The position numbers and the translations under genes are program-made. DNA of 42,703 nucleotides from the NCBI GenBank assembly GCA_021200775.1, contig JAJQGB010000001.1, positions 1 through 42,703 of the forward strand, read 5' to 3'. How positions within the stretch are numbered: the first letter of the stretch is position 1; every line of letters starts with the position of its first letter. Origin of the DNA: Oscillospiraceae bacterium. Lineage in GTDB: Bacteria > Bacillota > Clostridia > Oscillospirales > Ruminococcaceae. This document shows, one piece after another, positions 1-42,703 of this stretch. Below the pieces are notes generated by a model, which was not told the DNA's origin, ran no database searches, and saw only the letters and a program-made list of their open reading frames with translations.

Positions 1-52
1 TGAACGTGCCTTCAAAACTCGTGTCAAGACGGAATTTACCGGGTTTGGACAT
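1..52 (-). CDS. Start of a third operon gene, cut by the window edge
   Basis: An ATG at 52 on the minus strand is preceded by AAAGGAGG at 61-68 with good spacing, and the frame stays open to the edge of the window. The visible residues are MSKPGKFRLDTSFEGTF. The start lies 23 bases after the stop of the 993-residue gene, so it belongs to the same transcript. I do not recognise the protein from 17 residues. Its position makes it a likely third component of the helicase operon. Confidence 0.6.
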   Translation of the reverse strand, partial: MSKPGKFRLDTSFEGTF

Positions 53-75
53 GGGTGTGCCTCCTTTGCAGTCTT

Positions 76-3057
76 TCATGTTTTCATTTTTCTCAGAAGC
101 AAAAGCTCCCGAATTTCTGCTATGTGCGTCTGTGTAAACCAAAGCTTTTCTTGCATAAAGTTTATTTCTACTGGTGACTGTTTTTCAATATCAGCTCTTG
201 ATAATCCCGAAATCTTGTTCATAAGGATGTCAGCGCCATATTGACGCATACCCCTGAATTTTGCGGCACAGTTAGGACATAAGCACAAATACATTGGGCT
301 AAGTTCTTTTTCTGGCTCTTTTTCGATTTGACAGGCTTCAACATTATCACAAGCGCAATGACACATTTGACAAGCGACTTTTGAACTTCTATAAGAGCGG
401 TATATATGCTTAACATACGCCTGAACCTCATCGACAGGCTTACTAACACGTTCACGTCTCCATACTTCTCTGTATTCCACGGGAGATGCTTCGCTTAATA
501 GTTTTTCTGAATGTCTATGCAAGGTGTCCCAGTTTGGCTTATCTGATTCCGGAAAATCAAAGTCTTCTTCAAAATCTTGTTCAATGACAGAGCTTTCTTC
601 TTTGCTCTCCGCAGAATAAAGGTGAACAATTTTGTCAAGCTCAGATGCAGATATTCCGTATCGTCTTTGTGATTCTTGCTCAAAGCTCTCAGAAGTCTGT
701 TTGCTTTCTACAATGTCGGTTGTTGTGTCTACAGGCGATTCTTGATTCTCACTGTTTGTTGGAATTGCCATTGACGATTCGACAGGCTTAAAGCCTAATA
801 TGCTGTAAAGCTTTGATTTTGGATTGACATTTCCATATAGTTCGGGGTTCAGCTCAAGACAAGTTATTTCATCCGCTGACACAAGCTTGTTATCTTTTGT
901 GTACAACCATTTAGGTCGTTTCCTTTGCTTTTGTATTACATCGTAGTAGTCAGGCAAATCTGGATTCAATTCTAAAAGGATTCGAGCATACTCTGGCTCT
1001 ATTTCATGTGACCGAGGATCTTGTGAGATTAGAAACCTGTTCCTATTGATGAATTTAAAAATAAACAATGACTTCTCTGCCGAATTACTGCTTGAAGGTT
1101 TGTATTGAATGAAATCAAGAACTTCGCAAAGACATTTTATAGTAAAGTCCTCTTGAAACGGAAGCACGTCGCTATACCCATCTGATAAATTATCACTTAT
1201 TCCTGCCATTTTTAGTAAGTGGATGAAATAAGATAATTCATCACTGCTAAGATTGTCTCGATAAAAGTCAATATCAACATAAGTGTAATCTCTGACACCA
1301 TAAAAATAACTTTCAATACTTCCATCATGACAGGAAGAAAAATATACATCATTTATTCTACTTGTATTGCCATCTCCTAAAATGATGTATTTACTATGAC
1401 CAATTGTACGACATCTAATGTATGCGGAATTGATAAGCAACGAACTGATTTCCCAGTCGTGTGCAACGTGTTGCTTAGCGTAAAATAAAAGTTCTTTTAA
1501 ATCTCTTATGTGTTCCGTAACCGACGGAATACTCTTGTTGTTGATAATTATTTTAGACTTTAGGTATGTAAAATAATCACTTTCCTTATGCTCAGTTCTT
1601 TTTATTGACTCACACATATGCCCCGGAACTTTTTGTAGTCCTAAAGTATTTATAAAAAAGCCCTTGCATTCTTTAAATATCTTCTCGTCAACTACATTGA
1701 CATCAGCATTTGCTACACGGACATCAGATGGGGTATAAACATTTAGTTCTGTACTTCCTGCTGACTTGTATAGCTGTACAAATTTGCCACTTGAGGTCTT
1801 AATGAAATCTACGGATGATATATTATGCCCTGCATTTTTGTACGAGAACAAGATTTTTTCTCTCATACACTTCAAATTGTAGAATCGAACGAGCCACTCA
1901 TCGGTGCGACTAGAAAGAAAATCCTTGTTATTCCTAAGAGGTATCCTTAGACTGCTTGGCGTAAGAACTTTTATATTAAGACTTCCTGTTATAAATTGAT
2001 TTGCATTTTTATAATGTTCAAGCTCTAACGAAGGAAGTGCCAACCAATGATAACTCTTTCCATCCGAAAATAATTCTGATAACACCTCGTCAGTAAATAC
2101 CTCAGAAAACTCAGCATCTTCAAAAATCTTTGCAGTCTTCGAAGATGTGTATCCTCCTTCTTTGCACGGCAAATAATCTTCTTTTGAAAAAAGCTCATAC
2201 ATTTTGTCATACATAACTTTAAAGAGAGAATAGCCTTTGAACACGCTTTCATCAACTGGAAGGACATTAATCAAGCTGTAGTTTAAGATTCCTTGTTCTC
2301 TTAATTCTCGAACACTGTCACAAAGCAATTCTGCTGTTTGTTCAGCAAGCTTCTTGTTGTATTCATCATTAGCAAGAACTTTACAATCTTCTGAAATATG
2401 GTACAAACCGCTGACGATGAAGTTCAGTCTGCTCCTTGTATTCGTTGGGAAACTAACAAAGATATTTGAATTCCTTACTTCCTTAAATTCATACTTACCA
2501 TCGTCAGTATTGCTGACTCTAAAAGCAACATCAACAGGAGACTGATTTCCTGCTTGTTGCGAAAAAACGAGATATGAATCATCTTTACTGGTTTCGACAT
2601 CACTCATAGTGCCATTGAAATGTCGAATCACTGAGCAATGGTCATTAACTTGCTGCCTGTCAACCGCAAATATTTTTTCAATCATCAAGGAATCCGTATT
2701 AATCTTATAACTTACCGCTTTCAGGCTCTTTGCAAATAGAAGCGAATTAATATCCAAATTCTGCAATTCATTTGAAAGCTCGCTTTTCAAATCCTCAATA
2801 TTTTCACGATGCGAATCTTTCAGTAAAGCTCCATAAGGTACAAGTTGCCTTTTTGCACTGTTCCGTACAAGGTTCTGATATTTTATACCAACAATGCGCT
2901 TGATGCCAGAAGTCTTATCTTTGCTTCCTTGAATATAATTATTGAATATATCCTGATTATCATACACTACTGTGAAACCATCGTTATTCAGAAAGAAAAA
3001 TATGATGTTAGCACCTTCACGGTCCGCCTTCAGGAAACTTTCGTAAATACAATTCAT
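76..3057 (-). CDS. Large sacsin-like protein with degenerate ATPase start and C-terminal zinc finger
   Basis: A 993-residue protein whose ATG follows GGAGGT by a few bases, so the start is well supported. Residues 1 to about 45 resemble the middle of a Bergerat (HSP90/sacsin-type) ATPase: YESFLKADREGAN, then GFTVVYDNQDIF, where active relatives have ELLQNADDAGA followed by a GF.V.N motif. The expected Asn of the N box is Lys, and the usual GIGFKS loop reads VGIKYQN, so ATP binding may be lost. The long middle shows no motif I can name; an acidic, Glu/Ser-rich linker lies around 780-850. The C-terminus has CQMC (896-899) and CLCPNC (925-930), an HNH-like zinc finger in which the catalytic His positions are not His. 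The gene is co-transcribed with the helicase (26-base gap). The family assignment rests on memory of related sequences and is tentative. Confidence 0.5.
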   Translation of the reverse strand: MNCIYESFLKADREGANIIFFFLNNDGFTVVYDNQDIFNNYIQGSKDKTSGIKRIVGIKYQNLVRNSAKRQLVPYGALLKDSHRENIEDLKSELSNELQNLDINSLLFAKSLKAVSYKINTDSLMIEKIFAVDRQQVNDHCSVIRHFNGTMSDVETSKDDSYLVFSQQAGNQSPVDVAFRVSNTDDGKYEFKEVRNSNIFVSFPTNTRSRLNFIVSGLYHISEDCKVLANDEYNKKLAEQTAELLCDSVRELREQGILNYSLINVLPVDESVFKGYSLFKVMYDKMYELFSKEDYLPCKEGGYTSSKTAKIFEDAEFSEVFTDEVLSELFSDGKSYHWLALPSLELEHYKNANQFITGSLNIKVLTPSSLRIPLRNNKDFLSSRTDEWLVRFYNLKCMREKILFSYKNAGHNISSVDFIKTSSGKFVQLYKSAGSTELNVYTPSDVRVANADVNVVDEKIFKECKGFFINTLGLQKVPGHMCESIKRTEHKESDYFTYLKSKIIINNKSIPSVTEHIRDLKELLFYAKQHVAHDWEISSLLINSAYIRCRTIGHSKYIILGDGNTSRINDVYFSSCHDGSIESYFYGVRDYTYVDIDFYRDNLSSDELSYFIHLLKMAGISDNLSDGYSDVLPFQEDFTIKCLCEVLDFIQYKPSSSNSAEKSLFIFKFINRNRFLISQDPRSHEIEPEYARILLELNPDLPDYYDVIQKQRKRPKWLYTKDNKLVSADEITCLELNPELYGNVNPKSKLYSILGFKPVESSMAIPTNSENQESPVDTTTDIVESKQTSESFEQESQRRYGISASELDKIVHLYSAESKEESSVIEQDFEEDFDFPESDKPNWDTLHRHSEKLLSEASPVEYREVWRRERVSKPVDEVQAYVKHIYRSYRSSKVACQMCHCACDNVEACQIEKEPEKELSPMYLCLCPNCAAKFRGMRQYGADILMNKISGLSRADIEKQSPVEINFMQEKLWFTQTHIAEIRELLLLRKMKT

Positions 3058-3083
3058 AACCCTACCTCCAAATCATTTTAATA

Positions 3084-6000
3084 TCAATTCCCAATCTCCA
3101 AGATGCCGTTTGCAATCGCTGTGGTAAGAATATCTGTTGTTGCGCTCTTGTCGTTGATTTCTTTGACCTTTTCCTCAAAGTTACTTGTGGCAGATTCAAG
3201 TTGGCTCAAATACATTCTTTTAAGTTTGTCGTCTGTCGTATCCTTGATTTTTTGCTCCAAAGACCTGTGCCTTGCCATAAAGTTGTTAGTCAGGCTCTCG
3301 ATTTTGTATTTTGATAGATTCTGAGCGTCTTTCAGAGCTTCACTCTTTGCACTTGTCCAAAGCGCAATGTGCTTTTGCTCAAGCGAATCCCAGTCGGAGG
3401 GCTGTACTTTCAACTTGTTTGTGCAGTTCTGAGCTTCCTGAAGAATATCCGAAAGCTCTTTTGCAATGGAGTCATCATCACATACAACAACTAATTTGAA
3501 ATGGGGATTCAGACCGACATAGCTCCAAGCATAAACGGAGAAGTAGTATTTGCCAACAGGAAGGTTGTCGCTTGTGTATTGCAAATGGATATATGATTGC
3601 TCATTTGTCTTGTAGTAAGTCGCTGCTTGTTTTGCCAACGGGTGCATTGCCGTGATAAAGAAAGCATCCTTATTATGCTCGGCGGCATCGGAATCAAAAG
3701 TGATTGCGTGATACTGATTGCTACCCTTGAGGTATATATCCCAGCTTCTTCTGACGGCATTCTTGCTTTCCGGAAGCTTTTTAAAATCCTCACGCAAAAC
3801 AGCTCTGGCTTCCGCAGAAAGTCTTAACTGCTTAACTGCGCCCTCGCCGGAGAAAGAAGAATTCTGCCCGGTTCTCTCAGACAGATATTGTTCAATCATT
3901 ATCTGAAGATAGCTTTGAGTCAACCACGGGTTTTCTGCGTTTCTTATCTCCTGCGCAGTGGTGTATTCTGACAAATCGAAGCCGAATAGCTCCTTTTCTT
4001 CTTCCTCTAACTTATTGAGTTCTTGAATGTTACGGACTTCGTTATCCGTCATCTGTTCAATTTTGGTTCTGCGTTCCTGTTCGGTAAGGCTTGAGTCTGT
4101 AGCTATCTGGTCTAATTGAGTAGCAATATCTCCGAGTATCTTTTCACACTCGCCAATGCTGTTTTCAAACACACCGATTCTCATAAGGCATCGATAATAA
4201 ATATCCGCATCAACAGTTCCCTCGGTTATCATGTTGTAGATGCTGACAGTCTCACTTTGCTGACCTCGTCTGTCGATACGACCTATGCGCTGTTCAATTC
4301 GCATCGGGTTCCAAGGCAGGTCATAATTTATCATCATATCGCAGAACTGATAGTCGAGACCTTCTGAGCCTACTTCCGTAAAGAGCAGAATGTCAATAGC
4401 ATCTTTATCTTCTTTCGGAAGCTGGAACCTGTCACGCAATTCACAGCGAATGTCATCCTTTACACTGCCGTCAATTTGTGCGACACGCAGTCCTGTTGCA
4501 GCTAACTTATTGCAAAGATAGCTGAGGGTGTATCTGAAAGTGCTGAAGATTATAATCTTGTTGTTTTCCTGCTTCTGTTTCTCTTGAACCGCTGACATCA
4601 TAAGGTCAAACTTGGGATCATCATCAGGGAGATTGTCTGCCAACTGAAGAAGTCTCTCAGACAGCTCCTTAAGTGTGCCGTAATCTTTACTGTCAAACGA
4701 AAGTGCTTCATACTCGGTATCCGGATCATCGTCTATCTGCGCAAAGCGACGGTCTACTATGTCCCTTATGTGAGGAGCAAGACCGAAAATACAGCTTGCG
4801 GCTTGTCTTTTGATTGTGGACATCATAAACGGCACGGAACGAGCGGAGCCGTGCAGATGCAACAACGCATTATGTTCAAATCTCAGCAATTCGTCATGAA
4901 GCTCCTGCTGTTCGGGCGTAAAATTCACAGAAAGGGTATAGGGACGACGAATGCAGAAATCCTGAATATCCTTGCGGCGTGTTCGGTTAAGCATAGTGTT
5001 GAAGCTATTGAGACTTTCAACTTTGGATATAAGCTCTACACGTTCTTCTCTTGAGATTTCTTCCTGACGCAAAGTCTTGACCGCGGAAATATATGCGGGA
5101 TTGGTAGCAATGACATTTTCGCCCCACTGAGTTTCCAAAAGCTTTTCCAATTCATCCAAGGCGTTTTGTTGCCAGTTATCTCCGGCTTTACGCATGATTT
5201 TTGAACAGCGGGAAATATTAGCGTTCGGGCGTGACATCATGCTGAATGTGGCTTTGTCTATGACAACATCCGGACGAAGAACATTCAAAAGTGTATACAA
5301 GTCATCATCACTTGTCTGAAGCGGTGTAGCTGTCAGCATAACAACAGCATCCGCATGATCGCAGAAATACTTTACACACTTATACTCGTATGCTTTCTCT
5401 TTTTCCATGCTACCGTTGCGGATATGGTGAGCCTCATCCACAATGACGAGATCAAAATGCGGTGCAGGGTCGAGGTCTTTTAAACCGAATGATTTTGATT
5501 TTTTGCTATGCTCGCCGTTGTATGTACGACCGTCAAGAACAGAGTATGGAATTATAGCTTTGTTGTATCTTATTGACCATTCTCCGTCCCTGTCTGTATC
5601 AGATATAATCTGTCTCAGTGTTGCGCCATCCACGGGAATGAAATCTTCATCAAATCGTTTCATTTCAAGCTCCCATTTTCTTTCCGCAACAAGAGGCTTC
5701 GGACATATGATTAAAACTTTCTCAAGGTCATGTCTCGCCTGTAGCTCTTTAATAATCAGACCGGCTTCGATGGTCTTTCCAACGCCTACGCTATCGGCAA
5801 TAAGAATTCTCGGCTCATCCGAATGTATGAGTTTAAGTGCAGGTCTGAACTGATATGGAACAAAGTCGATTCTCGCAGAATTAAGAGAGTACAGACTTCT
5901 CCCTGACGGATTATTTATCTGGTAAGCGGTCAGAGTGCTTCTGAATGTATTAACATCAACCCAATTATAAGAGACCTCATTTATAAACGGTGCGATCTGA

Positions 6001-6680
6001 CCTGAGTAAAACGTCTTGATGGAACCGTCAACAAAGACGTTATATTTTTTTGTACCACCAACGTCAGAAACGGACATAACAATTCCTTTGACGTTAGGAT
6101 TGCCGACAAGATACACTATACTATTTTCAGCAATATCAATGTCATTGTTACTTACAATAGTAACTTCGGTATCTGCGTTTTTGCCATCTGTTTGGTCGTT
6201 ACTGATACTTGCAAAATCAACTGTAGAGGGAGACTTTACATCGTCTATCATACGGTCAATTTCGTTCAGGAGTTTTTCGTCGCAACCCAACTGGGTCAGG
6301 AATTCATGAAGCGTACTTAAATCAGATATAATGGTATCCTTGCCGGGCAAATCTGCACTACAATGTGCCCAATTATTGCGGACTCCCATCATAGCCCGGA
6401 TAACTTCTCTTTCATGCGTAGGCAGATAAGCTACGGTTCTGAGAGTATACCAAGACTTATCCGCAATACGAAGCAGAGCCGCCAAGTCAAAATCAGACAG
6501 CTTAGTAAATCCGTTTTCAGTTGCCAACTCACGCTGATGATAACTGAGGCTTCCGATGACACTGTCTTCCCACCAGTCAGGTGAAGTACGACTCAAAAAC
6601 TTTTCCAACCACTGAGCCAATTCAGATGCCGATGTGTGCAGATATGTGTTCATCCTGCTTACTATCTGATTCGAGTTCAT
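3084..6680 (-). CDS. HEPN-SNF2 helicase (RapA-like DEAH ATPase)
   Basis: A protein of about 1198 residues. I chose the ATG at 6680 because GAAGGAG stands 7-8 bases upstream; an in-frame ATG at 6698 overlaps that site and is less likely. Residues ~1-140 look like a Swt1-type HEPN domain with RNNWAH near 101-106. A small beta-rich segment follows at ~185-235, comparable to the Tudor-like region of RapA. The SNF2 motor comes next: Walker A GVGKTIEAG (~299), DEAHH (~415), LTATPLQ (~449), then in lobe 2 TEVGSEGLDYQF and QRIGRIDRRGQ. A Glu/Lys-rich helical tail follows. All motor residues look intact, so it should be an active nucleic-acid translocase. It is the first gene of the leftward operon. 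The function, probably antiphage defence, is inferred from the mobile context and partners. Confidence 0.85.
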   Translation of the reverse strand: MNSNQIVSRMNTYLHTSASELAQWLEKFLSRTSPDWWEDSVIGSLSYHQRELATENGFTKLSDFDLAALLRIADKSWYTLRTVAYLPTHEREVIRAMMGVRNNWAHCSADLPGKDTIISDLSTLHEFLTQLGCDEKLLNEIDRMIDDVKSPSTVDFASISNDQTDGKNADTEVTIVSNNDIDIAENSIVYLVGNPNVKGIVMSVSDVGGTKKYNVFVDGSIKTFYSGQIAPFINEVSYNWVDVNTFRSTLTAYQINNPSGRSLYSLNSARIDFVPYQFRPALKLIHSDEPRILIADSVGVGKTIEAGLIIKELQARHDLEKVLIICPKPLVAERKWELEMKRFDEDFIPVDGATLRQIISDTDRDGEWSIRYNKAIIPYSVLDGRTYNGEHSKKSKSFGLKDLDPAPHFDLVIVDEAHHIRNGSMEKEKAYEYKCVKYFCDHADAVVMLTATPLQTSDDDLYTLLNVLRPDVVIDKATFSMMSRPNANISRCSKIMRKAGDNWQQNALDELEKLLETQWGENVIATNPAYISAVKTLRQEEISREERVELISKVESLNSFNTMLNRTRRKDIQDFCIRRPYTLSVNFTPEQQELHDELLRFEHNALLHLHGSARSVPFMMSTIKRQAASCIFGLAPHIRDIVDRRFAQIDDDPDTEYEALSFDSKDYGTLKELSERLLQLADNLPDDDPKFDLMMSAVQEKQKQENNKIIIFSTFRYTLSYLCNKLAATGLRVAQIDGSVKDDIRCELRDRFQLPKEDKDAIDILLFTEVGSEGLDYQFCDMMINYDLPWNPMRIEQRIGRIDRRGQQSETVSIYNMITEGTVDADIYYRCLMRIGVFENSIGECEKILGDIATQLDQIATDSSLTEQERRTKIEQMTDNEVRNIQELNKLEEEEKELFGFDLSEYTTAQEIRNAENPWLTQSYLQIMIEQYLSERTGQNSSFSGEGAVKQLRLSAEARAVLREDFKKLPESKNAVRRSWDIYLKGSNQYHAITFDSDAAEHNKDAFFITAMHPLAKQAATYYKTNEQSYIHLQYTSDNLPVGKYYFSVYAWSYVGLNPHFKLVVVCDDDSIAKELSDILQEAQNCTNKLKVQPSDWDSLEQKHIALWTSAKSEALKDAQNLSKYKIESLTNNFMARHRSLEQKIKDTTDDKLKRMYLSQLESATSNFEEKVKEINDKSATTDILTTAIANGILEIGN

Positions 6681-6747
6681 ATTCAAACTCCTTCTCATTT
6701 ATCTTTTAAGGCAAAGCATTTTAAATCGATACAATTACCCATTAAAT

Positions 6748-6776
6748 ATTATAAGACTTTTTGTTGAAAAACGCAA
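6748..6776 (-). promoter_or_regulatory. Promoter of the helicase operon
   Basis: On the minus strand TTGCGT (6771-6776) and TATAAT (6748-6753) are separated by 17 bases, about 70 bases upstream of the helicase start. The -10 is perfect and the -35 is weak, which suggests regulated or modest expression. Confidence 0.6.
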
Positions 6777-6809
6777 GATACTAAGCTGTGTCTTTTGCGA
6801 ATAATATAC

Positions 6810-6877
6810 AGGGTTTGGGACACTCCCAACAAGTAAAAATCGCCGAGTGTGGCAACACCGGCTGTGCTTGCTATTCT
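6810..6877. repeat. Left arm of an inverted repeat flanking the xre gene
   Basis: The inner 19 bases (6859-6877, CGGCTGTGCTTGCTATTCT) recur exactly in inverted orientation at 7502-7520. Outside them both arms carry GGGTTTGGG followed by a TCCCAA hairpin and a GTGTG tract, so the similarity spans about 60-70 bases with gaps. Confidence 0.85.
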
Positions 6878-6894
6878 CAAAAACTCATATAAGA

Positions 6895-6926
6895 ACAGGC
6901 AAGGTAACTTGAACTATCTTGCCTGT
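6895..6926 (-). terminator. Hairpin terminator after the xre gene
   Basis: ACAGGCAAG (6895-6903) pairs with CTTGCCTGT (6918-6926), just past the stop of the repressor gene. The minus-strand continuation is TCTTATAT, so the T tract is weak. Confidence 0.55.
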
Positions 6927-6931
6927 CAGTT

Positions 6932-7348
6932 TTATTCGTTATCCTTCCTGTATTTCTTTGGTGTATACTTTTCTTTATTCTTTTCTTTCGCAATCCAGTA
7001 AGCTTCCTGCAAAGCTCGCATCACAGCATCCTTTTCTTCCTCTTGCATTTCTCCTCCGGCAAAAAGTGCAGATATATCGGCGACCAATTCTTCCGCTTGC
7101 CTTGCACCCTTGTAGCCGTATGTCTGCTGTGCCTGAAGGACAAATTCCTCATCTTCGGACAGGAGATAGTTGACATCGCATCCTAAAGCATCTGCCAATT
7201 TTGCATAAACTGCCCGCTGTTTCGGATAGCGTCCGTCAACTTCGTAGTTACGAATCGTCCTCAAGGAAAGTCCGCAGAGCTCTCCCAATTCCGTCTGGGA
7301 CATCTTCTTTTCTTTCCTGAGCTTTCTAACCTTTTCGCCAAACTTCAT
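6932..7348 (-). CDS. Xre-family HTH repressor
   Basis: A 138-residue protein. Residues 1-65 form a typical lambda-repressor-like helix-turn-helix: SQTELGELCGLSLRTIRNYE gives the recognition helices, followed by LADALGCDVNYLL. The C-terminal ~70 residues are charged and of unknown fold. It is transcribed away from the recombinase, from a consensus promoter at 7453-7481. Its own promoter region and the recombinase promoter overlap around TAGGYA half-sites, so it probably represses both. Such repressors commonly control excision genes in mobile elements. The gene lies between two inverted repeats, which is unusual. Confidence 0.85.
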   Translation of the reverse strand: MKFGEKVRKLRKEKKMSQTELGELCGLSLRTIRNYEVDGRYPKQRAVYAKLADALGCDVNYLLSEDEEFVLQAQQTYGYKGARQAEELVADISALFAGGEMQEEEKDAVMRALQEAYWIAKEKNKEKYTPKKYRKDNE

Positions 7349-7386
7349 ATTGAGAACCTCACTCGGAAAAATATTTTCCTATTTTT

Positions 7387-7451
7387 TGCCTAATCCTATT
7401 GACACCGGTACTTAATTTGCTTATAATAAGAGTAGGCAATTATTCTACCTA
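7387..7451. promoter_or_regulatory. Probable Xre operator cluster
   Basis: Four related 6-mers lie around the two promoters: TGCCTA (7387-7392), ATCCTA (7393-7398), TAGGCA (7433-7438) and TACCTA (7446-7451). The last two form an inverted pair with a 7-base gap between the -10 boxes of the opposing promoters. Binding by the Xre protein is inference. Confidence 0.5.
7399..7427 (+). promoter_or_regulatory. Consensus promoter for the recombinase operon
   Basis: TTGACA (7399-7404), a 17-base spacer and TATAAT (7422-7427) form a perfect sigma-A promoter pointing to the TnpW-like gene and recombinase. The transcript would cross the opposing xre promoter and the right inverted-repeat arm. Confidence 0.8.
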
Positions 7452-7452
7452 T

Positions 7453-7481
7453 ATTATAAGAAAAACTTGCCGATTTGTCAA
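7453..7481 (-). promoter_or_regulatory. Consensus promoter for the xre gene
   Basis: On the minus strand TTGACA (7476-7481), 17 bases and TATAAT (7453-7458) form a second perfect promoter. It faces the rightward one, and the two transcripts overlap. Confidence 0.8.
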
Positions 7482-7501
7482 TGGGTTTTAAGGGAACTTG
7501 A

Positions 7502-7560
7502 AGAATAGCAAGCACAGCCGATGTATATACACACTGCATTTTGGGAAATCCCCAAACCCT
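7502..7560. repeat. Right arm of the inverted repeat flanking the xre gene
   Basis: AGAATAGCAAGCACAGCCG at 7502-7520 is the exact reverse complement of 6859-6877. CCCAAACCCT at 7551-7560 matches the outer end of the left arm, and TTTGGGAAATCCCCAAA forms a local hairpin. It sits in the leader of the TnpW-like gene. Confidence 0.85.
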
Positions 7561-7586
7561 TTGTCACTCTAAAAAGGAAGGTGGAT

Positions 7587-7787
7587 ATGCAAGAGAGAAA
7601 CAATAATATTCGGGTGGACGAAAGCGGCACACGTTACGCTATCGTTCCGATGTGGCAGGAGCTTCCTAAGATTACAGTGCGTCTGGAATCCGGAAACACT
7701 ACCTATCATTTCACCGGAAGCTTCGATGGAAGATGCACTCTTCCCGAAAAAGTTATGAAGCTGATGGATGAAGAAAAGAGCGTGTAA
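7587..7787 (+). CDS. Small TnpW-like transposon protein
   Basis: A 66-residue protein. The start at 7587 follows AAGGAAGGTGG; an upstream in-frame ATG at 7521 lies in the repeat arm and lacks a ribosome site. The core ITVRLESGNTTYHFTGSF, followed by EKVMKLM, resembles the short TnpW-type proteins encoded beside large serine recombinases of Tn4451-like elements. Their role is not established. It is co-transcribed with the recombinase. The assignment rests mainly on this pattern and on position. Confidence 0.5.
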   Translation: MQERNNNIRVDESGTRYAIVPMWQELPKITVRLESGNTTYHFTGSFDGRCTLPEKVMKLMDEEKSV

Positions 7788-9483
<1,696 letters not shown>

Positions 9484-9496
<13 letters not shown>

Positions 9497-9514
9497 ACCG
9501 TTCACGCTGTTCTC
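9484..9514. terminator. Hairpin at the recombinase 3' end
   Basis: A 14-bp perfect stem (9484-9497 with 9501-9514) has a CCG loop. On the minus strand it is followed by TTTTGATT, and on the plus strand by GGAAAAT, so it would work best for leftward transcripts. Confidence 0.6.
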
Positions 9515-9549
9515 GGAAAATATTCAAGACCTGTCTTATGACGGGTGAG

Positions 9550-9670
9550 CTTGTCAAGGGGAGCTGGCTGTGCCGCAGGCACAGACTGAGAGGTGTGCGA
9601 GCCCGCAGAGTGAGCACGTCGGTGCAGGCGGCTTCAGCCGCCGCAGACGACAAAATGCTTCACTTTTGCC
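9550..9670. repeat. Palindromic intergenic repeat, single arm with extension
   Basis: One arm (TGTCAAGGGGAGCTGGC, then ...GACTGAGAGGTG) is followed by the variable extension GTGCGAGCCCGCAGAGTGAGC and GGCGGCTTCAGCCGCC. It is the first host-type repeat right of the mobile block. Confidence 0.75.
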
Positions 9671-9682
9671 AATAAGTTATTC

Positions 9683-9988
9683 CTATATTCCATACTTATC
9701 TTTCAAGATATTATCAACTTCCTCCGGAGTATATCCCTTTCCGTCCTTGAAAGAGTCAAAGCCTTTCTGAATCTCTGCGCTGATTTCCTCCTCGGTCATT
9801 CCGCCGATTGCGGTCGGTTTCTTTTCGGGAAGACGGAGCTCGAAGGGCAAGCCGTCGTGAAGGACAATCTGGCTGTAGAGCATCTGGATGGCGCCGGACG
9901 GAGTAATTCCAAGCTTCGCCAGGATTCCCTCAGCGTTCTCTTTGAGCTCGGTATCTATTCTTGCATAAACAGCAGTCGTGTTTGCCAT
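9683..9988 (-). CDS. Orphan DinJ/RelB-family antitoxin
   Basis: A 101-residue protein. I chose the ATG at 9988 because AAAGGAG at 9998-10004 is 9 bases away; the ATG at 9997 touches that site. Residues 1-45 form a ribbon-helix-helix (NTTAVYARIDTELKENAEGI, then GITPSGAIQMLYSQIV), followed by the LPFELRLPE motif shared by DinJ proteins that wrap a RelE/YafQ toxin. No toxin gene lies downstream: the next 190 bases hold only a repeat. It may neutralise a toxin elsewhere or be a remnant. Confidence 0.8.
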   Translation of the reverse strand: MANTTAVYARIDTELKENAEGILAKLGITPSGAIQMLYSQIVLHDGLPFELRLPEKKPTAIGGMTEEEISAEIQKGFDSFKDGKGYTPEEVDNILKDKYGI

Positions 9989-10015
9989 GCGAAACATCTC
10001 CTTTTCGTTTTCCCT

Positions 10016-10059
10016 ATTATATCACACTTTGCAAGCGTTTGCAAGCGTTTGCTTGCAAT
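10016..10059 (-). promoter_or_regulatory. Promoter with embedded repeat operator of the DinJ-like gene
   Basis: On the minus strand TTGCAA (10039-10044) and TATAAT (10016-10021) are 17 bases apart. TTGCAAGCG is repeated in tandem from 10030 and ends in GCTTGC, giving overlapping palindromes across the -35. This is the layout expected for antitoxin autorepression. Confidence 0.7.
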
Positions 10060-10060
10060 T

Positions 10061-10945
10061 TTAATCCGTCTTCATCCTCCCCGTCAAGTCAAAGACCGTT
10101 GTCGTCTTGTCTTCCGGGTGTTCCCTCGGGGAGACTTTTACCTCTTCGGAATTAAGAGTCCGGAGTTCGCCGGCGGAGGTTCTCACTACCAGGCGGGCAT
10201 TACGGTCGATGCGGACGGCTTCGGCGAGATAGGGTTCGTCGCCGTTAAGAGGGTGAACCTCGACATTGTAGCCCAGAATAACCGAGAGCCGGGTGTAGTC
10301 ATAGAGGAAGTCCCTGCCGTGGATTTGATTAAGTCGGTTATTGATGGATTCTAAGATGTAGTCCTTCATAATGGTGTTGATGACGGGGTCCTGTTTCTTC
10401 TGGAAAACGGTCGTCGTGTTGCGGGCAAACTCCTCCGGGAAGCCGCCTTCGGGAGGATACATATTCACGCCGATTCCGATGACATAGAAACGCTCGCCGT
10501 TTACGTCGACGCCCGACTCTGTCAGGATTCCGGAAACTTTTTTGCCGCCGCTGTAAATATCGTTTACCCATTTGATTCCAACATTCCTGCCGCTTATATC
10601 ATGGATGGCGTCCGCCACCGCACAGGCGACAGCCGGTGTGATGAGCTGGGTTTCCTCAACCGTGAGGTAAGGGCAGATTGGCGGGACTTCGTCGAGCTTC
10701 GAGGCGTTCTCTCTTGCGCCGGGACGGATGAGCACCGAAAGGTAAATTCCCTCCGGAGGGCTGTAAAAGCTTCTGCCTTTACTCCCTTTCCCGGCAGTCT
10801 GGCTCTTTGCGGCGACGACAGTTCCCGATTTTGCGCCTTCCTTCCCCGCCTGCATCAGCAGGTCGTTCGTGGACGTGACTTCGTTGTAGCTGTAAATGAG
10901 AAATCCGTTCTGATGAATAAGCCCGCACTTGGGTCTCTTTAGCAT
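10061..10945 (-). CDS. birA: Biotin--[acetyl-CoA carboxylase] ligase, without HTH domain
   Basis: A 294-residue protein that attaches biotin to biotin-dependent carboxylases. The biotinyl-AMP loop appears as KGSKGRSFYSPPEG and the ATP-site motif as IKWVNDIYSGGKKVSGIL. The catalytic domain begins almost at the N-terminus (SYNEVTSTND), so the DNA-binding repressor domain of E. coli BirA is absent: a group I enzyme. A C-terminal SH3-like part follows at ~245-280. The ATG at 10945 is preceded by AGAGGTG. It stands alone on the minus strand, with the DinJ-like promoter starting at its stop codon. I see no odd residues. Confidence 0.9.
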   Translation of the reverse strand: MLKRPKCGLIHQNGFLIYSYNEVTSTNDLLMQAGKEGAKSGTVVAAKSQTAGKGSKGRSFYSPPEGIYLSVLIRPGARENASKLDEVPPICPYLTVEETQLITPAVACAVADAIHDISGRNVGIKWVNDIYSGGKKVSGILTESGVDVNGERFYVIGIGVNMYPPEGGFPEEFARNTTTVFQKKQDPVINTIMKDYILESINNRLNQIHGRDFLYDYTRLSVILGYNVEVHPLNGDEPYLAEAVRIDRNARLVVRTSAGELRTLNSEEVKVSPREHPEDKTTTVFDLTGRMKTD

Positions 10946-10999
10946 GGTAGCACCTCTACTGGATGTATATTTTGGAGTGGATATTACGTTTTGTCATAT

Positions 11000-11165
11000 G
11001 GAAACCCCTCAGTCAGCCACTTCGTGGCTGCCAGCTCCCCTTTCAGGGGAGCCTATAACTGCTTCTATCAAAGCGTTTTAAAGTAGGAAAAAAGCCTCCC
11101 CTGAAACGGGGAGACAGTTTGCTTCGCAAACCGGGACCGCCGCCGAAGGCGGTGGTGGAGGGGTT

Positions 11166-11167
<2 letters not shown>
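11000..11167. repeat. Palindromic intergenic repeat, arms A and B
   Basis: The arm starting GGAAACCCCTCAGTCAGCC (11000) is followed by a ~50-base spacer and an arm ending GGTGGTGGAGGGGTTTC (11167). It ends on the guaB stop codon, so it is likely to act as the guaB terminator. Confidence 0.85.
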
Positions 11168-12662
<1,495 letters not shown>

Positions 12663-12669
12663 TTAGGAT

Positions 12670-12698
12670 AGTGTATCACATAAAGTGGGGATTGTCAA
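12670..12698 (-). promoter_or_regulatory. guaB promoter
   Basis: TTGACA (minus strand, 12693-12698), 17 bases, TACACT (12670-12675). The -35 box directly abuts a small inverted-repeat element at 12699. Confidence 0.75.
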
Positions 12699-12786
12699 GT
12701 AGGGGCGGATATTATCCGCCCGAAAATAAATGCACAAATATAGCGGGCGGGCAGTTAGCGAAGCTAACTGTATATCCAGCCCCTAC
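12699..12786. repeat. 88-bp MITE-like element of a second family
   Basis: The ends are GTAGGGGC (12699-12706) and GCCCCTAC (12779-12786). Inside are the palindromes GGGCGGATATTATCCGCCC and CAGTTAGCGAAGCTAACTG. It fills the gap between guaB and the xylanase and belongs to a different family from the ~150-bp repeats. Confidence 0.75.
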
Positions 12787-12789
12787 AAA

Positions 12790-13857
12790 TTACGCATTTG
12801 CCAATAGTCTTCTATAGCTCTCCGTCGCTCCGTAGTTATCATCGAACAGAAGCGGCTTGTTCTTGCCACGGCACTCGTGCGGTCCCATGTGGTTGAGCCA
12901 GGAGTGCTTGTTCGAGACTCCCCAGAGGGTGACGTTCTCAATATATTCGCTGTACTCCTTGAAGATTTCAAAGTATCTCTCATAGACCTCGGCGACGTCG
13001 GAAATCATTTCCGAAGTAATCTCCTTCGGTCCTTCGTGCCAGTCGACACAGCTTACGTCCATCTCGGTGATATGGAGTCTGAGACCCGTTTTCACGTACA
13101 TGTCCATTGAACGGCGGATGCCGTCGAAGCCGTACTTCAGGACGTTTATATTCGTGTGGCACTGGAGCCCGATTACGTCGACCAGGTCACGCTCTTTCAG
13201 AGCCATTGCGGTTCTTATAATTCTGTCCCGCTTGTCCGGGCGGAACTCGCTGTAGTCGTTAAGGCAAAGCTCCGAGTCCGGGAAGTACTTTCTCGCCATT
13301 CCGTGGAGCTCAAAGAGGTAGTCGTCGCCGAGCTTCTCCCGGAAGACGTTGTGTCTCAGGTCGTCACCTTCCCGACGGTCGTTCAGAGCTTCGTTGACGA
13401 CGTCCCAGCAGTAGCAATCGCCGTACTTCTCAGCCATAAATTTGAAATGCTCGTCAAGATTACTCCGGAGCTCACTAGGTGAGAGTTGCTCGAAGACTCC
13501 CCACGGGTAGGAAGCGTGCCACGCCAGGTTGTGTCCACGGATTTTCAGCCCGTTTTCCCGGGCAAAGCCGGCGATTTTGTCGGCACCGGAAGTGTCGACG
13601 ACAAGTGACGGGTGCACAAGGCTCTCCCTGTCAGTGATTTCCGGGCGGAAATCCAGGTCTCCACGGTTGAATTTATTGACATCCTCCGGCGCCGGGTAGC
13701 CGTGCGGGTGGATGTTAAGGTATTTCATTTCGTTTTCGCAGGTGACCGTGTCGAAGTTTGCGGCGATAACTTCCGCCGCCTCGTCGAGCCACCAAGCCGA
13801 CACCGCCGCCCCCACCGTAAAGTACGGTGCGTAGGCTTCTTTCAGGGTTTTGGGCAT
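12790..13857 (-). CDS. Intracellular GH10 endo-1,4-beta-xylanase
   Basis: A 355-residue single-domain glycoside hydrolase family 10 enzyme acting on xylan or, more likely here, on xylo-oligosaccharides inside the cell. There is no signal peptide, carbohydrate-binding module or anchor. The acid/base Glu is E156 in WDVVNEAL and the nucleophile is E265 in LHITEMDV; RGHNLAWH supplies substrate-site residues. The ATG at 13857 has AAAGGAAC upstream. It lies downstream of a toxin-antitoxin pair and has no sugar-transport genes beside it in this window. The exact substrate is not known. Confidence 0.93.
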   Translation of the reverse strand: MPKTLKEAYAPYFTVGAAVSAWWLDEAAEVIAANFDTVTCENEMKYLNIHPHGYPAPEDVNKFNRGDLDFRPEITDRESLVHPSLVVDTSGADKIAGFARENGLKIRGHNLAWHASYPWGVFEQLSPSELRSNLDEHFKFMAEKYGDCYCWDVVNEALNDRREGDDLRHNVFREKLGDDYLFELHGMARKYFPDSELCLNDYSEFRPDKRDRIIRTAMALKERDLVDVIGLQCHTNINVLKYGFDGIRRSMDMYVKTGLRLHITEMDVSCVDWHEGPKEITSEMISDVAEVYERYFEIFKEYSEYIENVTLWGVSNKHSWLNHMGPHECRGKNKPLLFDDNYGATESYRRLLANA

Positions 13858-13897
13858 AATAATGTTCCTTTCTCTACTGTACTACAAAACAAGGGCA

Positions 13898-14164
13898 TTA
13901 CTTGTCTTCATAATGCCCTTTGCACTGCAATACTATTACTGTATCGTCTTCAAATCGGTATACCAAACGGTCTTTTTCACTGATTCGCCTGCTCCACGAG
14001 CCACTGAGCTCACCCTTCAAGGGTTCCGGCTTTCCGGTTCCCTCAAAAGGCGTTCTTTGTACTTCTTTCAGAAGAGCATTTAACTTTCTTAGCATCTTTT
14101 TGTCCTGAAAAAGCCAGTATTGATATTCATCCCAAGCATCTTCAACAAACTTGATGTCACTCAT
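13898..14164 (-). CDS. yoeB: Txe/YoeB-family toxin
   Basis: An 88-residue mRNA endonuclease of the YoeB type, which cleaves ribosome-bound messages. WDEYQYWLFQDKKMLRKLN matches the family start, GTGKPEPLKGELSGSWSRRI the middle, and DRLVYRFEDD with a C-terminal LQCKGHYEDK the end, where the conserved His and Tyr lie. It overlaps the antitoxin gene by 8 bases, which implies translational coupling. The full family length is present, so it is probably functional. Confidence 0.93.
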   Translation of the reverse strand: MSDIKFVEDAWDEYQYWLFQDKKMLRKLNALLKEVQRTPFEGTGKPEPLKGELSGSWSRRISEKDRLVYRFEDDTVIVLQCKGHYEDK

Positions 14165-14429
14165 TAGCCAGTTCCTCTAACTCATCCATTGTTTTTACGA
14201 CAAACTTGCCTTCCTGATACTGCTTCATAGCTTTCCGAAGTTGTTTCATATTCGATTCACAATAAAAGTCTGGTTCTGGAGCGGTAATTTCAAACGGAAT
14301 ACGTCTGTCCCTGAGAGCCTTTTTCGTATAAATCATGTAGAACGTAGTTATGTTCATGCCCATTTCGGCACACATAACATCAAGATCTTTCTTTTCCTCA
14401 TCATCAAGACGAATACTGACTGTGGTCAT
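14157..14429 (-). CDS. RelB/DinJ-type antitoxin partner of YoeB
   Basis: A 90-residue protein. The ATG at 14429 follows AAAGGAGTGAGC; the longer open frame upstream has no ribosome site. TTVSIRLDDEEKKDLDVMCA and MNITTFYMIYTKKAL give a ribbon-helix-helix fold with DinJ-like IPFEI, and the C-terminal half should wrap the toxin. It is the first gene of the pair and has its own promoter at 14460-14488. Confidence 0.9.
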   Translation of the reverse strand: MTTVSIRLDDEEKKDLDVMCAEMGMNITTFYMIYTKKALRDRRIPFEITAPEPDFYCESNMKQLRKAMKQYQEGKFVVKTMDELEELANE

Positions 14430-14459
14430 ATGGCTCACTCCTTTCTGAGTTATGACTAT

Positions 14460-14488
14460 AGTATACCACATATTGAAGCAAATTGCAA
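14460..14488 (-). promoter_or_regulatory. Promoter of the toxin-antitoxin pair
   Basis: TTGCAA (14483-14488), 17 bases, TATACT (14460-14465) on the minus strand. The same TTGCAA -35 is used by the orphan DinJ-like gene. Confidence 0.65.
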
Positions 14489-14539
14489 GCAGATTCTTTA
14501 AAATATATTCTTTTTGAAAGAAAAATGTTTCTATCATCT

Positions 14540-14652
14540 CTTAACACAAAAGTCTCCGACTTGCGTCGGAGACTTGTTAAACAATGTTTCTCTGCCGCAC
14601 ATTGTGAAGCGTACTTGTATAAACAGCGTTCCGAGCACACTGTAGAGCTCCT
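14540..14652 (-). ncRNA. Candidate ~110-nt small RNA downstream of serS
   Basis: A promoter at 14659-14687 and a strong intrinsic terminator bracket about 110 bases with no convincing reading frame. The terminator stem is AAGTCTCCGAC (14550-14560) with GTCGGAGACTT (14565-14575), followed on the minus strand by TTTGTGTT. Inside, ACAATGT pairs with ACATTGT to form a second hairpin. I cannot assign it to a known RNA family. The terminator would also end serS transcription. Confidence 0.55.
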
Positions 14653-14658
14653 ATATAT

Positions 14659-14687
14659 ATTATACAGCATAGGTGTGAAAAATGCAA
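14659..14687 (-). promoter_or_regulatory. Promoter of the small RNA candidate
   Basis: TTGCAT (14682-14687), 17 bases, TATAAT (14659-14664) on the minus strand, directly after the serS stop. Confidence 0.6.
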
Positions 14688-14706
14688 CTGTTTTTTTGAA
14701 AATTTT

Positions 14707-15987
14707 TTACCCCGTAATAACCGCTTTCCCACCCATATAAGGTCTGAGAGCCTCGGGGATTCTTACGCTTCCGTCTTCGTTGAGGTTATTCTCTAAGAAC
14801 GCTATCAACATTCTCGGCGGGGCGACGACGGTGTTGTTGAGGGTGTGGGCGAGGTATTTGCCGTTTTCGCCGTTGACACGGATTTTGAGTCTGCGAGCCT
14901 GTGCGTCGCCTAAGTTCGAGCAGGAGCCGACTTCAAAGTACTTCTTCTGTCTCGGGCTCCAGGCTTCGACGTCGAGAGACCTGACCTTCAAATCAGCAAG
15001 GTCGCCGGAGCAACATTCGAGAGTTCTTACCGGAATATCCATACTTCTGAACAAATCTACCGTATTCTTCCAGAGCTTATCGAACCAGTAAGGACTCTCC
15101 TCCGGCTTGCAAACGACAATCATTTCCTGTTTTTCAAACTGATGGATTCTGTAGACGCCCTTCTCCTCGATTCCGTGGGCGCCCTTTTCCTTACGGAAGC
15201 AGGGCGAATAGCTCGTCAGAGTCAGCGGCAACTGCTCCTCCGGGATAATCTGGTCGATGAACTTGCCTATCATCGAGTGCTCCGAAGTGCCGATGAGGTA
15301 GAGGTCTTCGCCCTCGATTTTGTACATCATAGCGTCCATTTCAGCGAAGCTCATGACTCCGTCGACAACATTTCCACGAATCATGAACGGAGGAACGCAA
15401 TAGGTGAAGCCCCGGTCAATCATGAAGTCACGTGCATATGCGATAACAGCCGAATGAAGGCGTGCGATGTCGCCCATCAGGTAGTAGAAGCCGTTTCCGG
15501 CGACACGGCGTGCGCTCTCCAGGTCGATTCCGTGGAGCTTTTCCATGATGTCGGTGTGGTAGGGAACCTCAAAATCGGGGACAAACGGCTCGCCGAACTT
15601 CTCGATTTCGACGTTCTCGGAGTCATCCTTGCCAATCGGGACGCACGGGTCGATGATGTTCGGGATTACCATCATAATCTTGTGGAGCTTCTCCTGAAGC
15701 TCGTCCTCGAGCTTTTCGAGCTCTGCAAGGCGCTCTGCCTGAGCTGTTACCTGTGCCTTGACTTCCATAGCCTTGTCCTTCTCGCCCTTAGCCATCAAGC
15801 CGCCGATTTCTTTCGAGAGCTTGTTTCTCTGGGCACGAAGCGAATCCGCCTCGGTAATAGCCGCACGGTACTCTTTATCGAGCTCCGCCGCCTGGTCTAC
15901 CAAAGGCAACTTCTCGTCCTGGTACTTCTTTTTGATGTTCTCTTTTACTAACTCCGGATTTTCACGGATTAATTTTATGTCTATCAT
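14707..15987 (-). CDS. serS: Seryl-tRNA synthetase
   Basis: A 426-residue class II enzyme of normal length that charges tRNA-Ser. Residues ~1-110 form the long antiparallel coiled-coil arm. Motif 2 is FRKEKGAHG...YRIHQFEKQE and motif 3 is NTVVAPPRMLIAFLEN. The ATG at 15987 follows AAAGGACAG, and a TATAAT lies at 16007-16012, so it has its own promoter at the edge of a palindromic repeat. I see no T-box leader upstream. serS is also an origin-proximal gene in Bacillus. Confidence 0.97.
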   Translation of the reverse strand: MIDIKLIRENPELVKENIKKKYQDEKLPLVDQAAELDKEYRAAITEADSLRAQRNKLSKEIGGLMAKGEKDKAMEVKAQVTAQAERLAELEKLEDELQEKLHKIMMVIPNIIDPCVPIGKDDSENVEIEKFGEPFVPDFEVPYHTDIMEKLHGIDLESARRVAGNGFYYLMGDIARLHSAVIAYARDFMIDRGFTYCVPPFMIRGNVVDGVMSFAEMDAMMYKIEGEDLYLIGTSEHSMIGKFIDQIIPEEQLPLTLTSYSPCFRKEKGAHGIEEKGVYRIHQFEKQEMIVVCKPEESPYWFDKLWKNTVDLFRSMDIPVRTLECCSGDLADLKVRSLDVEAWSPRQKKYFEVGSCSNLGDAQARRLKIRVNGENGKYLAHTLNNTVVAPPRMLIAFLENNLNEDGSVRIPEALRPYMGGKAVITG

Positions 15988-16022
15988 AGGTTATCTGTCC
16001 TTTCAGATTATATCATTTCGTG

Positions 16023-16245
16023 CAATTTGTCGGCTACGAAGGCTAAAGCCTCCTTGCCGAGCCATTTTCGCTGTAGCAAAAATGGCACCCCTCAGTCGCC
16101 CTTCGGGCGCCAGCTCCCCTTGACAGGGGAGCCATTTTGTATTCTTTCACAAGCCTTTGGAAGAGGAAGTCAAAGCCTCCCCTGACAAGGGGAGGGGGAC
16201 CGCCGCCGAAGGCGGTGGTGGAGGGGTGCTGATTACGGCGAAGCC
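16023..16245. repeat. Long composite palindromic repeat, arms A and B
   Basis: An outer module CAATTTGTCGGCTACG precedes arm A (CACCCCTCAGTCGCC) and arm B (GGTGGTGGAGGGGTG). The outer module recurs near 19257 and 35924. It fills the parB-serS gap. Confidence 0.8.
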
Positions 16246-16249
16246 GGAA

Positions 16250-17101
16250 TCAGCCTTGCCCTAAACTCTCCAGTATCCTTGCAATTTTCGCCAGATCCTC
16301 CTCCGAATAATACTCGATTTCGAGCTTGCCTTTGCCGTTTTTGCCGCTGACAGTTACCTTTCTGCCGGTGGTCTGGGCGAGCGACAGCTCGATTTCACAG
16401 AGAAAGGTCTCCTTTTGCGGAGATGCCTTCGGCTTTTTCTGGGTGGCTTTTGCTCGGACGAGCTGTTCGAGATTTCTTACTGTCAGCATGTCACGCTTGA
16501 CCTGCAAGGCAAGCTCAGCTCTCAGTTCTTCGTTCTCGATTCCGGCAAGCACCTTTGCGTGACCAACAGAAATTTCACCTTCACGAACCATTGCGAGGGT
16601 CTTCTCATCTAAACTCAGAAGCCTCAGTGAATTCGCAACCGCCGGTCTTGACTTGTTGACGACCTGCGCTACCTGCTCCTGGGTGTAGTTATACTTGTCC
16701 ATCAGCTCTTTGTAGCCTAATGCTTCTTCGACCGGGTTCAGGTTCTCACGCTGGAGATTCTCAACAAGCGCAAGCTCCATAGCACCCTTGTCGTCGAGTT
16801 CTTTTATGACGACGGGAACTTCGTCCAAGCCCGCCATACGGGCGGCACGCCAGCGTCTCTCACCGGCAATTATCTGATATCCTCCCGATTCAAGTGGACG
16901 GACAAGAAGCGGTTGCAGAACGCCGTGCTGTTTTATAGATTCCGAAAGCTTTGAAAGCGCTTCGTCGTCAAAATCGGTTCTCGGCTGGTCCCTGTTCGGC
17001 GAGATTTCCGTCAGCCTGAGGGTTTTCTGTTGCTGTCCATCGGTTTCATTCTGGGAAAAGAGTGCGTCCATTCCCATTCCGAGTCCTTTAATCTTAGCCA
17101 T
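16250..17101 (-). CDS. parB: Chromosome-partition protein ParB (Spo0J)
   Basis: A 283-residue CTP-dependent clamp that loads at parS and recruits condensin. The N-terminal CTPase region shows GERRWRAARMAGLDEVPV (~75-92) and ENLQRENLNPVEEA. The helix-turn-helix lies at ~125-185, with LRLLSLD and ISVGHAKVL typical of ParB rather than Noc. The C-terminal dimer domain follows a basic linker. It sits 15 bases downstream of parA on the same transcript, as soj-spo0J do in Bacillus. Confidence 0.95.
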   Translation of the reverse strand: MAKIKGLGMGMDALFSQNETDGQQQKTLRLTEISPNRDQPRTDFDDEALSKLSESIKQHGVLQPLLVRPLESGGYQIIAGERRWRAARMAGLDEVPVVIKELDDKGAMELALVENLQRENLNPVEEALGYKELMDKYNYTQEQVAQVVNKSRPAVANSLRLLSLDEKTLAMVREGEISVGHAKVLAGIENEELRAELALQVKRDMLTVRNLEQLVRAKATQKKPKASPQKETFLCEIELSLAQTTGRKVTVSGKNGKGKLEIEYYSEEDLAKIARILESLGQG

Positions 17102-17116
17102 AAAATCCTCCTTCCG

Positions 17117-17914
17117 TTACGACTTTCTGCCGTAAGTCTGACCGGTTTTCTTCTTCGCCCGTTCCAAAAACTCTATGCAGAATTTTTCATAGGCTTCTGC
17201 GCCCTTCGAGCTCCTGTCGTAGTACATAATCGGCTTCCCGTGTGACGGTGCCTCGGAAAGTGCTACATTCCGGGGGATAACCGTCTCATAAATGTCGTTC
17301 GGGAAGTACTTTTTGACCTCCGCCACGACCTGTGCCGTGAGATTATACCGCCCGACATACATCGTGAAGAGGATTCCCTCGATGTACATGTACGGGTTGT
17401 AGCCGTCCTTGATGCGCTTTATCGTGTCCATCAGCTGAACCAAGCCTTCGAGCGAGTAAAATTCGCACTGAATCGGTATCAGAACCGAGTCGCAGGCGGC
17501 AAGTGCATTGAGTGTTATGATACTCAGCGACGGCGGGCAGTCTATCAAAATAAAATCGAAGTCATTTTTGACCGGAAGTAACTGCATTTTGAGCCGCATA
17601 AGGCGGTTTTCGACGCCTGCAAGCTCGATTTCCGCTCCGGCAAGCTTCTGAGCCGATGACAGAAGCGAAACGCCCTTGAAAGCAGTCGGGACGATGGCTT
17701 CTGCCGCCCTGCACTGCCCTATCAGCACTTCGTAAACGGTGCTTGTGATTGCCCTTTTCCGGACGCCCAAGCCGGTTGTGGTGTTTCCCTGGGCGTCGAT
17801 GTCGACTACGAGCACCTTTTTTCCTTTCCCGCCGAGGGCGGCGGCGAGATTAACAACGGTAGTTGACTTCCCAACTCCGCCTTTCTGATTTGATACGGCG
17901 ATAATCTTCCCCAT
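17117..17914 (-). CDS. parA: Chromosome-partition ATPase ParA (Soj)
   Basis: A 265-residue protein. The ATG at 17914 follows AAGGGAG and gives the usual MGKIIAVSNQKGGVGKSTT start; the open frame extends further upstream without support. The deviant Walker A (KGGVGKST), Walker A' (DIDAQGNTTTGLG) and Walker B (FILIDCPPSLS) are all present. It binds DNA non-specifically as an ATP dimer and is stimulated by ParB. A parS site lies 137 bases upstream. Confidence 0.96.
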   Translation of the reverse strand: MGKIIAVSNQKGGVGKSTTVVNLAAALGGKGKKVLVVDIDAQGNTTTGLGVRKRAITSTVYEVLIGQCRAAEAIVPTAFKGVSLLSSAQKLAGAEIELAGVENRLMRLKMQLLPVKNDFDFILIDCPPSLSIITLNALAACDSVLIPIQCEFYSLEGLVQLMDTIKRIKDGYNPYMYIEGILFTMYVGRYNLTAQVVAEVKKYFPNDIYETVIPRNVALSEAPSHGKPIMYYDRSSKGAEAYEKFCIEFLERAKKKTGQTYGRKS

Positions 17915-18051
17915 GATACGCTCCCTTACATTAGTTTGAGTGAATTTCAGGCTCAATCTTTCCATTTTCCGAGCCTTTCACTGCTCCTAATTATAAGTAT
18001 AGCACAAATTTCAGACTTTGCAACCGGTTTCGACAAATTATTTTTTGGGAA

Positions 18052-18067
18052 TGTTCCACGTGGAACA
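18052..18067. promoter_or_regulatory. parS site
   Basis: TGTTCCACGTGGAACA is a perfect 16-bp palindrome differing from the Bacillus parS consensus (TGTTTCACGTGAAACA) only at a symmetric pair. It lies between noc and parA, where it would load ParB. Confidence 0.92.
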
Positions 18068-18312
18068 TTTCGGCTAACGCCGAAATGGCAAGTTTCGCTG
18101 ATGCGAAACTTGCACACAGATAATGCCTTCGGCAAACTTCGCGCTCACTGCGTTCGCACACCTCTCAGTCACGCCTGCGGCGTGACAGCTCCCCTAAATT
18201 AGGGGAGCCTTTGTTGCGCAATTCTGGCTCCCATTTTTAAGGGGAGCTGGCAGCCACGAAGTGGCTGACTGAGAGGTGCCGCACGAAGTGCGGCGTCGCC
18301 GTCAGGTGACAA
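18068..18312. repeat. Composite palindromic repeat, two A-type arms
   Basis: Arms CACCTCTCAGTCACGCC and AGCCACGAAGTGGCTGACTGAGAGGTG surround a spacer bounded by TAAATTAGGGGAGCC and TAAGGGGAGC. Short hairpins (TTTCGGC..GCCGAAA, AAGTTTCGC..GCGAAACTT) precede it. It fills the gap upstream of parA. Confidence 0.8.
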
Positions 18313-18318
18313 TTAGCA

Positions 18319-19131
18319 TCATTTCTTCAACGGTATCCTTATATGATAATCCACATACCCATCCGTCTGCGTCTTGTCAACGTTGACGTCGACGCCGGCG
18401 ATTTGCATTGTCTCGACTGCTTTATTAATAGTGTTCGTGAAGAGGCGGAGGTCTTTGAGGACGGCACTGCCTTTGCGGATTCTCTGGCAGTATTTGTCGT
18501 GTTCGAGCATGGAATCAACCAACGATTCCGTTTTCTCGACGTTCAGCTTCCCTTTTACGACCTTTTTCAGCGCTTCGTCACGCTTTTCGTCTGTCGGAAG
18601 CTTCAGAAGTGCCCTTGCGTGGCGCTCTGTAAGCCCGTTTTCAGTGATAATCTGCCTCTGGGAAGCTGTGAGTTTAAGCAGGCGGAGCTTGTTCGCAAGA
18701 GTCGACTGGGCATATCCTAGCCTGTAGGCGGCGTCCTCCTGGGTCATTCCGTAGAGATCGATTAGCTTCGAGATGGCGTCCGCCTCCTCAAAAAAGCTCA
18801 GATCTTCACGCTGGAGGTTCTCGACAAGGGAAAGAAGTGCCGAAGTCCGGTCGCTGGCTTCGGTTATGATACACGGAACGGTCGCAAGCCCCGCAATCAT
18901 CGCCGCACGAAGACGTCTCTCCCCGGCAATGAGCTCGTAGCCGGAGCTTGTCTCCCGCACCGATAAGGGAGAGATAATCCCGTCCGCCTTAATGCTCGCC
19001 GCCAGGTTCATTAGCTCGTCCCGTTCAAAGGTCTTGCGAGGCTGATAAGGGTTCGGCGCAATCTCCTCGCAAGGAATCTCCACCACCCGTGCCGCCACCT
19101 TCTCCTTCTTCGGCAGGAAAATTTTTGCCAT
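18319..19131 (-). CDS. noc: ParB-like nucleoid occlusion protein Noc
   Basis: A 270-residue ParB paralogue. GERRLRAAMIAGLATVPCII and ENLQREDLSFFEEADAI form the CTPase core, and the helix-turn-helix region contains NGLTERHARALLKL, the signature that separates Noc from ParB. Its place between rsmG and parA matches Bacillus, where Noc blocks division over the nucleoid. The short Lys-rich N-terminus (MAKIFLPKKEK) could be the membrane-binding segment. The Noc/ParB distinction rests on motif and position. No Bacillus-type Noc site (ATTTCCCGGGAAAT) was noticed in the window. Confidence 0.85.
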   Translation of the reverse strand: MAKIFLPKKEKVAARVVEIPCEEIAPNPYQPRKTFERDELMNLAASIKADGIISPLSVRETSSGYELIAGERRLRAAMIAGLATVPCIITEASDRTSALLSLVENLQREDLSFFEEADAISKLIDLYGMTQEDAAYRLGYAQSTLANKLRLLKLTASQRQIITENGLTERHARALLKLPTDEKRDEALKKVVKGKLNVEKTESLVDSMLEHDKYCQRIRKGSAVLKDLRLFTNTINKAVETMQIAGVDVNVDKTQTDGYVDYHIRIPLKK

Positions 19132-19255
19132 AATATCACGTCCTTGTAGTAATAACTATATTCTCTATACATATATTACCATAAAGCTGTGATTATTTCC
19201 AGTGGAAAATATCGGGAGGATTCGACGGAATCTGCTTTGCTACTGCAATTACGTA

Positions 19256-19545
19256 ACAATTTGTCGGCTCCGTCGGCTAGCGCCGACTACACCGACGTGC
19301 TCGCCCTGCGGGCTCGCACACCTCTCAGTCAGCCTTCGGCTGCCAGCTCCCCTTAGTAAGGGGAGCCAGAATTCGTCTCACGAAGTCTCGTTCAAGAACA
19401 CAAAGTTACCCTAAGTACAAAAAGGCTCCCCTGTCAAGGGGAGCTGGCGCACGAAGTGCGACTGAGAGGTGCGCCGACCAGCGGGAGGCGCTCGGCAAGG
19501 CGGCTTTAGCCGCCGCAGACGACATAGTGCAAGCTAATTTGCCTG
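19256..19545. repeat. Long composite palindromic repeat
   Basis: The outer module CAATTTGTCGGCTCCGTCGG and GCACACCTCTCAGTCAGCC open the left arm. The right arm is GGCTCCCCTGTCAAGG...GACTGAGAGGTGCG, and GGCGGCTTTAGCCGCC closes the element. At ~290 bp it is the longest copy seen. Confidence 0.8.
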
Positions 19546-19551
19546 CACCGC

Positions 19552-19692
19552 CTAACTCCGGTTCAAAATCTTTGCAAAAACCTCTTCCGCAGGCACAGAT
19601 TCTCCATTTTTAGCCTGTCCAAGACTCGTCTCCATCATCAAATCGAACTCCTCACGGTTCATTTCGTCGATAGCTCTCGGCATTGTTTCCAT
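19552..19692 (-). CDS. Orphan 46-residue antitoxin-like protein
   Basis: ATG at 19692, with GGAGAG upstream, reads METMPRAIDEMNREEFDLMM and continues through SLGQAKNGESVPAEEVFAKI to a TAG at 19552. The pattern of MPRAIDEMN, a long helix and SVP.EEVFA is common in short RelB-like antitoxins of clostridia, which often lack a ribbon-helix-helix. No toxin gene adjoins it. It lies directly after the terminator of the structured RNA candidate and just before a palindromic repeat. The gene is too short for standard length cut-offs. Confidence 0.65.
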   Translation of the reverse strand: METMPRAIDEMNREEFDLMMETSLGQAKNGESVPAEEVFAKILNRS

Positions 19693-19713
19693 TAATAACT
19701 CTCCAAACATAAA

Positions 19714-19962
19714 AATCACGCCGGATAACTCTTCCGGTCACCCGACGCTAGATTCAATATAAGCGGTTTTCTGCTGGCTGTCAGCCGCGATGTCCGTCAG
19801 AACATCTATAGCCGCCGGAAATTTAAGTCCCCGACGCGGACTCATCTTATCTCCCCGATGAGGGTGCGATGCCCGCAAGAGCATCAATTAGCCTTGGTAA
19901 TTACCTGCCCAAGCGCAGTACAGCTTAACGTGCCGCCACACGGAAACCGTCACCGATTCCAA
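19714..19962 (-). ncRNA. Candidate ~250-nt structured RNA with own promoter and terminator
   Basis: This interval has no reading frame but holds many stable stems in minus-strand sense: GATGCTC-TTGC-GGGCATC, CTCATC..GATGAG, CGTCGGGGA..TTTCCGGCG (nine pairs with wobbles) and GATGTTC-TGAC-GGACATC. It ends in CGTCGG..CCGGCG followed by TGATTTTT. The two GATGYTC hairpins resemble each other. A TATAAT lies just upstream. It stops right before the ribosome site of the 46-residue gene, so it could be a free RNA or a leader. I cannot name the family; 6S or a raiA-type RNA are possibilities only. Confidence 0.65.
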
Positions 19963-19966
19963 TACT

Positions 19967-19995
19967 ATTATATACGATTTTTGCAAATAATGCAA
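19967..19995 (-). promoter_or_regulatory. Promoter of the structured RNA candidate
   Basis: TATAAT (minus strand, 19967-19972) with TTGCAT (19990-19995) 17 bases upstream. The -10 is perfect and the -35 is poor. Confidence 0.5.
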
Positions 19996-20016
19996 CACTT
20001 TTTCACAAAAAATTTT

Positions 20017-20724
20017 CTACTTCACCACCCGCCTGGGGTACTCCACCGGCGTCTTCCTTACTTTATCCACAACCACCAGTGTCCTGCTGTCGCCGTTCGG
20101 GAGGGTATATTCGGTGATTTGGGCGATTTTTCCGCCAAGCTTCTCAATAATTCCTTCAGCCTGGGCGATTTCTTCCTCACAGTCACTGCCTTTGAGGGCG
20201 AGGAACTTGCCGCCTGGCTTCACGTAGGGCAGGCAGTACTCACTGAGAACCGACAGCCTGGCGACTGCACGGGCGGTGGCGATATCGAATGTTTCACGTA
20301 GAACAGTCGGAGCACCGGCACGAGCGCCGTCTTCGGCTCTTGAATGGATGCAGGTGGCGCCGAGATTCAGGGCTTCGGAAACGTCCCGAAGGAAGTTCAC
20401 ACGCTTGTTGAGGCTGTCGAGAAGCGTAATCTGAAGGTCGGGGCGGACGATTTTCATCGGAATTGACGGGAAACCGGCGCCGGTGCCAACGTCGATAAGG
20501 GTTGCGCCCACGGGAATCTCCACCATCGTCAGCGGAAGGCAGGAGTCAGCGAAATGCTTTTGGATTATGCCCTCGCTGTCGGTGACGGCTGTCAGGTTCA
20601 TCACCTTGTTTTTCTCGACAAGCATGTCAGAATATGTTGCAAAACTCGCAATCTGGGTGTCAGATAGTGGGAGGTTTATATCCAAGAAAACGGACTTCAG
20701 ACGTTCAGTATCAATTGCCGCCAC
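20017..20724 (-). CDS. rsmG: 16S rRNA (guanine527-N7)-methyltransferase
   Basis: A 235-residue methyltransferase that modifies G527 of 16S rRNA. The SAM-binding loop is [18 protein letters not shown] (~75-92); [12 protein letters not shown] and [14 protein letters not shown] follow as in GidB. It overlaps the end of mnmG by 14 bases, so the two are translationally coupled in the mnmE-mnmG-rsmG operon. A parS-like site lies inside the gene at 20290-20305. Confidence 0.95.
20290..20305. promoter_or_regulatory. Second parS-like site, inside rsmG
   Basis: TGTTTCACGTAGAACA has the parS core with minor departures: it matches the TGTTTCACGTGAAACA consensus at 14 of 16 positions. It lies 2.2 kb from the perfect site. 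Confidence 0.75.
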
Positions 20725-22612
20725 TTTCTTCCCTCCTCTTCTTTTCGAGCCAGATTAGCAGGACTGAGATGTCCGCCGGGTTGACGCCCGAAATTCTCGA
20801 CGCCTGACCGACGCTAAGCGGCTTTCTCTTCTGGAGTTTTTCCGCCGCTTCAAGCCGAAGTCCCGAAATCTTCGTGTAATCGGTGTCCGGCGAGAGCTTT
20901 TTTGACTCCAGTTTGCGCATGTCCTCGACCTGCTTCAGCTGGATGTTGATGTAGCCCTCGTACTTGATGCGGAGCTCCGCCTGTTCGGTGACCTCTTCCG
21001 GGAGCTCGGGGCGGTTTTTGTCGGCACAAATCAAGCCATCATACTTCACCTGCGGACGACGAATCAGCTTCGCAAGGGTCGTGCCGTTTGAAATCGGCTC
21101 GGTGCCACTATTAATAAGGTACTCGTTGAGAGCTTCCCCCGGCGCCACGTTGGTGTGCTCGAGTCGGTCGACTTCCTCCGCAATCATCTTTTCTTTCTGA
21201 AGGAGCCGCTCGTAGCGTTCGTCAGAAATCAAGCCCACTTCGTGCCCGATTGGCGTGAGGCGCTCGTCGGCGTTGTCTTCACGCAACAGAATCCGGTACT
21301 CGCTCCGGGAGGTCATCATCCGGTACGGGTCGGTGACGCCTTTCGTGACGAGGTCGTCGACAAGGGTTCCGATGTAGGAGGACGCCCGATCTAATATCAT
21401 CGGCTCCCTGCCTTGAAGCTTCAGTGCGGCGTTGATTCCGGCGACCAGACCCTGTGCGGCGGCTTCCTCATAGCCGGATGAACCGTTGAACTGCCCGGCA
21501 CCATAGAGCCCCGGGTGCTCACGGAACTCTAAAGTCGGCAGAAGCTCCGTCGGGTCGCAACAGTCATACTCAATGGCATACGCCGGGCGCATAATCTCGA
21601 CATGTTCAAGTCCTTTGATAGTTCGCAAAAATTTTAACTGTACATCCTCAGGTAAAGAAGAACTCATCCCTTGCAGGTAGTATTCGTCGGTGTCAAGACC
21701 CATTGGCTCGATAAATAATTGATGTCGTGGTTTATCAGAGAAGCGGACAACTTTGTCCTCGATGGACGGACAGTACCGGGGACCGACTCCCTCAATCCTT
21801 CCGGAATAAAGTGGCGACCGGTCAAGGTTGTCTAAGATAATTTTGTGGGTCTCGGCGTTCGTGTAAGAGATGTAGCAGGAAACCTGGTTTTTTAGCTCGC
21901 CCTTTGTCTCGAACGAAAACGGGATGATGTGGCAGTCTCCATCCTGCTTCTCTAAAACGGAAAAATCGATTGAGCGCTTGTGGACTCTCGCCGGGGTTCC
22001 GGTCTTGAATCGACGGATGGAAATTCCCAGTTGTTTAAGTGATGAAGTAAGTGCCTTTGCCGGCAAAGTTGCGTCCGGTCCCGACTCATAATTCGACTCG
22101 CCGACGTGAATTTTTCCGCCTAAGTATGTGCCGGTGGCGATGATGACCGCCTTGCAATCGTAGTACCCGCCGAGCTTTGTTCTCACACCCGAAACGGCGC
22201 CCGAATCGTCGGTGAGGATTTCGGTAATCTCCGCCTGCTTGATTTCGACATTCGGCTCACGCTCCAGAACTGATTTCATATAGATGTGGTACTTGACCCT
22301 GTCCGCCTGCACCCGAAGGCTGTGAACGGCAGGACCTTTACCAAGGTTGAGGACTCTCGACTGGATGAAGGTGGCGTCCGCCGCTTTGCCCATCTCGCCG
22401 CCCAGTGCGTCAATCTCCCGGACGAGGTTGCCCTTCGCCGTCCCGCCAATCGACGGGTTGCAAGGCATGTTGGCGATGCCGTCAAGGGTAATCGTGAAGA
22501 TCCCGACCTTCAGCCCAAGCCTTGCCGGCGCCAGCGCCGCCTCAATCCCAGCGTGCCCAGCCCCGATGACGACGATATCAAATTTTCCTATATAATTGGT
22601 AGATGTGTCCAT
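20711..22612 (-). CDS. mnmG: tRNA uridine-5-carboxymethylaminomethyl modification enzyme MnmG
   Basis: A 633-residue FAD protein of usual length. With MnmE it makes the cmnm5 modification at the wobble uridine of tRNA. The FAD-binding loop [19 protein letters not shown] starts near residue 16. The conserved segments [21 protein letters not shown] and [12 protein letters not shown] are present, and the C-terminal helical domain that binds MnmE ends with [17 protein letters not shown]. Its ATG at 22612 follows AGAGGC. A half-copy palindromic repeat separates it from mnmE. Confidence 0.97.
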
Positions 22613-22667
22613 TTTAGTTGCCTCTTATATATTACTGATTGTATATTTTGGGTCGGATATTACTTTC

Positions 22668-22723
22668 GGAAACCCCTCAGTCAGCCACTTCGTGGCTGCC
22701 AGCTCCCCTTTCAGGGGAGCCTA
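22668..22723. repeat. Half copy of the palindromic repeat (arm A only)
   Basis: GGAAACCCCTCAGTCAGCC through CCTTTCAGGGGAGCC, with no second arm. The mnmE stop codon (22721-22723) forms at its edge. The lead-in TGTATATTTTGG..GGATATTAC also precedes the copy at 11000. Confidence 0.85.
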
Positions 22724-24067
22724 TTTTCCGACGCAAAACCGTTCGAATAAGTTATTCACAACCGCCTCGGTTGCCCGTTCGCCGGTGAGTTCGAGGAGGG
22801 CGTTCAGCGCCTCGTCCATGTAGACGGTGACGGCGTCGAGGGTGATGCCGGATTGGTATTCAGTGAGGGCGAGACGGACGTAGTCAAGCGCCTTTGAGAC
22901 CTGTGAGCGCTGGCGCTCGCTGATGTAGATTTCGGCGGTGTCCGAACTGCCGCCCAGTTTGAAGAGGTCGGCTATCATTTCGGGCAATTTTTCCAAGCCT
23001 TCGCCGGTTTCTGCCGATACAAAAAGTATATTCTCATTCAAAAAATACTTTGAGTCTAGTTTTTCCGGCAAATCTGACTTGTTTAAGAGCAGGATATGCG
23101 GCTTATTTTTGATTTTTTCGAGAATTTCCCGGTCGGTGTCGGTCAGTTCTTCCGAAGAATCAAAGACAGCCAGGACTAATTCCGAATTTTCCAGTTTTTG
23201 TGTGGCAAGGTCAACACCTATACACTCAATCGGGTCTTCGGTGTCCCTGATTCCGGCGGTGTCGGAGAGCTTCAGGACGAAGTCCCCCACCCTGACCGAC
23301 TCCTCGATGACGTCACGGGTGGTGCCGGCGTTTTCGGTGACGATGGAGCGCCGGTAACCGAGAAGCTGATTCATTAAAGTTGACTTCCCCACGTTCGGGC
23401 GCCCGACGATGGCGGTGTCGATTCCCTGGCGGAGGATTTTTCCTTTGTCGTAACTCGTTAAAATATGTTCAAGCCTGTTGATTATCTGTGAAAGGTCGGA
23501 GCCAAGATGAGTCGTGTCGGCGTCGGGGATGTCCTCGTCGGGGTAGTCCGACCACGCCGCAAGGTTTCCGGAAATCTTAACCATATCTTCGGCGACAGCA
23601 TGAATATTTTTGCTGAGATTACCCTCCCTCATGGCTCTCGCACTTACCAGTTCCCGTTCACCATTTGCGGAAATAATATCCAGCACACCTTCTGCCTGAG
23701 TGAGGCTGAGTTTTCCAGCTAGGAAAGCACGTTTAGTGAACTCTCCCGCCGGTGCAGGTTCGGCTCCGTTTTCAATTATCAGTTTAAGAATTTCACGGGC
23801 TAAGTAAACTCCGCCGTGGCAGGAAATCTCGACGGTGTCCTCGCCGGTGTAGCTGTGGGGAGCCCTGAACACCGTCAGAATCACATCATCGAGTGTCCGC
23901 CCACCGCGGACAATTTTTCCGTACTGACAGGTGTACCCAGCCATCTCCGACGGGGCGGTTCTCCCTACAAATATATTATCAGCTATCCTAAACGAATCCT
24001 CCCCACTCATGCGTATAACAGCAAGCCCGCCCTGATAGACGGGAGTGGAGATTGCGGCGATGGTCAT
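22721..24067 (-). CDS. mnmE: tRNA modification GTPase MnmE
   Basis: A 448-residue protein that works with MnmG on wobble uridines. The ATG at 24067 follows GGAGGTG by 8 bases; a GTG 9 bases upstream overlaps that site. The N-terminal tetrahydrofolate-binding domain comes first, then the helical domain split by the G domain: GRPNVGKST (G1), DTAGIRDTED (G3) and NKSD (G4). It ends in FCVGK, whose cysteine is the conserved C-terminal CxGK. A GTPase activated by dimerisation of its G domains. Confidence 0.96.
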   Translation of the reverse strand: MTIAAISTPVYQGGLAVIRMSGEDSFRIADNIFVGRTAPSEMAGYTCQYGKIVRGGRTLDDVILTVFRAPHSYTGEDTVEISCHGGVYLAREILKLIIENGAEPAPAGEFTKRAFLAGKLSLTQAEGVLDIISANGERELVSARAMREGNLSKNIHAVAEDMVKISGNLAAWSDYPDEDIPDADTTHLGSDLSQIINRLEHILTSYDKGKILRQGIDTAIVGRPNVGKSTLMNQLLGYRRSIVTENAGTTRDVIEESVRVGDFVLKLSDTAGIRDTEDPIECIGVDLATQKLENSELVLAVFDSSEELTDTDREILEKIKNKPHILLLNKSDLPEKLDSKYFLNENILFVSAETGEGLEKLPEMIADLFKLGGSSDTAEIYISERQRSQVSKALDYVRLALTEYQSGITLDAVTVYMDEALNALLELTGERATEAVVNNLFERFCVGK

Positions 24068-24079
24068 GATTTTCACCTC

Positions 24080-24222
24080 CGGTAAACCCCTCCACCGTGC
24101 TTCGCACGGTCCCCCTCCCCTTTCAGGGGAGGCTATTTGTATCCTCTCATACGTTCTTGTAACGAGGCAGTTATAGGCTCCCCTGAAAGGGGAGCTGGCG
24201 CCGAAGGCGACTGAGGGGTTTC
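24080..24222. repeat. Palindromic intergenic repeat, arms B and A
   Basis: Begins GGTAAACCCCTCCACCG and ends GGCGACTGAGGGGTTTCC, with a ~60-base spacer. It sits between jag and mnmE and directly precedes the mnmE ribosome site. Confidence 0.85.
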
Positions 24223-24278
24223 CAAAAACTCTCCGGCGGCTTCAAAAACCCTGAAACCGCCGGAGAAGCCGATGTTCT

Positions 24279-25121
24279 TTAGAATTCAATCTTTGAGTAG
24301 AGCCCGGTGTTGCCCATGTCGTCTTCCGGCTTGGGCTTCTTGTAGTCCTTCTCAAACGAGCTGGAAATGTCGAGGCTTCTTGCCTTGAAGTCTTCACGGC
24401 GTCTGCCGCCGTTCTTACGATAGCCACCGTTACGGTTGCCGTCTCTGCGGTCGTTTCTTCCGTTATTGTTATAACGTCTGTTGCCGCCGTTGTAGGGTCT
24501 CTTTTCAGTGGAGCTGATGAGAACCTTTCTGTACGGGTCTTCGCCTACGGAACGGGATGTGCATCCCTCAACCTCAGCGACTGCCGCATGGATGATTCTT
24601 CTCTCGTAAGGATTCATGGGTTCAAGGGACATTGTTCTGCCGGTTCTCTTTGCCTTCTCAGCCATCTTTCTTGCGAGCTCTTCAAGCTGAACCTTTCTCC
24701 TGGCTCTGAATCCGTCGCAGTCAAGAGTGATGCGATAGAATTCCTTGTCCTGCTTGTTGCAGGCTAAAGAAGCGAGATACTGCAAGCTGTCGATAGTCTC
24801 TCCACGTCTTCCGATAATGCCGTCGACGCCTTCGCCGGACAAATCGAGAACTGCGCCCTCTTCGGTCTCGGTGATGGTGATGGTGGGCTTCACAAAGCCC
24901 ATTGCGACCATGATGTCGCTGACGTATCTTGCGGCGATGTCCGCCTTTGTCTCGGGCTTTACATACTCGCCTTCAACCTTCGCTTCGCCCTTCATTCCGA
25001 ACAAGCCCTTTTTCGGCTCTTCAAGAACTGTGAAGGTGATTTCCTCAGCCGGCACTCCGAACTCTTCACAAAGCTTAGCCTTTGCTTCGTCAACTGTTTT
25101 TGCTGTTACTGTACTCTTCAT
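24279..25121 (-). CDS. jag: RNA-binding protein Jag/KhpB
   Basis: A 280-residue protein. The ATG at 25121 follows AAAAGGAG; the nine residues upstream in frame have no support. The Jag-N domain (1-50, with EEPKKGLFGMKGEAKVE) is followed by a KH domain (~75-150, with IIGRRGETIDSLQYLASL) and an R3H domain (~150-205, ending MNPYERRIIHAAV). The final ~65 residues are an Arg/Asn/Gly-rich tail (RRYNNNGRNDRRDGNRNGGY) absent from Bacillus Jag and probably disordered. It is expected to bind RNA with KhpA and affects cell division in relatives. It lies in the usual place after yidC. Confidence 0.93.
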   Translation of the reverse strand: MKSTVTAKTVDEAKAKLCEEFGVPAEEITFTVLEEPKKGLFGMKGEAKVEGEYVKPETKADIAARYVSDIMVAMGFVKPTITITETEEGAVLDLSGEGVDGIIGRRGETIDSLQYLASLACNKQDKEFYRITLDCDGFRARRKVQLEELARKMAEKAKRTGRTMSLEPMNPYERRIIHAAVAEVEGCTSRSVGEDPYRKVLISSTEKRPYNGGNRRYNNNGRNDRRDGNRNGGYRKNGGRRREDFKARSLDISSSFEKDYKKPKPEDDMGNTGLYSKIEF

Positions 25122-25198
25122 TTTTGGTCTCCTTTTATAAGACAGCAAGCACCGAACGGTGGTGTGTGGTAGGAGGGTGCCTTGCTGAATTGATCTTA

Positions 25199-25376
25199 CG
25201 GAAACCCCTCCACCGGCTTCGCCGGTCCCCCTCCCCTTTCAGGGGAGGCTTGTGGGGTACTCTTAAAAGTTGGTATAGAATGCCAACAGGCTCCCCTGAA
25301 AGGGGAGCTGTCAGCCGTCAGGCTGACTGAGGGGTGTGCGAGCCCGAAGGGCGAGCACGTCGCCGTAGGCGACACA
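25199..25376. repeat. Palindromic intergenic repeat, arms B and A plus extension
   Basis: GGAAACCCCTCCACCGGC opens and GCTGACTGAGGGGTGTGCG closes the core. The extension GAGCCCGAAGGGCGAGC and GTCGCCGTAGGCGAC runs up to a 31-bp ATTGTAC array. Confidence 0.85.
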
Positions 25377-25379
25377 TTC

Positions 25380-25410
25380 ATTGTACATTGTACATTGTAC
25401 ATTGTACATT
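25380..25410. repeat. 31-bp array of four ATTGTAC units plus ATT
   Basis: A perfect copy lying 7 bases beyond the yidC stop codon. Confidence 0.95.
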
Positions 25411-25417
25411 TTCAAGC

Positions 25418-26782
25418 CTATTTCTTCTTCGTAGTCTCTATCTCCGGCACGTCAACATCCAGGCTGTCGCCGTACTTTTCGGCATATCTGCGTCTTGCCT
25501 CATTGAGGGTGTTGCGCTCGGCTTCCTTCTTCTGGGCACGGGAGAGTTTTACCTCTTCGGAAGCTTCTTCGTCATCGTCTTCGTCGTCTTCATACTTTGA
25601 CGGTCTCTGCTTGCCTTGAAGCTCCGCCTGCTGGGCTTCTAAAGCCTGCTGATAGAGGGACTTCTTCTTTCTCTTCTTCTTCGCCTTCTCGTTATCTTTA
25701 GCTATAATCTTGTCGACTCTTGCGGGAGTGAGATAGAGATTAAGGAAGACGGTCTGGACAAGTGAGAGTAAGCTCGAGAATATCCAGTAGATACCGATAC
25801 CTGCCGGGAAGCTGAATGCAATCCAGAAGGAAAGTAGCGGCATTGCATAGAGCATTATCTTCATGGAGCCGGAAGTTGTTGCTCCGCCCTTCTTCTTTGT
25901 GAAGTACTGGGAAACGAACGTGAGAATCAGCTGCAATGCAAGCGACATAATCGGGATGAGAACGAGAACTGATCTCCAGCTCGGGTAGTCTCCCAAATCT
26001 ATTCCCAAGAATGTATAATCGAAATCTGCGCACAAATCGACAACGTCGTCCGAGAACAGGTCGGGATAGACCTGAGAAACGGAGATGACGAGTAGCTGTG
26101 CTCTTGACGAGCCGGAAGCGACAAGTCTTGACGAAACGAGATTTGAATCGAGGAAGTACTCATCGAGTCCAATCATATCGCCGTCGTTGTCATAATAGTC
26201 GTTATACTGCTCGAAGTAAACTGCGAGCTCTTCGAGTCTTGAATCGGAATAATCGGCGAGGTCACTGTCTTCCTCAGCCTTGTATTCAAGAAGAATGTCG
26301 TAGATATTGGTGTTCTCGGCGAGAAGCTCCGAAACGGTGGTCTCGTGCTCGTCGATAACCGAGCTGACGTTGTAGACGTCTATAACCATCTCTTCTGCGG
26401 CTTCCAGAGAATTGCTGTCGACGTTTCCTATGTAAGAAAGCGGCGCATAAACAACCTCGATGATTGCAAACAGCAGGACAAACGTTATGAGCGTCGGGAG
26501 ACAGCTTCCCATCGGGTTGACGTTCTCCTGATTATAGAGCTCCATCGTGGCTTCGTTGAGCTTGTCCTGATTGCCGGCATACTTTTTCTTGAGTGCCTCC
26601 ATCTTCGGGTTGAGGCGGTTCATCTTCTCCGTCGAAATCTGCTGATTATAGGACGACGGGAACATTATAAGTCTTATGATAGCCGTAAACAGGAACAGCG
26701 CCCATCCGTAATTTCTTACGAGCAGATAGCAAAAGTAAAGAATTTTACCGAACGGCCAAGCTAATATTTGCCAAAAACTCAT
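25418..26782 (-). CDS. yidC: Membrane insertase YidC/SpoIIIJ with a large extracellular insert
   Basis: A 454-residue membrane protein insertase, longer than the ~260-280 residues of Bacillus SpoIIIJ. The first membrane segment (~20-45) carries the groove arginine in IIRLIMFPSS, followed by the cytoplasmic coiled region with NPMGSCLPTL. Two or three further segments lie at ~100-120, 268-295 and 308-348. Between the second and third, residues ~118-265 are an acidic, Tyr/Asp/Glu-rich insert predicted outside the cell. There is no lipobox signal peptide. The C-terminus is long and highly charged (KKKRKKK, then DDEDDDEEASEE). It sits in the normal rnpA-yidD-yidC-jag order. Confidence 0.93.
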   Translation of the reverse strand: MSFWQILAWPFGKILYFCYLLVRNYGWALFLFTAIIRLIMFPSSYNQQISTEKMNRLNPKMEALKKKYAGNQDKLNEATMELYNQENVNPMGSCLPTLITFVLLFAIIEVVYAPLSYIGNVDSNSLEAAEEMVIDVYNVSSVIDEHETTVSELLAENTNIYDILLEYKAEEDSDLADYSDSRLEELAVYFEQYNDYYDNDGDMIGLDEYFLDSNLVSSRLVASGSSRAQLLVISVSQVYPDLFSDDVVDLCADFDYTFLGIDLGDYPSWRSVLVLIPIMSLALQLILTFVSQYFTKKKGGATTSGSMKIMLYAMPLLSFWIAFSFPAGIGIYWIFSSLLSLVQTVFLNLYLTPARVDKIIAKDNEKAKKKRKKKSLYQQALEAQQAELQGKQRPSKYEDDEDDDEEASEEVKLSRAQKKEAERNTLNEARRRYAEKYGDSLDVDVPEIETTKKK

Positions 26783-26808
26783 GGTTGTTTTTCTCCTTTA
26801 CATAGGTG

Positions 26809-26972
26809 GAAACCCCTCCACCACCGCCTTCGGCGGCGGTCCTCCTCCCCTTTCAGGGGAGGCTATTTGTGGTTCTATTCAGGCTTTTAATGAGGCAGTT
26901 ATAGGCTCCCTCTGAAATGAAGTTCGCAAGCGAACTTCCGGAGCTGTCAGCCGTCAGGCTGACTGAGGGGTT
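26809..26972. repeat. Palindromic repeat with an inserted hairpin module
   Basis: Arm B and arm A, but the right-arm hairpin is replaced by GAAGTTCGCAAGCGAACTTC (26919-26938). The last TT of the element contributes to the yidD stop codon TAA (26971-26973). Confidence 0.85.
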
Positions 26973-27234
26973 ATCTCCTCGCTTTGCGCCTTTTTTCTGA
27001 TTTCAAAGTGTATAGGTGCCATTTCTCCGGCACATAGTCAACTCCGCCCTTGCTGTAGGGATTGCACCGTAATATTCGCCAGAAGCCCAAAATCAGCCCT
27101 CTGACGGCGCCGAACCGTCTCACTGCTTCAAGCGTATACTGCGAGCAGGTCGGATAATACCGACAACACGGTGGCTTCAATTTTGACAGGTGCTTCTGAT
27201 AGAATTTAATAAGTGCAATTACAATGTACTTCAT
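26971..27234 (-). CDS. yidD: Membrane protein insertion efficiency factor YidD
   Basis: An 87-residue basic protein. KFYQKHLSKLKPPCCRYYPTCSQY and the following GLILGFWRILRCNPYSKGG match the family closely, including the conserved cysteines. YidD is thought to help YidC-dependent membrane insertion. It lies between rnpA and yidC as expected. Its stop codon is formed at the edge of a palindromic repeat. Confidence 0.95.
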   Translation of the reverse strand: MKYIVIALIKFYQKHLSKLKPPCCRYYPTCSQYTLEAVRRFGAVRGLILGFWRILRCNPYSKGGVDYVPEKWHLYTLKSEKRRKARR

Positions 27235-27264
27235 ATTATTATCGTCGCTGAAGGCGACTCAACC

Positions 27265-27295
27265 ATTGTACATTGTACATTGTACATTGTACATT
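27265..27295. repeat. 31-bp array of four ATTGTAC units plus ATT
   Basis: A perfect copy between yidD and rnpA, overlapping the rnpA stop codon by two bases. The flank AAGGCGACTCAACC is shared with the copy at 33894. Confidence 0.95.
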
Positions 27296-27626
27296 AATTT
27301 CGCATTGATTTCAAAACTTTAGACACCAATACTCTCTCTATGTCATCCGTCTTCACTCCGACAATCCCGGGTCTTGCCACAAAGACAATATCATAGCCAA
27401 TCGGCATCGAAATCTCGTTTTTGCGATAAGCTTCTCTTAAAATCCTTTTTGCCCGGTTGCGCACGACGGCGGAGCCTATCTTCTTGCCTGCAGTGATTCC
27501 GAAGCGGTTATATGAGAGCTTATTCGGCATATAGTAAGCCGTAAAATATTCGGTTGCGGTGTATCTACCCTTGCGGTAAAGCCGGAGAAATAACTTGTTG
27601 TCTTTTATGTGTTCTGTATAGAGCAT
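27294..27626 (-). CDS. rnpA: Ribonuclease P protein component
   Basis: A 110-residue basic protein that assists RNase P RNA in trimming tRNA 5' ends. The RNR motif is GSAVVRNRAKRILREAYR. I chose the ATG at 27626 (MLYTEHIKDNKLFLRLYRKG); a start five codons earlier would lie inside the palindromic repeat. Notably, the GGAGG that serves as ribosome site is the end of that repeat, five bases before the ATG. Downstream it ends on an ATTGTAC array. It is co-directional with rpmH as in nearly all bacteria. Confidence 0.93.
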   Translation of the reverse strand: MLYTEHIKDNKLFLRLYRKGRYTATEYFTAYYMPNKLSYNRFGITAGKKIGSAVVRNRAKRILREAYRKNEISMPIGYDIVFVARPGIVGVKTDDIERVLVSKVLKSMRN

Positions 27627-27628
27627 AA

Positions 27629-27763
27629 ACCCCTCCGGCACTTCGTGCCACCTCCCCTTTCAGGGGAGGCTTTTTGTTCTTCTCTCAAAAGCCTTGACTA
27701 AATCAATCATAGGCTCCCCTGAAAGGGGAGCTGGCTGCCCGCAGGGCAGACTGAGGGGTTTCC
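27629..27763. repeat. Palindromic repeat between rpmH and rnpA
   Basis: Arm B begins AACCCCTCCGGCACTTCG, and arm A ends GCAGACTGAGGGGTTTCC. Its B end supplies the rnpA ribosome site on the minus strand. Confidence 0.85.
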
Positions 27764-27778
27764 GAGCTGAAAGTCTTA

Positions 27779-27811
27779 GCACCGATACAGGTTCGTACCT
27801 AGTATCGGTGC
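27779..27811 (-). terminator. Hairpin downstream of rpmH
   Basis: GCACCGATAC (27779-27788) pairs with GTATCGGTGC (27802-27811), with a further AGGT/ACCT pairing inside. No T tract follows on the minus strand, so it may be a stability or processing hairpin rather than a true terminator. Confidence 0.5.
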
Positions 27812-27822
27812 GTCACTTCAGA

Positions 27823-27963
27823 TTAGTAGGTGAGTCTAGCTCTTCCTTTAGCACGTCTGCGTGCCAATACCTTTCTGCCGTTACGAGTGGACATTCTCTT
27901 GAAGAAGCCATGCTCCTTCTTTCTGTGAAGCTTCTTGGGCTGGTAGGGTCTTTTTACCTGCAT
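27823..27963 (-). CDS. rpmH: 50S ribosomal protein L34
   Basis: A 46-residue, very basic protein read from ATG 27963 to TAA 27823. It starts [20 protein letters not shown] and continues with [19 protein letters not shown], the almost invariant L34 pattern. TAAGGAGGCGGGAAT stands just ahead of the ATG. A perfect promoter (28079-28107) drives it, divergent from dnaA, as in the classical origin layout. Confidence 0.98.
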
Positions 27964-28078
27964 ATTCCCGCCTCCTTACGTCGTAATGTTATTCAAAGTT
28001 CCATGTGGAACGCCTTTGGTTATCTTCGATTCCCGCAAATTAGCGGTATTTCCCGATAATATAACCGTACAGATTAGT

Positions 28079-28107
28079 ATTATATAAGAAAAATCAGTGT
28101 TTGTCAA
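28079..28107 (-). promoter_or_regulatory. rpmH promoter
   Basis: TTGACA (minus strand, 28102-28107), 17 bases, TATAAT (28079-28084): a full consensus match. Confidence 0.92.
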
Positions 28108-28152
28108 GCGTTTTTTGGTATTCTTTTTTTGAGGGTATATTATAAAATAGTC

Positions 28153-28181
28153 TTGAAAAACAGTCGGAAATATGGTATCAT
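28153..28181 (+). promoter_or_regulatory. dnaA promoter
   Basis: TTGAAA (28153-28158), 17 bases, TATCAT (28176-28181), about 80 bases before dnaA. I found no TTATCCACA DnaA box in the rpmH-dnaA gap; a GTTCCA-TG-TGGAAC palindrome lies at 27998-28011. Confidence 0.75.
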
Positions 28182-28261
28182 AGTAATCAGGAAAATATGG
28201 CTCAATATAAAGTTAAATCTGAGGCAAAACACACTATAAGATAGAAAGGCAGAACACTCCT

Positions 28262-29626
28262 ATGGAAACATTTGCAGAAGTTTATGAAAACGTAAAACGG
28301 GTATGCCAGGCGGACCCGAAGGTTTCGGAAATTGGCTACAACCGTTGGATAAAGAATATCGAGCCGGGCAAGATGGAAGGCACGAAAATCACTCTCTATG
28401 CTTCCTCCGACTTTATGAGACGCACCACCGAGGAAATCTACGGTGCTGTTTTTGAGCACGCTTTTGAACAGGTCATGGGCTTCCCGGTGGAGATTACTTT
28501 TGCCGTCAAGGCTAATCCCGACCAGGCTCAGGAGGACGGCTTCGACGAGATTGAGAGACGGATGGAAGACCTCATGAACTCCCACAAGAGAAGCGACTAT
28601 GAACTTACTTTTGAGAACTTCATCAAGGGCAAGTCAAACGAGCTCGCCTATGCCTATTGCATCGCCGTCAGCGGAAAGAACCGTTCCAGTGAACAGATGA
28701 ACCGTTCGATGTTCAATCCTCTGCTTATTTACGGCGATTCGGGACTTGGAAAGACTCACCTTCTCAAAGCTATCGAGAACGAGGTCAAGACCAGCCATCC
28801 GCAGATGAAGGTCATCTACACGACCGCCGAAAACTTCACAAACGAGCTTGTCCGGGCTGTTTCAACCCAGACGACTACCCAGTTCCATGAAAAGTACCGC
28901 AACTGCGATTTCTTGCTTGTAGATGATATCCAGTTCATGGTTGATAAAGAGATGACGCAGGAGGAGTTCTTCCACACATTTAACGAGCTCTACAACGCCG
29001 GAAAGCAGATAGTTCTGACGAGTGATGTCTCCCCGAACAGAATCAAGCGGCTTGAAGACAGAATCAAGACCCGGTGCACATTGGGCGTCCAGGCGGACGT
29101 TCAGCCGCCGGATTTCGAGACGAGAATGGCGATTGTCAACAGAAAAGCCGAGCTTCTCGACTTAAAGCTCCCCGAAAATGTAGCACGTCTCATTGCCGAG
29201 AGAATCACGAAGAACATCCGTCAGCTTGAAGGCGCAGTCAACAAGATGAAAGGCTTAACGATGTTCTCAAACGAGGTGCCGTCTTTGCAGATGGCGCAGA
29301 GGGTTATAAAAGAGACGTTAATCGACGCCCAGCCGGCAGAGATTACATGCGACAGGATTATAAAAGACGTCGCCGACGCCTTCGGTGTCACTGCCGAGGA
29401 CATCCGCTCCGTAAACCGTTCCGCACAGATTTCCCTTGCCAGAAAGGTCTGCGTCTACATAATCCGTGAACTAAAAGGAATGTCGTTTACGGACATCGGC
29501 AAGGAATTCGGCAGAAACCACTCGACGATGACTATCTCCTACGCCGACGTCAAGGAACTAATTGCCAAGAACTCGGATATGAGGGAGACTGTGGAGGAGA
29601 TTGAGAAGAGGCTGAAGGCGGTATGA
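28262..29626 (+). CDS. dnaA: Chromosomal replication initiator DnaA, with altered DNA-recognition motif
   Basis: A 454-residue initiator that binds the origin and melts it. Domain I (~1-85) and a short linker precede the AAA+ domain: Walker A GDSGLGKTHLLKAI (~160) and Walker B FLLVDDIQFM. Domain III ends with the sensor region around 310. Domain IV has RKVCVYIIRELKGMSFTDIG, then FGRNHSTMTIS at 417-427. In most DnaA proteins that site reads GGRDHTTVxHA, so the base-contacting Asp is Asn419 and the following residues differ. The downstream gap also lacks standard boxes. The ATG at 28262 is preceded by AGAAAGG at about 12 bases. Confidence 0.97.
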   Translation: METFAEVYENVKRVCQADPKVSEIGYNRWIKNIEPGKMEGTKITLYASSDFMRRTTEEIYGAVFEHAFEQVMGFPVEITFAVKANPDQAQEDGFDEIERRMEDLMNSHKRSDYELTFENFIKGKSNELAYAYCIAVSGKNRSSEQMNRSMFNPLLIYGDSGLGKTHLLKAIENEVKTSHPQMKVIYTTAENFTNELVRAVSTQTTTQFHEKYRNCDFLLVDDIQFMVDKEMTQEEFFHTFNELYNAGKQIVLTSDVSPNRIKRLEDRIKTRCTLGVQADVQPPDFETRMAIVNRKAELLDLKLPENVARLIAERITKNIRQLEGAVNKMKGLTMFSNEVPSLQMAQRVIKETLIDAQPAEITCDRIIKDVADAFGVTAEDIRSVNRSAQISLARKVCVYIIRELKGMSFTDIGKEFGRNHSTMTISYADVKELIAKNSDMRETVEEIEKRLKAV

Positions 29627-29630
29627 AGCC

Positions 29631-29780
29631 GGAAACCCCTCAGTCAGCCACTTCGTGGCTGCCAGCTCCCCTTTCAGGGGAGCCTTAACCTGCCTCGTTG
29701 AAACGCCTGAATAGAACCACAAATAGCCTCCCCTGAAAGGGGAGGAGGACCGCCGCCGAAGGCGGTGGTGGAGGGGTTTC
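29631..29780. repeat. Palindromic intergenic repeat, arms A and B
   Basis: A full 150-bp copy starting 5 bases after the dnaA stop, from GGAAACCCCTCAGTCAGCC to GGTGGTGGAGGGGTTTC. It separates dnaA from the origin region and may end the dnaA transcript. Confidence 0.9.
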
Positions 29781-29786
29781 CGCATC

Positions 29787-30010
29787 TTTTCAACCGGTTT
29801 CCAACTTTTCAACAAAGTTTTTAGCATTCAACGCACAAGGTTTCAACCGTTTCAACCGGGGATTCTGGTTTCAACAAATCGGATTTTGGCGGTTGAAAGA
29901 GTTGTTGAACAGCGGGAGAAGGCTGGAAGCGGTCTGGAATGGGTTTTCAACATTTCAACAGCCCCTACTACTAATACTAAAATATATCTATCTCTTTTTA
30001 TTTAAATTTT
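29787..30010. other. Probable replication origin (oriC) and unwinding region
   Basis: The dnaA-dnaN gap holds a cluster of TTTTCAACA-like 9-mers: 29787, 29806 and 29944 (TTTTCAAC), 29840, 29849, 29868 and 29952 (close variants), and inverted at 29891-29899. The last two boxes run straight into GCCCC (29961-29965), TAC-TAC-TAA-TAC-TAA (29966-29980) and an A/T-rich tract to 30010. This reproduces the Bacillus arrangement of DnaA boxes, GC-rich step, DnaA-trios and melting region. No TTATCCACA is present. That the CAACA motifs are the DnaA boxes is inference. Confidence 0.75.
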
Positions 30011-30047
30011 GCGAAAAATCCGACTTTCGGTAAAGGAGTATTCAACA

Positions 30048-31157
30048 ATGATGAAATTCGTCTGCAACAAGCAAGAGCTGTATGAAGCTCTGACTAATGT
30101 ATCAAGAGCTGTGGCGGAGCGTTCCACCATTCCTTCTTTGGAAGGAATCAAGTTCTCACTTATGGACAACACCCTGTCCCTGACCGGCTACGACCTTGAA
30201 ATCGGCATCGAAACGACAATCCAGGTTGAGACTGAGTTTGAAGGCGAGGCTGTCGTCAATCCGAAGCTCTTTTCCGAGATTATAAGAAAGATGCCCGCCG
30301 GCAACATCACAATCGACGTCGGCGAGAATCTTGCAATGAAGATTACCGGCGGCTCTACAGAATACAACGTCTCTGCGATGAACGCCGACGACTATCCCGA
30401 GCTCCCTGAGTTCTTCGATGACCAGAGAGTAACACTCCCGCAGTCGGTTCTGAAAGCGATGGTAAACCAGTCGGTATTCGCAGTTTCCCAGGTTGACACC
30501 CGACCGATTCTCAAAGGCGAGCTCTTTGAAATAGAGAACGGCGTTCTGAACGTCGTCGCCATCGACGGCTACAGGCTTGCTGTCAGAACTGAAGCTATCA
30601 AATGTGATAAAGATTTCAAATTTGTTGTCCCGTCTAAGACCTTGAACGAGGTTTCAAGGCTTCTTACCGATTCTGACGAGGACAGCTGCTCGGTGCTTGT
30701 CTCAAAGAAGCAGGTTGTTTTCGACTTCTCCGGCTACACCGTCTTTTCGAGACTCCTTGAAGGCGAGTTCCACAACTACCGCGGCTCAATTCCGAAGACC
30801 AGTGTAACTGAAGTAATTATTGAGAAGAGAGAGCTTGTAAACTGCCTGGAGAGAGCTTCGCTTCTTATAAACGAGAAGAACAAGGCACCCGTAAGATGCA
30901 CATTTGAGGACGGCGAGCTGAAGCTTGTCTGCCAGACCCAGTTAGGAAAGATTTACGAGACCATCCCCGCCGACACTTCGGGACCAAGAATCGAAATCGG
31001 CTTCAACTGCCGGTATCTCTTGGATCCGCTCAGAGTTATAGAGGATGATAAAGTAAGACTTCTCATGAACGGCGGCAACCTCCCCATGAAGATTCTCCCG
31101 ATGAACGGGGATAAGTATATCTATCTTGTCCTGCCGGTGAGACTGAAGACTGATTGA
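30048..31157 (+). CDS. dnaN: DNA polymerase III beta sliding clamp
   Basis: A 369-residue clamp that encircles DNA and tethers the replicative polymerase. AAAGGAG at 30032-30038 fixes the start at 30048 (MMKFVCNKQELYEALTNVSR); 13 in-frame codons upstream lie in the origin AT-rich tract. Three similar clamp domains follow, with ISGG/ITGGSTEYN in the first, the DTRPILKG motif and the C-terminal YIYLVLPVR, which is the usual end (residues binding partner peptides). Normal length and no anomalies. Confidence 0.97.
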   Translation: MMKFVCNKQELYEALTNVSRAVAERSTIPSLEGIKFSLMDNTLSLTGYDLEIGIETTIQVETEFEGEAVVNPKLFSEIIRKMPAGNITIDVGENLAMKITGGSTEYNVSAMNADDYPELPEFFDDQRVTLPQSVLKAMVNQSVFAVSQVDTRPILKGELFEIENGVLNVVAIDGYRLAVRTEAIKCDKDFKFVVPSKTLNEVSRLLTDSDEDSCSVLVSKKQVVFDFSGYTVFSRLLEGEFHNYRGSIPKTSVTEVIIEKRELVNCLERASLLINEKNKAPVRCTFEDGELKLVCQTQLGKIYETIPADTSGPRIEIGFNCRYLLDPLRVIEDDKVRLLMNGGNLPMKILPMNGDKYIYLVLPVRLKTD

Positions 31158-31179
31158 TGGGTGAAGCTCCCCTGCGGGG

Positions 31180-31330
31180 AGCACCCCTCCACCACCGCCT
31201 TCGGCGGCGGTCCCCCTCCCCTTGACAGGGGAGGCAATAGCATCCTAATACAAGATTTTTTTAGGAGGAGCAATTATGGCTCCCCTGTTAAGGGGAGCTG
31301 GCAGCCACGAAGTGGCTGACTGAGGGGTGC
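31180..31330. repeat. Palindromic repeat whose right arm begins with a ribosome site and ATG
   Basis: Arm B (CACCCCTCCACCACCGCC) and arm A (GTGGCTGACTGAGGGGTG). The spacer ends AGGAGGAGCAATTATGG, so a 15-residue peptide could be read from the arm (MAPLLRGAGSHEVAD). Probably fortuitous. Confidence 0.85.
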
Positions 31331-31385
31331 GCGACTATAGGGAGCGCATTGCCACAGATGACTATCAGAAAAATGAAGTGATACA

Positions 31386-31616
31386 ATGCATACAGAAAAT
31401 TCTGTCGAAAAAATCGCCATCACCGGCGAGTACATCAAGCTCGACTCGCTTCTCAAGTTTGCCGGGGTCACTGAGACCGGCGGAGAAGCTAAAGAAATTG
31501 TGCAGATGGGAAAAGTCAAAGTGAACGGCGAAGTCTGCACTATGCGTGGGAAGAAAATGCGCCCGGGAGACAGGGCTGAGCTTCCTGAGCTCGGGCTCGT
31601 ACTCGAAATAGAATGA
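31386..31616 (+). CDS. yaaA: S4-domain RNA-binding protein YaaA/RlbA
   Basis: A 76-residue protein made almost entirely of an S4 domain: [20 protein letters not shown], then [19 protein letters not shown]. It lies between dnaN and recF as in Bacillus, where the homologue takes part in ribosome assembly. Its last four bases overlap the recF start (ATGA), indicating coupled translation. The ribosome site is weak. Confidence 0.9.
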
Positions 31617-32716
31617 TTATTACTCACATAAAAACCGACGGGTTCCGGAATCTTCGGGAGATTGATTTCACGCCCGAAGCCGGCACCAACATCATCTTCG
31701 GCGAGAACGCCCAGGGCAAGACAAATCTCATGGAAGCGGTCTTTGTTTCCACCGGCGAGAAGAGCTTTCGTGGCGCTAAAGAGCGGGATTTGATTTCGTT
31801 TGATTCTGACAAAGCAGAAATTGAAGTAAGCTTCAGAGATAGAGAGCGAGAGCAGACTGTTTCGATTACCCTGTCGAAAAATCCCCGGGAGAAGAGAATA
31901 CTCTTAAACGGCGTCAGGCTGAAATCTATGTCGGAACTTCTCGGCAAGCTCCTCTGCGTGGTGTTCACGCCGGAAGACTTGGAGCTCACAAAGGGCTCGC
32001 CGGAGAGAAGAAGAGACTACTTAGATAGGTGCATCTCCCAGATAAAACCGCTTTATTCGGGCGTTGTTACGAGATATGAAAAAGTGCTTGCACAGCGGAA
32101 CGCCGTCCTCAAAAATATCTATTTGGGAATCTCCACCCGGGACGAGCTCGACATCTGGGACGAACAGCTTGCGAAGCCGTGCGCATATATCTCAATGATG
32201 AGGTGCGCATATGTCGACGTTCTGAACCAAAGCGCCAGCCGACTCTATGAAAGCATTTCACGGAGCCGGGAGAAACTCCAGCTCGAATACCTTTCAACCG
32301 TTTTCAACAATCTGCGTGGAAGAAATGATTACAAGACCGCAATGGCGGAGGAATATACAGAACTGCTACGCAGTTTAAGAGAAGAGGATATCAGATTTGG
32401 CTTCACTCAGGCGGGAATCCATAGGGATGATATGGGAGTCTACCTCGACGGTATGCCTGTCAAAGACTTTGGCTCTCAGGGACAGAACCGTTCGGCAGCT
32501 CTCTGCATGAAGCTAGGTCAAGCCCGTGTCCTCCACTCCGAAACCGGCGACAGACCGGTAGTTCTTCTTGATGATGTGCTGTCGGAGCTGGATAAGTATC
32601 GCCGGGAGTTCGTCATCGGCGAGTTCACCCAGTCGCAGACATTTATTACCTGCTGTGAGGGTGAGAGAATTATGGGGAAGAGTGTGGAGATGAAGCAAGG
32701 GAGATTACTATCCTAA
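31613..32716 (+). CDS. recF: DNA replication and repair protein RecF
   Basis: A 367-residue SMC-like ATPase that helps RecR load RecA at gaps. Walker A is [14 protein letters not shown] (~30-43), the signature motif is [17 protein letters not shown] (~283), and Walker B is [13 protein letters not shown] (~307). The N-terminus [14 protein letters not shown] is standard. It overlaps the S4 gene by four bases. No terminator is obvious after it; a promoter for the next operon begins at 32755. Confidence 0.96.
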
Positions 32717-32754
32717 ACCACAAAAATTAATAAACCACGAAAATTGTCAACAGC

Positions 32755-32783
32755 TTGCTGACGATTTGAAAAAAATTTATAAT
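32755..32783 (+). promoter_or_regulatory. Promoter of the MntA-HepT pair
   Basis: TTGCTG (32755-32760), 17 bases, TATAAT (32778-32783). Confidence 0.6.
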
Positions 32784-32798
32784 CGCTTTACTTTAAAA

Positions 32799-32819
32799 TC
32801 GTCCACAGGCTGTGGACGA
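32799..32819. promoter_or_regulatory. Palindrome in the MntA-HepT leader
   Basis: TCGTCCACAGGCTGTGGACGA is a 9-bp-arm inverted repeat just downstream of the promoter. It could be an operator for toxin-antitoxin control. Its arms are two changes from a standard DnaA box, so an origin role is an alternative. Confidence 0.6.
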
Positions 32820-32839
32820 ATTCAGAAAGGAGCCAACGT

Positions 32840-33163
32840 ATGAACACCGCCATTTACACAACAAAAGAGATTGCCGAGAAGGTACGTCCGATTGCGGAGA
32901 AGTACGGTGCGGATAAGGTTTACCTTTTTGGCTCCTATGCAAGAAATGAGGCTACTGAAGACAGCGACATCGACTTCTACGTCGAGTTCTCAAAACCCAT
33001 CGGCTTGAAATATTGTAGCTTTTTCAGTGACATAGAGGACAGCGTCGACAAAAAAATCGACATCGTTACAAAGGACGCCCTCTACAACCCGGTTACCGTC
33101 ACCATCAACGAAGAATTTATCAAGAGAGTTCTGGAGGAGCGGAAGTGCATATATGAACACTAA
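32840..33163 (+). CDS. mntA: MNT-type nucleotidyltransferase antitoxin (MntA)
   Basis: A 107-residue minimal nucleotidyltransferase. The active-site motif is LFGSYARNEATEDSDIDFYV, with Gly-Ser and the paired aspartates intact, and a third aspartate in KKIDIVTKD. MntA proteins neutralise HepT toxins by adding AMP to a tyrosine of the toxin. AAAGGAG precedes the ATG. It overlaps the HEPN gene by 11 bases. The pair is inserted between recF and remB, genes that adjoin in Bacillus. Confidence 0.92.
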   Translation: MNTAIYTTKEIAEKVRPIAEKYGADKVYLFGSYARNEATEDSDIDFYVEFSKPIGLKYCSFFSDIEDSVDKKIDIVTKDALYNPVTVTINEEFIKRVLEERKCIYEH

Positions 33164-33512
33164 GGCTAAGGATTTAAATGCGGCTTCGCACATGCTTGCA
33201 CACTGCGAGCGGATTGAGAGATATCTTGAACGTTGCAATCGGAGTCTTGAAGAGTTCATGAACGACGAGCTCGTGCAGGATGGAGTTACGATGCAACTTC
33301 TTGCAATGGGAGAGCTTACAACCCACTTCACTGACGAGTTCAAAGCGACCTATTCGGAAGAGATTGACTGGCGGAACTTCAAACAGCTTCGCAACGTCTG
33401 CGCCCACCGGTATGGGACTCTTGACTACAAAATTATCTGGGATATCGCAACGGACGAGCTACCCACAGTCAAGAGATTCTTTGCGGGGATTGTGGAGGAA
33501 GAGGAAAAGTAA
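33153..33512 (+). CDS. hepT: HEPN toxin (HepT, DUF86)
   Basis: A 119-residue helical protein. The HEPN RNase motif is RNVCAHRYGTLDY, that is RX4HXY with Arg, His and the target Tyr all present. The protein is expected to be an RNase or tRNA-acting toxin inactivated by MntA. Translation is coupled to mntA by the overlap, and remB starts four bases after its stop, so remB may be read from the same transcript. Confidence 0.92.
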   Translation: MNTKAKDLNAASHMLAHCERIERYLERCNRSLEEFMNDELVQDGVTMQLLAMGELTTHFTDEFKATYSEEIDWRNFKQLRNVCAHRYGTLDYKIIWDIATDELPTVKRFFAGIVEEEEK

Positions 33513-33516
33513 GATT

Positions 33517-33795
33517 ATGTACCTACACCTCGGCAACAACATATCCGTATACGACAAAAACATCATTGCCATCATGGACATCGAGAACGCTTCGACGTCG
33601 AAGATTACGAAGGAATATCTCTCCCAGGTCGGGCGCAGTAAGCAGGTAATATATTGCTCCTACGATATGCCGAAGAGTTTTATCGTCACCCTTGACGATG
33701 ATTTGACCGAAAGGGTTTATATTTCGTCGTTGGCAAGCAGGACGCTGATTAAGAGGCTGAAGAATGTACAATGTACAATGTACAATGTACAATGA
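33517..33795 (+). CDS. remB: RemB-like regulator (DUF370), C-terminus made by a repeat array
   Basis: A 92-residue protein: MYLHLGNNISVYDKNIIAIMD and VIYCSYDMPKSFIVT are typical of the RemA/RemB family, DNA-binding biofilm regulators in Bacillus (yaaB lies between recF and gyrB there too). The last ten codons (NVQCTMYNVQ) and the first base of the stop are the ATTGTAC array at 33763-33793, so the original C-terminus has been replaced or extended. The family fold ends before this tail, so function may be kept. Confidence 0.88.
   Translation: MYLHLGNNISVYDKNIIAIMDIENASTSKITKEYLSQVGRSKQVIYCSYDMPKSFIVTLDDDLTERVYISSLASRTLIKRLKNVQCTMYNVQ
33763..33793. repeat. 31-bp ATTGTAC array, inverted orientation, inside remB
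   Basis: AAT followed by four GTACAAT units, perfect. It encodes the C-terminal ten residues of RemB. Confidence 0.95.
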
Positions 33796-33893
33796 AAGTA
33801 TCCTGCTTCGCAGGACGATTTGGAAAGATGGATTAAGCAAAAGTCACGCTATTGAAAAAATACTGAAAATATGTCGAATAAGGCGACTCAACC

Positions 33894-33924
33894 ATTGTAC
33901 ATTGTACATTTTACATTTTACATT
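33894..33924. repeat. Diverged 31-bp ATTGTAC array upstream of gyrB
   Basis: Units ATTGTAC, ATTGTAC, ATTTTAC, ATTTTAC plus ATT: two units carry the same G-to-T change. It ends a few bases before the gyrB ribosome site. Confidence 0.9.
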
Positions 33925-33931
33925 GAAATAA

Positions 33932-35911
<1,980 letters not shown>

Positions 35912-35921
35912 TTCTCATCAC

Positions 35922-36035
35922 TGCAATTTGTCGGCTACGATGGCTAGCGCCATCTTCGCCGACGCCGCTCCCTACGGTTGCGGCACCTCTCAGTCTGCGC
36001 CTGCGGCGCAGCCAGCTCCCCTTGACAGGGGAGCC
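35922..36035. repeat. Left half of a split palindromic repeat
   Basis: The outer module GCAATTTGTCGGCTACGATG is followed by GGCACCTCTCAGTCTGCGCC and CCTTGACAGGGGAGCC. The matching right half lies 190 bases away at 36229, with a small gene between. Confidence 0.85.
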
Positions 36036-36078
36036 ATAAGTGCAGTGACACAACATTCTGCGAAAGGGAAATATAACA

Positions 36079-36264
36079 ATGGATGAATCTGCAAAAAGAG
36101 CTTTAGAGGCTATGAAAGCTATAAGTAGAAGAGCCGAAGAATTAGGCATTGCGGATATGACGCTTGACGAAATTAACGCAGAAATTGCGGAAGCAAGGAA
36201 AGAAAAGAAAGCACGAGAGAGCTCAAATGGCTCCCCTGTCAAGGGGAGCTGTCAGCGAAGCTGA
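36079..36264 (+). CDS. Small antitoxin-like protein ending inside a repeat
   Basis: A 61-residue protein with AAAGGGAAA ahead of its ATG. The body SAKRALEAMKAISRRAEELG, then MTLDEINAEIAEARKEKKA, resembles the C-terminal helical part of clostridial RelB/DinJ antitoxins. The last twelve residues (NGSPVKGSCQRS) and the stop come from the right arm of a palindromic repeat. It therefore sits between the two halves of a split element. No toxin is adjacent. It may be a remnant or a gene carried with the element; the function is not established. Confidence 0.55.
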   Translation: MDESAKRALEAMKAISRRAEELGIADMTLDEINAEIAEARKEKKARESSNGSPVKGSCQRS

Positions 36265-36312
36265 CTGAGGGGTGTGCGAGCCCAAAGGGCGAGCGCGTCG
36301 ACTAAGTCGCAA
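36229..36312. repeat. Right half of the split palindromic repeat
   Basis: GGCTCCCCTGTCAAGGGGAGC, GCTGACTGAGGGGTGTGCG and a GAGCCCAAAGGGCGAGC extension. It supplies the end of the 61-residue reading frame. Confidence 0.85.
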
Positions 36313-36337
36313 CTAATAACTAACAAAAGGAGTCCCC

Positions 36338-36943
36338 ATGACAGACGAAATCAATTCCACCGAAATCACATCCGAGCCTGCGGAGTACACGTCTTCCTGC
36401 GACACCATTGAGTATGGCTTCGACGAGGAGAGCTGGCTGGAAGGGTACGATGCTTATTACAAATTGTATAGAAGGAGAAGGACGATTGGGTTTGTCGTTC
36501 TGTTTCTGGTGCTCGCTTTGCTGTTCGTCCAGCAGGTCGTGATGGACCCGACATACGGCGTCGGATGGACCTGCCTTGCGATATGCCTTGCAATTGCACT
36601 GGTCTATGCCCTTGCCCCGGCTTATGAAAAAAGAAACGTCAGGCGTGCCCTCCCGGCAATACAAAACGACCGGTATGTGTTGAAAATCTATCCAAATAAA
36701 ATTACCGTCCGTACAATTCTGCCTGAAGAAGACTCTCAGTATTTAGAACCGGACGAGTTCGGAAACCTGAAACCCTACCCCGAAATCCCCGAAACGACCA
36801 TCGACCTCACGGACAAGACCCTCAAAACCGCCGAGACGGACAAGATGTTTGCGGTGTATACGAAATATACTCAATGTATTATTCCGAAGGGAAATATCAG
36901 TGAAGAACAGCTTGAAAGATTAAGAAAGATATCAAGAGCTTAA
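36338..36943 (+). CDS. Two-TM membrane protein of unknown function (YcxB-like)
   Basis: A 201-residue protein with a good AAAAGGAG site. An acidic N-terminus (~1-45) is followed by a basic YRRRR stretch and two adjacent membrane helices (~50-70, [20 protein letters not shown], and ~77-95). The rest is a soluble, probably beta-rich cytoplasmic domain ([14 protein letters not shown]...[18 protein letters not shown]), reminiscent of YcxB-like proteins. It lies 31 bases ahead of gyrA and may share its transcript. No function can be stated. Confidence 0.75.
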
Positions 36944-36974
36944 AATACAGACAAGTAAGAAAGCGAGAAAAAAC

Positions 36975-39557
36975 ATGCTAGCAGAAGACAAAAAGGTTAT
37001 ACTTACGGAGATTAACGATGAGATGAAGTCGTCGTTTTTGGCGTATTCGATGTCGGTTATCATCCAGCGTGCGTTGCCGGATGTCAGGGACGGCTTGAAG
37101 CCTGTCCACCGCCGAATCCTTTACACCATGTACGAGGACGGGTTGACTCCGGACAAAAAATACTTGAAGTGTGCGACAACCGTCGGCGACTGCTTGGGTC
37201 GTTATCACCCTCACGGCGACGCTTCGGTTTACGACGCATTGGTTCGCTTGGCGCAGAGCTTTTCTCTGAGATACCCGTTGGTTGACGGTCACGGAAACTT
37301 CGGCTCTGTGGATGGCGACCCTCCGGCTGCTTACCGTTATACTGAGTCGAAAATGGCGAAAATCGCCGTCAACATGCTCACGGATATCGACAAGGACACC
37401 GTCGACTGGCAACCGAACTTCGACGACAGACTGAAAGAGCCGGTCGTTCTCCCTTCCCGTTTCCCAAATATTCTGGTGAACGGTTCCGTCGGAATCGCCG
37501 TCGGTATGGCGACGAACATTCCTCCCCACAATTTAAGAGAAGTCATCAACGGCGTCAAGCTTGTTGCCGAGAATCCAGACTGCACTCTGGACGAGCTGAT
37601 GGAGGTCATCAAGGGTCCCGACTTCCCGACCGGCGGCATCATCATGGGCAAATCGGGCATCCGTGCGGCTTACGCCACCGGCAGGGCGAAGATTACTCTT
37701 CGTTCAAAGACCGAAATCGAAGAGGTCAACGGACGGACGTCCATCGTCGTCACCGAAATTCCCTACATGGTCAACAAGGCTCGGCTTATCGAGAATATTG
37801 CGCAACTTGTTAAAGATAAGAGAGTGGACGGCATCCACTTCATCCGTGATGAGTCCGACCGCACCGGTATGCGCATTGTTATCGAGCTCAAAAAAGACGC
37901 AAACCCGCAGATAGTTCTCAACAAGCTGTTTACCTACACCCAGCTTCAGGACACCGTCGGCGTCATCATGCTTGCACTCGTAAACGGCGTTCCGAAGGTT
38001 CTGACGCTCAAACAGATTCTCGAAGAATATCTCGATTTCCAGACGGAAGTTATTGTCCGTCGGACGAAATATGATTTAAAGAAGACCCGTGAGAGAGAAC
38101 ACATCCTGCAAGGATTGGTAATAGCTCTTGACTTCATCGACGAAGTTCTGAAAATTATCCGTTCGTCCCAGACCGCTTCGGAAGCGAAGCAGAGATTGAT
38201 TGAAAGATTCGGTCTCAGCGAGATTCAGGCGGAGTACATCGCAAATCTTCGTATCATCCAGCTCACCGGCATGGAGCGCCAGAAAATCTATGACGAACTC
38301 GACGCCATCGAAGCGAAGATTAAGGACTTCGAGGACATTCTCGCGAACCACCAGAGAGTCTTAGATATAATTGTCTCAGAATCTGAAGAAATTGCCGCAA
38401 AGTTCGGCGACGACCGTCGCACCGAAATCCAGATGGTAAGCGGAGAAGTCGACATCGAAGATCTGATTCCGGAGGACACAAACGTCGTTGCACTGACTGC
38501 CGGAGGATATATCAAGCGCACCAGCTCTTCCGAATACAACGTCCAGAAGCGCGGCGGAAGAGGCGTCAGCGGCATGAAGCAGAGAGAAGAGGACTTCGTC
38601 TCCCAGATGCTCGTCTGCTCGACTCACGACAACATCCTCTTCATCACCGACAAAGGCATTATGTACAAGCTAAAGGCGTTCGAGCTTGCCGAGGGCGGAA
38701 AGAGCTCCCGTGGCACGAACATCGTGAACATCCTGCCGATTACTCCGGGCGAGGACAAGATTGCCGCAATGCTCCAGTGCGAGGACTTTGAAGCCGACAA
38801 GTACATCACTATGGTGACTCGTAACGGCAAGATTAAGCGCACTCACCTGTCGAAGTACCAGAACGTCCGCAAGTCCGGTTTAATCGCAATCGGTCTTGAC
38901 GAGGGCGACGAGATTCGTGGAGTACTTATGACTGACGGTCACGAAGATTTGCTGGTTGCCACAAGAAACGGAATGGTTATCCGGTTCAACGAGGAGAAGC
39001 TCAGGGCAATGTCCCGTTCGGCTCACGGCGTAAGAGCAATCAAGCTCCGTGAGGGCGACGAGGTAGTCTCTTTGCAGACTGTAAGAGACGACTGCGACAT
39101 CCTCACAATCACTGACAAGGGCTACGGCAGGCGAGTCAAGAACGAAGCTTACAGACTTCAGAACCGTGGCGGATACGGAATCAAGGGCTATAAATGTACT
39201 GACGAGAAGGGACACGTTTGCGGAATCCGGTCTGTCAGGGAGGACGAGGACGTAATCCTGATTTCAACAGATGGCATTATAATCCGTGTTCGTGCCGTCG
39301 ACATCAGCGTGATGGGCAGGTACTCATCCGGCGTCACGATAATGCGCACAAAAGACTCCCCCGACCGCTACGTCGCCGCCTTCACAACAGCTCAGCACGA
39401 TGAGGAAGCCGTCACCGAGGAAGTTGAACAGCTCTCCGAGGAAGAGCTCCTTGCACTCGCCACCGAAGAAGCCAGACAGGAAGCCGAAGAGGAGGAAGAG
39501 CTCAAATCTGAGGCGGAAGCTGATTCTGAGGAAGAGGAAGACGAGGACGAAGGATAA
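36975..39557 (+). CDS. gyrA: DNA gyrase subunit A
   Basis: An 860-residue subunit that cuts and rejoins DNA. The catalytic tyrosine is in [10 protein letters not shown] (~120). The quinolone region reads [17 protein letters not shown], with Ala where E. coli has Ser83 and Ser at the next place. The C-terminal pinwheel domain carries the GyrA box as KRGGRGVSG, which marks gyrase rather than topoisomerase IV. The final ~45 residues are a strongly acidic Glu/Asp tail. A clear terminator follows at 39572. Its ribosome site is weak. Confidence 0.97.
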
Positions 39558-39571
39558 ATGTACACAAAAAA

Positions 39572-39605
39572 CCGGCTTGGCATTTGCCAAGCCGGGCTAT
39601 TTTTG
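39572..39605 (+). terminator. gyrA intrinsic terminator
   Basis: CCGGCTTGGC-ATTT-GCCAAGCCGG is a 10-bp perfect stem followed by GCTATTTTT. Confidence 0.93.
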
Positions 39606-39612
39606 ACTTTGG

Positions 39613-39850
39613 CAAAAATAGCACCCCTCAGTCTGCGCCTTCGGCGCATCCAGCTCCCCTTATCAGGGGAGCCAGTAGTCTTCTCCCGAAAGCTTCTGCT
39701 GAAGCACAAAGTTGTCGGAGCCAATTAAGGCTCCCTCTGTCTAGAAGTTCGCAAGCGAACTTCGGGAGCTGGCAGCCACGAAGTGGCTGACTGAGAGGTG
39801 CCGCCCGAAGGGCGGCGTCGGCGTAGCCGACAAAGGGAAGAATGCGAGCT
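39613..39850. repeat. Composite palindromic repeat with inserted hairpin module
   Basis: It opens CACCCCTCAGTCTGCGCC and ends GTGGCTGACTGAGAGGTGCCG, plus GGCGTCGGCGTAGCCGAC. The right hairpin is replaced by GAAGTTCGCAAGCGAACTTC (39744-39763), the same 20-bp module as at 26919. It lies between convergent gyrA and spoIIP. Confidence 0.85.
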
Positions 39851-39855
39851 TCACG

Positions 39856-40953
39856 TCAGTTGCCGCAGGCGACAAGAAGTTCACTTACCCCCATCCCCAC
39901 CAGTTTCCCTGCATACACTGCCTCATCAATCGAATTGGCGCTGGATCCGACCTCAATCAGGATGCTGGCGTGGGTGAGCTCCTGGTTATAGTTTCGCTCG
40001 GTGAAGAGAATCGGACGGGTGAGCCCCGGGTAGTCGGTTTCGAGTTTGCTCTGGATCCTGGCGGCGAACCGGAGATTATAGCGGTAGTTCGGGACGTTTA
40101 AGCTTCCGACAATTATCATCACCTGTGCCGCAGTTTCGCCGTCGACCTCGCAAATCGGGGCGTAGCGGACGCCGTCCGACTCGATGGCGTCACGGTGGAC
40201 ATCGATTACTATCTTAATAGATGGATATTCTTCGAGGTAGGCTTCAATCGCAACGGCACTGCGGTCGTAGGCGCCGGTGTACTGGGGATAGTCGTAGAGG
40301 TTCGTGTCGTGGATGACGGCGATTCCGGCGGCTTCAAGAGCCCCGGCAATCTCGTCCCCGACGGCAACCACGCTTTTGTCCAAATCGGTGGTTCTTGAAT
40401 TAAAGCTGTCGTCGTAACGGGTTCTCGCATACGGCTCGTAGCTCTCGGTGGTGTGGGTGTGGATGATTAGTACCTGCGGCTCGGAGGAGTCAATCTCGAT
40501 GGTGAAATCGACGTCTTTTTCAGCTTCAGAAAGCAGATAGTCGGTGTCGATATTTGTCGAATTTCGGAGAAGTCCCCCGCCCGGCAGGCTGACGATTGTC
40601 GAAGTTTCGGTGTATGAATAAGTCTTCCTGACAATCTCCCCGCCGAGAGTATTGAACTCTGTCGGATAAGGAAGCGGCGAGGAGGGCTCTTCAGTCTCAT
40701 CAACAGGCACTTCAATCTCCTCGGGAGCCTCTTCCAGAGACCACACGCCCGACGTTCCGACAAGGTTTTCGACAATTTTCGACAAATCGACCTTCTCAAC
40801 GACTTCTTCCGGCACTTCCGCCACAGTCGCCTTCTCCCCAAATGTCATCATCGCCGCCCCGAAACTAAGCCCCGAAAAAATCACGATTCCCAGAACAATC
40901 CCCGCAAGAAAATTGGTAAGCCCTGCTTTGCGATTCGTGAGGTCTGGTTTCAT
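39856..40953 (-). CDS. spoIIP: Stage II sporulation protein P
   Basis: A 365-residue protein. The ATG at 40953 follows AAAGGAAG, and the longer frame upstream runs into a repeat. One N-terminal membrane segment (~12-35, FLAGIVLGIVIFSGLSFGAA) anchors it. After an acidic linker comes the SpoIIP amidase/endopeptidase domain: LIIHTHTTESYEPY with the metal-site His and Glu, IVIDVHRDAI, and ILIEVGSSANSIDEA with the later Glu. SpoIIP degrades septal peptidoglycan during engulfment with SpoIID and SpoIIM. Its presence indicates a spore-former. It stands alone. Confidence 0.95.
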   Translation of the reverse strand: MKPDLTNRKAGLTNFLAGIVLGIVIFSGLSFGAAMMTFGEKATVAEVPEEVVEKVDLSKIVENLVGTSGVWSLEEAPEEIEVPVDETEEPSSPLPYPTEFNTLGGEIVRKTYSYTETSTIVSLPGGGLLRNSTNIDTDYLLSEAEKDVDFTIEIDSSEPQVLIIHTHTTESYEPYARTRYDDSFNSRTTDLDKSVVAVGDEIAGALEAAGIAVIHDTNLYDYPQYTGAYDRSAVAIEAYLEEYPSIKIVIDVHRDAIESDGVRYAPICEVDGETAAQVMIIVGSLNVPNYRYNLRFAARIQSKLETDYPGLTRPILFTERNYNQELTHASILIEVGSSANSIDEAVYAGKLVGMGVSELLVACGN

Positions 40954-41010
40954 GGTGTATCTTCCTTTCACATGCAGTTTCGTCTGCGGCGGCTGAAGCC
41001 GACTTGACGA

Positions 41011-41200
41011 GCCATTTTGCCTTCGGCAAAATGGCACCCCTCAGTCGCCCTTCGGGCGCCAGCTCCCCTTGACAGGGGAGCCATAATTGCGAGGCGCTAC
41101 TGCCTCCCCTGTTAAGGGGAGGGGGACCGCCGCACGAAGTGCGGTGGTGGAGGGGTGCAAGTTCGGCAACGCCGAACTTGCCGACTTGCCGCAGGCAAGT
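41011..41200. repeat. Composite palindromic repeat, arms A and B
   Basis: GCCATTTTGCCTTCGGCAAA, arm A CACCCCTCAGTCGCC, arm B GCGGTGGTGGAGGGGTGC, then GTTCGGCAACGCCGAAC. It fills most of the spoIIP-vanY gap. Confidence 0.85.
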
Positions 41201-41207
41201 TGTGTTC

Positions 41208-41238
41208 ATTGTACATTGTACATTGTACATTGTACATT
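41208..41238. repeat. 31-bp array of four ATTGTAC units plus ATT
   Basis: A perfect copy directly after the composite repeat, 50 bases ahead of the next promoter. Confidence 0.95.
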
Positions 41239-41290
41239 CCAAAATTCGTGTCGAACCGGTTACAATTTCATTAAGATTTAACCTAAGTTA

Positions 41291-41319
41291 TGGACTTTCG
41301 CAATCGGGCGTGGTATAAT
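41291..41319 (+). promoter_or_regulatory. Promoter of the carboxypeptidase lipoprotein
   Basis: TGGACT (41291-41296), 17 bases, TATAAT (41314-41319), with TGG directly before the -10. Confidence 0.7.
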
Positions 41320-41369
41320 GATAGCATATTCTGGAACTTAACATCGTAATATAGAGAGGCATGATTTTA

Positions 41370-42455
41370 ATGAAAAGATTTTTGTCCGCCGTGACTGCGG
41401 CGGTTCTGCTACTTACTTTGGTCGCTTGTTCTGCTGAATCGAACGACGAGGTTGTCTCCGGGGACGTCACCACCGAGGCTATTGTCACCGAGGCGCCGGT
41501 TTCCGAAGAGGAAGAAGTCACCACCGTTTCGGAAGAGACCGAAATAGCCGAGGACACAGGAAGTGTCGACGATTCTGAAGAAGAACCCGAAGAGGAAGAG
41601 TCCACAACCGTATCTTTTGAAGTCACCGAGATGGAAGCTACCGTTATGTACGCCACCGACCCGCTGAATGTCCGCCTGGGTCCCGACGCTTTGTACGAGG
41701 CTATCGGACAGCTCTTGGTCGGCGACGCAGTAACCGTCACGGGTGAGACTTCAAACGGCTGGTACCGGATTGACTATGACGGCACCGTTGCCTATGTCAG
41801 CGGCGACTACTTACGGGAGGAAGAGGTTATCACCGAGGATGAATACACGACTGTTGAAAGCGACGACGAGTACTACTTCCAGACCGACGAGGACTACTTA
41901 ATCCTTGTCAACAAGACCCATCTCCTGCCGGACGACTACAAGATTGAGACCGATTACATCCAGGGAAGCTATGAGATGGAGGCAACCGCCGCTTACTACT
42001 GCAAGCTGATGATTGAAGCCGCCGCGGCGGACGGAATCAATCTGAAAGTCCTGTCCGCTTACAGAACAGTTGCCTACCAGCAGAAGCTGTTTGACCGCAA
42101 TGTCCAATCACGTATGGACGACGACGGAATGACCTATGAGGAAGCCTATGCCGACACGGCTGTCAACATTGCCCCGGCGGGAGGCAGTGAGCACAACGCA
42201 GGCTTGGCTGTCGACATCATCACCGAGAACGACTGGGACACCTACACCGGCTTTGAAGACACCGAAGAATTTGCCTGGCTCCAGGCTCACGCCGCCGAAT
42301 ACGGCTTCATAATGCGCTACGCCTCCGATAAGGTCGACATCACCGGCTTCATCTACGAACCCTGGCACTACAGATTTGTAGGTGTCAAATATGCCGCAGA
42401 TATTCAGGCGTCGGGGCTTTGTTTGGAAGAGTATCTGGAAGCGAACGGGTACTAA
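41370..42455 (+). CDS. VanY-type D-alanyl-D-alanine carboxypeptidase lipoprotein with SH3 domain
   Basis: A 361-residue protein; GAGAGG is 10 bases before the ATG at 41370 (an ATG at 41361 is too close). A lipoprotein signal ends at the lipobox LVAC (~Cys19). A ~65-residue Glu/Thr/Val-rich linker is followed by a bacterial SH3 domain (~95-150, LNVRLGPDALYEAIGQL) and a peptidase M15B domain (~175-358). The zinc residues are in SEHNAGLAVDI and EPWHYRFVG, and IMRYASDK matches the substrate motif. It should trim D-Ala from peptidoglycan stem peptides outside the membrane. A resistance role is not implied: no other van genes are present. Confidence 0.93.
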   Translation: MKRFLSAVTAAVLLLTLVACSAESNDEVVSGDVTTEAIVTEAPVSEEEEVTTVSEETEIAEDTGSVDDSEEEPEEEESTTVSFEVTEMEATVMYATDPLNVRLGPDALYEAIGQLLVGDAVTVTGETSNGWYRIDYDGTVAYVSGDYLREEEVITEDEYTTVESDDEYYFQTDEDYLILVNKTHLLPDDYKIETDYIQGSYEMEATAAYYCKLMIEAAAADGINLKVLSAYRTVAYQQKLFDRNVQSRMDDDGMTYEEAYADTAVNIAPAGGSEHNAGLAVDIITENDWDTYTGFEDTEEFAWLQAHAAEYGFIMRYASDKVDITGFIYEPWHYRFVGVKYAADIQASGLCLEEYLEANGY

Positions 42456-42466
42456 TCCCTGCCCTC

Positions 42467-42655
42467 TTTTGTCGGCTCCGACGGCTGAAGCCGTCTGCGC
42501 CGAGCGCCTCCCTTCGGTCGGCGCACCTCTCAGTCAGCTTCGCTGACAGCTCCCCTAAATTAGGGGAGCCAGTGTTCTGCTCCGAAAGATTCTGCCAAAG
42601 CAAAAAGTTTCCTTAGCTCAAAAAAGGCTCCCCTTATCAAGGGGAGCTGGGCATG
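42467..42655. repeat. Composite palindromic repeat at the window edge
   Basis: The module TTTTGTCGGCTCCGACGGC precedes GCACCTCTCAGTCAGC and TAAATTAGGGGAGCC. The right half begins GGCTCCCCTTATCAAGGGG and degrades after 42650. No gene is seen from 42456 to the end. Confidence 0.8.
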
Positions 42656-42703
42656 TTACAATACGAAGTGCAACACACTGATGAATTTGTATTTTTTGTG
42701 AAG

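Follow-up and report, generated by a model that had tools for sequence, protein, structure and literature searches.

A HEPN-carrying SNF2 helicase and a sacsin-like protein as a conserved gene pair and candidate anti-phage module

Introduction

In an Oscillospiraceae bacterium, the gene for an SNF2 helicase that carries a HEPN domain is followed directly by a gene for a sacsin-like protein, and the two recur together in many other genomes. Their sequences suggest, with a probability of about 0.6, that the pair is an unnamed two-gene anti-phage module, in which a HEPN-carrying SNF2 dsDNA translocase would act together with a sacsin-type GHKL clamp. The partners keep their order and motifs, diverge in a correlated manner, adjoin defence genes in part of the loci and have exchanged sacsin genes. 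The original prediction of a candidate defence system is supported by the conserved pairing and by the defence neighbours of part of the loci, and ‘candidate’ is still the appropriate word.

The gene pair and its mobile element

The window, that is, the whole stretch of 42,703 nucleotides that was analysed, carries both genes on the reverse strand. The helicase gene (3084..6680) encodes 1198 aa from the ATG at 6680, which is preceded by AAGGAG, to the stop at 3084; its frame is open from 6698, where an earlier in-frame ATG would give 1204 aa. Directly 3′ of it lies the sacsin/TmtA-like gene (76..3057, reverse strand, 993 aa), followed by the start of a third gene (1..52, reverse strand; first codons MSKPGKFRLDTSFEGTF), with intergenic gaps of 26 and 23 bases and a GGAGG before each of the two downstream genes. 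The predicted reading frames, gaps, ribosome sites and third-gene start at 52 were all reproduced from the sequence.

The proposed fusion of HEPN to an SNF2 helicase was borne out by a Pfam scan, which placed both domain types over the window ORF: HEPN_Swt1 (6291..6629, reverse strand, ORF residues 24–136; 36.3 bits against a cut-off of 27.5), and SNF2-rel_dom (residues 296–610) with Helicase_C (residues 698–812; together 4263..5813, reverse strand). The HEPN domain contains the R-x4-H motif RNNWAH (6363–6380, reverse strand), in agreement with the R-x4-6-H active-site motif of HEPN RNases, and is probably an RNA-cutting domain. The GVGKT, DEAH and QRIGRIDR motifs are all present, and RapA was the best match of the helicase in a sequence search of solved structures.

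The pair lies beside an Xre-family HTH regulator (6932..7348, reverse strand; HTH_3, 42.2 bits) and a large serine recombinase (7791..9416, forward strand; Resolvase, Recombinase, zinc ribbon and DUF4368), both of which had been predicted and were recovered by Pfam. No family was found for an 88-aa ORF beside the recombinase (7521..7787, forward strand), and a consensus scan located two divergent perfect TTGACA-17-TATAAT sites between this ORF and the Xre gene (7399..7481). Similarity to two relatives stops at 9529..9566, roughly where the serine-recombinase element that carries the module ends on the right.

The third gene had been regarded as part of the operon, and this did not hold. Downstream of three sacsin alleles and of BREX operons alike, its first bases show 94–100 % identity, which rules out a dedicated partner of the pair; instead, it heads a repeated 3′ module that is likewise found 3′ of BREX operons. 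The remainder of the gene could not be located in this assembly. The third-gene protein was matched in 8 of 31 genus genomes at E 0.001, closely in four (G001, G025, G020 and, with a 34-residue end, G002) and over some 70–90 C-terminal residues at 36–43 % identity in the other four, while the window’s own genome gave no match because its contigs end inside the gene. No match was obtained on the plasmids or viral contigs searched, the structural model was poor (pLDDT 43.9), and Pfam PriA_3primeBD scored 23.7 bits with one copy and 20.4 with another (cut-off 22.7). A continuation of contig C11 into C12 was rejected: the two enter one shared stretch of 55 bases with the same orientation, which points to a collapsed repeat rather than a junction.

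Conservation and distribution of the pair

Among the best 80 of at least 504 helicase relatives retrieved in a genome scan, a sacsin-like ORF lies directly 3′ of the helicase in 70 of the 71 loci with downstream room, and the gap between the two genes is 50 bp or less in 62; the co-occurrence on which the defence proposal had been made to depend was therefore found. In a control set, 0 of 33 distant SNF2 helicases had a sacsin-like ORF 3′ and three had weak matches upstream, these 33 being viral-contig loci, several of them near-identical in position and score, that were retrieved with patterns different from those used for the 80 genome loci, with 700 bases of room past the match counted for 25 and tabulated for the other 8. 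The pairing exceeds chance. The identity matrices of the two proteins are correlated (rho 0.655, n=58), a value reached by none of 999 permutations, and mean identity in the same comparison is 0.27 for the sacsin-like protein, which evolves faster, versus 0.47 for the helicase.

The HEPN motif is present in 55 of the 56 helicases longer than 1150 aa, and the HEPN part is absent from 20 of the 80 (both counts within the best 80 of at least 504; L060 is cut and was not judged). Three rhizobial plasmid helicases also lack HEPN, one of them having been scanned with Pfam as well. The occurrence of such helicases among genome loci and rhizobial plasmids implies that the family can do without HEPN, and distant members outside the best 80 of at least 504 may behave differently. 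A small gene 5′ of the rhizobial helicases was considered as a split-off HEPN and rejected, as two of the three were scanned and showed no family above cut-off; by eye, it resembles a small sigma-like protein.

Carriers of the pair include Desulfobacterales, Rhodobacteraceae, Planctomycetes, Cloacimonadota, Vibrio, Pseudomonas and the archaeon Methanoculleus; plasmid copies occur in Ensifer, two Rhizobium and Methanomethylovorans, and further copies lie on viral contigs. The pair is deeply conserved and spans many bacteria and some archaea. Closer to the window, the helicase was found in 1 of 391 class genomes, its own, at E 1e-60 (with at most two candidates per genome among the matches listed), and in an alignment search the sacsin-like protein matched 6 of 345 order genomes at E 0.001, its own among them. 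Of 398 phylum genomes, 7 had sacsin-domain proteins above the Pfam cut-off, in four cases within frames of ~1600–1900 aa, as in Tiamat-type proteins; at E 0.001 the number was 29 of 398, the rest being mostly frames of ~585–670 aa that are HtpG-like by size. Nine sacsin-like loci from these searches (seven from the SACS search, two from the alignment search) were inspected: one has an SNF2 helicase, on the opposite strand, and none adjoins a co-directional helicase of the pair family, although just 690 bases upstream were available in G837. Sacsin-like proteins that occur without this helicase argue against strict mutual dependence. Several of the nine loci were seen by eye to adjoin type I or III R-M genes.

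Neighbouring defence genes

Type III restriction genes lie directly upstream of the pair in three loci (L101, L121 and L081) and, by resemblance, in L103, with lower scores in L049 and its near-identical L050 and L051. Type I restriction genes immediately precede the pair in L108 and stand a few genes further away on the upstream side in L057 and L090. Candidate PDC-S68 was assigned to 5 of 57 neighbour genes. Three BREX operons have the pair after pglZ. Searched with a single BrxL query, two of their genomes gave no match, and the third a weak match of 25 % on a different contig. On one plasmid, traA and mobC lie a few kb upstream of the copy, outside the pair. The neighbours thus did not turn out to be ordinary conjugation functions or a known defence system, which had been named as outcomes that would count against the prediction; R-M and BREX genes adjoin part of the loci.

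Rather than a stand-alone system, the pair may be a restriction arm that needs a self-marking modification or surveillance partner (type I or III R-M, or BREX) and that replaces BrxL in BREX operons. The position after pglZ in operons with no clear BrxL and the restriction genes upstream in several loci favour this possibility, as do the BrxP, PglZ and BrxL homologues of the window’s own genome, which has a type IV BREX on contig C12; the window pair would then be either orphaned or acting in trans with that system. However, many loci, including those of the window’s genus, have no R-M or BREX gene adjoining the pair, and a general need for such a partner is rather doubtful.

Sacsin gene exchange and loss of the ATP site

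The label ‘sacsin-like’ is correct, but the match is weak for the window copy, which reached 34.1 bits with PADLOC TmtA (residues 169–436) and gave no Pfam family above cut-off; two same-genus relatives with other alleles scored 62.6 and 63.0 bits with the Pfam SACS model. The AlphaFold2 model of the window protein has a mean pLDDT of 79.1; a Foldseek search with it returned 0 matches at E ≤0.001, and a sequence search against solved structures returned none at E ≤1. A degenerate GHKL ATP-binding domain (2818..3057, reverse strand, residues 1–80; 171 residues in the relative L046) is followed by a part that may resemble the Hsp90 middle domain and the GyrB transducer (1963..2817, reverse strand, residues 81–365). 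The predicted zinc finger corresponds to the motif CQMC...LCPNC, which is zinc-binding-like and lies close to the C terminus (268..372, reverse strand); the full pattern occurs in 39 of 58 relatives.

The window GHKL domain has lost some 40 N-terminal residues, the N box and the glycine-rich box, and the N and G boxes that define GHKL domains are intact in the relatives L016 and L017. Only 9 of 32 conserved ATP-domain residues are kept (23 are lost), compared with 29–32 in 38 relatives. Lacking an ATP site, at least this copy cannot use ATP-driven clamping, and the window module is either ATP-independent or defective.

Within the genus, helicases are 96–97 % identical, whereas the three sacsin alleles share only 39–69 % identity. 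Between the window and another species, the sacsin genes differ at 3 of 2982 bases and the helicase genes at 165 of 3615. Because the sacsin gene is near-identical across species while the helicase has diverged, these genes are exchanged as cassettes, and that of the window was swapped recently.

The window copy could alternatively be a decaying passenger, an ATPase-less sacsin allele merely carried by the element, as the nine remaining GHKL residues would suggest, together with the lack of any in-frame upstream start that could restore the domain (the open frame spans 998 aa and the ORF 993). Against this, nothing comparable is lost outside the GHKL domain: of the 49 conserved residues in the rest of the protein, 42 are kept, within the range of 35–49 in 38 relatives. 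Moreover, the window-type ORF is intact in two species, between which it has recently spread, and the helicase beside this allele is under purifying selection (dN 0.017, dS 0.174), the sacsin gene itself being too young for such a test because of its three differences. Decay is therefore possible but unlikely.

Much less probable is a role in element maintenance or addiction, with HEPN as a toxin and the sacsin-like protein as its antidote. The plasmid and viral copies would fit such a role, and HEPN domains are common toxins according to the part of PMC3710099 consulted. Part of the loci, on the other hand, are placed inside R-M and BREX operons. To our knowledge, motor domains and a partner of 1000 aa are also unlike known toxin–antitoxin pairs.

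Comparison with known systems

The prediction that the pair fits neither DISARM nor BREX was confirmed, with DrmD below its cut-off and no BrxC or PglZ beside the window pair. DrmD is the best library match of the helicase (PADLOC, 385.6 bits, residues 239–1158), and the two have the SNF2 core and length in common, but the NCBIfam DrmD score of 308.9 bits is half the cut-off of 610, and the window helicase differs in its HEPN fusion, its sacsin partner and the lack of an adjoining DrmB: DUF1998/MZB was found in none of the scanned neighbours, and the sole match in the genome is a 1762-aa frame on another contig, C6. We know of neither HEPN nor a constant sacsin partner as a DISARM feature, and an orphan DISARM derivative with the remainder of the system missing is scarcely credible.

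Tiamat is a single-gene system, and its TmtA shares the sacsin-type GHKL N terminus. The sacsin protein of the pair does not qualify as a Tiamat member: it stands beside a constant SNF2 partner, the helicase lying directly 5′ in the window, in three genus relatives and in the wider helicase-chosen set, and it has a zinc-type motif at its end. TmtA profiles cover the window protein in part and also the intact same-genus relative in part (204.6 bits, residues 17–650); the partner in L066 reaches 490.3 bits. The Tiamat mechanism is listed as unknown in the consulted part of a 2023 survey (PMC10482375). Type 1 BREX with BrxL resembles the pair’s setting in the three operons where it follows pglZ; the window locus differs in having no adjoining pglZ, brxC or pglX, and BrxC with PglZ in an operon was likewise not found at the genus relatives.

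Iyer et al. 2008 (PMC2292703) described MORC/paraMORC GHKL-S5 ATPases beside SFII helicases, some of them SWI2/SNF2, in R-M operons, and proposed a DNA-looping engine for these; a GhXhhpXXRhl motif in the S5 domain is given there for MORC. HEPN has 0 occurrences in that paper, and the portion consulted names no sacsin-type protein. Unlike those operons, the helicase and sacsin genes recur as a unit with or without R-M genes. HEPN–GHKL and HEPN–SNF2 fusions in R-M contexts appear in the consulted part of PMC3710099. The type-1 BREX-related Hma system, as far as the consulted part of PMC12839542 describes it, likewise has an operon in which HEPN, an SNF2 helicase and an ATPase occur together, but there a DUF499 AAA+ ATPase bears the HEPN domain and the core includes a methylase, whereas the pair has HEPN on the helicase and a GHKL-type ATPase; neither the adenine methylase nor the DUF499 ATPase was found in the neighbouring genes of the genus scanned with Pfam. 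A literature search of titles and abstract beginnings, covering few subscription journals, returned no description of a HEPN-SNF2/sacsin pair.

Proposed mechanism and outlook

For the two-gene anti-phage module, we infer each of the following steps. With its fast-changing middle and C-terminal part, the sacsin-like protein would sense an infection cue, be it foreign DNA, the processing of such DNA by a neighbouring R-M or BREX system, or a phage protein, and would then dock on the helicase, which would translocate along the DNA of the invader. The GHKL clamp, closing at the expense of ATP, could link recognition to the freeing of the HEPN active site, and the freed HEPN domain would cut RNA, stopping growth of the phage or the cell.

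More broadly, and with somewhat less than even odds, the pair may represent a widespread, as yet unnamed immune unit that functions either alone or as an interchangeable effector arm of R-M (types I and III) and BREX systems, replacing BrxL. The sacsin gene would then be a specificity cassette exchanged as a whole, and the spread of natural alleles without an ATP site would mean that the clamp does not need ATP for signalling.

Tiamat has already linked prokaryotic sacsin-like proteins to defence (PMC10482375, consulted in part), and sacsin relatives with a constant partner, which supplies a motor and mostly an RNase domain, make the mechanism directly testable. The pair offers a possible explanation for BREX operons in which BrxL was not detected, while the natural allele series, in which one conserved helicase occurs beside three or more sacsin alleles, including one without an ATP site, may be used to probe sacsin recognition. 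Human sacsin contains GHKL repeats and a HEPN domain in a single protein, according to the consulted part of PMC3710099; the GHKL and HEPN functions that are joined there are, in the pair, distributed over two genes.

Operon at the contig edge

Contig C11, one of the 17 contigs of its genome (2.06 Mb), begins at the left end of the window, and the operon claimed there by the original prediction was found on the minus strand as described: a helicase gene (ATG at 6680, stop at 3084), the gene of a 993-aa protein (3057–76) and, cut by the contig edge, the opening 52 bases of a third gene, with 26 and 23 bases between the genes and a good ribosome site ahead of each. The large serine recombinase (7791–9416) and Xre regulator (7348–6932) said to accompany it are likewise present upstream, with an 88-aa ORF between them. 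Positions 7399–7481, between the Xre gene and this ORF, hold two divergent predicted promoters that are perfect sigma-70-like sequence matches. The helicase comprises HEPN_Swt1, SNF2-related and Helicase_C domains (Pfam). The 993-aa, sacsin-like protein yielded no Pfam family over the cut-off, and its residues 169–436 match the TmtA (Tiamat) models of PADLOC at 34.1 bits.

Conservation of the pair

The original prediction had named separation of the partners in other genomes as one possible refutation; they were found to be kept together. Genome contigs were scanned with a helicase alignment, and among the best 80 of 504 relatives a sacsin-like ORF lies directly 3′ of the helicase in 70 of the 71 loci that continue for 700 bases or more past it, the gap being at most 50 bases in 62 of these 70; in the one remaining locus of the 71, L120, a sacsin-like fragment lies on the 5′ side of the helicase. 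Across all 80 loci, which include the loci of genus relatives G001 and G025 again as L046 and L047, 74 have a sacsin-like ORF, longer than 900 aa in 64; some are cut or broken, and L123 is counted as paired on a 91-aa remnant only. Nine loci have less than 700 bases after the helicase: a sacsin start is visible in L067, L079, L085 and L086, and none occurs within the 0–681 bases left in L083, L099, L113, L119 and L124.

By record title, the carriers, many of them MAGs, include Clostridia, Spirochaetes, Desulfobacterales, Alpha- and Gammaproteobacteria, Planctomycetes, Cloacimonadota, Poribacteria and the archaeon Methanoculleus, among others. The pair was present in all four plasmids opened from 449 helicase-match records (the three best and one archaeal); a fifth plasmid region, from a sacsin search, has a sacsin-like gene adjoining a Qat system, without the helicase. 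Close members of this helicase family are encoded on six viral contigs (four paired, one with a sacsin piece on the opposite strand, one cut), and 33 control loci on viral contigs, whose SNF2 helicases are more distant, gave three weak sacsin matches, all upstream. Helicase and sacsin identities co-vary across 58 loci (Spearman 0.655; best of 999 permutations, 0.302), although partners have been swapped in L046/L047 (helicase 0.96, sacsin 0.36) and L061/L062 (0.87 and 0.49).

In the same best 80 of 504, the HEPN R-x4-H motif is present in 55 of 56 helicases longer than 1150 aa; 20 of the other 24 show no HEPN part, one (L060) is cut and three do show it, L068 being split over two ORFs and L099 and L113 cut. 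Helicases longer than 950 aa (n=79) keep GVGKT in 79, DEAH in 78 and QRxGRxxR in 78. Of 58 sacsin proteins, 98 % and 91 % retain the respective cysteines of the C-terminal C-x2-C, and 93 % and 91 % the residues of the later Cys-Pro; the full cysteine pattern through the fourth cysteine occurs in 39.

Several variants were observed. In Faecalibacterium locus L068 (8010–11639), the break between the two helicase ORFs falls inside the HEPN domain, and pglX of that operon is likewise in two pieces with other genes in between. Pairs on Ensifer and Rhizobium plasmids (L041, L042, L043) are without HEPN and are preceded by a 176–184-aa gene, sigma-factor-like by eye, for which no Pfam family exceeded the cut-off in the two copies scanned. 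The same helicase family has larger TmtA-like partners of 1500–1593 aa in L055, L056, L060, L063, L066, L080 and L166, that of L066 matching TmtA at 490 bits.

Exchange of the sacsin gene

Within the genus, the sacsin gene occurs in 3 of 30 relatives examined, each time directly behind a helicase 96–97 % identical to that of the window. The second gene of G025 encodes 993 aa nearly identical to the window protein, while those of G002 (locus L016; 1446 aa) and G001 (L017; 1214 aa) show 44 % and 39 % identity to it and 69 % to each other, with an intact GHKL domain (SACS, 62.6 and 63.0 bits, Pfam). DNA similarity between the window and L016/L017 breaks off at the sacsin start codon, leaving weaker islands inside the gene, and returns at 95–100 % from just ahead of the third-gene start codon.

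Between the window and G025, 165 of 3615 bases differ in the helicase gene and 14 of 417 in the Xre gene but only 3 of 2982 in the sacsin gene; in 250-base steps, identity is 0.892–0.996 across the helicase and 0.993–1.000 from about window position 3150 to the contig end. This disparity in the DNA indicates that the sacsin gene entered one or both elements as a cassette, by a separate and recent exchange. L016 and L017 match each other at 0.93–0.99 across the helicase, with one 0.88 step at the gene junction, and at 0.94–1.00 in the next part of the sacsin gene; the good match stops about 430 codons in, inside the gene and past its GHKL-transducer half, beyond which identity is about 0.6 with gaps, save one stretch of 0.81–0.88. 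We infer that this change replaced the recognising part of the protein.

The third gene and its tail

The 55 bases opening the third gene also close contig C12 of the same genome, in the same direction. There a type IV BREX operon (brxP, brxC, pglZ, brxL; C12 1819–12441; BrxP 732, BrxL 630 and PglZ 88 bits) runs into the repeated gene, which in G002 and G020 also comes after BREX genes, identified by resemblance. At six loci identity sets in at the third-gene ATG or at most about 20 bases ahead. The gene lies at 8015–9688 in L015 (G025) and 7460–8938 in L017; behind it, in G025 and G020, follow a RhuM protein (PDC-S05 in G025, 558.7 bits, PADLOC) and two small ORFs of 109 and 163–188 aa (L015 5939–8022, L019 7667–9728), the G001 tail being without RhuM. 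This tail is common to pair and BREX loci, and the BREX copies fetched showed neither the recombinase gene nor the Xre gene next to them; there are therefore two distinct units with a common tail, an element carrying the pair and a separate locus carrying BREX.

The N terminus of the third-gene product, FDLTGDGKATFEDFFIWKQIL, resembles by eye a single dockerin/EF-hand repeat, and its C terminus weakly resembles the PriA 3′ DNA-binding domain. Read outward, each end of the element shows ACCTGTCTTATG and then a G-rich stretch (window 9529–9566; L015, reverse, about 13280; L017 about 10190), and these are perhaps terminal inverted repeats.

Neighbouring defence genes and known systems

The co-directional genes closest to the pair, up to 600 bases away (57 from 46 loci, excluding L046 and L047), gave, as raw counts among the matches listed (25 of 112 PADLOC families, 25 of 66 Pfam families), PDC-S68 5, PglZ 3, type III restriction enzyme 3 and PDC-S01 2 in PADLOC, and ResIII 8, HSDR_N 1 and AbiEii 1 in Pfam, beside unremarkable genes, for example for polysaccharide export and a hydrogenase. 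Of nine hand-picked neighbours, three are type III restriction enzymes (L101, L121, L081) and three are of type I (L108, L057, L090); the other three gave no match. A PDC-S68-type gene follows the sacsin gene in several lineages (L048–L051, L061, L062, L070, L170); it is RecD-like, with intact copies of 1211–1290 aa (L048 has fragments, and the L051 and L170 copies are cut), and may be a third component.

The sacsin part is Tiamat-related, but the span of the TmtA profile on the window protein and the presence of the helicase partner rule out Tiamat itself. The mismatch with BREX and DISARM that had been claimed was borne out: no BREX core genes adjoin the pair in the window, and the pair is not filed as DISARM because the DrmD score of the helicase is half of the cut-off and the only DUF1998/MZB match in the genome lies elsewhere.

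Other genomes place the pair within BREX operons. Butyrivibrio sp. MC2013 has the order brxA-brxB-brxC-pglX-pglZ-helicase-sacsin-PDC-S68, and Lachnospiraceae AC3007 (fetched stretch starting inside brxC) and Faecalibacterium prausnitzii CNCM I-4541 (no match to the brxB query in the operon) have similar operons with extra genes between pglX and pglZ. The BREX queries were taken from G002, where resemblance and gene order had served to name the genes; the PglZ query matches L061, L062 and L068, and the BrxL query gave nothing in two of the three genomes and, in the third, a single weak hit on another contig (25 %, E 2e-5). According to PMC12839542, 76 % of type 1 BREX systems have BrxL; the words sacsin, GHKL, Hsp90 and RhuM do not appear in the main text of that paper. 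These type 1-like loci (L212–L217), with the pair after pglZ and no clear BrxL, possibly represent a BREX subtype.

A 2008 paper described R-M operons in which a GHKL ATPase is paired with an SFII helicase and proposed that they loop DNA (PMC2292703), and HEPN-SNF2 fusions were catalogued in 2013 (PMC3710099). The pair is one recurrent unit joining these two themes. We put the probability of a defence function at roughly 0.85; this and the three gradings that follow are judgements, not computed values. That the two proteins work together directly is very probable, HEPN is somewhat favoured as the effector, and the sacsin protein has an even chance of being the recognising part.
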